A stretch of 64,000 nucleotides of DNA from contig JAQMWT010000065.1 in NCBI GenBank assembly GCA_029834535.1, forward strand, positions 21,349 through 85,348. Reading direction: 5' to 3'. The stretch's first letter is position 1. Every line of letters begins with the position of its first letter. Below the pieces are notes generated by a model. That model made no database searches, was not told the DNA's origin, and saw nothing but the letters and a program-made list of their open reading frames with translations. This document shows, piece after piece, positions 1 to 64,000 of the stretch. This stretch comes from Chrysophaeum taylorii. Taxonomy: Eukaryota > Sar > Pelagophyceae > Pelagomonadales > Pelagomonadaceae. A program made the translations under genes and the position numbers.

Positions 1-1
1 T

Positions 2-544
2 ATCTTAGCCCCGAAGCTCCCATCGCTCCCAACGCGCGAACATTTGTACCGCATTTCGCCAAACACGAAAATTATATGCGGCGGCGAGACCTACTCGATG
101 CAAGAGCTGTATCCATTTGCCGAGAAAGTCCCGAGAGGACGAGTCGAGGGCCCCGAGCGAAGGCTCGCCGCCGCCGCCACCGAGGCCGCGCTCAAGGCTG
201 TTCTGTGCTGTGAAGCCGACTACGGCGCGGCCGTGGCTTTTTCCGATGGAGCGATCAAACATGCGCACCAAGTCTTGACTCTTGATCCCGTCAGCTTGCT
301 GGCGCCGGCGTTGGTACATCAAACTTCGTCCGCCGTCGTCGCGTTGGTTGGAAGGGATGGTGTCCCGGTCGCGCCCTGCGGTCGTGCGAGGGAGTTGTTG
401 CTGCAACTGCGCAAAGCTTACGTGGTGCTCGGAGACCAGCTCGTCCCAGCCACCGCTCTCGCGCCCTACGTTTCTTCTTCGACACCAACCGTAGGAGGAG
501 ACGACTCCCCAATAGTATCATCATCAAGGCCTCCAAGACCATAG
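2..544 (+). CDS. 3' end of an unrecognised protein gene (partial)
   Basis: The reading frame is open from base 2 of the window to a TAG at 542-544 (180 codons), so the gene starts outside the window. The first in-window methionine codon is internal (near 98), and there is no reason to place the start there. The product is Ala/Val/Leu-rich and looks like an ordinary folded protein, with segments such as SMQELYPFAEKVPRG and LLLQLRKAYVVLGDQLVPA. The last 20 residues are Ser/Pro-rich. I do not recognise the family and see no catalytic motif, signal or membrane segment. Opposite-strand frames here are low-complexity Arg-rich shadows. That it is coding is fairly likely; its function is unknown. Confidence 0.5.
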   Translation: MLAPKLPSLPTREHLYRISPNTKIICGGETYSMQELYPFAEKVPRGRVEGPERRLAAAATEAALKAVLCCEADYGAAVAFSDGAIKHAHQVLTLDPVSLLAPALVHQTSSAVVALVGRDGVPVAPCGRARELLLQLRKAYVVLGDQLVPATALAPYVSSSTPTVGGDDSPIVSSSRPPRP

Positions 545-593
545 TTTCTTACGGTGGGCGCGAATTTTGGCCGATTTTGATTATTTTCGCGAC

Positions 594-625
<32 letters not shown>

Positions 626-873
626 GGGGCTTCGGCGGCGATCTCACAAAAAAATATCGCGACCACTTGGAATGGCCGTCGTCGTCGACGGAAAGTCAAA
701 AATTTAAGTCGACCTCGTCCGGGGCAGGGGAAACCCCGCTCTTGAATTGATTGTCGGGGGGGTTCTAAATTCCCGTCGACCACTCCAAACTCGAGCAGGC
801 GGCAGAAACTTTCCTATTCCGAGGATATCGCGCTTTTGTAAACAAGAACCTCTGCCAGCAAGACGTCTCCCTC

Positions 874-906
<33 letters not shown>

Positions 907-1151
907 GCGGTCGGCTCTTTGTGCGGCGGCAAATGTAGTTTTTTGCTTCCGCGCAGAGCAGAGCAGAACCCATACTTTTAAACGGGCTTTTATGTGCCGG
1001 CCGCGAAGCTATCAGAGGGTATCGACCACACCCAGCTCCAATAGACAATATCCCGCCGCCGCGACATCTCACCAGTCCACCACCACCACCAAACCACCAC
1101 CACCAAAGAATAATCCATAATATCGGGGGGAAAAAAAATCGCTCGGTCGCG
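545..1151. other. Intergenic spacer with microsatellites
   Basis: This lies between the converging 3' ends of the partial gene and the MTR4 gene. It holds a TTG-type triplet run (about 595-626) and a CAG run (about 877-905), with CCA/ACC-rich sequence near 1078-1105. The short frames across the CAG run are low-complexity (poly-Ala or poly-Gln readings). I see no convincing gene, tRNA or structured RNA. Confidence 0.6.
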
Positions 1152-4016
1152 CTACAAGTAGAGGGATGCGGCGAAGACGATGTCGCGCTTGATGGCCTGG
1201 GAGGCCGCGTCGAACTTGGCCTTGATTTCGAAGTTGCCGATTGCGTGGCAGGCCGAGGCGAGCTGGCGGAGGAGCTCGTCGAGGCGTCTGATAACGCGGA
1301 TGACGGTGCCTTCGTAGGCGTCGGTGAGCTTGGTGAGATCGATGAAGTGGGCGCCGTGGGCCCACTCGAAGACGAGGGGCATCATGTCGGGGTTGAAGGA
1401 GTCGAGGTAGTCGGACTCTTCGAGATCGATATTCGAGTCGCGACAAGCTTGGGCGACCGTCTTGGCGGCTTCGACCAAGCGGGAATGGAGTAGCGCGACG
1501 CGAGGGCGTAGAGGAGGGACCTTCTTTCCTTCTTCCTTTTTCTCGCAGAAGACCAAGCACGACAAGACCGCGGCGATTTCGGCGGGCTCAAAGTCCTGGA
1601 GCGTGCCCGACAACAGGAACTCGGCCGCGAGGAGCTCGTCGGCCGCGTTGAGTTCGCAGGCCGCGCGGCCCTTCAAGGCGATGACGCCGTCGGGCGAGAC
1701 GTGATTCAAGCGACGCAAGACGCGGCGCATCCGGCGGAGGTCGTCGCGCACGACGAGCGCCTGCGCTTCCCTAGCTTGCTTCCGAAGGAGCTTGGCCTTT
1801 TGGGTGAGCAGGTCTTTTTCGCGGACCGTAGAGGTGTCCGCTTCGGGAAGCTCGTCGAGCTTATTTTTCAGCGCGACAATCTGGTCGCGGAGAGCTTGGA
1901 ACTCGGAGCCGCCAAGCTTGAGGTCGTCGACGAGGTCTAGCATCGGAAGCGGTTCCTCTTTGGAGAAGCGCGCGAAGACCTGGTCGACGGAGCGCTGCAC
2001 CAACTGGCGTTGGTCGGGTTTACGGAGATCGGCGGGCATAAACACGCGGACCGCGGAAAAGTCGCGAATGGTCGAGAGTTTAACCGTCTTGAGCTCGGAG
2101 CCCGCGACGAGCTCGCACTCGTTTTCGGTGGCCGACGCGACGACGGCCCAGGAGTCTGGCGGGATCTTGATTAGGCGGCCAGCTTGAAGCCAGGGGAGCA
2201 CGGTTTTCGGGGTGAAGTAGGTCGTCGCGAGCGCGGCCCGTTTGAGCTCGAGTTGGGTCTCGACCTTGGCGCGGCGTTCGGCCGCCGCGTCGACCGTCGG
2301 GATTCGGGATTCGAGGTCGGCAGCTTGAGCATCGAGGCCCGGGGCCTCGCTTTCTTGCTGGAACTGGCGAAAGCTGCTGCGCGCCAAGAACTCGGGGTCG
2401 GCGCCCTGGACTCGCAGCAAATTCAAGAGCATGTTGTAGGTGATGTGATAGCTCGAATTCAGGTTGTCGGCCTTGCCTCTCAGCATGTCCTTGGGCGGCT
2501 CGTCCTCGAGCGCGAGAATGACGGTACCGCGGTCGTCCTTGCCTCTCCGGCCCGCGCGACCGCTCATCTGGATGTACTCCGAGGCCGAAAGGGCTCGAAA
2601 CTCCGATCCGTCGAACTTTTTGCACTCTGTGAACACGACCGTCCTCGCGGGCATGTTGATGCCAATCGCGAACGTCTCCGTCGCGAAGAGCACCTTGATG
2701 AACCCTTCTTGGAAGAGAATTTCGACCACCTCCTTGACGATCGGGAGGAGGCCGCCGTGGTGAATCCCCACGCCCCTCTCCAGGATTTGGACCAAGGTCG
2801 CCACCTGGGGGAGCTCCCTGTCTTGCTCGGACAAGGATCTGATCGCCGCCGCGTAGATTTGCCTCACCGTCGCCGCCTCCTGGGGCGTGTTGTAGTTTTC
2901 CTGGACCAACGCCGCCAGGTTCTTTTCGCACCGTACCTTGCTGAACGCGAACACGATCGCCGGCTGGAGGTTGGCTTTTTCGACGTGCTCCAGCACCGTC
3001 AGCAGCCCACTCTTCTTACTGTTCCCACCACCACCACCACCAGCAGCAAAAGCCTTGTCGAAGTTCGCGTCGCGGAACGCGTCGTCCAGCACGAGGTGGA
3101 GCCCGTCGCCGCCGTACGCGTAGTGCACGAGCGGCGTCGGCCGGAAGTCCGTGTGCACTACGTGACAGGCCTGGCGATGGATGTGGGCAATCCAGGAGGC
3201 GAACTGCGAGGCGTTCGGAATTGTCGCCGACAAAAAGACGAAGCGCACGGAGTGCGGGAGCAGGATGATCGACTCCTCCCAGACCACGCCGCGTTCCTTG
3301 TCGCGCATGTAATGGATCTCGTCGAAAACGACCCACTTGACCTCTCGCACCACCTCGGATCCCCGGTAGAGCATGCTCCGCAGGATCTCGGTCGTCATCA
3401 CCAGACATCGAGCTTGGGGGTTGATGGCAATGTCGCCTGTCATCAACCCGACGTCCTCGAACTCCTCCTTGAGGTCGCGGAATTTTTGGTTGCTCAGAGC
3501 CTTGATGGGCGACGTGTACGCGACTCTCTGGTTATCGCGAAGCGCCTTCGCAATGGCGTATTCGGCGCACACCGTTTTTCCAGCCGACGTGTGTGCGGCG
3601 ACGAGCACGCTTTCGTCTCGATCTATAAACTTTGTCGCCTGCTCCTGGAACGGGTCGAGCGGAAAAGGGTACGTCTTCGCCGGAGCGACGTCCTTCGCCT
3701 CGGGCTCCTGGTAGTCGCTCGGAAGTGCCGAGAACGACAGCACCGACCGTCCGTTTTCGGATTTCGTCGACCGCTCCGTTATGCGCACGTCGACCAACCG
3801 CGCTCTTTCCTCCTTGCGCTCTTTTTTCCTTTCCTTCACCGGATCCTCCTCCTCCTCAATCTTCCGCTTGTGTTCCCCGGCACCGCCGGCGACCGCCTTG
3901 CTGGCGTCGAACAACTGTTTTGAGGAGCTGTTCTTCTTATTGGCAGCAGCGGCGGCGGCGGCGGCGGCGGCGGGGTTGTCCCCGTCAAACCCCTCAAAGA
4001 GTTCGTCGAGATCCAT
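1152..4016 (-). CDS. MTR4: Mtr4/Ski2-like DExH RNA helicase (nuclear exosome cofactor)
   Basis: The encoded 954-aa protein matches the MTR4 branch of Ski2-like helicases, which unwind RNA 3'-to-5' and feed it to the nuclear exosome, usually within TRAMP-type complexes. Visible motifs, numbered from the ATG at 4016, are Walker A AHTSAGKT (about 141-148), DEIHYM (about 232), LSATIPN, and motif VI QMSGRAGRRG. After the helicase core come a shortened arch/KOW region and a C-terminal DSHCT domain, ending in the family-typical KRDIVFAASLYL. The frame extends a few codons upstream, but only to TTG, so the ATG at 4016 giving MDLDELFEGF is chosen. The N-terminus carries a poly-Ala run encoded by a GCC/GGC microsatellite and a Lys/Glu-rich charged stretch. 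No introns are visible. It is slightly shorter than fungal and animal orthologues because of the reduced arch. Confidence 0.95.
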   Translation of the reverse strand: MDLDELFEGFDGDNPAAAAAAAAAANKKNSSSKQLFDASKAVAGGAGEHKRKIEEEEDPVKERKKERKEERARLVDVRITERSTKSENGRSVLSFSALPSDYQEPEAKDVAPAKTYPFPLDPFQEQATKFIDRDESVLVAAHTSAGKTVCAEYAIAKALRDNQRVAYTSPIKALSNQKFRDLKEEFEDVGLMTGDIAINPQARCLVMTTEILRSMLYRGSEVVREVKWVVFDEIHYMRDKERGVVWEESIILLPHSVRFVFLSATIPNASQFASWIAHIHRQACHVVHTDFRPTPLVHYAYGGDGLHLVLDDAFRDANFDKAFAAGGGGGGNSKKSGLLTVLEHVEKANLQPAIVFAFSKVRCEKNLAALVQENYNTPQEAATVRQIYAAAIRSLSEQDRELPQVATLVQILERGVGIHHGGLLPIVKEVVEILFQEGFIKVLFATETFAIGINMPARTVVFTECKKFDGSEFRALSASEYIQMSGRAGRRGKDDRGTVILALEDEPPKDMLRGKADNLNSSYHITYNMLLNLLRVQGADPEFLARSSFRQFQQESEAPGLDAQAADLESRIPTVDAAAERRAKVETQLELKRAALATTYFTPKTVLPWLQAGRLIKIPPDSWAVVASATENECELVAGSELKTVKLSTIRDFSAVRVFMPADLRKPDQRQLVQRSVDQVFARFSKEEPLPMLDLVDDLKLGGSEFQALRDQIVALKNKLDELPEADTSTVREKDLLTQKAKLLRKQAREAQALVVRDDLRRMRRVLRRLNHVSPDGVIALKGRAACELNAADELLAAEFLLSGTLQDFEPAEIAAVLSCLVFCEKKEEGKKVPPLRPRVALLHSRLVEAAKTVAQACRDSNIDLEESDYLDSFNPDMMPLVFEWAHGAHFIDLTKLTDAYEGTVIRVIRRLDELLRQLASACHAIGNFEIKAKFDAASQAIKRDIVFAASLYL

Positions 4017-4107
4017 CGCTTTGTTGCTTTTAATCAAGGCCCTCTCTCGACGACTAGACTACTCCCATACCCTAGTATCAACGGACCGCTAGTCCTCTGA
4101 TCGATCA

Positions 4108-7100
4108 TCATGGCCCATGCGGGGGTCTGATCTCGGGTGGGATGAGGTCTGTTGGCGAGTGGACGTTGGCGACGCGGGAGAGGTGTTCGAGGAACCAGAC
4201 GGTGTTGGTGAGCTCGAGGGGGAGCTGGCGGTCTGCGCCGTTATGGTGGTGGTGGTGGTGGTGGTGGTGGTGGTGCGAGGCGTTGTTGCTGGGAGCGTTG
4301 TCGAGGTGGTGGTAAGCTTGGGTCGTGGAAGAGACGAACTGGGAAAGGTAGGAGAGGAGGGATCGGGCGTAGGCGGGGTGGAACTGCTTGAGGATGGTGT
4401 GGATGCCGACCACGAGGACGAAGCCGTCGATGGGGAAGGAGGGCTTGCGCTTGGCGAGGGTTCCGAGTTTGGCGTCGAAGTCGAGCTTGGGCGCGTAGGT
4501 GAGGACGAGCATCAAGAGGGCCTCGGGAAGGCCGTGAAGGGGATCGGTTTTGAGATATATTTTCTGGAACGGGTGCGAAAAGCCGGAGGCGTCCAAAAGC
4601 GCGGCGAGGTGCGCGAGGAGGTCGGGGTCGCGCTTTTCGTTTACGGGGTATTCGTTTTTTTCTTCTCCCGGCGGCGGCGGCGGCGAACAGGCGTCGTGGA
4701 TGTCGCCGAGGAGGGCGGCGTCGACGGCGGCGAGAGCCTGGTAGAGGCCGTTGGCGTCGAGGCGGGAGCGCAGGGAGAGAGCGTGCTTTACGCCAAAGCG
4801 CAGGAGCTGGTAGTGTCCGATCGAGCGCGCGCGGTTGAAGATTTCGGCCGACACGAGCTTGTCGAACTTTTTTGCCGTCTGCGCGTACGCTTTCTCGGCG
4901 ATCGGCTGCGAGGGCGGCGTTTCTCTGAGGGTTTGGACCAGACCCCGGAGAGGTTTGATCGCGGTCGGAAAGGACTCGACGAGGCGCGCGAGCTCGTGCA
5001 CTATCTTCAAGCCGAGGAGCCTGTCGAGGCCGACGAGGCCCGCGACGCCGAGGGCCCTTTCGATCGCCTGGAAGGTGACGGGGCCGCAGACGCGCGCTCC
5101 CGAAGACGAAGCGTGCCAGGCGGCCGCGCGAGGCGAGTAGGTGGTGTCGGCGGGGGCGGTGAGCCGCAGGAGGGCCGCAAGCGTCGACCCCATGAAATTG
5201 GTTCTCAGGGGAGGAATAGGAACTATGGAAGATTGGTACTTGGACTCCGAGTCGAGGACCTTGCGGCGAAGGTACTTGTTGGCCTCGTTTTCGACCGCGT
5301 AGTTGATGACGCGCGAGAACTCTTCCTGCCACATCTTGAGCCCGGCGATGTCGATGTAATCTTGTACGTACTCCACGCTCCGGCGGAACCCGTCGATCCG
5401 GTGCGCGAGGTCGTCCAAAGCCCGCTCGAAACCGCGCGTCGCGTCGAGGTCGAGCGCCAAACACAGCCGTCGCACGAGCTCCTTCCGAAGGCCGTCGTGC
5501 AGAATGCGGCGGGGCTCGACCCTAATCACGCCCAAGAGCGTCTGTTCCATCGCGAGGACGCCCTCCGTAAACACCGAGACCTGATTGGTCAACTTGGCGA
5601 GCTGGTACCGCTCTCCGAGCTGCGCGAAGTCCTTTAAATACGCGGTCTCGAACTTGACGGGGAGCGGCGTCAGGCGCGTTTGAATCTGAATGATCTCGTT
5701 CAACAGCTGGAAGACCGAGCGCGGAATGACGTCCAGGACGTCGCGCACGAATTTCACGAGTTCCCTCGAATAGTACTCGGCGACCGACGCCTGATCGCCC
5801 CTCGACGAAATAGAATCGCACTGCGAAATGCGAACGAGCGGGACGTCGAGGATCGACGCGAGCTTGAGGAAAGTAGCGCGCAACAACACCGCCGTCGAGG
5901 GATCCGCGCGGATCCGGTCCCGCAGGATCCCGACGTACTGGCGCAACACTTCCCACGCATACGACAGGTCGGCGACCGTCTCGAGGACGTTGGTGCTTTG
6001 GACGTTCGTGAGTCGCACCATCTGCACCAAAAACTCCCTCGAGTCGGCGAGAAAAGATTTTATCTGGATCGAGTCAACCTGCTCGAACTGCTCGACCTCT
6101 TCGAGCGCAGAAATTAGGTTCTGGATTTTACGGCCCGTCATGGTCGCCTCGTCCTGGACTAAGGTCTCCGCCTCGACCGCGAGCTGCTTGAACCACCTCG
6201 TCAGATTCTCGTCGCGTCGCACGCGCGCCAACGCCTTCTCGCCCGTAAAGTAGTCCGACAGCTCCGTCATGCGGTCGACCACCTGCTGGCGGCAAAACTG
6301 CCACTTTTCGTTCTTCGTCTCCAACAACGCTGCAAACATCTGCTTGAGCTTGTACTCGAGCTGCGCGACCTTGAGGAGCAACGCGATCGCCTTGTCCGAC
6401 GGCCGCTCGTGAAGGAGGCGCCACCTCAACGCGGCGTTGCTTTCGCGGCAGCAATCCAGGAGGTTTTTCACGTTGTCCAGCAGATGCTGCTCGGTCAGCT
6501 GGCCCTCGGTCAAATAGGTCTCCAGCATCGCCAGCGCGGCGTCGACCTTTTCCTCGTTCGCCTCCGAGAGGCCCTTCGCGTTGTCGGCGAGCTCGAGCGC
6601 CCGAGCGGCTGCCGGATACGACTTCCACTCGACGCGCAAGTCCACGAGATGGCCCATATATACCGGGATAATCCAGTTGTCCGAAAACAGCCGGTCCACG
6701 ATCTGCCGCATCATCGTCGACTTGTTCTTCAACGTGTCCGCGTCGAAGTACAAGCACGCGTAGATCATCGACGCCTGCGCGCCCAATCGAATGCTGCGCG
6801 TCGACGGGTCGGGAAACGCCGACGACATCAAGTACACGTCGTCCGACGACAACCTCGATATCAAATTCCGCGCCGTTTTTTTCGAGGCGGGGGTCGTCGC
6901 CCGCGCGAACAGCTGCTCGACCGACGAACACCGTCGCACCAACCGGCATACGTCGTCCACCAAATCCAACGCCGGTTGCGACCGGTACGCGGCGATCACC
7001 AGACGCTCCCTCACCGCGCCCGGGACCCGCGCCTCCATCAAGATCAACATGCTCCCGAACAAGTAGTACGCTTCGCACAACAGCTGCTTCCCGTCCACGT

Positions 7101-7476
7101 CGTCCAACACGTTCTCCAGAGTGTGTTGAATGAAGTACCCGGACTCCAGCCTCTCCACGAACTGGCCCGCGTCCCGCCAGTACTTCACCATCGACTCGAA
7201 CAAAGCGTACGCGCGCTTCGCAAACGTCGCGTGGCCTTCCTGGAACTCCTGGTCGAGGTCCAGCAGCCCGTTCGTCGTGTTCACGCGGTTCTCAAAGTCC
7301 TCGGGCTCCTTCAGATACTGAAAGTCGAACACCACGCGCTCGTACTCGGACGACCCCCGAAACACCCCCGGCACGGCGGCCGACAGCCGCAACAGCTCCG
7401 CGATCAACGCCGACCCCGTCGCCGTCAGCTGCAGCAGCGTCGCGCCACACAAGTTATCCTCATCGAGCAGACCCAT
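4108..7476 (-). CDS. WASHC5: Strumpellin, WASH complex subunit 5
   Basis: This is a 1,122-aa intronless protein collinear with strumpellin from end to end (human is about 1,159 aa). Recognisable blocks include NLCGATLLQLTATGSALIAE at the N-terminus, DGKQLLCEAYYLFGSM, DNWIIPVYMGHLVDL, LRATFLKLASILDVPLVRIS, FTEGVLAMEQTLLGVIRVEP and LKMWQEEFSRVINYAVE. Strumpellin is a scaffold of the WASH complex, which activates Arp2/3 actin nucleation on endosomes. An oddity is a run of about 12 histidines near the C-terminus (encoded at about 4241-4275 by a CAC/GTG-type microsatellite), in a loop not found in animals. The ATG at 7476 gives MGLLDEDNLCG, matching the conserved N-terminus. It lies downstream of MTR4 on the same strand with a 91-bp gap. 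The assignment is very secure. Confidence 0.96.
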   Translation of the reverse strand: MGLLDEDNLCGATLLQLTATGSALIAELLRLSAAVPGVFRGSSEYERVVFDFQYLKEPEDFENRVNTTNGLLDLDQEFQEGHATFAKRAYALFESMVKYWRDAGQFVERLESGYFIQHTLENVLDDVDGKQLLCEAYYLFGSMLILMEARVPGAVRERLVIAAYRSQPALDLVDDVCRLVRRCSSVEQLFARATTPASKKTARNLISRLSSDDVYLMSSAFPDPSTRSIRLGAQASMIYACLYFDADTLKNKSTMMRQIVDRLFSDNWIIPVYMGHLVDLRVEWKSYPAAARALELADNAKGLSEANEEKVDAALAMLETYLTEGQLTEQHLLDNVKNLLDCCRESNAALRWRLLHERPSDKAIALLLKVAQLEYKLKQMFAALLETKNEKWQFCRQQVVDRMTELSDYFTGEKALARVRRDENLTRWFKQLAVEAETLVQDEATMTGRKIQNLISALEEVEQFEQVDSIQIKSFLADSREFLVQMVRLTNVQSTNVLETVADLSYAWEVLRQYVGILRDRIRADPSTAVLLRATFLKLASILDVPLVRISQCDSISSRGDQASVAEYYSRELVKFVRDVLDVIPRSVFQLLNEIIQIQTRLTPLPVKFETAYLKDFAQLGERYQLAKLTNQVSVFTEGVLAMEQTLLGVIRVEPRRILHDGLRKELVRRLCLALDLDATRGFERALDDLAHRIDGFRRSVEYVQDYIDIAGLKMWQEEFSRVINYAVENEANKYLRRKVLDSESKYQSSIVPIPPLRTNFMGSTLAALLRLTAPADTTYSPRAAAWHASSSGARVCGPVTFQAIERALGVAGLVGLDRLLGLKIVHELARLVESFPTAIKPLRGLVQTLRETPPSQPIAEKAYAQTAKKFDKLVSAEIFNRARSIGHYQLLRFGVKHALSLRSRLDANGLYQALAAVDAALLGDIHDACSPPPPPGEEKNEYPVNEKRDPDLLAHLAALLDASGFSHPFQKIYLKTDPLHGLPEALLMLVLTYAPKLDFDAKLGTLAKRKPSFPIDGFVLVVGIHTILKQFHPAYARSLLSYLSQFVSSTTQAYHHLDNAPSNNASHHHHHHHHHHHNGADRQLPLELTNTVWFLEHLSRVANVHSPTDLIPPEIRPPHGP

Positions 7477-7511
7477 TTTTTGTCTTCTCTTGGAGGGAGG
7501 GTTTCTTATCT

Positions 7512-8563
7512 TAACTACTAATCGACAGATGTTTGTCTGTCTGTCTGTTTGTTTGTTTGTTTGTCCCTCGATTTAGGGTAAGGATCAGATAGGCGCGAGA
7601 GTAAGGATCAGGTAGGCGCGAGAGCCAGACAGTGATCCTCCAAGCCGTCTACGGCGACCTCGCAGACTATTTCCACGACCCGCGGCGCCTCTTTCAGCGC
7701 GCCATTCTCACGCCCCGTCGAAACGATGTTGTCGATGCTGACAACGCGCGCATGACCGCGGCCTTTTTTTCCCGAAGACGAGGCGTCGGAGTTCTTTTCG
7801 ACCGACTAGGTTGGGTCGGAAGCCGACGCCTCGCTCTTTACAGTCGAGTTTTCAACTCCCTGACAACGGCATGCTGACTTTGATCGCGAGCTTAAAGTCT
7901 TCGCAACCTCGACCCGTCGCACGGCGACTGCAACGGTACCAGATACATCATCGATAGTGTCGTGTCACCGAGGCTCCTCCAACCTGTATCCCTCAAGCCC
8001 CACCGACGCCAAACGATCAACAAGAGCCAGGGCCAGACGCCCCGCGAGGTCGGCGTCCTCTTGCCCACAAGCCCGTCTTCTGTCACGTCCAGCTCTACGT
8101 GGCTCTCTGTCGATCGGCAACCCCGAGGATATCCTCTTCTGAGTCGACGACTCCACCCTACCCCACACGTGCTGCGCAATACCGATAAGCCCCCTCCCGG
8201 CGTCTACACGCGCACGGTAGGTGAACTTACTGGGACCAGGTGAACTTACTGGGGTTTGAGATTGGGACTAGGTGAAACTGGGACCAGGTGAACTTACTGA
8301 GACCAAGTGAACATACTGGGGTTTTTAGAGTGAACGCAAAGGCGAGCGGCGTGTACGGATCAAAGCAGCTTAGATTGGCGGAGGTGAGAGCGACGAGCTC
8401 GAAGGAGAGTGGGGTGAGTGGACGTGAGCACGAGTGGGCTTACACCGAACTTACTGGGGTTAGAGATTGGGACTAGGTGAACTTACTGGGGCCAGGTGAA
8501 CTTACTGGGGTTAGAGATTGGAACCAGGTGAACTTACTGGCGAACTTACTGGCCTGCACTTGT
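7512..8563 (+). mobile_element. Element A, copy 1 (unclassified interspersed repeat with terminal array)
   Basis: This is about 1.05 kb and also occurs, diverged by small indels, at 33012-34028 (minus) and 55789-56840 (plus). Its left end is TAACTACTAATCGACAG followed by GTCT/GTTT tetranucleotide repeats and CCCTCGATTTAGGGTAAGG. A unique body of about 650 bp follows, then an array of GAACTTACTGGG units interspersed with TTAGAGATTGGGACTAGG (about 8215-8550), ending in GGCCTGCACTTGT. The frames across it differ between copies and carry no domain I can name, so it is called non-coding. No clear terminal inverted repeats or target-site duplication were found. It lies between the strumpellin and kinase start codons. 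Confidence 0.75.
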
Positions 8564-8887
8564 TTTTTTTATTTCAAGGTCGACTCGACGACTCCTGAGC
8601 GGGGGGGTGGTGGTGGTGTTGTGCCTTGACGCCTCGGGTTAGGGCCACTCGCAACAACAACCTTAATAATAAATAAATACCCTTCTTTCCTCGTCGACGT
8701 ATAAGAAGAAGTACCGTTGAACGACGACCATAAAAGAAGCAACGAAAGAGCCGTTGTTGTTGTTTCTTCTTCTTCTTGAGTAGTGCCCTATTCTTTTCTT
8801 TTCTTTTCTTCTGACGAAGAAGGCCGAATATATCTTTGTGCAGCTTTTGACCAAGGACGGTCTCTCGCGAAAGCTCTTTTTGCAAAA

Positions 8888-8939
8888 ATGGGTGCGGGCG
8901 CGTCGCATGGTGCGGAGGAGGAGCCGCCGCCGCCGTCTA

Positions 8940-8970
<31 letters not shown>

Positions 8971-10816
8971 CTTTCCGCGGCGATTGAGCGGCATCATGGA
9001 GCCGCAGTGTCGTCGATTCGGCAGCACCCCACCCCGCAAGCTGCGGTGGTCAGGAAAACTGTCGGCGGCGGAGTTCAGCAAGATGAAACAGGTGCTCTCC
9101 ATGCGCCTACTGGAAGGAAGCAAGGTCGAGGATGAGCGCAGTCCGGAAAAGTTGAAGCGCGGATCTACGGGGAGTATCGAGCAACCGAGCGGTCGGCCGA
9201 GGCGGAGCGTCGTGTACTCTACGGGGCTAACAGAGGCAGTGCTCGGGCGGCTCCGGCTGAAGGAAAAGCTGCGGCGACTACCGTCGACCAGCAGCAGCAG
9301 CCCGAGCGAAGCCGAGCTTCGGGATTCGAACCGGACGCTCGCCGCGGCCGAAGTCTTCAACCTCGTCACGATTTACTTCAAGCAGCCGACGATCTCCGAC
9401 GCTGCGCGAGAACACGTAATCCGCCGCCTGCGCAAGTCGAGAGAGTCCGTCGGAACGCAGCTGATCGAGCAGGGCACGGCAGGCCACGCGCTCTTTGTCC
9501 TCGTGGACGGTAGGATCGCCGCCTCGCGGAACGGCGCCAAACGGAAAGAACTCACACCGCCCTGCTTGTTTGGCGAGGTGTCGGTCATTTACGGCACGAG
9601 CACGGCAACCTACACCGTAACCAGCGAGGAGGCGACGCTCTTCAAGCTCGCCAAGGCCGACTGGGCTTTTTTTGTGACGATGGATCTTCCGTGCCTTCGC
9701 GACGACGGCGCTCTTCTTCTTCTTCTTCCCCCTCGAGGTGGTAGTGTAAACGACGAAGAAGAAAAAAGCTCGTCCTCTCTCTACGTTTCGGATCATCACC
9801 ACAACCACGCCCCCCCCGAAAAAGTGACGTTCACGCTGAGCGAGATCGAGCCGGTGGCAAAATTGGGCGAGGGCGGCTTCAGCACGGTGACGCTCGCGCG
9901 AGCGGGCGGGACGTACTACGCGATGAAGACGATAGAAAAGGAGTCGATCGAAAGGCATAAGCTCGGGAAGAAAATCGTGGTCGAGAAGCAGGTGCTCGAG
10001 CGCGTCGCGTCGTCGGCATTTTGCCTGCGACTCCACGCGACCTTCGCCGACGCCGACTGCCTCTATCTGCTGACCGAGGTGGCAGAGTGCGGCGACCTCA
10101 TGGACCACATGATCAAACTCGACACGATCCCCGAGGCGGACGCGCGCTTCTACGCCGCGTGTATCTGCTGCGGCATCTCGCACTGCCACCGCGCGGGCCT
10201 CGTGCACCGCGACGTCAAGCCGGAGAACTGCTTCGTATACGCCGACGGCCGTCTCAAACTCGGGGACTTTGGGCTGGCGAGAATACTCCCTTACACCGTC
10301 CAGCTCGACCAAGGACGCCATAAAAAATGCACGCTCGCGTTCACAATGTGCGGAACGCCGGAATTTCTCGCCCCCGAATTTATATTTAGTCGCGGCTACG
10401 ACGCGCGCGTCGACTGGTGGGCTTTCGGCTGCATCGTCTACGAGATGCTCTTCGGCGAGAACCCCTTCGCCGACGACGATCTCAACTCGACCTTCAACAA
10501 AATCTGCTCTGCTGCCTCTGGCTACTATCCGGCGACGGCCGAGGCCAACTTCACCGGGACCAACCACTCCACGGCGGCATTTCTCCGAGGCCTCATGAGC
10601 GGGCGCGACGACCGCCTCGACGATCCCGCCATCAAGCGCCACGCCTACTTCGACGGCTTCGACTGGGCTCGCTTCCACGCGGGCGCCATGCTACCTCCGC
10701 CGACAGGTCCCAACAAGGTCCTGAATTGCGAGCCAGACGATGACCCCGCCTTCTTGGACAGCTACCCCACGCCCTACACGGGTGACGAGTCTCTCTTCGA
10801 CGGCTTCGCCCTTTGA
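8888..10816 (+). CDS. AGC-type protein kinase with CNB-like regulatory domain and myristoylation motif
   Basis: The protein is 642 aa from the ATG at 8888 (AAAAATGGG context). It begins MGAGASH, a good N-myristoylation signal, which supports this start over the 35-codon upstream extension, whose first codon (8783) is also an ATG. A disordered Pro/Ser region follows. A CNB-like fold spans about residues 155-270, with FGEVSVIYGTSTATYTV in the phosphate-binding-cassette position. The kinase domain spans about 314-620: glycine loop GEGGFSTV, AMK lysine, HRDVKPEN, DFG, activation loop TMCGTPEFLAPE. The C-tail ends DESLFDGFAL, resembling the FxxF hydrophobic motif of AGC kinases. The layout is PKG-like. 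However, the cassette lacks the usual Arg that contacts the cyclic phosphate, so cNMP binding is doubtful. Membrane attachment through myristate is an inference from the motif. Confidence 0.9.
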
Positions 10817-11192
10817 CCATGGCAAGGATTAGATCACCCGCGAGTCAAGCGGAGCGAGTCAAGCGGTGCGACTCTGTCTGCGCCCCTCTAAGTAGAACGC
10901 AAGCCGTTCGCATAATCTTCTCGAAAAAAATAATAAAGTGGGCCTAGATGCCAGCCTCCACACAACGCCCCAAACCACGGAACGCACTTGCGTGCTGACG
11001 TTCGCACCCCCACCTACGTGTGTCAACAATCGACTTTAAACCAAAACCCCAGCCAATCACATGCACACTAGACCTTATGATGTGGTGGCTTTTGTTTTAA
11101 GAAGTTAAAAAGAGGAGTAAAGAATATCGTCGGCTCGTGATAATAAGAGGGTTTCTTTCTTTCTTTCTTTCAAAGTCCATCATCATCTCGTA
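10817..11192. other. Intergenic region upstream of the giant REJ gene
   Basis: This holds the kinase 3' flank, including an AATAAA hexamer near 10930 that may serve polyadenylation, and the 5' flank of the giant gene. A TTTC tetranucleotide run (about 11155-11171) lies just before the start codon at 11193. No gene is visible. Confidence 0.5.
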
Positions 11193-14100
11193 ATGATGAA
11201 TATCGTGGCAATAAGCGCGTTGGCCGTCGCGGCGGCGCTCGAGGCGTCGCAGGTGGCGAAACTCCTCGCGAGCGACGGCGCCAGCGGCGATTACTTTGGG
11301 TCGTCGACCGCTGTCTACGAGTCGATGATCATCGTCGGCGCGTTCCGCGACGACAACAGCAATGGCCAGGACACGGGAGCGGCGTACGTGTTCAACGCGA
11401 CGACGCAGGTGGCGAAACTGGTCTCGGGTGAGAGTTCTGATTTTTTCGGGTGGAGCGTGTCGATCTTCAACTCGACGATCGTCGCGGGAGCTTACGACGA
11501 CGACGATCTGGGATCTGACGCGGGCGCGGTTTACGTCTTCGAGGGATCGAGCTTCGTTCAGACCGCCAAACTCACTGCGAGCGACGGGCAAGCTGGAGGC
11601 AGGTTTGGGTATGCCGTCTCGGTGTACGACGGCACGGTCGCCGTGGGAGCACCGGGCGTGAGTTCGCACGTAGGAGCGGCGTACGTATTCGACAACCACG
11701 CGGAGCGGTGCCGGTTGAACGCGAGCGACGGCCAGGTGGACAACGTGTTCGGATCGGCGATCGCGATCTACGAGAATGTGACTGTGGTTGGCGCGTATCG
11801 CGACGGGCAAAACGATACGGGCGCGGCCTACGTCTTCGAGGGATGCGTGGAGGTTGCGAAACTGACCGCGAGCGACGCCGACAACAACGACTACTTTGGA
11901 GACGCGGTCGCGATCTATAATCGCACCATCGTCGTCGGAGTGAGGTACGACGACGATATTGGGACAAACGCGGGCGCCGTCTACGTGTTTGACTACGAGG
12001 ATGGTGCGTACGCTTTGTCTGCCAAGCTCACCGCGAGCGACGGAGAACCTAAAAACAAATTTGGCTACTCGGTCGCGATCTTCGATGGCGCGATAATCGC
12101 CGGTGCCACGCGTGTCAACAATGCGGGCGCAGCCTACGTCTTCGAGTACGCCGACGGAAGTTACGTCCAGCGAACAGTGCTCAACGCGTCGGATACTGCG
12201 AAGGACGACTACTTCGGTTGCTCTTGCGGGGTCTACGACGGTCTAGTCGTCGTCGGCGCGTGCGGTGATGCCGATCTCGGCTACGAGGCTGGCTCCGCCT
12301 ACGTTTTTGAGATTGTGCCCTCCCCCACCGCCACACCCTCCACGGCCGCACCCTCGCTATCTCCATTGCCCAGCGAGGCGACCTTTCGTCCCTCGTCCAT
12401 TCCCACTCCGTTTCCAACGCCCTTGCCGTCGGCAGAGACCTATCTTCTGGGGACGACGTCTCCGTCGGCGTCGCCAACGCGCGTGCCCTCGCTACATCTA
12501 ACCGCGATACCTTCTCGTGGCTCAACCGCGGCGCCAACCAGCTATCCCGAGGTGCCACCCACGGTGATGCCCTCTTCGTCTCCGACAACGTCACCTTTGG
12601 GATTCCCTAGTGTTGCGCCGTCGATGCGTCCGTCGGCGTCACCCAAAATGGCGCCTACTTTGGTTCCCACAATATCACCATCGGACTCACCCACCGGGTT
12701 GCCGACGACCAATCCCCCTTCGGTGTCGCCCACGTTCGCTCCCACTCCACAACCGACGACAACACCGTCGGGCTCGCCCACTGCGGCACCGACCAGCTTT
12801 CCCTCCTCGGAGCTCCCTACGTTCGTACCCTCGGGGCTACCATCTGCATTGCCCAGCGAGGTGCCGACAACAACATGTCCGTCAGTGTTGCCCACGTTTT
12901 GGCCCACCCCGTCTCCGACAACGTCTCCTTCGGACTCGCCAACCGCAGCGCCAACCAGCTATCCCGTGATGTCACCCACAGTCGTCCCGTCTCTACCTCC
13001 GACGACGTCACCTTCGGGATTCCCTAGTGTTGCGCTGTCGAGGTGTCCGTCAGCGTCACCCACAATGGCGCCATTTCCGGCTCCGACAAAGTTACCGTCG
13101 GACTCACCCACCGAGTTGCCGACTACCAATCGCCCCTCAGTGTCGCCCACATTCGCTCCCACTCCGCAACCGATGACAACACCATCGGGATCACCCAATG
13201 CGGCACCGACCAGCTATCCCTCGGTGCTACCTACGTTCGTTCCCTCTCCAACAGCATTACCATCAGGATCGCCCAGCACGGTGCCGACATTATCACCCGC
13301 AGTGTCGCCTGCATTTATGACTTCTCCGCTCCCGACAACATCTCCTTCGGACTCGCCAATCACAGCGCCAACCAGCTATCCCTCGGCATCACCCACAGTG
13401 AGGCCCGCTTCGCCTCCGACAATGTCACCTTCGAGATTCCCTAGTCTGGCGCCGAAGAGGTGTCCGTCAGCATCACCCACAATGGCTCCTTCTCCAGCTC
13501 CGACAATGTCACCATCTGACTCACCCGCCGGGGTGCTGACTACCAATCATCCCTCGGTGTCTCCCACATTCGTTCCCACTCAGCCTCCGACGACAACACC
13601 ATCGGGCTCGCCTACTTCGACACCAGCCAGCTATCCCTCGGTGCTGCCCACGTTCGATCACTCTCCAACAGCATTTCCATCAGGATCGCCCAGCGGCATG
13701 CCAAAATTATCTCCCTCAGTGCTTCCTACATTGTTGACGTCTCCGCCCCCGACAACATCCCCTTCGGACTCGCCAATCACAGCGTCAACCAGCTATCCCT
13801 TGGCATCACCCACAGTGAGGCCCGCTTTGCCTCCGACAATGTCACCTTCGAGATTCCCTAGAACGGCGCCGTTGCGGTGTCCGTCGGCATCACCCAAAAT
13901 GGCTCCTTCTCCAGCTCCGACAATGTCACCATCTGACTCACTCACCGGGGTGCTGACTACCAATCATCCCTCGGTGTCTCCGACATTCGTTCCCACTCAG
14001 CCTCCGATGACAACACCATCGGGCTCGCCTACTTCGGTACCAGCCAGCTACCCCTCGGTGCTGCCCACGTTCGTTCCCTCTCCAACAGCATTTCCATCAG

Positions 14101-17100
14101 GATCGCCCAGCACGGTGCCGACATTATCACCCGCAGTGTCGCCTGCATTTATGACTTCTCCGCCCCCGACAACATCTCCTTCGGACTCGCCAATCACAGC
14201 GCCAACCAGCTATCCCTCGGCATCACCCACAGTGAGGCCCGCTTCGCCTCCGACAATGTCACCTTCGAGATTCCCTAGTCTGGCGCCGAAGAGTTGTCCG
14301 TCAGCATCACCCAAAATGGCTCCTTCTCCAGCTCCGACAATGTCACCATCTGACTCACCCACCGGGGTGCTGACTACCAATCATCCCTCGGTGTCTCCCA
14401 CATTCGTTCCCACTCAGCCTCCGACGACAACACCATCGGGCTCGCCTACGTCGGTACCAGCCAGCTATCCCTCGGTGCTACCTACGTTCGTGCCCTCTTC
14501 AACAGCATTTCCATCAGGATCGCCTAGCACGGTGCCGACACTATCACCCGCAGTGTCGCCTGCATTTATGACTTCTCCGCCCCCGACAACATCTCCTTCG
14601 GACTCGCCAATCACAGCGCCAACCAGCTATCCCTCGGCATCACCCACAGTGAGGCCCGCTTCGCCTCCGACAATGTCACCTTCGAGATTCCCTAGTCTGG
14701 CGCCGAAGAGTTGTCCGTCAGCATCACCCAAAATGGCTCCTTCTCCAGCTCCGACAATGTCACCATCTGACTCACCCACCGGGGTGCTGACTACCAATCA
14801 TCCCTCGGTGTCTCCCACATTCGTTCCCACTCAGCCTCCGACGACAACACCATCGGGCTCGCCTACGTCGGCACCAGCCAGCTATCCCTCGGTGCTACCT
14901 ACGTTCGTGCCCTCTTCAACAGCATTTCCATCAGGATCGCCCAGCACGGTGCCGACATTATCACCCGCAGTGTCGGCTGCATTTATGACTTCTCCGCCCC
15001 CGACAACATCTCCTTCGGACTCGCCAATCACAGCGCCAACCAGCTATCCCTCGGCATCACCCACAGTGAGGCCCGCTTCGCCTCCGACAATGTCACCTTC
15101 GAGATTCCCTAGTCTGGCGCCGAAGAGGTGTCCGTCAGCATCACCCAAAATGGCTCCTTCTCCAGCTCCGACAATGTCACCATCTGACTCACCCGCCGGG
15201 GTGCTGACTACCAATCATCCCTCGGTGTCTACCACATTCGTTCCCACTCAGCCTCCGACGACAACACCATCGGGCTCGCCTACGTCGGCACCAGCCAGCT
15301 ATCCCTCGGTGCTGCCCACGTTCGTTCCCTCTCCAACAGCATTTCCATTAGGATCGCCCAGCACGGTGCCGACATTGTCACCCGCAGTGTCGCCTGCATT
15401 TATGACTTCTCCACTCCCGACAACATCTCCTTCGGACTCGCCAATCACAGCGCCAACCAGCTATCCCTTGGCATCACCCACAGTGAGGCCCGCTTCGCCT
15501 CCGACAGTGTCACCTTCGAGATTCCCTAGAACGGCGCCGTTGAGGTGTCCGTCAGCGGCACCCATCGTGGCGCCATCTCTGGCTCCATCGGACCTTCCTA
15601 GCGGGTTGCCAACGACGTGTCCCTCAGTGTTACCCTCGTTCACGTCCTCGCTGCCACCGATGATGTCTCCATCAGGCTCGCCCACCGCAGCTCCGACCAG
15701 CATTCCCTCGACATCACCCACATTTGCACCCTCTCCGGCTTCGACGATGTCACCATCAGGCTCACCCAGCGAGGTGCCGACGACCTGTCGTTCCTCACTG
15801 TCGCCCTCACTCGTTCGCTCTCTATCTCCGACGACACCACGGTCTGACTCGCCCAATGCGGCGCCGACCAGCTATCCCTCAACACTACCCACCTTTGCGC
15901 TCTCGCTGCCTCTGACGACCTCACTTTCGGGCTTTCCAAGCGTGGCTCCAACCAGCTGTCCCTCGACCTCACCCACGGTCGCGTCCTTTACTCCAACGAA
16001 GTCTCCGTCAGGCTTACCACGCGATGCGCCAACAAGCTTTCCATCAGTGTCATACACATTCGCACCCTCTTCGCCTCCGACTACATCCCCTTCGCTCTTG
16101 CCAACCACGATGCCCACCGTGTATCCCTCGGCATCACTCATATTCCTGACCTCTCCATCTCCCACAACGTTACCTTTAGTCCCATCCAGCCAGTCGCCGA
16201 CCAGTTATCCCTCTGCATCACCTACAGTTGTTCCCACTACAACTCCAACACTGCCACCTTCAGGCTCTTCTAGAGCGTCGCCGACTAGCTATCCATCAGC
16301 GTCACCCACAGTCTCGCACTCTCTGCCTCCGACAATATTACCATCAGGCTCACCCAGCAAGGTGCCAACGATCATTGTTCCCTCGCTGTCACCCACCTTT
16401 GCTCCCTCTCTACCTCCGATGACACCGCCACCGTCTGGCATGCCCCATACGGCACCGATCAGCTGTCCCTCAATGTCACCCACACTTGCGCCGTCGCTTC
16501 CTCCGACGTCGTCACCTTCGGGATTCTCTGGCGCGGACCCGACCAGCTGTCCCACGTCATTGTCGACATTCGAACCATCACTGCCGCCGACAATGTCTCC
16601 GTCTGGCTCACCCAGCGACTTGCCGACAACTTGTCCATCAGTATCACCCACACTAGGACTCTCTCCACCTCCAGCGACTGTGCCATTGGGCTTGCCCACC
16701 ACTGCGCCCACCGCCCACCCCTGGGTCTCACCCTCGTTCGTGCCCTCTCCGCCTCTGACAACGTCACCTTCGGGTTCGCTCAAGCAGCCTCTGACGAGCT
16801 ATCCCTTTGCATCGCCCACAGTTGTGCCCACTGCGACTCCACACCTACCAGCTTCGGGTTCTGCTAGTGTGGCGCCGACAAGGTGTACAGTAACATCTCC
16901 CACGCTGGCGCCATCTCCGGCTCTGACAACGTCACTATCGAACTTACCCAGCGAGGTGCCGACGACTGGTCCCTCGGTCTCCTATTCTTCCTCACCGCCG
17001 CCTTTGACAATGTCACCTTCGGGTTCGCTCACTGTGGCACCGAAAAGCTATCCCTCTTCGTCACGCACATTTGCACCCTCGCTGCCTCCGACGACGTCAC

Positions 17101-20100
17101 CCTCTGGCTTCACGAACGCGGATCTGACCAGCTGTCCCTCGGCTTCACCCACAGTCGTACCTTTTCTGTCCCAAACAATGTCTCCGTCAGGTTTTCCGAG
17201 CGAGGTGCCACCACCAACCTTTCCATCAGTGTCACAAACATTCACACCCTCTCTGCTTCCCACTACGGCCCCATGGGGCTTGCCAACCGCGGTGCCCACT
17301 ATTTATCCCTCGGCGTCGCCCATATTCCTGCCCTCTCCACCTCCGACAACGTCACCTTCGGGCTCATCCAGCCAGCCGCCAACCAGCTGTCCCTCTTCAT
17401 CACCCAAAACTGTGCCCACCGCGACTCCGAAACTGCCGTCTCCGGGCTCTCCTAGTGTGGCGCCGACAAGTTGGCCATCGGCGTCACCCACGGTGGCGCC
17501 CTTTCTGGCTCCGACAATGTCTCTATCGAGCTCACCTATGGAGGTGCCGACGACCTGTCGTGCCTCAGTGTCGCCCTCGTTTGTTCCGTCTCTACCATCG
17601 ACGATGCCACCGTCTAGCTCACTGAATGCGGCACCGACACGCTGTCTCTCAACGTCACCTGCATTTGCGCCATCGCTGCCTCAAACGACGTCACCCTCGG
17701 TTTTGCCAAGCGTGGCTCTGACCAACGTTCCCTCGGCATCACCCACAGTCGCAGCCTTTGCGCCTCCAACGACGTCTCCGTCAGGCTTACCGATCGAGGT
17801 GCCAACAACCTTTCCAGCAGTGTCACACACATTTGCACCCTCTTCGCTTCCGACTACGGCGGCCCCATTGCGCTTGCCAACCGCGATGTTCACCACGTAT
17901 CCCTCGACGTCGCCCAAATTCCTACCATCTCCACCTCCAACAACGTCATCCAGGCAGCCGCCGACCATCTATCCCTCTGCATCACCCACAGTTCTTCCCA
18001 CAGAGATTCCGACGCTGCCACCTTCAGGCTCTTCTAGAGCGGCGCCGACTAGCTACCCACCAGCGTCACCCATAGTCGCGTCCTCTCCGCCTCCGATGAT
18101 GTTACCATCAGCCTCATCCAGCAAGGTGCCGACGACCTGTCGTCCCTCGGTATCGCGCACTGTCGCTCCCTCTCCAACACCGCCACCGTCTGGCATGCCC
18201 GACGCGGCACCGACAAGTTGTCCGTCACTGACGCCGACATTTGCGCTCTCGCTGCCTCTGACGTCGTCACCTTCGGGCTTCTATAGCGCGGATCCGACCA
18301 GCTGTCCCACATTGTCGTCGACACTCGCACAGTTACCGTCGGAATCACATAGCGCCACCCCGAAGACTTGTCCAGCAGCCGCACCTTCATTTGTGCCCAC
18401 GCTCTCTCCGACGACGTCACCTTTGGACTTGCCCAGCGCGGCGCCTACGAACTATCCCTCGATGTCACCTACACTCGCGCTCTCGTCGATTATTCCGACG
18501 ACTTTAATGTCGGACTCGCCTGCGAATGCTCCGACTGGAAATCCTGCGACTTCACCAATATTTGCGCCCACGCCGCCTCCGACGAAGTCACCTTTTGCCT
18601 TGCCCACCGTGGCGTCAGCTAGTGTTTCTACGTTCTCGCCCACGTTAACGCTCTCAGCACTTCCGAAGATGTCGCCCTCCGGAAGTGAGGTGCCGACGAC
18701 CTGTCTCTCGGCATCACCAACGTTCGCGCCCGCTCTGTCACCATCGATCCTACCAAACGCGGCGCCGACCAGCTGTTCCTCAGCGTCACCTGCATTTGTG
18801 CCTTTGAATCTCTCGACAGCGTCACCGTCGCGCATCACGGCTCCGACCAGCTATCCCTCGATGTTTCCGACTTTCGCGTCCTCGACACTTCCAACAGCGT
18901 TGCCGTTGAGCTCACCTATCGGAGCGCCATCAACATATCCCTCGGTGGCACCAACATTTGCGCGCTCGCGGATGTCTCCTTTGAGCTCGCCCACCGTGGT
19001 GCCGAGCAGCAATACCGTGATGTCACCCACATCTTCGCCGTCGATACTTCCGACGATGTTACGGTCGGACTCACCCCGAGCGGCACCGACGAGCTGTCTC
19101 TCGGTGTCACCCACGTTTACGTTGCCTCCGACCGCGATCCCTTCTGTCGTGCCCATCGCGACGCCGACCAGCCATCCCTCGGCGTCACCCACACGGGAGC
19201 CGTCTACATGCGCCCCTTCGATTCCACCTATGATGATACCATCGAGATCGCCCGACGTGGTGCCAACTTCCAATCCGTCTAAGCCACCCACATTTGGGTC
19301 CTCGTTACCTCCGACGACATCATCATCTCGATCTCACAGCGCGGCGCCAACCACCTGTCCCCCATCGTTCACTACATCCGCACCCTCTTTTCCTCCGACG
19401 ACGCTACCAAAGGGTTCGTCGAGTGCGATATCGACGACCTATCCCTCATACTCACCGTCATTCGTTCCCTCGCTGCATCCGACGACGCCACCAAGTGGAA
19501 CGTTCAGCATGGCCCCTACGAGTTTTCCCTCAGAGACACCAGTGTATCAGCCTTCCACGACGCCAGTGTATCAGCCTTCCACAGTCGTTCCCTCGTTGGG
19601 TACCACGACGATGTCAACAAAAGGATCCTCCAGCTCGGCCCCGATTATTTGTCCTACAGCCGCATCCGAGCAATCCAATGTCGCACCCTCGATACCTCCT
19701 GCGATGCCACCATCTAAATCGCCCAGCTCGGTGGCGGTGTACTCTCCTTCAATGTCACCCTCATCCGAGAGGAAAAGTCCAACTGCGCGTCCCGCGTACC
19801 CGTCGTCCACAGGACCGAGCTCGCAGCAAATTTTTCAACGCGTGGCATCACCGACTGCGCTTGAAGGCGCAAATCAAACAACCTTGTTCACAACTGAGTC
19901 ACCGACGTTGGTGCCTGAGAGCAATGAGTCTAGCAGCAGTGTGCCATCAATCAACATCAACCCGACGCCTTTGCCTTCAATGATCCTGACTGTTCATCCA
20001 ACCAACGAGCCCTCGCAGGATCCCACTCCAGTTCACACAAGCCCACCGTCGCATCATCCAACAAACTTGCCCTCTTCTCACACAAAAAGTGCAGCGCCGT

Positions 20101-23100
20101 CCATGCATCGCTCGCCGAGTCCAACGCGCGATCTGAGCAGCTGCCCGATACTACATCCTACGAGACAACCCTCGGCGGGCCCGACCTATGCCTCGACTGT
20201 CTTGGAGTCAACTCTAGAGCCAACAAGCAACGTGTTTATGGTATCGGCGGCGCCATCTCAGAAGCTCACTGTCACGCCGACCGTTCAGGTGGCAGCCGCT
20301 GGCATCGGAGCAACTCCGAGTCAAAAACTAACACACATACCAACGACTAATGTCTTCCTCGGTGGGTATGACTCCATATCGACAAATGCACCTTCGACAG
20401 AAGCACTTGGGACAGGGGAGGTCATGCTACCATCGGCAGCTCCGTCAAATTGGGCATGGCACCATGAAATGACATCGCCTTCTTCAGATGCATCAACAAT
20501 AGCGCCAGGTTCTAACTTCGAGGAGAATACTTACGCTCCGACATCCAGCAAGCACACGTCTTCGTTTAACACTTCCTCTGACGGGAGTAGCTACAATCCC
20601 AACGCGAGTGTCACGCTCTCACCCTCATCAGTTCAGCAGCGAGACGCAGCGGCCTCAACAACAGCAGTTCCAACAATAATAACCGAAGGTTCGACTTTTC
20701 CGACTTTTGCTGGTGCGCTAACAAAGTATCCAACTCCATATTCAGCTGCCGCGCCCTCTGCCTCTCCCATTGAGTATGGGCACCTAGCGGGCGTGACAAC
20801 CGTACCAACAACGACTGACGAGGCTTATCCTTCGACACACTCCACGATTCCATCCTTGGAGCCATCACTTGCTCGCTCCACTCTAGCTCCCTCCTCGGCA
20901 GAGAATTATGGTACTCCGGATACGAGCCCGGCGGCGGTGACTACGCCAGTTCCTTCCAATGTTGTCTCTACACAACATCCGACAAATTCTGTGATAGAAG
21001 TTCCAACGACAACCAGCGACGACTCGTGCTCGCGCGCTCGCGCTCTTAACCTGGTCCCGTCCGAACCGCAGTTGAGTCGTGCGAAGTTTGACGCGAGCGG
21101 TGGCATCGTAGCGATTGACTTTGACTCGCCCACCGACCAAGCATCATTTGCGGCGGGCGTAAGGTTCGATTGCGGTGCTGTTGTCAATTTCACTGCTGCC
21201 ACCGCCAATGAACAAGGCAGCTGTAACTGGGTTACCGCGTCGACGATAAGCGCAGACGTGACCACGGCACTCGGGGTGCTTCCCCGCACCACCGTATCGT
21301 TGCTCCCGGGCGTGCTCAAGTCTGAATGCAGCAGCGATGAAGCGTATTGCTCGTGCTATCAGTATGCCAATTCGTCGACGGTTTCGATAGCATCGCCCAA
21401 TCCCGCCGTAGTACCGACGGCCATTTTATCGGGCGCTACGAGTGTCGCTGCGTGCGCGGGCCTTAGTGTTGCATCGGATCTGTCGACCGGAAGCGGGGGC
21501 CGCGACTTCCGTTACTTTTGGAATGCCACGATGCTTCCAGCCACGAGTTCAGATGATGATGCACAATCCGTTCTGAAGAGTATACTTTCTCGCTCGAACA
21601 ACCTCGCAAGCGGCGGTTCTGCGACGCTCGAAGCAACCTCAGACGAGCTCGAGATAATGCTCGATGCTGGCAACGTCACCAGCCTGAGTATAAGCTTGAT
21701 AGTTGAAAATTTTTTCAGCGAGGTATCTGCGCCGTCGGACAGCTTCGTCGTCAGTATTAACGACGATCGTATCCCTCACGTCGAAATTGCGGGCGGCGTG
21801 CGACAAATGTTTCATCGATCGTCATCCGTCTCGATTAAGGCAGTTGCGTACGCGACGACGTGTGGCGGTAATTTATCGAGCGTCCACTCTGTAAAGTACA
21901 ACTGGGAGCTGTACAATGTCACGTTCGACGAGGCGCAACACGAGAGCGTCGTACCGTCGGGGGTTTTTTCCACCTCGAACGACGATCGCTTTTTCAAAGT
22001 CGACGAGTACGCGCTCCACGTTCAAACCTACGTGCTACTGGTGACAGTCACCGACACGACGACAAACGCGAACAACAGCGCGTACTCGTACTTGAACGTC
22101 ACGCGTGCATCTGTCACGGCCGTGATCACGGGTGCCGATCGCACGGTTTCTCGACGCAGCCGAGAAGTCGTCGAACTTTCAGCTGCTAGCTCGTACGACG
22201 ATGACGTGAGCAGTGCGACAGGAGCTGAATCCGGCCTTCGGTTTTTCTGGACGTGCACCACGAGTTCGTGCCCGTCGTTCGACGAAACGGTCGCGATCAA
22301 CATCAGCGAGCTTGGAGCTCAAACCCAGAATGTTTCTGTGGGCCTCACAGCTAGTAGCGATGATGGGCGTGGGTCCTCGACCTCTGCCTTTCTTTGGATT
22401 GTGAACGAAGCCAACACGCCCGAGGTCTTTGTCACCCAACCGGAGCGTTCTACGACTCTCGTGAGTAACAGCGACGACATAATTTTGGACGGTACCATTG
22501 TTATTGAAAACTCAAATGCGCCGCCGTCCGCGCTGACGTCGACGTGGTCGTTGGCAAGCGGTGAGTTGAACGATGGCGATACTCTGGCGTCGACTGCCCG
22601 GACTGACGTGACTATTATCTGGAGCTCGACGACGACGACGGCGGGAGAAAGCCTGATCCACAACTTGGTGCTTCCTGCCGGTATCCTCATTTCCGGGGGA
22701 GCATATACATTCGTGCTAGAAGCAAAGTCTAGCAATCTAACTGGTTTTGCACAAGTCGTGGTCGAATGTGCAATGCCACCAATTGGTGGCAATGTCGCGG
22801 TATCTCCGACGAGCGGTTATAACACGCTGACAAGCTTCGAACTGACGACTGCCAACTGGGCGACCTCCTATCCACCGCTCAAATACGCTTTTTTCGCGCG
22901 TACGGGTCAATTATCAAGCACGCTTCGGACCAGCACGAAGGAAACGTCGCTCTCGTCGGCGTATTTACCGTCGGGAAACCCGAACGCGACGGTGTCCGTG
23001 GCGAGTACTCGGCGTTGTTCTGGAGGATACGCGAATTGTCTTGACCAACGTTTTTTTCTTGTGCGCAGGTAGCCACCGACGATCTCGGCGGCGAAGGAAG

Positions 23101-26100
23101 TGCGGACATCAATGTTACCGTGTTCTCGACGAATCCCAACGCGACCGAGGTCGAAAAGTTCCTCGCTTTTGCGTTTACGAGCGACTTCGAAACCGTGTGT
23201 CAAGCTGTTGTGACGTGCGCGACGGCATCGGTTTCTGATTTGCTTGTGGACGCCCTTTTTACGGTTTCCGAGATAGCGGACGCTGATACCGCGATTTTAC
23301 AGCAGATCTCGATCGCGCTCGAAGCCGTCGTGACCGCGTCGCCGTTGACGTTCGCGTACGATGCAGCCTACACGGCGTTGTTCAATCTCACGTACGTCTT
23401 CGCAATGGTCAGTAGCGCGTGACTATTTTGGTGACAACACGACTACTCACGTCCGAAAATTTATCAGGTCAGCAGCGAAATTGGTATCACGTCGACTACA
23501 GCGATAAGTTTGGGCAATACGGCGTCTTCGCTTCTTGAAAGTTCTTTGTTCAATGCCTCAAACGTAACCTCCGCGACCAACACCCTTCTCGACCTGCTTG
23601 ACGCGATTTGCTCGGCACAACTTCTCGACGCAATCGTGGGCGAGTACGCCGACTACGTCACGTCCGCGAACCTTCAGACATCAGCCCAGCGCTTCATGCG
23701 CAACTCGACGACTGGGACAGCACGGTCGCTCGAGCCGCGTGGTAGTGCCCAATCGAGCGCTGACCTGCCAACGTCTATCGGGTCGGACGACGACCAAACA
23801 TATTCGGTCTGGTTTGCCGAAGTCGATTTCAAACAGTACTCTACAGTTACGTCATCGCATCTCGTGCGCTTTGGGATCTCGTCTACGGAGGAAGCGCGCC
23901 GCCGCCGCCGCCGCCGCCGCGGCCGTCGTCGCCGCCGCCTCGAAGAAGAAGAAGAAGAAGAAGAAGAAGATGCCGACGCAATCACTATCGACCTCAATAT
24001 TTACGACGAGGATGCTTCAGATGATACGGCAGCCGAGTCCGGAAATGTTTCGTGCGCGTGTGGATTTTACGGGAACGTCTCGTATCAGTGCAAGGACGAC
24101 ACTACGGTCGATGTCCAGTGCGATGGTGCGCCGGGAATCTACGAGGTCAGTGTTCACTAGCTAAGAGTGAACGATTGCGTGAACAACCACAACAACAACT
24201 CGCAGGTCACTTGCCCTTCGTCCACGTCGTCGTGTGACGTTTGGTTTGATGGGTCAGCGACGTGCGATCCGGTTGTTGGCTCCAACCAGTCGAAGACCAC
24301 CACTACAACTTGTCGCTGCTCGATCACGAGCTCGTCAAAAGTGTCCGTATCGACATCCAGCCGTGAAACGGCCATGGCAAAAGCCTACACGAGCCAGTTC
24401 CACGACGCGCCAGACGCGGAAAGAGCAGAGTACATGCTCGTTGCAATCGCAGTCATTTTCACGATGTGCCTTGGGCTGGTTGCAACGAGCCGCGTTCTCG
24501 ATCATCGCGACAGAACCGGCGCTGCTCCTGATATGCTCTCGAGAAGAAACGAGCAAAGAGACGAGGCGGGACTTAGCTCGCACTACGACGAGCTCGAAGA
24601 GTACCGCAGCTGGAAATGGTTTAGAAAGGAGCTTCGCATGTTGCATCCATTGACCTCGTGGTATTGCTACTACTCTCCGAGCGTCCCTCGGTATTGTCGC
24701 GCCTGGAACATCGGCTTCGACGTGTTAACGTTCGCGTTTGGCTTGTGTCTCGAGACCAATATGACTCGGCCCGTGCACCCGGGTTTGTTTTCCGAGTCCG
24801 CCAACCGCTTTGTAGTGCGTGACATTGACCTCAGGGTGCGATGCGAAAATGAGCCAAGACGACTGCGACGAGCTAAAAATGCCGTACTTTGCGGGCGGTC
24901 ACGAGCTATGCAGGTGGGACCTCTGTTCGCAGACGTGCGTCGTGCGCGAGCCAGCTCTGTCTCAAGCCACGTCTGAGAGATATTACCTCGTCGTCGCGCT
25001 CGTCCTATTCTGCAGCCTACCTCTGACCATGCTCTACTCCTACCTCTTCGATAATTACCTCATCGCGCCCGCTCCGTCGCTCGCGGCGATACTACGACAT
25101 CCCGGTGGTGGTCCGGCAGCTGCCGACGAGGAGGATGAAGAGCGCCCACGCTCTAATGGTGGTGGTGGTGGTGGTGGTGGTGCTGCGTCGGACTCCGAAC
25201 TACGACGAAGAGATGACGCTGATGCTGGTGCCGGTCGACGTGGCGACAAATTCCCCGAGGCCGCCGCGGCGGCCCAGAGAAGCGAGGAGTGCTCGATCGA
25301 GACCTGCGAGCCATCGGTCGATTATTGCGCCCCCGAGTTGCTCGCACCCCGTCGTCGTCGTCGTCGAGACGAGGTCTTCCTGGAGGCGCTCGAGTCATCC
25401 AAAAGCCAGCTGGCTAGGATGTACAGTGTGGTAGAACGGGCGACCGCGACGGTCGCGGCGAGGTTTCGAAAAAAGCGAGACGACTGCTCCATTATTCTCA
25501 AAAAGAGCAGGGCGTCGCGGGAAGCGGCGGCGTCGCAAAGAGCGCGCGCGTTGGCGCCTCAGGTGTGCGAGATGGTGGTCGCCCAGCTCGGCGAGCTCCG
25601 CGGGCTCATCTCTCATATCGAGAGCAGCGATATCAGCGAACGGTACGCCGTTCTCGAGGACCTGCAAGCGCTCTCGCAAGAGTTGATGTCGCGGTGGGGA
25701 TGGGTCGGAGACGCGACGTACTTCGAGGCCAACGTCGTGGCGGTTTTGCGGAGTCAAGCCGAGCTCGCGGCGTCGTGGCATGCCGCGCTCCACGAAAAAA
25801 TTTTGTCGTGCGACGACGACGACGACGACGACGACGACCTAGAGGAGGAGGATGATGAAGAAGATGATGCCGCCGCGGCCAAATTGGCATCGTCGTCGTC
25901 GTTCGAAGCGCGCGTCAGCAAGATGCTGGTGTCTTTCGAGCACGTCGCGCGCATGACGCCGCTCGAACGGCGCGTGGTGGAGATGTGTCGCGAACGGAGT
26001 AAGTTCGAGCTGGAAGCACCCTCGACGCCGCCGCCTCCAGGCGAGTACGCGCTCGCCTGGATCGTCGTAGTTTCGATGGTTGCGTTCATGGCGTACTACC

Positions 26101-26816
26101 TCGTCGCCTCGGCCTCCCTTTGGGGCCACAAGAAGAGCCGACTGTGGCTCATATCGTTGGGAATCTCGTTCGCGCTGACGTACGCCTTCGTGCTTCCGTG
26201 CCAGCTCTTTTTTTTTAGCGTGTGGTGTCCTCGTCTCGTGGTCGATCGGCTTACCGTAGACCATCCGCGGTCTCGACGCCGATTTCCGTTCAAAACGCAG
26301 ACGCCGACGGCGTTGACGGCGCTGCTCGCGATGGAACCTCGCGCCGCCGAAACGGCCGCCGCGCGCGCGCTGGTCTCGAGCGTCGATGACGATTTGGGCG
26401 CGGCGTGGTGGATTGACGGGGTCCCCGAAATCGCGAGAGACGAGCTATGGGTGCCGACGATCGACACGCGGGTTCTGGTTTTGTTCGTAGGCGCGTTCAC
26501 CTTTCTCCCCGATTTCCTCCAGGAACTTGTCTTCGACGAGATCATAAACTTCGTGCCCTTCTTCGCGGCGAAGCTGCTGCCCACGCACGTCCGCAACGCG
26601 GCCGCCCGCTTGTTCCGCAAGTCGGAGAATCTCGTGATCACGGTCCTCGTTATGCTGTTTGCCGGCGTCCTCATCGCAGGCTTCTTCGTCGTCTTCGAGC
26701 TCGGACGTTATCTCGTTCGCGCGGTCCACCACATGAGCCTCTCAGAAGACAGGAGGAGGTGGCACCGCCCTTCTTCTTCTTCTTCTTCTTCCTTTTCTAA
26801 TAATAAAATCATCTAG
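11193..26816 (+). CDS. Giant FG-GAP / Pro-Thr-Ser repeat / REJ polycystin-like membrane protein, five exons
   Basis: Proposed exons are 11193-23004, 23073-23407, 23468-24145, 24206-24782 and 24835-26816. They sum to 15,384 nt, in frame, for about 5,127 aa. Junctions are GT-AG with introns of 52-68 nt. Each intron bridges a frame change or stop; the first and last boundaries are best guesses among close alternatives. Domain order: signal peptide (MMNIVAISALAVAAA); seven FG-GAP repeats (about 20-375), the number that closes a beta-propeller; about 2,900 residues of P-T/S-x-x-P repeats (likely a glycosylated stalk); a REJ/PKD-like beta-rich region (from about 3,275); a poly-Arg then poly-Glu block; a Cys-rich segment; then about six hydrophobic helices in exons 4-5, for example YMLVAIAVIFTMCLGLVATS and LVITVLVMLFAGVLIAGFF. 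The last exon also has Asp/Glu runs. This plan resembles polycystin-1-like proteins. Ligand and channel partner are unknown. Confidence 0.85.
12601..15936 (+). repeat. 417-nt coding tandem repeat, exact periodicity
   Basis: The landmark GATTCCCTAG begins at 12601, 13018, 13435, 13852, 14269, 14686, 15103 and 15520, always 417 nt apart. That gives seven complete 139-codon units with no net indels, and an eighth, degenerate unit ends near 15936. Each unit contains about six 23-residue submotifs of the form SPTxxPTSYPSxxPT. Units between about 13435 and 15520 are almost identical, while the flanking Pro/Thr/Ser repeats (12316-12600 and 15937 to about 21000) are more diverged. This indicates recent unit duplication or gene conversion inside the stalk-coding region of the giant gene. 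Confidence 0.93.
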
Positions 26817-26834
26817 AGAATGAATAATATTGCC

Positions 26835-28049
26835 TCAGTCGTCGGGTCTTTCGCCGCCGCCGCCGTCGCCGCCGCCTTTCGCCGTGAAGGGCGTTGTCGG
26901 GAAGTCGGGGCACTGTTGTTGTGCGGGGGAAATAGAAGAAGGATGTCGACGACGCTGTGCGATATGGCCGGGGCAGACGTCGTCGAAGGCGCGGGGTTTG
27001 TGGTCGAAGAGGAGCACGGACTTTTCGAGTTTGGAAAAGAAGTCTCGAGCCTCCGGGCAGACGTGCCACCACATGCTCCGTTCGAGGTCGAGGTGGTGGG
27101 CCTTGCCGCCGCCGTTGAAATGATAGACGGCGGGTCTAGACCCCGTCTCCCCGTTAAAGACGCGGCCGTCTCGGCGGCGTCGGAGCCGAGGCCAGGGATC
27201 GCAATTCGGGACGGCGGTCGCGTCGTTGACCGCGTGCATCGGCTGGAAAATCGTCGCGTAGTGATCTAGCGACAAGTCGGGATCGCCGCGAAAGTACATT
27301 TCCGAGGCGAGCTCCTGATCGTTGAGCGCGTGGAACTTTTTCCCTTTCTGCCCGGCGCCGTCGACGAGCCGACGCAAAAAGCGCTCGGCCACCTTCGCCT
27401 CGCCGATCCAGCCCCCAGAATTCAGGTACCTGTAGGGCGTCGGGGAGCGAGGGTAGGCGTCGCGACACGTCTTGCCTCTGTCGCGCATCACTTGAGGCCA
27501 GCAGCCGCACTCTGCCGAGAAGACGAGAGGTTTTCCGAGGTTTCGAAAGGCCGCCAATATAGTCTCGAGGGTGTCGGCGTACAGCACGTCGTAGGCGTCG
27601 GAGAAAAGCACCACGCAGTCGTCCGGGAGCGCGGCGACGGCCTCGAGGGCTGCGGCGAGCTTCTGCGAGAGACCCTCCCATTCGACGCCCCACCCCAGCA
27701 CTCGGAGGCCGACGCCGTTCCAGATCGCGCTCTCGAGGGACCGGCAAAACCGGTCGTCGCGACCCGCGTGCGATGCGTACGTGAGGGCCACGATGCCGCC
27801 CTCGCACCCCGACGAAATATCAAAATTATTTTTATTTTCTTCTTCTGGTGGTGGTTCGCGGTACAGCCGGTCGTCGATTTCCTGCTGTTGCTGCTGCTGG
27901 TGCTTTTGCGGGATCATTCGGTCCCTTTGTTCGACGACGACGACGACGACCGGGGCGCGCGTGGCTTCCTCGTGCTTGAGGGCGATGAGCGAGACGATCG
28001 ACACAACGGCCGTCGCAGCCAAGAGGGTGCCGAGGACCAGACGACGCAT
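26835..28049 (-). CDS. PLOD-type (procollagen-lysine) glycosyltransferase domain protein, type II membrane
   Basis: The protein is 404 aa from the ATG at 28049; the frame extends one codon further, but only to GTG. Residues about 4-25 form a signal anchor (RLVLGTLLAATAVVSIVS). A Gln-rich stem follows, then a globular domain. The metal-binding DxD-like motif sits in LFSDAYDVLY (about 148-157), followed by YLNSGGWIG and LNDQELASEMYF blocks and PAVYHFNGGGK near the end. These match the glycosyltransferase module of lysyl hydroxylases and related enzymes, which transfer a hexose from a UDP-sugar to hydroxylysine or another acceptor in the ER/Golgi. The hydroxylase domain is absent. The acceptor here is unknown. 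The C-terminus is Gly/Asp-rich. The stop codon lies 18 bp from that of the convergent giant gene, and the 5' end is head-to-head with the SOD-like gene 83 bp away. Confidence 0.85.
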   Translation of the reverse strand: MRRLVLGTLLAATAVVSIVSLIALKHEEATRAPVVVVVVEQRDRMIPQKHQQQQQQEIDDRLYREPPPEEENKNNFDISSGCEGGIVALTYASHAGRDDRFCRSLESAIWNGVGLRVLGWGVEWEGLSQKLAAALEAVAALPDDCVVLFSDAYDVLYADTLETILAAFRNLGKPLVFSAECGCWPQVMRDRGKTCRDAYPRSPTPYRYLNSGGWIGEAKVAERFLRRLVDGAGQKGKKFHALNDQELASEMYFRGDPDLSLDHYATIFQPMHAVNDATAVPNCDPWPRLRRRRDGRVFNGETGSRPAVYHFNGGGKAHHLDLERSMWWHVCPEARDFFSKLEKSVLLFDHKPRAFDDVCPGHIAQRRRHPSSISPAQQQCPDFPTTPFTAKGGGDGGGGERPDD

Positions 28050-28132
28050 CACACACCAAAGGGGTGGGTGGTTGGTTACTTAAAACTAACTTACTTACCC
28101 TCGAGAAAAAAAAAAAAAAAAAATTGCCCCAA
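28050..28132. promoter_or_regulatory. 83-bp divergent intergenic (putative bidirectional promoter)
   Basis: This is the whole interval between the start codons of the minus-strand glycosyltransferase and the plus-strand SOD-like gene. It contains a run of about 19 A residues (about 28105-28123) that may act as a nucleosome-excluding tract. No TATA box is obvious. Both promoters must lie here or inside the neighbouring 5' ends. This is inferred from position only. Confidence 0.4.
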
Positions 28133-30298
28133 ATGGTGGCGTGGGCCTTCGCGATGGTGGTCGGGGACGGGATCAGAGGGAACGTGAGTTTCTACGAGGG
28201 GTCGCCCCTGGAAGTGCGCGTGGTCGCACGGATCGCGGGGTTCGGGACGGACGGGCTCCGGGGATTCCACGTCCACGAGTTTGGAGACATGCGAAGCGGT
28301 TTTTCGGCGGCAGCCGTTGGAAACCACTTCGTCGCGCCGTGCCAACCCATAAACGGATCTTTCTTCTTCGAGGAAAAGTGTCTGGATTCGCTGGTTCACG
28401 GGTACCCGCCGTCCAGGAAGCGGATGAACGGGGAGCTGGGGAACATAACGATCGAAGGAGGTGTCGCGACGTACGATTACGTCGTCGGACAGGATAAGAT
28501 GTCGCTGAGCGGTGGGATCGAGTCGGTAGTAGGGCGATCGATCGTGGTCCACGAGTTTCGGGACGACGGGTCGCAACCCTGGGGAAACTCGGGGGGCGTG
28601 GCGGCCGCGGGGGTTATTTTTAGGGACGACGCGCCGGACAACCGAGCTTCCGGCGCCGCGGGAGAAAGCGCGGCGGCGGTGGTCGAGGGGAATGTGCTGC
28701 GGGGAATCGCGCTGGCGACTCCGGAACGCGTGAGCCTCAAGCTCTCGGGAGTCGAAGAAGAAGGGGAGTACACCCTCGAAGTGAACGGAACGGCGTTGTT
28801 GTCGTTGACGGCCGGCGGCGAAACCGGAAAGACGGCGGCCGCCGACGCTCCTCCGTTCGACGGTCCGGTGGCGGGCCGGTACGCTGTGGTGCGGCGGTGG
28901 GACGGCGAGGTGGTGGCGAGCGGTCCTTTCGGGATCGCGAACGACAACCTCGAGGCGCCGTCGATCGGCGCGGCCGTCGCGATGTTTCGGGACGGAGAGT
29001 TCTCGCTGATCGAGTACGACGGCGACCCCCTTACCGTCAAGGTCTCGGGCGCCGCGAGCGTGCCGGGCGCCGACGGCCAGCGCGGGTTCCACGTCCACGT
29101 CTACGGAGATATCCGAGAGCCCCTTTCCTACGCGCGCCTCGGGCTCCACGCCATCATCTCGTGCAGCTTGAATTTGAACGCGACGTGCGAGGAGGAATCG
29201 CACGCTTACCCTCCGTCGCCGCGGCGCCTTTCGGGGGATCTCGGGAACGCGACCGTCCTGGAGGGTGTGGCCACGTACGACTACGTCCTTCGCCAAAACA
29301 AGGTCTCGGTCTCGGACGCGTTGCGGTCCGTGGTCGGCCGCAGTCTGGTCGTCCACGAACTCGCCGACGACGGACTCCCGCCCTTCGGCAATTCGGGGGG
29401 CGCTGTGGCCGCGGCGGTCATCGAGGTCGCCGACCCGAGATATTATGGCGTCTCGGAAAACCACGCGACGGCGGCGACTACGTTCGACGAGGCAGATTTT
29501 CTCGTAGCAGTTTTAGAGGGTCCGAGCGGCGGCGGCGTGGCGGCCGCGACCAAGTCGCGCCTCGCCGTTCTTTGTGATAAAAATGTGACGCTGGTCGAGG
29601 TCCGCGCGTGGCGCTCGGCCCGCGACACCATCGACGGACCGGTGCTGGCGTCTTGGCCGGTCTCCTCCTCCTCGCCCGTCGACTTCGACTACGAAGATAC
29701 GCTCGACGCGGCGGGACGGATTCTGGTCGTCGTCGACGCCGACGGCGCTCCTGTTCTCTACGGTCCCTTTGGCTTCGCGCTGTCGTCGGCCGTCGACGAA
29801 ATCTTCCGTCAAACCGGCCGCCTCGACTGCGAGTGGTCGGACTGGTCGGACTGGTCGTCGTGCCGCGGCGAGTGCGGCTTCGACGGTTCGAGAAACCGCT
29901 CGCGGACCCGCGCGCCAGCCCGCGGATTCGAGGGCGACTGCTGGGACATCGCCTACGAAACCCAAAGGTGCTACCATGCCTGCGAAGAAACTACGACCAC
30001 CACTTCCTCCTCCTCCAAATCCACGTCGTCCGACGCGCTCGCCGTCGCGGCCGCCATCTCGGTCGTGGTTGCCCTAATCCTCATCTTTGCCGCGGCGACG
30101 AAATCCCTCCACGACCGCATGCGCCGCGTCTCCGCGGACGCCTTCAGATACCACGACGTCGCCGAGGACGACGATGGCGGCCTGGAGCTCGCCAAAAACA
30201 ACAACAAAAAAATTCCCCCAAACAACCACCACAAGTTCGCCGTTGTGGCCAAACCTGCGCCACAAGGGGAGGACGAGGAGGAGACCGCCCCTCTCTGA
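28133..30298 (+). CDS. Tandem Cu/Zn-SOD-like domains + thrombospondin type 1 repeat + transmembrane anchor
   Basis: The protein is 721 aa from the ATG at 28133, just after the poly-A tract. An in-frame upstream ATG at 28064 would add 23 mostly Lys-coded residues. SOD-like domain 1 has GFHVHEFGD (Cu ligand positions His46 and His48), GNHF (His63 position), RMNGELGN and VVHE (His120 position). Domain 2 has GFHVHVYGD, LGLHA, RLSGDLGN and VVHE. The Cu site therefore looks retained in both. The Zn ligand at the RHVGDLGN position is Met in domain 1 and Leu in domain 2, and the active-site Arg of the GNAGSRLACG motif is absent from both. The middle and end hold beta-rich spacers. A TSP1 repeat (WSDWSDWSSCRGECG) precedes one TM helix (ALAVAAAISVVVALILIF) and a short tail. 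This suggests a type I surface protein. Superoxide dismutation is uncertain given the missing residues. Confidence 0.85.
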   Translation: MVAWAFAMVVGDGIRGNVSFYEGSPLEVRVVARIAGFGTDGLRGFHVHEFGDMRSGFSAAAVGNHFVAPCQPINGSFFFEEKCLDSLVHGYPPSRKRMNGELGNITIEGGVATYDYVVGQDKMSLSGGIESVVGRSIVVHEFRDDGSQPWGNSGGVAAAGVIFRDDAPDNRASGAAGESAAAVVEGNVLRGIALATPERVSLKLSGVEEEGEYTLEVNGTALLSLTAGGETGKTAAADAPPFDGPVAGRYAVVRRWDGEVVASGPFGIANDNLEAPSIGAAVAMFRDGEFSLIEYDGDPLTVKVSGAASVPGADGQRGFHVHVYGDIREPLSYARLGLHAIISCSLNLNATCEEESHAYPPSPRRLSGDLGNATVLEGVATYDYVLRQNKVSVSDALRSVVGRSLVVHELADDGLPPFGNSGGAVAAAVIEVADPRYYGVSENHATAATTFDEADFLVAVLEGPSGGGVAAATKSRLAVLCDKNVTLVEVRAWRSARDTIDGPVLASWPVSSSSPVDFDYEDTLDAAGRILVVVDADGAPVLYGPFGFALSSAVDEIFRQTGRLDCEWSDWSDWSSCRGECGFDGSRNRSRTRAPARGFEGDCWDIAYETQRCYHACEETTTTTSSSSKSTSSDALAVAAAISVVVALILIFAAATKSLHDRMRRVSADAFRYHDVAEDDDGGLELAKNNNKKIPPNNHHKFAVVAKPAPQGEDEEETAPL

Positions 30299-30475
30299 TA
30301 ATAATTCAACCTACATCTCCTCCTTTCCCCGTTGTTATTACTACTTGGTTCCTCAGCCTTCATGTCTTTGAAAAAATGTTCTCTCTCTCATTGGATCCTC
30401 CTCCTCCCGCAAGGCAACTAACTCGAGGGTTGAGTTTTTTTTTTGCCAGCAAAAAACAACTTTTTGTTCCGGTGC

Positions 30476-30979
30476 ATGCGAATCGTGACGTCAGTGAGCT
30501 GCTGCGTCGCCGCGCTCAAGGTGGCGCCGCCGGCGAGGCCAGCGGACTTTCGATTCGAGCACACGGTCCGCGCTCCGGTGGGCAAGGTGATCAAGTTCTA
30601 CGAGAGCGACCAAGTTCTCGAGAAGCTGACGCCGCCCCTTGTCCCGCTCAGGACACGGGTAAAGGAGCCGATTGCGGAGGGCTCGATCAACTCTTTCGAC
30701 CTTTTTCTGCGAATGCCTTGGGTTGCGCGACACCACGACGTCGTACGCGAACCGAGACGCCTCGCGTTCACAGACGTTCAGGAGGAGGGGCCGATGCGTC
30801 TCTGGTTCCATCGCCACGACGTCGCCGGCGACGACGCCGGGACGACCGTCGTAGATTCTCTATGGGTCGAGCATGCGACCCCATTCACGCGCCTTCTCTT
30901 CGGTGCCCCGGCCCTCTACGCCTTGTTCACCTATCGCGCGCTCGCCACCCGGTTCTACGTTACCGGCGCTTTCTTGTGA
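30476..30979 (+). CDS. SRPBCC / START-like ligand-binding domain protein
   Basis: The protein is 167 aa from the first ATG of the frame at 30476; the extension upstream reaches only TTG. The core matches the polyketide-cyclase/SRPBCC superfamily: FRFEHTVRAPVGKVIKFY at the first strand and helix, LEKLTPP, then alternating strands (DVVREPRRLAFTD, MRLWFHRHDV, TVVDSLWVEHATPF) and the closing C-terminal helix. Relatives bind hydrophobic ligands. Many are bacterial and organellar proteins of undefined ligand, and COQ10-type proteins bind quinones. The N-terminal 25 residues are hydrophobic and Ser/Cys-rich and could be an import or secretion signal. The ligand cannot be deduced from sequence alone. 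Confidence 0.75.
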   Translation: MRIVTSVSCCVAALKVAPPARPADFRFEHTVRAPVGKVIKFYESDQVLEKLTPPLVPLRTRVKEPIAEGSINSFDLFLRMPWVARHHDVVREPRRLAFTDVQEEGPMRLWFHRHDVAGDDAGTTVVDSLWVEHATPFTRLLFGAPALYALFTYRALATRFYVTGAFL

Positions 30980-31575
30980 CGAGAGAGAGCGCCATCGTCG
31001 GCCGCTGCGCAAAAGTGGTGGTGCGACTACTTATTTTAAAGCGTGACAAGATCCTGCACACGAGAGATGGTCGTCTGGCGCAACAAGTCGAACTCCGAGT
31101 CGGTCCATCGACGACAGTCCTCTTATTTATATCCTCGCCCACGGCGTGCTGCGTTGTCCCAGAAAAAAAAAAGCGCAGGTTCTTCGTACCAACCACGTTT
31201 GCTCGAGCGAACGAACGAACTCGGACGCTCCTTCTTCTTCTTCTTCTTCTTCGTGTTCGAATAGTTGGCTGTGCGCCGCGTTTGACGTGGACGGTAATAA
31301 GAAGGGAAGAACACCAGCACAAACGCCCAGTGCTGCTCGCAATCAGCGTGCGTAGGTAGACATCCGATGCCGTCTTCTTCTTTATGTCACGCGAGGAACA
31401 ACAATTTGCTGCTGGACTGCTCGCTCCGCCAGTTTTATTTTAATCGTTGGCTACAAACACCAACCCTCCGAATCTAACTTTTCGGTCTCAATCCCGTATC
31501 CGCATCGTTCGAAACAGAAGCGGACGCACACTAACCTCCGTGCAGGTTCCAGTAACGCCTCTCTATAGAGCAAGG
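30980..31575. other. Intergenic region with TTC/GAA microsatellite
   Basis: This contains a TTC run (about 31228-31255) and a run of A residues near 31166-31175. Short frames crossing these are low-complexity and not credible. It provides the 3' flank of the SRPBCC gene and the 5' flank of the broken BART-like gene. Confidence 0.5.
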
Positions 31576-32030
31576 ATGATGAGTCGAGTCGGAGGAGGCG
31601 TTACTGCGGAGCCGTTACTGCGGAGCGTGCTGGAGTACTATTGTTCGTCCGCGCTCGAGGAGGAGCTCGAGGGGTGGGCGCGGCGACACTTCTAGGGGTT
31701 CGAGGCGCGTCCCGAGGAGTACACGCTGGAGCATTCGCGGCTTCGCCGAGAATTTCGGGAGCTGTTCGCGGCGGAAAGGGCCGAGGAGTTGAGTTTGTAA
31801 ATCACGGCGCGCGAGCGTCCGGAACTTTTATCGCCGCGTCGCCGCCGCCGCCGACATGGACCGGTCGACCGAGGTTTATTCGGGCCATGCGATCGCCAAC
31901 GTCATCAACAATACGCTTCGAGCGGTTCTACGAGCTTATGGCCGATGCCAAGAAGAAGGGGGAGTTTTACCGGGGGGTCCTGGAGCAACTCCCGCGCGTT
32001 GCCGCGGTCCCCGATGGAGTTCGTGTTTTC
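31576..32030 (+). pseudogene. Broken BART-domain (ARL2BP/CFAP36-like) gene
   Basis: The frame from the ATG at 31576 reads LLRSVLEYYCSSALEEELEG then WARRHF, meets TAG at 31693-31695, and resumes in the same frame with GFEARPEEYTLEHSRLRR and EFRELFAAERAEEL to a TAA at 31798-31800. The two halves fit the BART pattern without a gap (F..xxCxxF[DE]..EE..YT..H..[FY].EL). A later helix-like piece, RFERFYELMADAKKKGEF, occurs in another frame near 31907-31960, suggesting a second lesion. BART domains bind Arf-like GTPases, often in cilia. A 22-nt intron ending at this TAG is too short to be credible. Stop readthrough or an assembly error remain possible. The 3' remnant runs up to the tail of the convergent Era gene. 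Confidence 0.5.
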
Positions 32031-32051
32031 GGCAGGAAGGAAGGGTGGATC

Positions 32052-33002
32052 CTAGGGCACCGGGTAGCCGAAGTGTCGGAGTTTGGCCGCGTCCTTGCGC
32101 CAGTTGGGGTCGACCTTGACCCAGAGGCGGAGCATAATTTTTGGGACCTGGAAGAAGTCCTGCATTTGTTCTCGGGCTTTGGTGCCGACCTGCTTGAGTT
32201 TGGCGCCCCCGCGGCCGATGAGGATGCCTTTTTGGGAGGGTCGGTCGACGAAAATATTAGCTTCGATGTCGAAGCAGTCGGGGTTTGACTCGTCGAATTT
32301 GTCGATGGAAACCTCGCAGGCGTAGGGTATTTCCCTGTCGTAGTGCTCGAGGATCTGCTCGCGGACGATCTCGGCGGCGAAAAAGCGCATCGGGCGGTCG
32401 GTGAAGACGTCGTCGTCCTCGTAGATTTTGGGGCCCGCCGGCACGACGTCGGCGAGAGAACGAGCGAGGAGGTCTAGGTTGCGTCGCTCGAGGCCCGAGA
32501 CGGCTACGACGCGCTTCGCGTCGGGGACGGCGCTCGCCGCGCGATCGAGGGCCTCGGTCTCGTCGTCGACGAGGTCGATCTTGTTGAGGGCCACCACGAC
32601 GGGCCGGTCGTGGCGTACGGGGGCGAGCCACTGACGCACGGCGACGGCCGCGTCTTCGGCTTCGAACACGTCCGTGACGAACAAAAGTGCCTCGGCATCG
32701 CGACAGCTTCGCCGGACGGTCGTCATCATGCCGCGTTGCAGCTCGTAGGCGGGCTCGAGCAGCACCCCCGGGGTGTCGGTTAGGACGAGCTGGTAATCCT
32801 CGCCGTTGGCGACGCCGTGGATGTCGTGTCGTGTCGTCTGCGCTTTGGCTGTCGCGATGCACACGTTCTCGCCCACGAGCGCGTTTACGATGGTCGATTT
32901 CCCGACGTTGGGCGACCCTACCACGGCGACGAACCCCGCGCGGAACTCGGGGGGGTGGAGCACTGCGGCGGCGCTCGCGATGGGGAGGATGACCTTCATC
33001 AT
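32052..33002 (-). CDS. ERA: Era-like GTPase with KH domain (probably organellar)
   Basis: The protein is 316 aa from tandem ATGs at 33002/32999; the frame extends into the adjacent repeat but only to a GTG. G1 GSPNVGKST, G2-region TTRHDIHGV, G3 DTPG, G4 NKID and G5 SGLER are all present. The C-terminal KH region follows, with IEANIFVDRPSQKGILIGRGG and LWVKVDPNWRKD, both diagnostic for Era. Era binds small-subunit rRNA and assists ribosome maturation. In eukaryotes it works in mitochondria or plastids. The short hydrophobic N-terminus (MMKVILPIASAAAVLHPP) may be part of a targeting signal. Element A copy 2 begins about 10 bp upstream of the start codon, so its GTGAACTTACTGG array forms the leader and proximal promoter. 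Confidence 0.93.
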   Translation of the reverse strand: MMKVILPIASAAAVLHPPEFRAGFVAVVGSPNVGKSTIVNALVGENVCIATAKAQTTRHDIHGVANGEDYQLVLTDTPGVLLEPAYELQRGMMTTVRRSCRDAEALLFVTDVFEAEDAAVAVRQWLAPVRHDRPVVVALNKIDLVDDETEALDRAASAVPDAKRVVAVSGLERRNLDLLARSLADVVPAGPKIYEDDDVFTDRPMRFFAAEIVREQILEHYDREIPYACEVSIDKFDESNPDCFDIEANIFVDRPSQKGILIGRGGAKLKQVGTKAREQMQDFFQVPKIMLRLWVKVDPNWRKDAAKLRHFGYPVP

Positions 33003-33011
33003 AAGAAGAAC

Positions 33012-34028
33012 ACAAGTGCAGGCCAGTAAGTTCACCTACTCCCAATCTCTAACCCCAGTAAGTTCACCTGGTCCCAGCAAGTTCACCTGGCCAGTAAGTT
33101 CACCTAGTCCAAATTTCTAACCTCAGTAAGTTCGGCGTAAACCCACTCGTGCTCACACCACTCCTTCGAGCTCGTCGCTGTCGCCTCCGCCAATCTAAGC
33201 TGCTTCGATCCGCACACGCCGCCAATCTTTGAGTTTACTCTAAACCCCCCAGTAAGTTCACCTGGTCTCAGTAAGTTCGCCTGGTCCCAGTAAGTTCACC
33301 TGGTCACTATATTCACCTAGTCCCAATCTCAAACCCCAGTAAGTTCACCTGGTCCCAGTAAGTTCACCTACAGTGCGCGTGTAGACGCCGGGAGCGGGCT
33401 TATCGGTATTGCGCAGCACGTGTGGGGTAGGGTGGAGTCGTCGACTCAGAAGAGCATATCCTCGGGGTTGCCGATAGACAGAGAGCCACGTAGAGCTGAA
33501 CGTGACAGAAGACGGGCTTCGCCAAGAGGACGCCGACCTCGCGGGGCGTCTGGCCCTGGCTCTTGGTGATCGTTTGGCGTCGGCGGGCCTTAAGGGATAC
33601 AGGTTGGAGGAGCCTCGGTGACAACGACACGATCGATCATGTATCTGGTACCGTTGCAGTGGCCGTGCGACGGGTCGAGGTTGCGAAGACTTTGAGCTCG
33701 CGATCAAAGTCAGCATGCCGTTGGTTGTCAGGGAGTTCAAAACTCGACTCTTGAGAGCGAGGCGTCGTCTTCCGACCCAACCTAGTCGGCCGAAAAGAAC
33801 TCCGACGCCTCGTCTCCGGGAAAAAAAGGCCGCGGTCATGCGCGCGTTGTCAGCATCGACAACATCGTTTCGACGGGGCGTGAGAATGGCGCGCTGAAAG
33901 AGCCGCCGCGGGTCGTGGAAATAGTCTGCGAGGTCGCCGTAGACGGCTTGGAGGATCACTGTCTGGCTCTCGCGCCTACCTGATCCTTACTCTCGCGCCT
34001 ACCTGATCCTTAACCTAAATCGAGGGAC
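33012..34028 (-). mobile_element. Element A, copy 2 (3' end next to Era, other end truncated)
   Basis: This is the reverse orientation of copies 1 and 3. Starting from the Era side it has the reverse complement of GGCCTGCACTTGT, then the array of GAACTTACTGGG-type units (about 33020-33370), then the unique body to AAATCGAGGGACA near 34028. The tetranucleotide tail and the TAACTACTAATCGACAG end are missing. Instead the sequence runs directly into a LINE fragment. No target-site duplication is visible. Confidence 0.75.
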
Positions 34029-34828
34029 ATCCTTTACGCTGGACAACAAGGAGCAACTCTACGACATCAAAACCCTCGCTTGGGGTTCTTTGTACACCGC
34101 CCACGCCCTCCATCCCTCCCACCCGTCGCCTGTCGATCGGCGCGCAGCGCAAGTCCACTCCGAATACCTCGCTCACGCCCGCGGCATCGACGCCATCATC
34201 CCCCAGCCGGGTACAGCACCACCGCCTGGCTTCTTGGGCCCTGTCGAACAGCGGCTACGTAGCTACGGCACCGTCGCCGGCCTCGTCTTCGGTGCCTTCG
34301 GTGAGGCCAGCGCGGCGTGCCACGCTCTCGCCCAAACATGCGCAGAGCGCATCGCTGCGCGAACCTGGGTGACAAGCGGCTGCGCCAACTTCACAGAGGC
34401 AAAGGCGGCCCAAACTCGCCGCATCTACCGTGAGTGGGGGATCGCCAACGCATTAGGCCGGGCTCGCTGTGCCCTCACCGCCCTCACCCATGTCGCCGCC
34501 TCGGGGAACCCCGCCCAGGCCGCCCGATCCCAGCAGGACGTCACCCTTCGTCGCACATACGTCCGGCGGCAGCATGCGTACGACCTACCAAGGCGGGGCC
34601 CGTCCTCTCTTCGCCTGCCCCACGCCTCGGCGATGACCCCGACTAGGTCCCGCGTACTTATCTCCGCCCGTCAGGCACATCCCTCATACCCCACAAACCC
34701 ACCCACATCCTTCATGCTCCCCACACACACCCCCCTCTTAGCAGTCGACATTTAAAGACATCCTTCATGCTCCCCACACACTCCCCCCCCCTCTTAGCAG
34801 TCGACATTTAAAGACAGACAGACAGACT
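34029..34828 (+). mobile_element. LINE fragment 1 (C-terminal nuclease-like region and 3' tail)
   Basis: A 5'-truncated piece begins inside the retroelement coding sequence (DNKEQLYDIKTLAWG) and runs in one frame through LGPVEQRLRSYGTVAG to about 34755, then into a 3' tail with CTCTTAGCAGTCGACATTTAAAGACA present twice. It is nearly identical to 35330-36060. One difference is a 4-nt indel near 34603. It is fused at its 5' side to element A copy 2, is dead by truncation, and lacks the reverse transcriptase part. Confidence 0.75.
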
Positions 34829-36305
34829 TCTAACCTCCCAGCGCGAGACAGTTAGGGCCACTGCACTCCAGCGCCTTGCGGCCACCCTTCCCATCACCGA
34901 AGCACTTCGAGTAGCGGCGTCCTCATGGGATCGCTTCTCGACCACGTTCATCAGCTCGTGGCCCAGCTCTGGCCTTCAAATCCCCAACCGCTGCTGGGCT
35001 GAGATGTGTGCCCAGTACTTTGGCTACCCCTCTCCAGCTTGTTTGGGCCTCGTGGGCACTCGCAATCTGGGCACTGACGTCGTTCTCGACGCTCACGGCA
35101 AGGTGCTTCTCACGCAGGCCAACCTTGTCAACCGCGGAGGAGCGCGGACCACCTGGCATGACGGCCAGCTCGACTGCGTCCACGGCAGCGTCAAAGAGGC
35201 CGGCATCCCAGCCCTGTCCGAGGTTTTCGGCATCTTTGCTGACGTCGTCGCCCCTACCATTCGCACGCGCCTCTACGGCCGGTACCGAGGCAATCTCGCC
35301 CGACGTCAAGTCGTCCCAGACATCCTCACCACGCTCGACAACAAGGAGCAACTCTACGACATCAAAACCCTCGCTTGGGGTTCGTTGTACACCGCCCACG
35401 CCCTCCATCCCTCCCACCCGTCGCCTGTCGATCGGCGCGCAGCGCAAGTCCACTCCGAATACCTCGCTCACGCCCGCGGCATCGACGCCATCATCCCCCA
35501 GCCGGGTACAGCACCACCGCCTGGCTTCTTGGGCCCTGTCGAACAGCGGCTACGTAGCTACGGCACCGTCGCCGGCCTCGTCTTCGGTGCCTTCGGTGAG
35601 GCCAGCGCGGCGTGCCACGCTCTCGCCCAAACATGCGCAGAGCGCATCGCTGCGCGAACCTGGGTGACAAGCGGCTGCGCCAACTTCACAGAGGCAAAGG
35701 CGGCCCAAACTCGCCGCATCTACCGTGAGTGGGGGATCGCCAACGCATTAGGCCGGGCTCGCTGTGCCCTCACCGCCCTCACCCATGTCGCCGCCTCGGG
35801 GAACCCCGCCCAGGCCGCCCGATCCCAGCAGGACGTCACCCTTCGTCGCACATACGTCCGGCGGCAGCATGCGTACGACCTACCAAGGCGGGGCCCTTGG
35901 TCCGCTCTTCGCCTGCCCCACGCCTCGGCGATGACCCCGACTAGGTCCCGCGTACTTATCTCCGCCCGTCAGGCACATCCCTCATACCCCACAAACCCAC
36001 CCACATCCTTCATGCTCCCCACACACACCCCCCCCTCTTAGCAGTCGACATTTAAAGACAGACAGACAGACAAACAAACAAACAAACAAACATCTGTCGA
36101 TTAGTAGTTAGGACAGACAGACAAACAAACAAACATCTGTCGATTAGTAGTTAAGACAACACATCCGTCATGTTCCCCACACACACCCCCCTCTTAGCAG
36201 TCGACATTTAAAGACAAACAGACAGACACACACACCCCCCCCTCTTAGCAGTCGACATTTAAAGACAGACAAACAAACAGACAAACATCTGTCGATTAGT
36301 AGTCA
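34829..36305 (+). mobile_element. LINE fragment 2 with multi-copy 3' tail
   Basis: This starts at CTAACCTCCCAGCGCGAGAC, matching 45965 onward of the longer copy, and stays open in one frame to about 36041. The encoded region contains VPDI and, 14 residues on, DIK in LYDIKTL, the spacing of a PD-(D/E)xK nuclease core. The tail after 36041 repeats CTCTTAGCAGTCGACATTTAAAGAC three times, each followed by GACA/AACA tetranucleotides and, in two cases plus a variant, CATCTGTCGATTAGTAGT. It forms a direct repeat of about 700 bp with fragment 1. Confidence 0.75.
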
Positions 36306-36490
36306 GGACATCAACGGGCATATTTATTTCTATATGCAGAGAGAGGGGGGTGCTCTGGCTCTGGCTCTGTCTCCCAGGCCTGCAAGAGCCCACCTTTTTT
36401 ATGGAGCCGGCCGGAAAAAAAAGCAAAAGTGGCCGTCATAGCAGGGCGGCGTGGCCGCAGCGACAACACGTCGTCGCGCGAGGGTGGGTG
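36306..36490. other. Short spacer between LINE tail and minus-strand gene
   Basis: Unremarkable sequence with CTCTGG-type simple repeats near 36350. It presumably contains the 3' untranslated region of the gene at 36491-36925. Confidence 0.4.
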
Positions 36491-36925
36491 TTAGGCGGGC
36501 CGTCGCGTCGCGGCGGGATGGATGGCGAGGGCCTGGCCCTCGAGGAGCTGGTCGGCGGAGGTGTAGATGATGCGGAGCTGGTGCCGGAGCTTGAGGTCCG
36601 AGTCGGGATCGGGGACGGACGGCTTGGGTCGGGGGGGCGTGGCGGCGTCCGATTTAGATTGTTGTTGCAAATTGGAAGTCTGCGGCGGCGGCGGCGGCGG
36701 CGGCGGGGGATCGTGGAGCACGCGGGGAAACTTTTTCTTGCGCGGGTACTTCTTGGCGCGCCACCCGCGCCCACGGTGGTACGGTGTCTGGGACGTGTTG
36801 AGCCGATGCGTCGCGTCGTGGAGCGCCGGCGGAGCCATCGTCGTCGACGAATGGTAGTAGGCGGCCGCGATCGCAACAACACCAACCGCCGCTGAGGGTA
36901 AGTAATAAGGGTCATTAATCCTCAT
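36491..36925 (-). CDS. Small Pro-rich protein with N-terminal hydrophobic segment (unrecognised)
   Basis: The frame encodes 144 aa from the ATG at 36925. Residues about 9-22 (LPSAAVGVVAIAAA) could be a signal or membrane anchor. A basic stretch (YHRGRGWRAKKYPRKKK) and a poly-Pro run (encoded by a CCG-type microsatellite) follow. The C-terminal part, LKLRHQLRIIYTSADQLLEG, looks like an ordinary helical protein. It is head-to-head with the acetate kinase-Pta gene, 169 bp apart. No family is recognised. Coding status is plausible from the start, the N-terminal segment and the context, but not secure, since overlapping frames on both strands are also open. Confidence 0.45.
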   Translation of the reverse strand: MRINDPYYLPSAAVGVVAIAAAYYHSSTTMAPPALHDATHRLNTSQTPYHRGRGWRAKKYPRKKKFPRVLHDPPPPPPPPPQTSNLQQQSKSDAATPPRPKPSVPDPDSDLKLRHQLRIIYTSADQLLEGQALAIHPAATRRPA

Positions 36926-37035
36926 TGAAATCTATGTTTTCTTTTTTCGCGGCGATGGCCGAAGAAAAGACGAGAAAGGGAAATTCACTTCAAGTTCAAG
37001 GTGCTGCCCCCCCCCCCTTTGTAATAATAATGTAA

Positions 37036-37044
37036 TATAAAAGG
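37036..37044 (+). promoter_or_regulatory. TATA box upstream of the acetate kinase-Pta gene
   Basis: TATAAAAGG lies 51 bp before the ATG at 37095 in an AT-rich stretch. This spacing would put transcription start near 37065 and leave a leader of about 30 nt. The leader contains a two-codon upstream ORF, ATG GAA TGA, at 37090-37098, whose stop overlaps the main start. Confidence 0.5.
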
Positions 37045-37094
37045 CAGAAGGACAACAACCAACCAGAAGGACGACGAGGACAACGAAAGATGGA

Positions 37095-40000
37095 ATGATG
37101 GCCCGTCGTCTCATGTCGTCGTCGAGGAGCCGGCTCGCGCTGGTTGTCAACAGCGGGTCGTCGTCGATAAAATTTGGGGTATTCGAGATGCGGACGAACG
37201 CGAGCACGCTGCAGGTGGAGGCGTCGTTGGCGTGCGGCGGCCTCGTGGGCCGCATAGGGTCCGAGGCCGAAGTCAAGTTCAGCGTGGGCGAGTCGACGTT
37301 CCAGTCGTCGGGGGAAGATATCCCCGACCACGCCGCCGGGCTCGCGCGGATCCTGGGCGTGATCGAGGACAAGGTGGGGTCGTTGGAGGCGGTCGAGGTC
37401 GTCGGACACCGGATCGTGCACGGCGGACCGGATTTCAAAAGGGCGACGGTGATCGACGGCGGCGTGGAGGCGGCGATCGAGGAGACCGCGCCTCTGGCGC
37501 CGCTCCACAATCCCGCCGGGCTGTTGGGGGTACGGGTCGCCAAGGCGAAGCTTCCGCACGCGCCGCACGTCGCGGTTTTTGACACGGCTTTCCACGTCAA
37601 GTCTATGAGTCCGGAAGCGTACCGGTATGCCGTGCCGAGGCAGCTCTACGAGCTGGGGGTCCGGCGGTACGGGTTTCACGGGACGTCGTACGCCTACATC
37701 GCCCGGGCCCTTCCCGACGTGAAGAACATGATAATTTTTCATTTGGGGAACGGGGCGTCGTGCTGCGCCGTGTCTCGCGGCGAATGCGTCGAGACTTCGA
37801 TGGGACTCACGCCCCTCGAAGGGCTGATGATGGGGACGCGGTGCGGGGACCTCGACTGCGGGGTCGTCTCGTACGCGTGCCGCGAGCTCGGGAAGACTCC
37901 GGCGGAGGTCGACTCGATGCTCAACAAGCAGAGCGGTCTTCTGGGCGTGTCGGGGGTCTCGTCCGACATGCGCGCGGTGCGCGAGGCCGCCGAGGCGGGG
38001 AACGCGGACGCGAAGCTCGCGCGCGAAATGTACGCCGAGCGCGTCCGCAAGTACTTGGGGGCCTACATGGTGAAGCTGGGGGGTCACGTCGACGCGATCG
38101 TGTTCACGGCCGGCGTCGGCGAGAACGACGCCGGGTTGAGGGAGATGGTGTGTCGCGGATTGGAGCCCATGGGGATCTCGCTGGATCCCGTCAAGAACCG
38201 CGGACGACGACGAGAAGGGGATATTCGGGACGTTTCGACGCCCTTTTCGAGGACAAAGGTCCTCGTCGCCCCGACAAACGAGGAGTCGATGATCGCGGTG
38301 GAAGCTACCGAGGTCGCGGGCGTCATGGCAGACGCGATCGCGGCCGCCAAGGCCGCGCGCGTCGCGAGGACCATGCTTCCGTCGCTGCCGCGCTCCCCCA
38401 CCAGGCCGCCTTCGTTGCCACCGCCGCCGCCGAAACGCCGCCACGTCATCGGGAGTCTGGGGCGCGCGGTTTACGTCGACGGCGTCGGCCCGACGGCCGC
38501 GGAGGAGCTCGGGCTCCTCTCGCAGGTGACGGCGACCGCGCCGAGAATAGGCTATTTCCGACCGTTCTGCGACGCCGACGACCGCAAGCTTCTGACGATG
38601 CGCACCGTCTTCCAGCTGACGAGCAGCAGCATCGACGCGATGCGCGGCATGTCGGCGAGCGAAGCGACGGCGATGCTGGCCGCGGGTCGCGAAGACGAGT
38701 GCATGGACGTCGTCATCTCCAAGTTTGTCGACTACGCGCGCGATAAGGACTTCGTGCTGGTGTCGCGCGGCCACCTCGGCGCCATCGGGGACCCCCACTG
38801 GACCGCCAAGGTCGCCGGGGCCCTCGGGCTGCCGGTCGTCTACGTGCTCCACGAACCGCGCGACGACGACAAGGAGATCGTGCTGCGCGCTAAGGACGCC
38901 CTCGATCAACGGCGCGTGCGTCTCGCGGGCGTCGTCGCGACGACCCGCGACGAGGAGGCCGCGCGCAACACGCTCGAGAATATGGGGGTGTTCCCGGCGG
39001 CCCTCCTTCCGCCCGACGAGAGATTTTCTCAGATCACGATGGCCGAGATCGCCGCGACCCTCGAGGCCCGCGTTGCTTTTGGCCACGCCGACCTCGCGTC
39101 CTCGACGATGCGCGGGGTTATCGTTGCGACGCGCCACGTCGCCGAGTGCATCGACACGCTCCGCAAACTCCCGCCGGGCCAGCTCGTGGTGACGCACGCG
39201 GCTCGAGCCGATCTCGTGCACTCGCTCGTCCTCGCGCACCAGACGATCGACTACTTCCCCCCGATCGCCGGGCTCCTGCTGTCGGGCACCGACGGCGCCG
39301 CGACCGAGCATCACCTCGACGCGTCGCCCGACGACGCCGCGCAGCTCGCAAAGACCCTCGACCTCCTGAGCTGCGTCCCCTCGACCGTCAGAGTACCTCC
39401 GATTTTGTGCGTCTCCGAGTCCACCTACGAGGCGGCCAACGCGGTGCACGAGATGACCCCCGTCATGCTGCCGTCGTCGACGGCCAAAATCGAAGCCGCC
39501 CAACTCCTCTTCGAGACCTACCTCGACCCCGACTTCAGGGACGCCCTCGCCGACCTCCGCCACGACGCCGCGATCGTGACCCCGCGAATGTTCCAGCACC
39601 ACCTCTTCGCCAAGGCGCGCGCGGCACCCCAGCGGATCGTCCTGCCCGAAGGCGAAGACCGCCGCGTCGTCATGGCCGCCGGCCAGCTCATTTCGCGCAA
39701 GGTCTGCGACGTGACCATCCTCGGGAACCCCGAGACCGTCAAAGCCCTCGCGTCCGAAGCCAGAGTCGACGTCGACGGCGCGAGAATCGTCGATACCCAC
39801 GGCGAACCCCCGCCCCCCGAGCTCGTCAAGGCCCTCGTCGACGCCCGAAAACACAAGGGCATGACCTACGACGTCGCCGCCGGTCTGCTCCGGGACGACG
39901 CGAACTACTACGGCACTATGCTCCTCCACCTCGGCCTCGCCGACGGCATGGTCAGCGGCGCCTGCCACTCGACGGCCTCCACGATGCGCCCGGCTCTCCA

Positions 40001-40580
40001 GATCATCAAGATGGCACCGGGCTTCTCAATCGTCTCCTCCGTCTTCTTCATGCTCCTCGCCGACGGCGTCAAGGTTTTTGGCGACTGCGCCATCAACGTC
40101 TCGCCCTCGGCCGTCGAACTCGCGCAAATCGCCGCCGCCTCCGCCCTCACCGCCCGCGCCTTTGGTATCGACCCGCGCATCGCGATGCTCTCCTACGCGA
40201 CCGGCGATTCCAACAAAGGCGACCTCATCGACAAGGTCAGGGACGCGACCCGCCTCGCCCGCGACCTCGCCCCCGACGACCTCTTCGAAGGCCCCATCCA
40301 GTTCGACGCCGCGGTCGACCCCGCCGTCGCCGCCGTCAAATACAACGGCGAGCAAAATCCCGTCGCCGGCGTCGCCAACGTCTGCATCTTCCCCACCCTC
40401 GACGCGGGCAACTCGGCATACAAGGCCGTGCAGCAGGCCTCCAAGTGCATCGCCATCGGGCCCGTCATGCAGGGTCTCAAAAAACCCGTCAACGACCTCT
40501 CCCGCGGATGCACCGTCAGCGACATCGTCAACACCGTCGCAGTCACCTGCCTCCAGAGCCTCCAAGCGAAGAAGAAATAA
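37095..40580 (+). CDS. Acetate kinase - phosphate acetyltransferase fusion
   Basis: This 1,161-aa intronless protein joins two enzymes of the acetate/acetyl-CoA pathway. Residues about 14-420 are acetate kinase: VNSGSSSIKF, GHRIVHGG, VFDTAFH, YGFHGTSY, HLGNGAS, TRCGDLD and TAGVGEN carry the known substrate and catalytic residues. A Pro-rich linker (about 430-450) leads to a full-length type II Pta: a BioD-like N-terminal domain (starting near VIGSLGRAVYVDG, with DFVLVSRG), a DRTGG-type middle (ERFSQITMAEIAATL), and a C-terminal PTA_PTB domain (RIVLPEGEDRRV, GLADGMVSGACHSTA). NDLSRGCTVSD near 1,136 matches the Ser-Arg...Asp active-site set described in Methanosarcina Pta. It would interconvert acetate, ATP and CoA with acetyl-CoA through acetyl phosphate. 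The N-terminus MMARRLMSSSRSRLA resembles a mitochondrial presequence (inference). Domain order equals the bacterial ackA-pta operon order. Confidence 0.95.
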   Translation: MMARRLMSSSRSRLALVVNSGSSSIKFGVFEMRTNASTLQVEASLACGGLVGRIGSEAEVKFSVGESTFQSSGEDIPDHAAGLARILGVIEDKVGSLEAVEVVGHRIVHGGPDFKRATVIDGGVEAAIEETAPLAPLHNPAGLLGVRVAKAKLPHAPHVAVFDTAFHVKSMSPEAYRYAVPRQLYELGVRRYGFHGTSYAYIARALPDVKNMIIFHLGNGASCCAVSRGECVETSMGLTPLEGLMMGTRCGDLDCGVVSYACRELGKTPAEVDSMLNKQSGLLGVSGVSSDMRAVREAAEAGNADAKLAREMYAERVRKYLGAYMVKLGGHVDAIVFTAGVGENDAGLREMVCRGLEPMGISLDPVKNRGRRREGDIRDVSTPFSRTKVLVAPTNEESMIAVEATEVAGVMADAIAAAKAARVARTMLPSLPRSPTRPPSLPPPPPKRRHVIGSLGRAVYVDGVGPTAAEELGLLSQVTATAPRIGYFRPFCDADDRKLLTMRTVFQLTSSSIDAMRGMSASEATAMLAAGREDECMDVVISKFVDYARDKDFVLVSRGHLGAIGDPHWTAKVAGALGLPVVYVLHEPRDDDKEIVLRAKDALDQRRVRLAGVVATTRDEEAARNTLENMGVFPAALLPPDERFSQITMAEIAATLEARVAFGHADLASSTMRGVIVATRHVAECIDTLRKLPPGQLVVTHAARADLVHSLVLAHQTIDYFPPIAGLLLSGTDGAATEHHLDASPDDAAQLAKTLDLLSCVPSTVRVPPILCVSESTYEAANAVHEMTPVMLPSSTAKIEAAQLLFETYLDPDFRDALADLRHDAAIVTPRMFQHHLFAKARAAPQRIVLPEGEDRRVVMAAGQLISRKVCDVTILGNPETVKALASEARVDVDGARIVDTHGEPPPPELVKALVDARKHKGMTYDVAAGLLRDDANYYGTMLLHLGLADGMVSGACHSTASTMRPALQIIKMAPGFSIVSSVFFMLLADGVKVFGDCAINVSPSAVELAQIAAASALTARAFGIDPRIAMLSYATGDSNKGDLIDKVRDATRLARDLAPDDLFEGPIQFDAAVDPAVAAVKYNGEQNPVAGVANVCIFPTLDAGNSAYKAVQQASKCIAIGPVMQGLKKPVNDLSRGCTVSDIVNTVAVTCLQSLQAKKK

Positions 40581-40671
40581 TAGGTTGTTTTCTTCTTCGT
40601 TTTCTCCTCCTCGAACCCCCTGGTTCCATTTTTGCGAATGGGTGGTTTGGATTTTTTTTTTTTCAATTGTG

Positions 40672-40709
<38 letters not shown>

Positions 40710-40978
40710 TGAGATGGTGGAGTCGTCGAGTGGTGCCTTCCCGGTTCTGCGTAGGAGAGGGGATTGATGATTGTGTGGAGTCCACATGACGTCTCTGGAA
40801 GGCGAAGCTATCTCGGGGCCTGCTAGTCAAATATTCTTTCGAGTTAGTTGGCGGGGACCCCCTGGAACAAATTATTTTTCAGTGTGAGTTCTTCGGTCCC
40901 ATAGAGAATCTATCTGTTTTCGAAAAAAACCTTGCGGGGGTTAAGATTAAGTGGAATATAGTAGCCCTACAAAAATAT
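40581..40978. other. Intergenic region with ACG microsatellite
   Basis: A GAC/ACG triplet run occupies about 40674-40707, preceded by a T-rich tract. The remainder is AT-richer than the flanking genes and holds the promoter of the PDZ protein gene. No gene is visible. Confidence 0.55.
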
Positions 40979-42052
40979 ATGCTCGACGCCCAACTAATAA
41001 GCCAGATCGACGACGCCATCGCGCGGCAGCAGGCACGGTTCCTGGCGGTTGAGACGACGCTAAACAAGACCGCAAGCGTCTTGCGACAGTTCCAAGCCGA
41101 GCGGGAGGCAACCGTGGCGCATCTGCGCGAGGAGTTTGGCGATTCCGTGCTCGATGCCTTCCTTGAGGAGAAGGTTCCTGTCGAGGAAACAGGTGAACCG
41201 CTTGAGCCTCCCGAGTCGTTGCTAGCACCTGCGCCTCTGGAGCCTGCACTTGTCGAGCCGGCAGAAGAACCGGTCGAGCCTGTGACTGAGCCTGTGGTTG
41301 AGCCTGCAGAAGAAGAACGGGTCGAGCCTACAGAAGAAGAACCTGGTGGTGAGCCTGCGGTCGAGCCTGTGGTCGAGCCTACAGAAGAAGAACCTGGTGG
41401 TGAGCCCGTGGTTGAGCCTGTGGTCGAGCCTGCAGAAGAACCTGGTGGTGAGCCCGCGGTCGTGCCCGCGGAAGAACCCGGCCAGCCCGCGGTCGAGACT
41501 GTGGTCGAGCCCGCGGAAGAAACCGCGCCTACGGTCGAGCCTGAAGAGCAGCCTGTAGCGGTGGAACCCGAGGTGGTTGAACCTGCGGAGGGTGTCGACG
41601 TCGTAGACCTCGAGGTCGGCGAGGTGGGGCGATCATCGGAAGCAGAAGGAGCGGACCAAGGAGGTTCAGAGGCGGCTCGAAACGAAGGAACAGCAGAGGA
41701 AGTCGTCACACCGGAGCCGGTGTCGCGGACGGTACCCAGAGGCAATTTTTTTGTGGCATTCATGACGCCGGCGGCGCTCGGTTTTGGGGTCGCTCTGATG
41801 CGAGACAAGACCAAGGGCACGATGCACATCATCGTGGATAAGATCAACGACTCGAGACCGTCGGCCGGCCAGCTCCAGGTCCTCGACGAGCTCGTCGCTG
41901 TCGGCCAGGAGCGCATCGGGAGCGTGTCCTCCAAGGCCCGGTTCAACGAGATCGTCCAGCAAATCCGCACGACATCGAGGCCCATCGTCCTCATGTTCCA
42001 CCGCTCGGATCGGCGCTACCTCCAAGCCAACTTTGCCGCCGACACTCTATGA
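40979..42052 (+). CDS. Glu/Pro/Val-repeat protein with C-terminal PDZ-like domain
   Basis: The frame encodes 357 aa. Residues about 1-65 form a helical, probably coiled-coil segment (QIDDAIARQQARFLAVETTL). Residues about 75-215 are acidic repeats around VEPxxEEPGGEPAVEP. About 250-345 resemble a PDZ domain: a GFGVALMRD carboxylate-binding-loop-like start, HIIVDKINDSRPSA, VLDELVAVGQERI and PIVLMFHR at the end. PDZ domains bind C-terminal peptides, so this may be an adaptor with a flexible acidic spacer. The repeat DNA has a period of about 54-63 bp and is likely length-variable. The gene converges on the DFRP-like gene with a 43-bp gap. Confidence 0.75.
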   Translation: MLDAQLISQIDDAIARQQARFLAVETTLNKTASVLRQFQAEREATVAHLREEFGDSVLDAFLEEKVPVEETGEPLEPPESLLAPAPLEPALVEPAEEPVEPVTEPVVEPAEEERVEPTEEEPGGEPAVEPVVEPTEEEPGGEPVVEPVVEPAEEPGGEPAVVPAEEPGQPAVETVVEPAEETAPTVEPEEQPVAVEPEVVEPAEGVDVVDLEVGEVGRSSEAEGADQGGSEAARNEGTAEEVVTPEPVSRTVPRGNFFVAFMTPAALGFGVALMRDKTKGTMHIIVDKINDSRPSAGQLQVLDELVAVGQERIGSVSSKARFNEIVQQIRTTSRPIVLMFHRSDRRYLQANFAADTL

Positions 42053-42095
42053 GAAGACACTAAATTCTTTTTAGTTAAAAAGACAAGGAAGCACA

Positions 42096-42911
42096 TTACG
42101 ACGGGTCGTCGTCGTCGAGGTCGTCGAGGTCGTCGAGTTCCGCGTCTCCCCCGTCGAGGTAGAGGCTCTCATCGCCCACAGGGAGAGGGGTCTCGGGTGG
42201 TGGTGGGTCGTCCCTTCGTTCGTAGTCATCCTGGATCTGGGCGTCGTCGTCGTCGACGAAGAGGGAAGCGTCCAGCGCGAAGAGGTCCTTGCCCGACAAG
42301 ACGCTGAGGCCCTTGCCACCCTTCTTCTTGAGCTGCTCGGCCTTGAGGGCAGCCTCTTTCTCTCTCCGGAGTCGCTCCGCTTTGCGTTTCTTCCATTCGG
42401 CAAAAGTCTCCGGCGTGACGGGGGTGCCGACCTTACCCTCCTTCCGCATAGCCTCGCGCTGCGCCTCGATCCTGTGTTCGAGCAATGTCTCCTGTACGTC
42501 GGCCTTCTCGAGCTCTGCCTCGGCCCAGGCGTCGTCGTAATGGTCGCTCGGTTTCGACGCCGACGACGACGTCGTCGTCGGCGCCGTCGCCTGGGCTGAC
42601 TCGGATTTTTTTTTTCTGAGATCGGACTTCTTCACGTTGATCGACAGCGCCTCGCTGAAGAGCGCCTTGAGCTCCTGCTCCTGCTGGATCCGCATGATTT
42701 TTAGTTGCTTCTTCTCTTCGCGGGCTTTTTCCTTGGCAGGATCCGCGCCTTTTAAGTTCTTCTGGACGTTCGCGACGTACTTCTGGACCACCTTGGACTT
42801 GTTCTTGTTCTTCAGACCAAAGGTCTTATCCTCGGCAACCTTGTCCTTCGCCTTCTCCTGCGCGCGCCGCGCCTGGGCCTTCTGCTTGGCGCCTCCCTTG
42901 TTGGGAGGCAT
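42096..42911 (-). CDS. DFRP/ZC3H15-like protein lacking CCCH zinc fingers
   Basis: The encoded protein is 271 aa. The N-terminus (MPPNKGGAKQKAQARRAQEK, then EDKTFGLKNKNKSK) matches the start of ZC3H15/DFRP1/Tma46. The C-terminal part (GTPVTPETFAEWKKRKAERL, then LSGKDLFALDASLFVDDDDA) matches the DFRP domain that binds and stabilises the translational GTPase DRG1. Between them the two CCCH zinc fingers of the animal and fungal proteins are missing, replaced by a Lys/Glu-rich helical linker (EEKKQLKIMRIQQEQELKAL) and a Ser/Thr stretch. An acidic tail follows. It presumably partners a DRG GTPase at ribosomes. RNA binding through zinc fingers cannot occur. The start is 95 bp from the divergent gene at 43006. 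Confidence 0.8.
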   Translation of the reverse strand: MPPNKGGAKQKAQARRAQEKAKDKVAEDKTFGLKNKNKSKVVQKYVANVQKNLKGADPAKEKAREEKKQLKIMRIQQEQELKALFSEALSINVKKSDLRKKKSESAQATAPTTTSSSASKPSDHYDDAWAEAELEKADVQETLLEHRIEAQREAMRKEGKVGTPVTPETFAEWKKRKAERLRREKEAALKAEQLKKKGGKGLSVLSGKDLFALDASLFVDDDDAQIQDDYERRDDPPPPETPLPVGDESLYLDGGDAELDDLDDLDDDDPS

Positions 42912-43005
42912 GACGACGACGACTTCTAGGGTTTGTTTGGCGAGACAGGAGTGAAAAGGGCTCGAAGGTGTCGGTGACGCAATTTCTGGAATTAATTAAT
43001 AGAGC

Positions 43006-43491
43006 ATGCCGCCGCGCAAGATCAAAAAAGACCCCAAGGCCGACTGGCTGAAGAAGGAGGATGGGGACCTCGTTAACCCCAACACCGAAGAGGGACTGAT
43101 GATGCGGGGGATTCTCAAGGCTCCGCCAAAAGTCGAACCTTTCACTGCGGAGGTCGTCCCTGTCAACCAGAGCGCGTCGATGGCCTTCGCGCCGCAGCCC
43201 GAGAAGGGCGTCTTGCTCTACAAAAAGCTTCCGGGGGACTGCGAGGTCTTCAAGCTCCACACCGCCGACCTCGCCTTTCCTGATTCCGATCCAATGGTCG
43301 CCGTCACCTGCGACTCGGACGACATCGATAAGGTCTTCGAGAGCCTCCTCGGGGACAACCAGCCCCCCCGATACCTCAACCCCAAGACCGGCCTCGAGTT
43401 CGAGTGGACCGTGCCTCCCCCGGGCTTCTACGGCAAGCCCGCGGGCTGGGACACCCCCATGGCGGCAGAGGACCTCGACGATAAGGAATAG
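43006..43491 (+). CDS. Unrecognised 161-aa soluble protein
   Basis: The frame runs from an ATG (MPPRKIKKDPKADWLKKEDG) to TAG. The N-terminus is basic. The middle (GVLLYKKLPGDCEVFKLHTA, DPMVAVTCDSDDIDKVFESL) has a regular alpha/beta look, and the end is Pro/Gly-rich (VPPPGFYGKPAGWDTPMAAE). No family is recognised, and no signal or membrane segment is seen. The sequence GTACGTAAT overlapping the TAG resembles a splice donor. Splicing from it to the AG at 43655-43656 would give a stop at once, so the unspliced stop is preferred. Confidence 0.65.
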   Translation: MPPRKIKKDPKADWLKKEDGDLVNPNTEEGLMMRGILKAPPKVEPFTAEVVPVNQSASMAFAPQPEKGVLLYKKLPGDCEVFKLHTADLAFPDSDPMVAVTCDSDDIDKVFESLLGDNQPPRYLNPKTGLEFEWTVPPPGFYGKPAGWDTPMAAEDLDDKE

Positions 43492-43656
43492 TACGTAATC
43501 CCGCTGCTGCTACTTTTACCCACCCACCCAGCCTGCTGTGACCACACGACATATTTTTGCTAGAAGTTTAGTCCCAAACAAACCCTGCTCCTGAAAACAG
43601 TACGATATACGACGGTAGGATGGAGATGCGTGCGTTTTGATTGTGACTTTCCACAG

Positions 43657-43875
43657 ATGACCAAGGGGCAGATCCTGAAGAACATGGCGACCGTCGCCGA
43701 GGTGATTCGGTCCTGCGTGAAGGATTCGTGAGTAGGAGTATGTCGTCGTGCGCTCGAAAAAAATTCGCGTCGCAGCGCCCTCGCCAAGCTCAAGGCGCCT
43801 TCCGGCGGAGTCTCGTTCACCGTCGTCAAGTACGCCGGCGGGAAAGAAGTGTCGCGAACGCCCTACAATAAATAG
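43657..43875 (+). CDS. Small 56-aa protein, one 48-nt intron
   Basis: Exons are 43657-43727 and 43776-43875. Donor GTGAGT and acceptor CGCAG are canonical, and joining restores one frame: MTKGQILKNMATVAEVIRSC, then SALAKLKAPSGGVSFTVVKY and a basic end. The ATG is preceded immediately by TTTCCACAG, so an untranslated or coding upstream exon is possible. It is too short and unfamiliar to assign a function. Its last 13 nt overlap the 3' end of the convergent gamma-glutamylcyclotransferase-like gene, with the TAG stop of each lying in the other's 3' coding end. Confidence 0.6.
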
Positions 43876-44945
43876 GCTCTATAATCGCCGCCCGGGATGT
43901 CGGGACGGGCCGCGATATCCTCGAGCGCTTCTGGATCAACCAGAAAATAGACCCACGCTTCATCGCCGTCGGACAGCAGGACTTTGGAGCGGCGGTAGAA
44001 GGAGGGATGTGACTCGAGGGGGTCTAAGGAGCGCGCGAGGCAGTCCGTCGAGACGGCGTAGACCTCGCCCCGCAGGGGGACGCGGGGTCGACCCGGCGGC
44101 GCGCCCTCGTCCGCGGCGAAGGGGAAGGCGCCAAAGTCGGCGAAGACGTAGGGCTCGAGGGTCATGGCCTCCCCGAGAAAGAGAGAGTCCCCCAAATAAT
44201 GGTGGTTCCGGCACTGCCGCAGCAACGTCCCATAGACGAAGACCCGGTGGAGCGCGAGCCGTCGGAGAGCGGCCGCGGCGACGCCGTCGTCGACCGTCGT
44301 TCCTCCGTTCTCCAACAACGCGCGGTCGGCGAGCTCCCGGACGGTCGCTATGCCCTTGCGGCCAAGCTCCGCCACGAACTCCGCCGCGGCCTGTGGCATT
44401 TCCCAGTGGTGAGTGATGGCGTTGACCTCGACGGCGACGGCCGCCAGCGTCTCGAGTCGGTGGACGCCGGGATGTCGCCAGACCTCTAGGACCCGCGCCG
44501 GTGCCGCCGAGCTCCGGACCTCCACGGGGCTCTCCCAGCCGTTTTCGCGGAGGTGGACGCTGATAGCGGTCAGGTAAGCTTCGCTCGGCGCCGCGGAGAG
44601 CGCTGGCGTGAAACGGTTGTTCTCGCGGCCGGCGACGTACGCGATCGCGCGCACCCTCTCGTCCCCGACGCGGGCCTCGACGCTCACCTCGCGGTAGCCC
44701 CCCTCGTACATGTCCAGCCGTCCTTTCTCCTCCGCCGTCAGACTACACACGGACCCATAAGTGATCGCCTTGTCGCACGGACAGATCGACGCGACGCCGC
44801 CGCCCCACCCTCCCGCGCGCAGGCAGAACACGCGCGCGTATCCCGGCAGCGACGCGGCGCGGCACACGAGATTCGGATTACCCACGCGCGCGCGCAGCTG
44901 CGCGACACCATTGCTCCCGTAGTTAAACACCGTTACTACGTTCAT
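43863..44945 (-). CDS. Two-domain gamma-glutamylcyclotransferase-like (GGCT + GGACT/AIG2-like) protein
   Basis: The protein is 360 aa starting MNVVTVFNYGSNGVAQL. The open frame continues 106 codons upstream into a retroelement, so the ATG at 44945 is used. Domain 1 carries FNYGSN (the substrate-loop signature Y-G-S-N), GGWGGGVASICP and the Glu of RLDMYEGG. Domain 2 (about 232-350) begins VFVYGTLLRQCRNHHYLG, the signature of GGACT/AIG2-like proteins, with LDPLESHPSFYRR. These folds release 5-oxoproline from gamma-glutamyl peptides (glutathione breakdown) or from gamma-glutamylamines. Between the domains is a region similar to neither. Two non-identical domains in one chain could widen substrate range. 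A LINE fragment has inserted about 20 bp upstream of the ATG, which may have displaced the promoter. Confidence 0.82.
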   Translation of the reverse strand: MNVVTVFNYGSNGVAQLRARVGNPNLVCRAASLPGYARVFCLRAGGWGGGVASICPCDKAITYGSVCSLTAEEKGRLDMYEGGYREVSVEARVGDERVRAIAYVAGRENNRFTPALSAAPSEAYLTAISVHLRENGWESPVEVRSSAAPARVLEVWRHPGVHRLETLAAVAVEVNAITHHWEMPQAAAEFVAELGRKGIATVRELADRALLENGGTTVDDGVAAAALRRLALHRVFVYGTLLRQCRNHHYLGDSLFLGEAMTLEPYVFADFGAFPFAADEGAPPGRPRVPLRGEVYAVSTDCLARSLDPLESHPSFYRRSKVLLSDGDEAWVYFLVDPEALEDIAARPDIPGGDYRAYLL

Positions 44946-44965
44946 CCTTTTCACGCGGCGCGAAA

Positions 44966-44989
44966 AGCAGTCTGAGACAGACAACAACA
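44966..44989 (+). repeat. Left target-site duplication of LINE fragment 3
   Basis: These 24 bp are repeated exactly at 47183-47206. They begin AGCAGTCTGAGACAGAC and end ACAACA. The duplicated site is itself rich in GACA/ACA tetranucleotide-like sequence. Confidence 0.85.
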
Positions 44990-47182
44990 CCCTCGTGAGG
45001 TTGTCGACGCCCTCCTGCAGTACGCCCGCGACATCCAAGCTAGCGGCGAGGAGCTCCGCCTCGACAAGTGCGTGGCGTTCTGTCCGGCACTTGGCATGGG
45101 GCTTCTCGACCACCCCGATATTCACGACCACGTCCAAGTTGCGCCTGACGGCACGCGTACTCTTGCTGGTATCCCCGTTGTCGCCGACGGCCTCGTAATC
45201 TACGGTGTGCCCATCGGCTCCCCCGGCCACGCCGGAGATGCCTATGTCGAAGCTACCTTGCAACGCCGAGGTTCACGCTCGGGTGAGCTACGTGAGCCGT
45301 ATTCGCACCAAGCTCCAGCACGTCTCCCTCCACTGCATGTACTCGTTGGGCCGCTACTGCATCGCCCCGCGCATGGACTACATCGCGCAACACTGCTACC
45401 CCACCAATGCCTTGAGCGCGCTCCGCCGCTTCGACGTTGCCGTCCTCAGCTTCGTCGCCACAGCACTTGGCGCAGATCCGCGTCAGGTTTTTGACTCCAC
45501 CGGCATCGTCCTCCAACGCCTCCGTCTTCCTGCTCGAAGTGGGGGTGGCGGCATTCGCTCCTGCGCCGACCTCAGCCCCGCCGCCTTTGTTGGCACGGCG
45601 GCCCAGGCCCTCCCACACCTCGTCGACCTTCGCGATCCTACGGGTGCCTTGGAGGTCCCTGGCTACCTCCCCCGCCTCGCCTCGGTCCTGGGTGCCACTT
45701 CTTTTCGCACAGGTAACGAGTTGCACCGTTGGCACCACCTCCTCGCATCCGGTTGCCGCCTGGGGCGAGCACTCGAGACTGCGTGGGACGGACTTCGGGC
45801 TGATCTCCGTACCACGCTGGCTTCCCACGGCGGCGCTGGTTCCGGCGACCCCGCCAACGTTCATCTCGTCGACGGTCCTCTCTCCCACGAATTCGTGTCC
45901 ATGGGCGTCCTCGTCGACCCCACCATCTCGACACCCGTGCTCATACCCCAACTCCAGCGTGCTCTAACCTCCCAGCGCGAGACAGCTCGGGCCACTGCAC
46001 TCCAGCGCCTTGCGGCCACCCTTCCCATCACCGAAGCACTTCGAGTAGCGGCGTCCTCATGGGATCGCTTCTCGACCACGTTCATCAGCTCGTGGCCCAG
46101 CTCTGGCCTTCACATCCCCAACCGCTGCTGGGCTGAGATGTGTGCCCAGTACTTTGGCTACCCCTCTCCAGCTGCTTGTTTGGGCCTCGTGGGCACTCGC
46201 ATTCTGGGCACTGACGTCGTTCTCGACGCTCACGGCAAGGTGCTTCTCACGCAGGCCAACCTTGTCAACCGCGGAGGAGCGCGGACCACCTGGCATGACG
46301 GCCAGCTCGACTGCGTCCACGGCAGCGTCAAAGAGGCCGGCATCCCAGCCCTGTCCGAGGTTTTCGGCATCTTTGCTGACGTCGTCGCCCCTACCATTCG
46401 CACGCGCCTCTACGGCCGGTACCGAGGCAATCTCGCCCGACGTCAAGTCGTCCCAGACATCCTCACCACGCTCGACAACAAGGAGCAACTCTACGACATC
46501 ACAACCCTCGCTCGGGGTTCGTTGTACACCGCCCACGCCCTCCATCCCTCCCACCCGTCGCCTGTCGATCGGCGCGCAGCGCAAGTCCACCCCGAAAACC
46601 TCGCTCACGCCCGCGGCATCGACGCCATCATCCCCCAGCCGGGTACAGCACCACCGCCTGGCTTCTTGGGCCCTGTCGAACAGCGGCTACGTAGCTACGG
46701 CACCGTCGCCGGCCTCGTCTTTGGTGCCTTCGGTGAGGCCAGCGCGGCGTGCCACGCTCTCGCCCAAACATGCGCAGAGCGCATCGCTGCGCAAACCTGG
46801 GTGGCAAGCGGCTGCGCCAACTTCACAGAGGCAAAGGCGGCCCAAAAAAAACTCGCCGCATCTACCGTGAGTGGGGGATCGCCAGCGCATTAGGCCGGGC
46901 TCGCTGTGCCCTCACCGCCCTCACCCATGTCGCCGCCTCGGGGAACCCCACCCAGGCCGCCCGATCCCAGCAGGACGTCACCCTTCGTCGCACATACGTC
47001 CGGCGGCAGCATGCGTACGACCTACCAAGGCGGGGCCCTTGGTCCGCTCTTCGCCTGCCCCACGCCTCGGCGATGACCCCGACTAGGTCCCGCGTACTTA
47101 TCTCCGCCCGCCAGGCACATCCCTCATACCCCACAAACCCACCCACATCCTTCATGCTCCCCACACACACCCCCCCCCTCTT
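44990..47182 (+). mobile_element. LINE fragment 3: reverse transcriptase 3' part plus PD-(D/E)xK-like nuclease
   Basis: This is a 5'-truncated non-LTR retrotransposon flanked by a 24-bp duplication. The first frame (about 44991-45255) reads ELRLDKCVAF and GIPVVADGLVIYGVPIGSP, the part of LINE reverse transcriptases after the catalytic DD. A frameshift near 45255 moves to SRIRTKLQHVSLHCMYSLGR and LRLPARSGGGGIRSCADLSP, the thumb/connection region. Further on come VPDI ... LYDIKTL-like residues (here DITTL, with Lys lost), then LGPVEQRLRSYGTVAG. A 5-A insertion near 46846 breaks the frame again. The 3' end is CCCCCTCTT directly at the duplication, so the AGCAGTCGACATTTAAAG tail seen in other copies is missing. 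It is non-functional. Confidence 0.8.
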
Positions 47183-47206
47183 AGCAGTCTGAGACAGACA
47201 ACAACA
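47183..47206 (+). repeat. Right target-site duplication of LINE fragment 3
   Basis: This is an exact copy of 44966-44989. Its first seven bases, AGCAGTC, are also what the element's own 3' tail has at this point in other copies, so the junction is a microhomology. Confidence 0.85.
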
Positions 47207-47226
47207 ACCAAGATGAGATGAGCTAC

Positions 47227-48516
47227 CTAATTAAAACTAGAAGGAGCCAAGACCTGGACGTCGGCGAACATGCAGGCCTCGAGGGCCTTGATTCGCTGAT
47301 TCTCGAGGTCCTTGGTCCACACCGCCACGCCCTTGCCGCACGCTTTCTTCTGGGCCTCGAGCAACTCCAAGCTGGAAACATCGGGCTGCGCGATGGCCAC
47401 GATGAGCGCATTGTCGGGAACTTGTTCTTCAACGCCGCGTTTATCGGTCGTCACCAGCAGATCCCAGTCTTCTCGTTCGCCTCGCGTCGACGCGACCTTC
47501 TTGCCGAGGTCTCGGACGGCATCCACGAGTGGCGGCTTGCGGGGCTTCGATCCGAGGATCGGATTCGCCACTTTCAACCAGTACAAGTCTAACGCCGCTC
47601 GGGCGTCCTGGACGCTGTCGTGTTCGCCAGTCTGGATCGTCCTTCCCAGAAACTCCTTGGCGAGCGACTTGAGGCTCTTCTTGTACCCTTCCTTGGGGTG
47701 TTTGTACAACAAGGCCGTGTCGGCGACGTTGTCGTGCGTCATCCCCAGGACGCGAAGGTCGTTATCGAGGGAGTGGCCCACCAAGAGGTCGTTTTTGCCC
47801 ACCACCTCGCGGACCATGCGTTGGACGTCGCCGAGGCGCGTCTCGACGTCGCGAAGCGTTTCCGCGGTTATCCCAGAGTACTTCGTGCAATAGTCCACCA
47901 CCTCGCCCTCGGGCAAGCAGTAGACATCGAGGCGAGTGGATTTGTCAACGATCGAACACCGTGCGAGCTCTGTTCCGTTTGTTGTTTGCACCATTTCGCA
48001 GTCGAGCCCAAACACGTTTGCCGTCGGCCGTGGCACCACGACGGTCCCTGCCGGGTTCGCCCAGGGGGCGCTCTGGTGCTGGAGGACGTCCAAGGCGCGC
48101 CGTTTGGTCGCTCGAGGCTCGAATACGCGGAGCTTGATGCCTTGGCACGAATCGCAGAAGACGACGGCCACGCGCTCGACGGCCTCGGGGTTTCCCACAA
48201 TCAGCCAGGGCGGCCATTCGCGCTTCGCCTCGACGTGCGTCCCGGGCGCTTTGTACTGCGGCGCCTCGCGCCCGAGGACGCGCCACACGATCCGCGCGAC
48301 GTCCCGCATCGTCGGGATCCGCGCCCCCGGCACGGCCAAAGGCGGCACGAGACGCACCGTCGGCCGCACGGCAATCCCCACCGCGCGGCACTCGGCGAGA
48401 CGTTTTGCATTCCATACCTCGCCGCGCTCGCACACCTTTCGCAGCTTCTTGAGCCGACCTTTGGCGTTGTTGTTTGACGCTAACTCGTCGTCGTCGTCAA
48501 TAGTATCCCGCTTCAT
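47227..48516 (-). CDS. REXO1/Rex-like DEDDh 3'-5' RNA exonuclease
   Basis: The protein is 429 aa, intronless. The nuclease domain spans about 165-325: Exo I FGLDCEMV (Asp172, Glu174), Exo II GHSLDNDLR, Exo III HDSVQDARAALDLY with the His and Asp of the DEDDh class. FGLDCEMV is typical of the REXO1/REXO4/ISG20 group, which trims rRNA, snoRNA or tRNA 3' ends. About 165 N-terminal residues are basic and similar to the N-terminal extension of Rex proteins. The C-terminal 100 residues (after PILGSKPRKP) contain a Rossmann-like alternating pattern (WDLLVTTDKRG, DNALIVAIAQPD, GVAVWTKDL) that I cannot name. It is probably nuclear. The 3' end lies 20 bp from the LINE target duplication. Confidence 0.9.
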   Translation of the reverse strand: MKRDTIDDDDELASNNNAKGRLKKLRKVCERGEVWNAKRLAECRAVGIAVRPTVRLVPPLAVPGARIPTMRDVARIVWRVLGREAPQYKAPGTHVEAKREWPPWLIVGNPEAVERVAVVFCDSCQGIKLRVFEPRATKRRALDVLQHQSAPWANPAGTVVVPRPTANVFGLDCEMVQTTNGTELARCSIVDKSTRLDVYCLPEGEVVDYCTKYSGITAETLRDVETRLGDVQRMVREVVGKNDLLVGHSLDNDLRVLGMTHDNVADTALLYKHPKEGYKKSLKSLAKEFLGRTIQTGEHDSVQDARAALDLYWLKVANPILGSKPRKPPLVDAVRDLGKKVASTRGEREDWDLLVTTDKRGVEEQVPDNALIVAIAQPDVSSLELLEAQKKACGKGVAVWTKDLENQRIKALEACMFADVQVLAPSSFN

Positions 48517-48566
48517 TTCGCTGAATCGTTGGGAGGAAGTAAAAAAAGACGGGGGGGGGTCCTAGA

Positions 48567-49235
48567 CTAGTTGTCGGCGCCGTCGAGCTTGCGTTGGACG
48601 TGGGGCGTGAGCTGGCGCACACAGGAGTCGAGGGAGTCGGACATGTGCTCAGCGCAGAAAGCGCCGACGGTGCTAGCTGCGTCATCACCCTGGAATATCT
48701 CGAGGTGGATCTCTTGGTCGTCGACGGTGACGGGAATCGACGCGAGAAGCCGGCGGCGCTCTTGGGGAACAACATGCTCCTCTTCGAGTTCCTCCACCTT
48801 CTCCTCTTCGAGTTCCTCCACCTTCTCCTCGTCTTCGACAGGAGTTGTCGTCGTCGTTGCTGTCGTTGTGGCGGCGTCGGAGAGGGCGTTGCCAGCTTCG
48901 AGACCGCGGTCAAACCCCAACGTGTACCCCGTGCGGCAGCTCTTGTGGACCGTGGGCTTGGGGTAATCCTGAAGGTACTTCCGACAGTATTCCGATGACT
49001 TGCCGTCGCGGGCGGGAAGGGCCTCCTTCTCGCACACGGCGATACAGGACGACATCGCGGCCTCGTCGTAGGCGCTCGTGCACGCCTTTCCCACCTTTGG
49101 TCGGGGGAGCATCATCCGATAGCTCCGGCAGTCAAGCGCCTGGGGTAAGTCCCCCACGGCCGACGCGCACGTCGACTTGCAGTCCGCCGCGGCTCCGCGC
49201 TCCCACAACGCGACCAACAAGAAGAACAACAACAT
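48567..49235 (-). CDS. Secreted Cys-rich protein with acidic repeat (unrecognised)
   Basis: The protein is 222 aa from the ATG at 49235 (the codon before it is GTG). Residues 1-17 are a signal peptide (MLLFFLLVALWERGAA). About 18-100 contain eight or so Cys in CxxxC and CxxxxxxC arrangements (DCKSTCASAV, SSCIAVCEKEA, SEYCRKYL). A Thr-rich stretch and an acidic duplication, EEKVEELEEEKVEELEEEHV, follow. The C-terminal 60 residues look like a small ubiquitin- or thioredoxin-scale domain (IPVTVDDQEIHLEIFQGDDA, AFCAEHMSDSL). I cannot assign a function. It is likely extracellular or in the secretory lumen. Confidence 0.65.
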   Translation of the reverse strand: MLLFFLLVALWERGAAADCKSTCASAVGDLPQALDCRSYRMMLPRPKVGKACTSAYDEAAMSSCIAVCEKEALPARDGKSSEYCRKYLQDYPKPTVHKSCRTGYTLGFDRGLEAGNALSDAATTTATTTTTPVEDEEKVEELEEEKVEELEEEHVVPQERRRLLASIPVTVDDQEIHLEIFQGDDAASTVGAFCAEHMSDSLDSCVRQLTPHVQRKLDGADN

Positions 49236-49328
49236 CACGACGACGACCAGTAAAACGGCGTTAGTCGTTCGAGGGCCGTTGGGAAGGGGGGTTTGCTGGC
49301 GGAGATAGGTGGCGGGTAGCGTCAGTGA

Positions 49329-49506
49329 TCATAATCGGGGGGGGTAAAATTCGAGTGCCCTGTCGACTTCCACACACGAGGCACGGCGGAAGGCGTATTT
49401 GGTCGTGTTGGGCCTGTGCCAGACCTCTACGAGAGGCGCCGCTTCCTTGGAGCAGTTGAAGCCGAGATCGAAGGCGCCTGCGGCGGTTTTGTTGTTAGTT
49501 TTTTAG

Positions 49507-49544
<38 letters not shown>

Positions 49545-50784
49545 TCCCCACGAGACGCAGACGACATCATCGAGTGCGCCAGGGGGTCACATTGAACAAA
49601 AAACTCACGGCGCGCGCGTAGGACGTTGTCGAGGACGAGACCAAAGCTGAAATGGTCGCGGACTGCCTCGAAGACGCTGAAGAAAAACTCGCCCATGCAG
49701 CCGGCGCAAACGAGGGTCCGGGCGACGCGCTGGGCGTTCTCGAGGAGCGTTTCGCGGAGGACGGGGTTTCGCTGGATTTCGGTAAGGAGGTGCGGCGCGG
49801 TGGATTTGTTGACGGCGAGGTGCGTGTGGCGATGTCGGAGCGCGGGGTAGTACCTGGACAAACTTCGAATACGGAACATTTTGACGCGCACCATTCGACG
49901 ACGTCGGCGGGGCCCCAGTTGAAGACGACGCTGCCCATAAACCAGAGGTGATTCAAGTTGCGCGAGTAGGAGCCGTGGGTGCTCCCGGGGAGATTGAGGA
50001 GGACCTGGGCGTGGGCGTAGTAGGTGCGGCGGTACCATTTGGGGTCGATAACTGGGTTGCGGACGAGGTCAACCATCGCCCGGTCGACGTCAGAGCATGC
50101 AGCTTGCATCGTTTCGGCATCGACAAGGTCGGGAAAAGTGGAGTTCGCCGTGATTTTTACGTCGAATCTCGCGTCCTCGACAGCGAGGGAGGCCGCCGCG
50201 AGCCGCGCGAGGTTGCCCGAATCAGCTTCGCATCTCACATGGTCCCGCTTCATCGCGACCCGACCGCGCCAGAACACTTTGGGCTCGCGCGTTTCCCAGT
50301 CGCGTTCTAATCGCGCTGCGTCCAGTGACGCGGACATCGCGCTCCACTCGTCGTACTCTCCAAAAAATGGATTCGGAATCAGGATCCCCGGTTGTGCGTA
50401 GCCCTCCTTCTTGGCGATGACGAGCTGAGGGAAGAGACACGGCGAGCACGACGTCGATCCGCCCGTCGATTTGCTACTAACGAGAACAGCTGCGTTTGGC
50501 AATCTGCCGACCTTGTCGGCGTACGAAGCCAGCATCTTCGCCGTCTTCGTGCGCTTGTCGGACTCGAGAAATTTTTCGTGCGCGAACAGCCGTCCGTTCA
50601 GGCTCACAAGGATACTTGACTGGTGCTTGGCCATCATTGCCACCAACACCGCTTCGGCCTGCTCGGTGGTGTTGGCTGCGTCGTACAACTGCATGCTTCG
50701 TCTCAGCTCGGCGTGGACGGCGCCAATGAGCTCATCGCCCACGGCGGCCGACGCCAGCAACAGCACCACGGTTAGCATCATCAT
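49329..50784 (-). CDS. CAP10 / Rumi-like O-glycosyltransferase (GT90 family), three exons
   Basis: Exons (minus strand) are 50784-49892, 49853-49609 and 49477-49329. The sum is 1,287 nt, in frame, 428 aa ending at a TGA. Intron 1 is only 38 nt (GTGCGC...TCCAG); intron 2 is 131 nt and contains a TAG microsatellite. Joining gives the CAP10 core: NPFFGEYDEWSAM, EPKVFWRGRVA, SYSRNLNHLWFMGSVVF, then across the junction VVEWYYPALRHRHTH, VARTLVCAGCMGEFFFSV, and CVEVDRALEFYPPRL at the end. An N-terminal signal peptide (MMMLTVVLLLASAAVG) indicates the secretory pathway. Relatives transfer glucose or xylose to Ser in proteins (POGLUT/Rumi) or xylose to capsule glycans. The acceptor is unknown here. Confidence 0.85.
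49508..49544. repeat. TAG trinucleotide microsatellite in an intron
   Basis: About twelve tandem TAG/CTA units lie wholly inside intron 2 of the CAP10-type gene, where length change would not affect coding. Confidence 0.85.
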
Positions 50785-51343
50785 GATAATAAAATACGAT
50801 TTTTTTTTTTTTCGTGTAAAAAAAAGGAAGGGGGGAAATGTAAATGTAATGTAGTGTAACTTAATTACGAGACTTCTCGGATCTATCCTTCGAGTTACGC
50901 TCGTTGTACTCGTTCGAAAAACTAATGAGAAACATTATTATCTGCTGCATGCAACACTTGCAATAAAAACAGCGCGCAGACTACTGTCTTCTCCACTGTG
51001 CGCAACATCCGACCTCCTCCTCTCCCGCTTCCTTCCTGCGCAACGTTCATAGGGACCGCGGCGACGTTCGCAGAAACGCATGGCAGGTAGTACCTGGAGG
51101 TGCGGGCCTCTCTCTCCTCCTCTCCGAGCTGATTAAAAAAAATTGGCGGCCGTATTATTTTATTTTTTTTTTTTGGTTGGGGCGAATAGTAAAAGTAAGA
51201 ATACAAAGACGGATCTTCTTACAAAGAAAGAAAATCCAAATAAATCCGTTGAACGGTCCTTACTTCGTCAGCCTGCCGACGTGGTCTGCAGCAAGGTCGA
51301 GATTCGTCACACATCCAGCCCGAACAGGACGTTTCGGGCCAGC
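50785..51343. other. Divergent intergenic region between CAP10-like and HSF-like genes
   Basis: This is AT-richer than the neighbourhood, with T-runs at about 50802-50813 and 51160-51175. Minus-strand frames here are short, and their composition is not convincing. It holds the promoters of two divergent genes. Confidence 0.5.
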
Positions 51344-51856
51344 ATGGAGGACAACGGGAGAGCGACGACGAGCTTCATGCGGCAGCTGAAGAAGATGTTC
51401 GAGGAGGTCCCCGAGATCGTGTGGTGGGACCGGGGGGCGATCGTAATCGGGGATAGGGACGCCCTCGAAGGCGTCCTGCCGCGGTACTACCGAACGTGCA
51501 AATTTTCGAGCTTTCAGCGACAGTTGAACAACTTTGGGTACCACCGATCCTACGACCGCGGCAATAATTGGCGCGGCGTCTGCTACTGTAAGGTGGTTGG
51601 CGCTCCAGCGTCCGAGGACGTCGAGGACCTTCTGTCACTGCGTCCGCTCGTCCGACGCAAGAAGCGCGAACCCATCGCGCGGAAACGACTGCTGTGCGTC
51701 GACAAGGCCTTCGACAAGGTGGCGCGATATCGCCAGCAGCACTACCTCGCCGACGATGGTCTCCAGCAGCCCGACGAAGTCGCGCTCGCCGGCGTCAACG
51801 ATGCTCTCGCGCACGCTGCACGCTGCCTCCTCGCTATGAACGAACTCCGCGCCTGA
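51344..51856 (+). CDS. HSF-type DNA-binding domain protein
   Basis: The product is 170 aa from the ATG at 51344, the first ATG of a frame that is open for 67 codons upstream from a TTG. Residues about 8-95 match the winged-helix heat-shock-factor domain: SFMRQLKKMFEEVPEIVWWD, VLPRYYRTCKFSSFQRQLNN (recognition helix with FSSFQRQLN), FGYHRSYD and WRGVCYCK. The C-terminal part is helical and basic (VRRKKREPIARKR) but lacks an obvious heptad-repeat trimerisation region. Such compact HSFs are numerous in stramenopiles and are presumed transcription factors. Targets are unknown. Confidence 0.85.
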   Translation: MEDNGRATTSFMRQLKKMFEEVPEIVWWDRGAIVIGDRDALEGVLPRYYRTCKFSSFQRQLNNFGYHRSYDRGNNWRGVCYCKVVGAPASEDVEDLLSLRPLVRRKKREPIARKRLLCVDKAFDKVARYRQQHYLADDGLQQPDEVALAGVNDALAHAARCLLAMNELRA

Positions 51857-53158
51857 TTGATTGTCTCTGGCGCCCTTCCTTCTCTCGATGTTCTCCTCCG
51901 ACTATAAACATACACCACTCCGGTTGGTGGACTATGTTTCCGTTGCCGCCGTCGCTTTTGTATTTGTGCGTACACACTCCTCGCTCTGGGTTCTGTTCTG
52001 TCGCACCACCCACCGCCTCCGTCGATTATAGTTGAGTTACACATCCACCCAGCCACCCGAGACGCGAGGCGTCGTCGTTCAACTTGCTCGCCAAATTTTC
52101 TGTGTCTTCGGAAATGTACAAAATTTCTTATGTTCGGATGCCTTGGGATCCCATGCGGAACACTTCGGATCCCACAAAACCCTCGTCACGCCACGTCATT
52201 TTCGGAAGAGAAGAACACCGCGTCGACGACGACGACGACTTCTCCACCGAAGACGCGCAAGATGCTGACACGGAGAGCCGGCGACGCCTGTGCCGTGACC
52301 TCCCCCACACTAACTAACTAACTAACTAACTAACCAATTTCAGACCTCTCCCAAGCATGGGAGCCAGGCAGTTGGGGCAGAGGCGAGAGACGAGGACGGA
52401 CACCTCCCCAACACAAAGCCCGAGAAAAGGAAGGAAACCCGTAGGAGTCGCTGCTGTTGGTGTCGCGCCAAAGTCGGTCTCGATTTGAGCCTTGATTGTG
52501 GCCTTTATTGGGACGAGGCGGTCAAGGATCGAGGCCGGGTGGGCGTAAATGGAGCACGAAGAGAAGCCCCACCAAGACGGGGTGGCCTGGGTATGTCTCG
52601 AGGCTGGTGACTTGGAGCTGGCGGGAGTCGAGGAGGGCCCGAACAGGAATCGAACAGCGACCCTGGAGGAGGAGGAGGAGGAGGAGGAGGAGGGGCCATC
52701 GCTCGCTAAAAATTATACTCCGGAGATCTCGCTCTCGACGTCGGAGAGCAAGGAAGTGGGTTTTAAACAAGTATATAAAACTCGACTAATAAAAAAACCC
52801 TCACACTCCCCCTTTTCAGCAGCAGTCTATTAAAAAAACAACCTCCACCTTGGATCGCCGCCTCGGGCAGCCCTGGAACCCAGCGCCCAGCAGGACGGCA
52901 CACTTCGTCGCACATAGGTCCGACGGCAACAACAAAATGCGCGCGACCGACGGGACTCCCTTCTCCTAGGCCGCGGCTCGGCGATGATGACCCCCGCCTT
53001 TCCGGCAGCCCTCTCGGCTTGGGCTTTACCCCCCCCCGAAGACCTGAATGGAAAGGCACATCAAACCCTTCATCAAGACCTTAAAAACCCCACAACTTTT
53101 TGGTGTCGTGTGGCAAGAGTGAAGAGGTCCTTGTTTTGTGACGACCACAAGATTAATA
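51857..53158. other. Long intergenic region upstream of the channel gene
   Basis: Unique sequence runs to about 52308. A 60-odd-codon frame (from 52114, MYKISYVRMPWDP, acidic middle) could be a small exon but has no support beyond being open. From about 52309 the left arm of the inverted duplication begins, starting with a CTAA tetranucleotide run (52310-52333). A GGA/GAG triplet run lies at about 52666-52693. The segment near 52640 has a T-arm-like motif but no tRNA. The rest, to the channel start, is leader or promoter shared with the right arm. Confidence 0.5.
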
Positions 53159-55800
53159 ATGCGTCGTCGGCCGGAGCTAGCGTTGGAACGGACCGCATCG
53201 ATGCGGCGGCGCGCGATGTTTTCGCCGTTGACGCCCATGGTGCAGCGTGCGACGTCGGAACTGCATCACGACGGGCAGTGGCCGCCCACAGGGGACCACC
53301 TCACGATTCGTCGAAAATCGTGGCGTGTTCGGCCACCTCGAAAGCCGCAGAAGCAGCTCGCCGAGAACCAGGTGACGTTTCCTGCGACGACGGGGGTGCT
53401 GAACCCGCACGCGGGATGGCGCGTCAAATGGGACCTGGTGTTGCTGGCGTTGATTCTGTACGTGTTGATCGTTACGCCGTTCGAACTGTCGTTCGTATCC
53501 GAATTTCCGGTCGAAAAGCTTGGCCGGCCGAAGACGCGGGTGTACCGGAAGCACATCGCGCTCTACAGCTTGAACCGCATCGTGGACGCGCTGTTCGTGG
53601 TGGATTTGGTGATGGAGTTCAACACGGCCTTCTTCGACGCGAAGAGGGGCGAGTGGGTGGTGGACCACGGAAAGATCGCGAAACGGTACGCGAAGAGCTG
53701 GTTGACTTTGGATGTGTTGGGTATCCTGCCGTACGACATGTTGCCAGGCCTGACGCGGCGCGCGGGGTATCTGCGGCTCGTGCGGCTCGTGCGGCTAATG
53801 AAGATGTTGCGGGTGTTCAAGAACCCGAGGATCATGGCGCGCGTCGGGAAGCGGATCACGCTGCGCGCGGGGACCCAGGCCATCATCAAGTACGTGTTGG
53901 TGTTGTTCTTGATATTTCATTGGGCGGCCTGTGCCCTCCGGCTTATCGACGAAATTATACTCGAGGGTGCCGAGGATTGCGACCGAGTCGGCGACGCGAC
54001 GTGCCCGAACGTCGCGATCACTCGCTGGCACGTTGGCGTTTGGGGCCAGTACACGTCGGCCGTCGAGTTCGCCGTGGCGACCCTCAACTCGGACATGCGG
54101 AGCGAAAACCTAAGCGAGGCAATTTTTTCGATCGGGATCGGCGTCGTCGGCTGCTACACTCTGGCGTTTCTGGTCGGCGACCTCTGCAACGTCATCACCA
54201 ACCTTCAGCCCGTGCGCAACGACTTTCGGCTGACGCTCGACTCCCTCAACGACTACTTGGACGAGCAACACATGCCCACCGAAACCCGCACAAAGCTGCG
54301 CGAGTACATGATCTTTTCGGAGACGGTGTTCCGCGAGAATTACTATCGCGGGCTCCTCTCGCGGCTCTCGCCCGGCTTGAAGCTCGTCGTCGCGCAGTTC
54401 ACGCTCTCGAGGGTTGTGAAGGGTCTGCCCTTCTTCCAGTACGCCCTCACCAACACGGCGTGTCCGATGCGCGCGAACAGAACGCGGGTCATCGTCCAGC
54501 CACCCTCGCCGGGCACGAGGGGGTATCGCGCGGCCGTCGTCACGTCGTTCGGTTCCGATCTCCTAGCTTTCGATCTCCGATACGACGACACGGGCGAGCT
54601 CGAAACAAAAGTTTCCGCCGATCGCCTCGGCCTTTTGGAAGAGGACGGCTCGCGGACATCTATCCTTCGACCGGAGCGAAAATTAGCAGCCATCCTTCAC
54701 GAGCGCGACGAATTCGTCGTCACGCTCGCGTCGATGCTCGAGACGCAGTTGTTCATGCCGCGCGACACGATCGTCCACGCTTCCTTATCCCTCAATACTC
54801 ACATGTACGTCGTCCACTCGGGGAGATGTCTTGTCTTTGGTCGTAATTCCGTCCGCGAAGTTCTCACTTCTATCGAGATCAAGGGCATCGACGAGGTCAT
54901 CGGCGACGACATCTGCATGCTCACGGTTGGACCCAAGAGGCCCATTCCTCGACACTACACGGCCATCGTCGCCGCCCTCACCCAGGTTCACGTTTTGAGC
55001 GGACGCCGCTTTGTCGACGTCGTCAATTCCGGCAGCTTTCCCATCTTCGCCCACCACGTTAGAGTTTACGGCTGCTATCAGCACGTCAAGCGCTCCATAA
55101 TCCGATTGGCGCGACTCGACCACATGATCGACCACGAGTACAAGGCCGCCGCTTCTTCCTCTTCTTTTCCTCCCGCCGCCACCGCCGCCACCGCCGCCGG
55201 GGGTGGGGGTCATAATAACAGGGCGTGGGTTGCCTCCCTCCGCTCGCCGACGTCTGGCGGAAACGGCGAGCCCGCAACCCTCAACCGCAAGACCAGAGGC
55301 CGCCGCCGCCAGCCCGCACAAAATATCATCGACGCTGCCGAGAGCGACCACGAAGACGAATCCTCCCGCTTCTGGCCCGTCCCCGAGACCCCCGAGGTTC
55401 CCCCGAGGTTCGTATCTGACCCGACGTCCATCATCGACGCCCTCGCCTTCTTCATCGTTCACGGCCTCCTCGCAAAGCCACCCGACCAGCGCAAAGCCTA
55501 CCTCGCTGCCCACCCCGCCATCGCGACCCATCTCAAATCCCTCCACGACGAGATCCGCCGCGTGGGGACCCCCACCTCCCTCGATTCTTCCCTCGCCGCC
55601 AAATAATAATTGTATTACTACTAATAATAATAATCTTGTTCTTTAATAATAATACCGGTGGTGGTGGTGGGAGCCATCGCCGCCACAAAACTCTGGAGGT
55701 GGCGCGGCGGAAAACACCTCCTTACTACTAAAGGTGTGGTGGTGTCCAGCCGCCTGCGCGGGACATCATAAAACACCAACGGATTTCCTAACTACTAATC
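52309..55800 (+). repeat. Inverted duplication, left arm
   Basis: About 3.49 kb matches 60535-63972 in reverse complement, including the CTAA/TTAG run at the outer edge, the GGA/TCC triplet run, the whole channel gene and about 190 bp of its 3' flank. The inner edge lies within the tail of element A copy 3 (GACAAACATCTGTCGA in both arms). The left arm keeps the gene intact. Confidence 0.92.
53159..55606 (+). CDS. CNG/EAG-like six-transmembrane cation channel with Tudor-like insert
   Basis: The protein is 815 aa from the ATG at 53159; upstream only GTG is in frame. S1 LVLLALILYVLIVTPFELSF (about 93-112), S2 around NRIVDALFVVDLVMEFNTAF, S3 SWLTLDVLGILPYDML, S4 RLVRLVRLMKMLRVFKNPR (regular basic residues), S5 YVLVLFLIFHWAACALRLID, pore helix SAVEFAVATLNSD, S6 IFSIGIGVVGCYTLAFLVGD. 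The filter position reads TLNSD rather than GYGD, so K+ selectivity is not expected. A C-linker follows. About 440-495 (GYRAAVVTSFGSDLLAFDLR, then DDTGELETKVSADRL) look like a Tudor/agenet-type small barrel, inserted before a CNB domain (about 517-643, with IGDDICMLTVG and PRHYTA). The tail is disordered. A decayed inverted copy lies at 60737-63143. Ligand and ion are unknown. Confidence 0.9.
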   Translation: MRRRPELALERTASMRRRAMFSPLTPMVQRATSELHHDGQWPPTGDHLTIRRKSWRVRPPRKPQKQLAENQVTFPATTGVLNPHAGWRVKWDLVLLALILYVLIVTPFELSFVSEFPVEKLGRPKTRVYRKHIALYSLNRIVDALFVVDLVMEFNTAFFDAKRGEWVVDHGKIAKRYAKSWLTLDVLGILPYDMLPGLTRRAGYLRLVRLVRLMKMLRVFKNPRIMARVGKRITLRAGTQAIIKYVLVLFLIFHWAACALRLIDEIILEGAEDCDRVGDATCPNVAITRWHVGVWGQYTSAVEFAVATLNSDMRSENLSEAIFSIGIGVVGCYTLAFLVGDLCNVITNLQPVRNDFRLTLDSLNDYLDEQHMPTETRTKLREYMIFSETVFRENYYRGLLSRLSPGLKLVVAQFTLSRVVKGLPFFQYALTNTACPMRANRTRVIVQPPSPGTRGYRAAVVTSFGSDLLAFDLRYDDTGELETKVSADRLGLLEEDGSRTSILRPERKLAAILHERDEFVVTLASMLETQLFMPRDTIVHASLSLNTHMYVVHSGRCLVFGRNSVREVLTSIEIKGIDEVIGDDICMLTVGPKRPIPRHYTAIVAALTQVHVLSGRRFVDVVNSGSFPIFAHHVRVYGCYQHVKRSIIRLARLDHMIDHEYKAAASSSSFPPAATAATAAGGGGHNNRAWVASLRSPTSGGNGEPATLNRKTRGRRRQPAQNIIDAAESDHEDESSRFWPVPETPEVPPRFVSDPTSIIDALAFFIVHGLLAKPPDQRKAYLAAHPAIATHLKSLHDEIRRVGTPTSLDSSLAAK

Positions 55801-56840
55801 GACAGATGTTTGTCTGTCTGTCTGTTTGTTTGTTTGTCTGTTTGTCCCTCGATTTAGGGTAAGGATCGGGTTAGGCGCGAGAGTAAAGGATCAGGTAGAA
55901 GCGAGAGCCAGACAGTGATCCTCCAAGCCGTCTACGGCGACCTCGCAGACTATTTCCACGACCCGCGGCGGCTCTTTTAGCCAGCGCGCCATTCTCACGC
56001 CCCGTTGAGACGATGTTGTCGATGCTGACAACGCGCGCATGAATGACCGCGGCCTTTTTTTCCCGAAGACGAGGCGTCGGAGTTCTTTTCGGCCGACTAG
56101 GTTGGGTCGGAAGCCGACGCCTCGCTCTTTACAGTCGAGTTTTGAACTCCCTGACAACCAACGGCATGCTGACTTTGATCGCGAGCTTAAAGTCTTCGCA
56201 ACCTCGACCCGTCGCACGGCCACTGCAACGGTACCAGATACATGATCGATCGTGTCGTTGTCACCGAGGCTCCTCCAACCTGTATCCCGTAAGGCCCGCC
56301 GACGCCAAACGATCACCAAGAGCCAGGGCCAGACGCCCCGCGAGGTCGGCGTCCTCTTGCCCACAAGCCCGTCTTCTGTCACGTCCAGCTCTACGTGGCT
56401 CTCTGTCGATCGGCAACCCCGAGAATATGCTCTTCTGAGTCGACGACTCCACCCTACCTCACACGTGCTCCGCAATACCGATAAGCCCCCTCCCGGCGTC
56501 TACACGCGCACTGTAGGTGAACTTACTGGGACCAGGTGAACTAACTGGGGTTTGAGATTGGGATAGGTGAATATAGTGACCAGGTGAACTTACTGGGACC
56601 AGGTGAACATACTGGGGTTTTAGAGCAAAGGGTTTTTAGAGTAAACTCACTCAAAGGTAGGCGGCGCGTGCGGATCGAAGCAGCTTAGATTGGCGGAGGC
56701 GAGAGCGACGAGCTCAAAGGAGTTGGTGTGAGCTAGGTGAACTTACTGACCAGGTGAACTTATATGAAACTTACTGGGAACCAGGTGAACTTACTGGGGT
56801 TAGAGATTGGGACTAGGTGAACTTACTGGCCTGCACTTGT
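55789..56840 (+). mobile_element. Element A, copy 3
   Basis: This has the same order and orientation as copy 1: TAACTACTAATCGACAG, GTCT/GTTT repeats, body, array (about 56515-56830) and terminal GGCCTGCACTTGT. Several small indels differ from copy 1 (for example an extra ATGA near 56040 and CAA near 56158), which break any shared reading frame. It ends about 35 bp before the proposed ATG of the MFS gene. Its first bases are shared with the inner edge of the inverted duplication. Confidence 0.78.
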
Positions 56841-56874
56841 ATTTCTTAAAGAGTATGTATGAACTGACTGCAAC

Positions 56875-58163
56875 ATGGAACTTGTCGGTGTCGACGAAGT
56901 GGACCCTGATGATGATGATGATGAGGGCACGTGCTGTGCAAACAACAAGAGCAGGGGTGCCGGCGGTGGGCCGCCGTAGGCGCCTCGTTTGTGACGATGG
57001 CTCACGGACCCGGTCTCCACTACTGCTACGGCATCATCGCCGCCGAGCTCGTCGAGTCCAACGGCCTCGAGACGACGTCGCGAGCACTCATTGGGGGCGC
57101 GGGCTCGGTCTCGACAGGGCTGATGCTTCTCGGCGCGCCGCTCAGTGCTTTCGCGCAGGACGCTGCCGGCGCGTGGCGCACGGTCGCCGGTGGCGCGGGC
57201 GTCGCGGCGCTCGGGCTCGGGCTCTCGGGTGTCGCGACGCGCGCCTGGCACCTCTACCTGACCTTCGGAGTTCTGGTGGGCCTCGGCCACTCGTTCTGCT
57301 TCCCGCCGTGCCCGGTGGCCGTCGCGCAGCATTTCGAGGGCCACCCGCGCGCGGCGTTGGCCTCGGGGATCGCGACGGCCGGCTCGGGCTTTGGGACGAT
57401 CGCGTTGGGGCTCTTGACTGCTTGGCTCGTGGCAACGGGCTGGCGCCTCGCCTTCTTCGTCCTTGCGCTCTCGACCTTTGCGTTCGTCGAGCTCGTAGCA
57501 CCCGCGCTCGAGGCACGGCGAAGAGCAGTCGATCGCGACGCGCCGCGCGGAGTCCGTCGTCTCGTCGCTTGCACGGCCCTCTACGCCTTTGGCTGGGAGA
57601 TTCCGTTCGTGCATCTCGTGTCCTACGCGCGCGAGAGGGGCCACACCCCCGCGGCCGCGGCCGGCGCCGTGGTGGCCATTGGGGTCGGGGGCCTGGGGGG
57701 CCGCGTCGCCGCGCTCGCCGCCGCCGACGCGATTGGCTTGCCGGTCGCGCTCCTCGGTGCGACCAGCGCCACCGCTCTTGCGGACGCAGCCCTTCCGTCG
57801 ATCGTAGCCTCGAGGGTGGGCCTATATTGCTACGGCATGCTCGTCGGGTCCACGGCGGGCGCGTGCGTCGGACTCACGACGCCTCTCGCGAGAGCGTGCC
57901 TCGAGGGCGGTTCGCTCGCCAGGGCCTCGGGCCTCGCCTACTCCGCCATGGCCCCCGGTCTCTTGGTGGGTCCGATCGTCGCCGGTGCGCTCCGCGACGC
58001 CCGGTCGGACGGATACGACGTTGCATTCTACCTCGCGGCGACCTGCTGGGCAGCGGCCACCGTGGCCGCCTGGCACCTCCGCGCCTCGCTCCGGAGCCCT
58101 CCTCCTAGGGCCCTCCCTACAAGTGGCGGGCGAGGTATAGATAACGACAGCCATTCTGCGTGA
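56875..58163 (+). CDS. MFS transporter, monocarboxylate-transporter-like, with proposed 56-nt first intron
   Basis: The long frame begins after a stop at 56922 and has no ATG until 56998, which would cut the first membrane helix. Splicing a 24-nt first exon at 56875-56898 (MELVGVDE) over a GT-AG intron 56899-56954 restores an intact N-terminus, GCRRWAAVGASFVTM. The length is then 410 aa. About 12 hydrophobic helices are visible, with the loop VATRAWHLYLTFGVLVGLGH, FCFPPCPVAVAQHFEGHPRA and GIATAGSGFGT, like MFS monocarboxylate/oxalate-type carriers. The substrate is not predictable. The exon structure is a proposal; a simple start at 56998 or a lesion near 56950 are alternatives. The promoter must lie within or across element A copy 3. 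Confidence 0.75.
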
Positions 58164-59880
58164 CGTTGTGCTCGACGCGCGGGCAGAGGAGCGACGTCCG
58201 CCTAGCGCGATGGATGGATGGGATGGGATGGGATGGGATGGGAGGTGACCGGCATTCATGCATGCATGAGTCCGTGTATGCAAGTAGGGAGATCGAGCCC
58301 GTGGACGCTCGCAAAATTCACGCTAATGTTTGTCGTCGAAGTCTAGTTTTGTGCACACCTAGCCTTGCAGATCAGCGGGCCAGCGGCTCCGCGTTGGCCC
58401 CGTGCGTGACCAACACTACCTCGGCTTCGTCATGACCTTCTTCTCCTCCGTCAAGTATAAGGCGATTGGCTCGGCGGAGACCAGGCTCTTCTTCGCCTGC
58501 TTCGACCGCGACTCCCGCGCGGACTCTAGCATCTGGTGGCGGGGCGCGAAAACGAACGTCCGGCGCGGGATCTTCGTCCGGACATTGGCGAGGATCCAGC
58601 TCAGTCCCCCAACCCCGTGTCACCCCTGTACCTCTGTGTAGCAGTAAAAATGTGCGTGGCTTCTCCGGATCTGCCTCATCGTCCGTATCGTTTTCGCTAC
58701 TCGCGGATTAGGCTGTCGTCCTCTGGCCCGTCGAGGAGATTGTCTAGGCCCGCGCCAAGGCCGACACTTGCCGAGGCTGGCTCCCAGGTGCGAGCACACC
58801 ATCACACCGTCGCCAACCAGATCGCCGGCCGCGGCGCCGGGGCCGCGACGATCAATAGCGACGGATCGAGAGCGCGCGCGACGACGGGTAGCGGCGGGCT
58901 CGGCTCGCGCGGAGAGGCTGCAGGGGACAATGCCAATACGCCCGCACCTGCTGCTGCGGCTCCGTATCGCCCGGCTTCAAAAGCTCCACCAGTGCGACCT
59001 CGCGCTCTTCTTATACCCACGCGGGGACCACCAACGGCGACGGTCGTCGAATCGATCGCGGCGCGAGCGCGCCCAGGAGTTCCTCGTACGAAGAACAGGG
59101 CTTGGTGGCAGCATCCCAGCAAACTTGAAGAAGAGCCAGGACAAGACCCGCGCTCATCGGATGTTCAACTGGTTCGCTGCCATGGCCACGTAGAAAGAAT
59201 TAGAGTCGCTGACGCGGACGACGGGCAAAAACGCGGTACCGAGCGACTCTCGACGGTCTAGGACCGTTTCGGGACCGCATATCCAGATTTGGGCATTGAT
59301 GTGCTGACAGAGGTTCTGGAAATCGACAAGAAGGGCTAGAAGCGGAAGCGCTAGAGGGTAACGCAGCATCTTCGAACGGATGGAGAGTCGCTCCGTAAGA
59401 CGACGCCGAAACAGAGCTCGAGAGAGCGCGAGCTCAAACACGCGTCGAATCCCTCGGACTTCCAGAACTTCCGAGCACAGTGCGCACCGCGTCGCATGCT
59501 GGCTAAGCCCGCTCCAGAGCCGCGGCGCTCCCCTCGGCGTCTTCCACGTCGGAGTCCGAGCCCCTGTCCGAGCCCTTGCTACCCGCAGTCGCGTAGTAAG
59601 AGGCTTTGGTTGCCTCGGCCGAGCACTCGCCCACCCGGCGTGGGCCGAGGGCGGGTGGGGCGGCGACTCGCGGAAACCCGGGCGGAGCCCGAGCCCCACC
59701 GCCCGGCCCCCCGCCGGGCTCCGCCCGCCGGACGACAGACACGATGTTCTTTCTTTAAAAGTAGGAGTTCTCTAAGGGGTGAACTATTCCAACTACGCGA
59801 ACCACGTTATGGCGGGCGGTTGAGACGCCTTCCTCAAAAGGTTTACACGTATCCCCATTCATCTCAATTATTCATGTGTC
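58164..59880. other. 1.7-kb region without a recognisable gene
   Basis: GGGAT pentanucleotide repeats occur near 58215-58242. Several frames are open for 80-240 codons on both strands (for example 58402-58641 plus, 58802-59122 minus, 59154-59699 minus). Their compositions are Arg/Pro/Ala-rich shadows of high GC, and none shows a domain. The minus-strand piece around 59160-59370 (PLALPLLALLVDFQNLCQHI) is the most protein-like and might be an exon. No RNA gene is seen. Confidence 0.4.
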
Positions 59881-60330
59881 GTGGGTCCAGATGTCGACGA
59901 CGCGCCGCGGCTTGAGCTTCGTCGATTCGAATGGCCGAGCAAGAGGAATGAGGTCACCGAACTCCGACGAGCACTCGCGCTTGTCGACACCGAGAAGACG
60001 GCCACGGCGAGACGCGACCTTCTCGCCTACATCCGCAGCATGCCGCAGGAGCAGTTGGGCGAGCTCACCAACGACGTCACCCCCGACGTCTTGGACGGCA
60101 TGAAGAAGCTTGCGTACGCTATCACGCGGGGGATGGACGCCGCCACCGTCGAACCTGGTGTCGTTCTTCAGCAGTCCGGCCAGGCGATGGCCCAGCTCTG
60201 CATGTGTGGCAGCTCGTCATCGGCTACAACCTCCGCGAGCTCGAGGTCCGCGACCACCAGCTCCAACAGCAGCTCCTCGATCCCGCGGCCGACGCGGCCA
60301 ACGCCTGTCCCCGCTCGCTTCCTTCTTCGT
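59881..60330 (+). pseudogene. DUF760-like (plastid protein family) gene remnant with a TG insertion
   Basis: The frame from about 59881 reads LELRRFEWPSKRNEVTELRR, then LLAYIRSMPQEQLGELTNDV, TPDVLDGMKKLAYAITRGM and SGQAMAQLCM, then breaks. The next frame continues with WQLVIGYNLRELEVRDHQLQ. Removing one TG from ATGTGTGG near 60203-60210 would make the two continuous. The pattern (PEVL.AMK..., then LAQL...MV.GY.LR..E.R..L) resembles DUF760, a family of chloroplast proteins in plants and algae. The upstream AG before ATGTCGACG near 59892 may be an acceptor, so earlier exons could exist. It is either a pseudogene or an assembly error at a TG repeat. Confidence 0.5.
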
Positions 60331-60534
60331 TTTTACCAACCAACCAACCTCCGGCCTGCTCCGATGACGGACGGGGCTCCACACATCAGACACCCACGTC
60401 GTTATTACCCTCCCTTTTTCCCTATGCCCGGCGTACGAAGCCTGCCTGGGCGCTCACTCGTTGGAGAGGCCTCGCGGTTCTCCCTTCTCTCATCGTGGCG
60501 GTCGAACAGCCTTTCAAACACGGACTGACGAGAC

Positions 60535-63500
60535 AAACATCTGTCGAGAGAGTAGTTTTGAAATCCGTTGGTGTTTTATGATGTCCCGCGTAGGCGTGGA
60601 CACCGAACCTAACCGTTGTAGTACCGGAGCGAGAATTCCGCGCGTCACATCAAGTTTGTGGCGCGATGGTCAAAAACGACCACCGATTATATTAAAGAAC
60701 AAGATTATTATTATTGGTAGTAATACAACTTCTCTGTTGGCGGCGAGGGAAGAATTCAAGGGAGGTGGGGTCCCCACGCGTTCGGATCTCGTCGTGGATG
60801 CATTTGAGATGGGTCTCGATGGCGGGGTCCCAGACCAGCAGAAGAAGCTTTGCGTGGTCGGCCAATAGATTTGCGAGGAGGCAGTGTAGATACAGTAGGC
60901 AGGCAGGAGGTGCGTGATGACGCGGGTCAGATACTAGCCTCGCTTTAGCTTCAGCGGTCTCGGGGACCGGCGAGAAGCGGGAGGATTCGTCTTCGTGGTC
61001 GCTCGCGGCAGCGGCGAGCGATATTTTATCGCGGGTGGCGGCGGCGGCCTCTGGTCTTCCGGTTGAGGGCCGCCGGCTCGCCGTTTCCGCCAAACGTCGG
61101 CGAGCGGAGGCAACCCACGCCTGTTATTATGACCCCCACCCCGGCGGCGGTGGCGGCGGTGGCGGCGGGAGGAAGAAGACGAAGAAGCGGCGGCCTTGTA
61201 CTCGTGGTCGATCATGGTCGAGTCGCGCCAATCAGTTATGGAGCGCTTGACGTGCTGATAGCAGCCGTAAACTCTAACGTGGTGGGCGAAGATGGGAAAG
61301 CTGCCGGAATGACGACGTCGACAAAGCGGCGTCCACTCAAAACGTGAACCTGGGTGAGGGCGGCGACGATGGCCCGTGGTGTCGAGGAATGGGCCTCTTG
61401 GGTCCAACCGTGAGCATGCAGATGTCGTCGCCGATGACCTCGTCGATTACCCTTGATCTCGATAGAAGTGAGAACTTCGCGGACGGAATTACGACCAGAC
61501 AAGACATCTCCCCGAGTGGACGACGTACATGTGAGTATTGAGGGATAAGAAGCGTGGACGATCGTGTCGCGCGGCATGAACAACTGCGTCTCGAGCATCG
61601 ACGCGAGCGTGACGACAGATTCGTCGCGCTCGTGAAGGATGGCTGCTAATTTTCGCTCGGTCGAAGGATAGATGTCCGCGAGCCGTCCTCTTCAAAAGGC
61701 CGAGGCGATCGGCGGAAACTTTGTTTCGAGCTCGCCCGTGTCGTCGTATCGGAGATCGAAAGCTAGGAGATCGGAACCGAACGACGTTGACGACGGCGCG
61801 CGATACCCCCTCGTGCCCGGCGAGGGTGGCTGGACGATGACCCGCGTTCTGTTCGCGCGCATCGGACACGCCGTGTTGGTGAGGCGTACTGGAAGAGGGC
61901 GGACCCTTCACAACCCTCGAGGCGTGAACTGCGCGACGACGAGCTTCAAGCCGGGCGAGCCGCGAGAGGCAGCCCGCGATAGTAATTCTCGCGGAACACC
62001 GTCGTCGAAAGATCGCGTACTCGCACACTTTTGTGCAACTTTCGGTGGGCATGTGTTGCTCGTCAAGTAGTCGTTGAGGAGTCGAGATCAGCCGAAATGT
62101 CGTTGATAGGCTGAAGGTTGGTGATGACGTTGCAGAGGTCGCCGACCAGAAACGCCAGAGTGTAGCAGCCGACGACGCCGATCCCGATCGAAAAAATTGC
62201 CTCGCTTAGGTTTCGCTCCGCATGTCCGAGTTGAGGGTCGCCACGGCGAACTCGACGGCCGACGTGTACTGGCCCCAAACGCCAACGTGCCAGCGAGTGA
62301 TCGCACGTTCGGCACGTCGCGTCGCCGACTCGGTCGCAATCCTCGGCACCCTCGAGTATAATTTCGTCGATAAGCCGGAGGGCTGGAGCCTGGTAATGAA
62401 ATATCAAGAACAACACCAACACGTACTTGATGATGGCCTGGGTCCCCGCGCGCAGCGTGATCCGCTTTCCCGACGCGCGCCATGATCCTCGGGTTCTTGA
62501 ACACCCGCAACATCTTCATTAGCCGCACGAGCCGCACGAGCCGCAAGATACCCCGCGCGCCGCGTCCGGAGCCTGCAACAACATGTCGTACGGCAGGATA
62601 TCCAAGACACCAAAGTCAACCAGCTCTTCGCGTACCGTTTCGCGATCTTTCCGTGGTCCACCACCCACTCCTTCTTCGCGTCGAAGAGGCCTCCATCACC
62701 AAATCCACCACGAACAGCGCGTCCACGATGCGGTTCAAGCTGTAGAGCGCGATGTGCTTCCAGTACACCCGCGTCTTCGGCCGGAAAGCTTTCGACCGGA
62801 AATTCGGATACGAACGACAGTTCGAACGGCGTAACGATCAACACGTACAGAATCAACGCCAGCAACACCAGGTCCCATTTGACGCGCCATCCCGCGTGCG
62901 GTTCAACACCCCGTCGTCGCAGGAAACGTCACCTGGTTCTCGGCGAGCTTGCTTCTGCGGCTTTCGAGGTGGCCGAACACGCCACGATTTTCGACGAATC
63001 GTTGGTGGTCCCCTGTGGGCGGCCACTGCCCGTCGTGATGCAGTTCCGACGTCGCACGCTGCACCATGGGCGTCAACGGCGAAAACATCGCGCGCCGCCG
63101 CATCGTGCGGTCCGTTCAACGCTAGCTCCGGCCGACGACGCATTATTAATCTTGTGGTCGTCACAAAACAAGGACCTCTTCACTCTTGCCACACGACACC
63201 AAAAAGTTGTGGGGTTTAAGGTCTTGATGAAGGGTTTGATGTGCCTTTCCATTCAGGTCTTCGGGGGGTAAAGCCCAAGCCGAGAGGGCTGCGGAAAAGC
63301 GGGGTCATCATCGCCGAGCCGCGGCCTAGAGGAAGGGGGCCCGTCGGTCGCGCGCATTTTGTTGTTGCCGTCGGACCTATGTGCGACGAAGTGTGCCATC
63401 CTGCTGGGCGCTGGGTTCCAGGGCTGCCCGAGGCGGCGATCAAGGTGGAGGTTGTTTTTAATAGACTGCTGCTGAAAAGGGAGTGTGAGGGTTTTTTATT

Positions 63501-63972
63501 AGTCGAGTTTATATACTTGTTTTAAAACCCACTTCCTTGCTCTCCGACGTCGAGAGCGAGATCTCCGGAGTATAATTTTTAGCGAGCGATGGCCCCTCCT
63601 CCTCCTCCTCCTCCTCCTCCTCCAGGGTCGCTGTTCGATTCCTGTTCCGGGCCCTCCTCGACTCCCACGCAGCTCAAGTCACCAGCCTCGAGACATACCC
63701 AGGCCACCCGTCTTGGTGGGGCTTCTCTTCGTGCTCATTTACGCCCACCCAGCCTCGATCCTTGACCGCCTCGTCCCAATAAAGGCCACAATCAAGGCTC
63801 AATCGAGACCGACTTTGGCACGACACCAACGGCAGCGACTCCCTACGGGTTTCCTTCCTTTTCTCGAGGCTTTGTGTTGGGGAGGTGTCCGTCTCGTCTC
63901 TCGCCTCTGCCCCAACTGCCTGGCTCCCCATGCTTGGGAGAGGTCTGAAATTGGTTAGTTAGTTAGTTAGTT
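60535..63972 (-). repeat. Inverted duplication, right arm
   Basis: This is the reverse-complement counterpart of 52309-55800, with many substitutions and one- to few-base indels. The spacer between the arms is about 4.7 kb. The TTAG tetranucleotide run (about 63954-63978) marks the outer edge, and the TCC/CCT triplet run (about 63594-63623) corresponds to the GGA run of the left arm. Confidence 0.92.
60737..63143 (-). pseudogene. Decayed copy of the CNG/EAG-like channel gene
   Basis: The start-codon equivalent is at 63143 and the stop-codon equivalent near 60737, where the TAA is lost. All channel segments can be found, but in shifting frames: for example S1 in 62404-62868, the voltage-sensor stretch with a one-base insertion (near 62546), S5 and pore split between 62088-62546 and 62063-62422, and the CNB region in 61236-61598 and 60934-61407. 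At least a dozen small indels interrupt it. No functional channel can be made. It is a useful outgroup for judging which residues of the intact copy are constrained. Confidence 0.9.
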
Positions 63973-64000
63973 AGTTAGTGTGGGAGCAATACGTAACTGA

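Follow-up and report, generated by a model that had tools for sequence, protein, structure and literature searches.

A predicted acetate kinase-phosphotransacetylase fusion encoded by a single open frame in an ochrophyte-like alga

Acetate kinase (Ack) is partnered with phosphotransacetylase (Pta) in Chlamydomonas and Phytophthora, where the available text of one study describes the two as separate proteins (PMC9983610). The Chlamydomonas genes PAT2 and ACK1 are contiguous (PMC3660698), and the pairs PAT1/ACK2 and PAT2-ACK1 are treated as separate proteins in the accessible portions of two papers (PMC3660698, PMC8003979). The same holds for Volvox, in which the excerpted source places ACKA and a phosphate acetyltransferase, as separate proteins, in one cluster near hydrogenase genes (PMC4416025). 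Joined proteins are represented by the FeFe-hydrogenase polyprotein of Nyctotherus ovalis, which is of the hydrogenase-24 kDa-51 kDa kind according to the available part of its description (PMC2216082). An exact-phrase search of the literature, with partial coverage, returned no report of an Ack-Pta or Pta-Ack fusion, and in a wider search none of the papers listed mentioned one in its title or the opening of its abstract. It is quite possible that the fusion has been annotated earlier in algal databases.

Here we describe a locus in which both enzymes are encoded by one frame. It lies in the window, by which we mean the whole stretch of 64,000 nucleotides that was analysed, and comprises the following features:

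37095..40580, forward strand: AckA-Pta fusion gene, apparently intronless, a single open frame of 1161 aa
37090..37098, forward strand: two-codon upstream ORF (ATG GAA TGA) that overlaps the fusion start codon, read from the sequence
37095..37133, forward strand: N-terminal extension of 13 aa, basic, before the kinase fold (from the sequence)
37134..38321, forward strand: acetate kinase, residues about 14-409 (family matches, alignments and conserved active-site motifs)
38322..38480, forward strand: linker, residues about 410-462, borders approximate (composition and bacterial alignment)
38481..39581, forward strand: N-terminal region of Pta, with BioD-like AAA_26 (472-632) and DRTGG (651-786) (Pfam, NCBIfam and alignment)
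39582..40577, forward strand: Pta catalytic domain PTA_PTB (832-1152) with conserved NDLSRGC (Pfam, structure match and alignment)

The frame starts with the ATG at 37095, ends with the TAA at 40578-40580 and has zero internal stops; its predicted product is ~123 kDa. The surrounding stop-to-stop frame measures 1179 aa and contains both family matches. A sequence-only reading of this DNA had proposed that one polypeptide joins the two enzymes, and its coordinates, strand and frame all proved exact, with Ack and Pta in one uninterrupted frame. A missed stop at the linker, which that reading had named as a possible flaw, is not present, since the frame is open from ATG to TAA; the Ack half thus lacks a stop codon of its own. 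As domain and structure matches cover both enzymes, the predicted protein would unite an entire AckA and an entire class II Pta in one chain. At the level of the predicted gene product, the analysis therefore confirms a real and natural Ack-Pta fusion in an alga.

By family and motif evidence, the N-terminal half is a predicted acetate kinase. Pfam Acetate_kinase (PF00871) matches residues 15-401 over model positions 2-391 of 392 (E 1.6e-129), a full-length match of 432 bits (cut-off 22), and the NCBIfam ackA model TIGR00016 reaches 420 bits (cut-off 293). The nearest solved structures by sequence are acetate kinases, the best being 2iir (E 1.2e-99). Alignment against the solved acetate kinase 1g99 and five bacterial proteins placed all of the active-site motifs: VNSGSSS, GHRIVHGG, VFDTAFH (from residue 161), YGFHGTS (from 192), MGTRCGD (from 246) and PTNEE. 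Taken in that order, these motifs contribute the presumed catalytic residues N, R, D, H, R and E. Identity to five bacterial Ack proteins was 41-46% in the alignment.

The C-terminal half carries AAA_26 (29.8 bits, cut-off 27), DRTGG (31.9, cut-off 25.2) and PTA_PTB (model 1-319 of 319, E 8.2e-111) in that order, all above their Pfam cut-offs. This domain order defines class II phosphotransacetylases, and the predicted Pta half is accordingly the long class II form, which extends beyond the catalytic domain alone. Concordantly, the NCBIfam Pta model PRK05632 covers residues 471-1159 (model 20-707 of 708; 608 bits, cut-off 418), and the nearest solved structures by sequence are phosphate acetyltransferases, with 7t88 as the best. 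The NDLSRGC sequence starts at residue 1133, near the C-terminus, and its NDLSRG core is presumably catalytic in Pta. Four bacterial Pta proteins aligned with 34.5-35.8% identity. That both enzymes are full length, with VFDTAFH, YGFHGTS, MGTRCGD and NDLSRGC found in the translation, had also been claimed from the sequence alone; the Pfam model coverage and the agreeing NCBIfam matches bear this out, and family scores of this height exclude a chance resemblance of the predicted halves.

We then considered the genome around the gene. The search covered 70.8 Mb in 697 contigs and was done exon by exon, so that a paralogue split into very small exons could escape it. The Acetate_kinase and PTA_PTB families each gave one genome match, both inside the fusion frame (control genomes matched: 9/14 and 10/14, respectively), and the whole fusion protein hit a single place, its own; being the same spot of one assembly, this hit adds no independent confirmation of the fusion. 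The fusion thus appears to be the only predicted Ack gene and the only predicted Pta gene of this genome. Pfam searches of 18 neighbouring frames gave matches at E <=0.001 for 11 (one of them below its cut-off) and none for seven; the matches included strumpellin, an MTR4-like helicase, a kinase with a cyclic-nucleotide-binding domain, FG-GAP/REJ, Cu/Zn SOD and DFRP_C. Judged by these predicted products, the neighbours are eukaryotic genes. The sequence-only reading had placed the gene in an alga, and this stands: light-harvesting (LHC) matches numbered 84, counted by exon, one LHC protein had fucoxanthin-chlorophyll proteins as its nearest PDB entries, and the large chain of rubisco, 488 aa long and encoded on contig C697, was nearest to red-type rubiscos, its best PDB entries being presumably from diatoms. 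The LHC genes together with the red-type rubisco point to an ochrophyte-like host.

To place the fusion among bacterial systems, we read 13 plasmid loci picked from matches to one or both halves. Ordinary ackA and pta were adjacent in 10 of them, with ackA leading in seven (Pseudomonas aeruginosa, E. coli, Serratia, Burkholderia, Deinococcus, Aeromonas and Acinetobacter) and pta in three (Nocardia, Phocaeicola and Campylobacter). The earlier statement that the order equals that of the bacterial operon therefore fits 7/10 loci and fails in 3/10, a share that is not a survey because the loci were selected for matching both halves. In the Thiodictyon locus, an enoyl-CoA hydratase/phosphate acetyltransferase gene precedes the kinase, and the Pseudomonas DR48 and Embleya loci match one half only. 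In Deinococcus the two genes share 4 bases, and in Burkholderia, where they lie behind pflB and pflA, a gap of 2 bases separates them; with such spacing, a small frame change could have created a fusion of this kind, either in a donor or after transfer.

Separate trees of the two halves, proposed earlier as a way of asking for a common bacterial donor, were built, and neither puts the fusion beside any bacterium with support. The Ack tree had 30 rows, thinned from 46 by keeping every second Bacillota row, with duplicate loci (L002, L003, L015, L016 and L019) omitted beforehand; the tree of the Pta catalytic domain had 14 rows, and the sample was without cyanobacteria, chlamydiae, other algae and more. 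The fusion formed a long branch in both (1.05 for Ack, 1.02 for Pta). Its Ack half was unplaced, and its Pta half did not join the clade that Phocaeicola forms with two Bacillota short forms. It fell instead into a group without resolved branching that also holds Nocardia, Pseudomonas DR48, Campylobacter and a clade of seven long forms from proteobacteria and Deinococcus. Given the long branches and the gaps in the sample, we claim no bacterial donor.

Searches for the same architecture elsewhere gave no second case within their scope. In Bacillota, 376/392 genomes matched, and the matches listed, which are the best ones and all to the Ack half, held no fusion and no open frame longer than 538 aa. 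Plasmid records with a match numbered 533, with coverage of 80% of the query or more in 24, and none of the 30 listed covered both halves in one piece. Searching with the fusion protein itself, a query that reaches close relatives only, we found two Bacilli loci matching the Pta half among genome contigs, no match among viral contigs, and hence no second species with the fusion in either set. Two long frames were inspected and set aside: a Nocardia Ack match in an 877-aa frame, with one stop within the match and Pta in another frame, and a Pseudomonas plasmid Pta whose stop-to-stop frame of 1020 aa showed no Ack match. The enzymes are ordinary and, as far as could be seen from the bacterial matches listed and the literature, their Ack-Pta architecture is uncommon.

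Regarding function, our reading, which we consider probable, is that the gene is nuclear, belongs to an ochrophyte-like alga and specifies a single bifunctional enzyme that would form acetate and ATP in dark anoxia, fed by pyruvate formate-lyase (PFL). The Pta half would exchange the CoA of acetyl-CoA for phosphate, giving acetyl phosphate and free CoA, and the Ack half would pass the phosphoryl group to ADP, yielding acetate and ATP. Acetyl-CoA would most likely come from the PFL of the same genome, in which case, during dark anoxia, each pyruvate would bring the cell one additional ATP through the pair. Fusion would set a 1:1 enzyme ratio and a single location, and it might channel acetyl phosphate, as the sequence-only reading had suggested. 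From the sequence we infer enzyme activity, direction, conditions and location, as well as a benefit of keeping acetyl phosphate local. With no other Ack or Pta gene apparent in the genome, the alga probably draws on the fusion for energy without oxygen.

The companion genes make the anaerobic acetate role, which had been hinted at earlier, more likely. A single PFL-like match was found in the genome, a 769-aa frame scoring 974 bits with the formate C-acetyltransferase model, just below the NCBIfam equivalog cut-off of 994. The gene beside it, in the opposite direction, encodes a radical-SAM protein of 272 aa that scores best with the PFL activase model (218 bits, below the cut-off of 232). 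The FeFe-hydrogenase family gave four genome matches (1/14 controls matched), the best in an 1186-aa protein in which the hydrogenase is joined to NuoE-like and then NuoF-like modules, with the domains Fer2_4, Fer4, H-cluster, Fe_hyd_SSU, 2Fe-2S thioredoxin-like (NuoE-type), Nuo51 and NADH_4Fe-4S. This protein passes the FeFe_hydrog_A model (430 bits, cut-off 406) and best fits the NADH-dependent group A6 model, yet below its cut-off (598 vs 765). A second match of the family (L067) looks to us like a Narf-type protein, not a hydrogenase. The genome had no match to the phosphoketolase family XFP_N (4/14 controls matched, three above the cut-off) or to AcetylCoA_hydro (4/14 controls matched). 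A broader picture, which we offer tentatively and regard as possible rather than probable, is that anaerobic energy metabolism in this red-plastid alga would be built of operon-like polyproteins, with Ack-Pta providing ATP and keeping acetyl phosphate local, an NADH-linked hydrogenase-NuoE-NuoF protein removing electrons and PFL supplying acetyl-CoA, possibly in mitochondria.

Location was considered from both the N-terminus and the linker. The sequence-only reading had called the N-terminus mitochondrial; the extension is indeed basic, but with only about 13 residues, no clear amphipathic helix and a modest hydrophobic moment (the first five windows give 0.27-0.34, against a protein-wide 95th percentile of 0.446), mitochondrial targeting of the predicted protein is weakly supported. 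Compared by eye with the start of an LHC protein, the N-terminus showed no plastid-type signal. The linker, of ~50 residues, begins with an Ala-rich amphipathic stretch and continues as a Pro-rich and basic one. In the bacterial alignment, four of the five Ack proteins stop before it and the Burkholderia tail is placed partly inside; the first ten or so residues of four bacterial Pta proteins also align inside, which makes its right border approximate. Its GC by codon position is 0.72, 0.65 and 0.88, and the third-position value equals that of the whole frame (0.88), which fits translation through the linker in a region that is GC-rich throughout.

These linker features would also suit a precursor polyprotein, made as one chain and imported, whose basic linker would then be cleaved to release Ack and Pta as independently acting enzymes, in the manner of yeast Arg5,6. 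Residues 414-461 are the longest acid-free run of the protein (48 residues, nine of them K/R), 18-residue windows starting at 416-422 reach hydrophobic moments of 0.55-0.61, and an in-frame Met lies within the linker at residue 427. However, a run equally long and basic arose in 354/5000 composition shuffles, which weakens the presequence reading, windows in folded domains (starting at 1120 and 1044) reach a moment of 0.62, and GC-rich genes are expected to encode Ala/Pro-rich linkers in any case. The available description of the Nyctotherus hydrogenase polyprotein likewise gives it a single, N-terminal signal (PMC2216082). We therefore regard cleavage as unlikely. We hold it to be just as unlikely that the enzyme runs mainly in reverse, making acetyl-CoA from acetate either to support growth on this substrate or to recapture what the cell has released. 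Both reactions are reversible, but the PFL-like and activase-like genes and the NADH-linked hydrogenase-type fusion indicate fermentation.

Two further explanations fare worse. Two separate genes could have been joined by an error of sequencing, assembly or a missed intron, and 33 GT..AG pairs of multiple-of-three length around the linker make an intron possible on paper; such an intron would still leave the fusion, the frame has no stop, and the ~50 codons between the folds would offer scant space for a terminator and a promoter, so that we consider this very improbable. Contamination by bacteria, or an insertion from them in the very recent past, for which the bacterial type of both halves might speak, seems to us more improbable still: the flanks match strumpellin, an MTR4-like helicase, a cyclic-nucleotide-domain kinase and a DFRP_C protein, identity to bacteria is at most 49% among the matches listed, and GC3 stays at 0.86-0.89 in all four sections of the frame.

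The bifunctional, acetate-forming enzyme remains our preferred reading, and it matters for several reasons. Acetyl phosphate is labile and reactive, and Ack and Pta are separate proteins in all other cases examined. As the fusion is the sole Ack and Pta match in the genome, the benefit of coupling would be testable with one gene, and a single knock-out could address fermentative acetate formation in a red-plastid alga. As a rare shared character, the fusion may further help to trace the algal gain of anaerobic pathways.

Compared with known systems, the bacterial ackA-pta operon (E. coli, Pseudomonas, Burkholderia and Deinococcus) has the same enzymes, the same order and a class II Pta, but encodes two proteins where the alga encodes one. 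Yeast Arg5,6 likewise joins a kinase of an acyl-phosphate pathway to a partner enzyme, whereas its precursor is cleaved in mitochondria and its pathway is unrelated to Ack-Pta. The PAT/ACK pairs of Chlamydomonas and Volvox, as far as the available texts describe them, are acetate-forming algal pairs as here; however, they are separate genes of green algae, and the host of the fusion is a red-plastid alga. The Nyctotherus ovalis polyprotein, in the accessible part of its description, likewise joins anaerobic modules of bacterial type, in operon-like fashion, within a eukaryotic protein, and this alga has its own protein of hydrogenase, NuoE-like and NuoF-like modules, in this order; since the Nyctotherus enzymes differ from Ack and Pta, the polyprotein is a parallel to the Ack-Pta fusion and not a relative.

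Close to the start and stop codons of the gene encoding the acetate kinase-phosphotransacetylase (AckA-Pta) fusion lie two short elements, and the window also carries a long open frame:

Window 37090-37098 (+): upstream ORF of two codons (ATG GAA TGA) that overlaps the start codon of the fusion
Window 40673-40705: (CGA)11 repeat, ~90 bases past the fusion's stop codon
Window 11193-23072 (+): uninterrupted single frame, 3959 aa long, containing a REJ domain and seven FG-GAP_2 stretches

The upstream ORF could tune translation of the fusion. Besides (CGA)11, the window contains twelve exact triplet runs of at least eight units.

Elsewhere in the C. taylorii genome, we found genes resembling those of fermentative enzymes:

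L012:1072-3381, contig C456 (-): pyruvate formate-lyase (PFL)-like gene, by family match
L012:3532-4350, contig C456 (+): PFL-activase-like gene, by family match
L068:974-4534, contig C675 (-): 1186-aa FeFe hydrogenase + NuoE-like + NuoF-like protein, by domain and family-model matches

The PFL-like gene, the single one found in this genome, and the activase-like gene are arranged head to head, with a gap of ~150 bases. In the 1186-aa protein, a group-A-type FeFe hydrogenase is joined to NuoE-like and NuoF-like modules, here in a photosynthetic alga. Light-harvesting family matches number 84 in the genome (exon-by-exon count) and include closely spaced arrays with near-equal scores on C88, C539, and other contigs.

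A Burkholderia plasmid provides one comparison:

L055:1-5828: gene row pflB-pflA-ackA-pta-formate/nitrite transporter

Its functions largely match the set carried by the alga. The module order of the 1186-aa protein matches that reported for the Nyctotherus ovalis hydrogenase polyprotein (PMC2216082).
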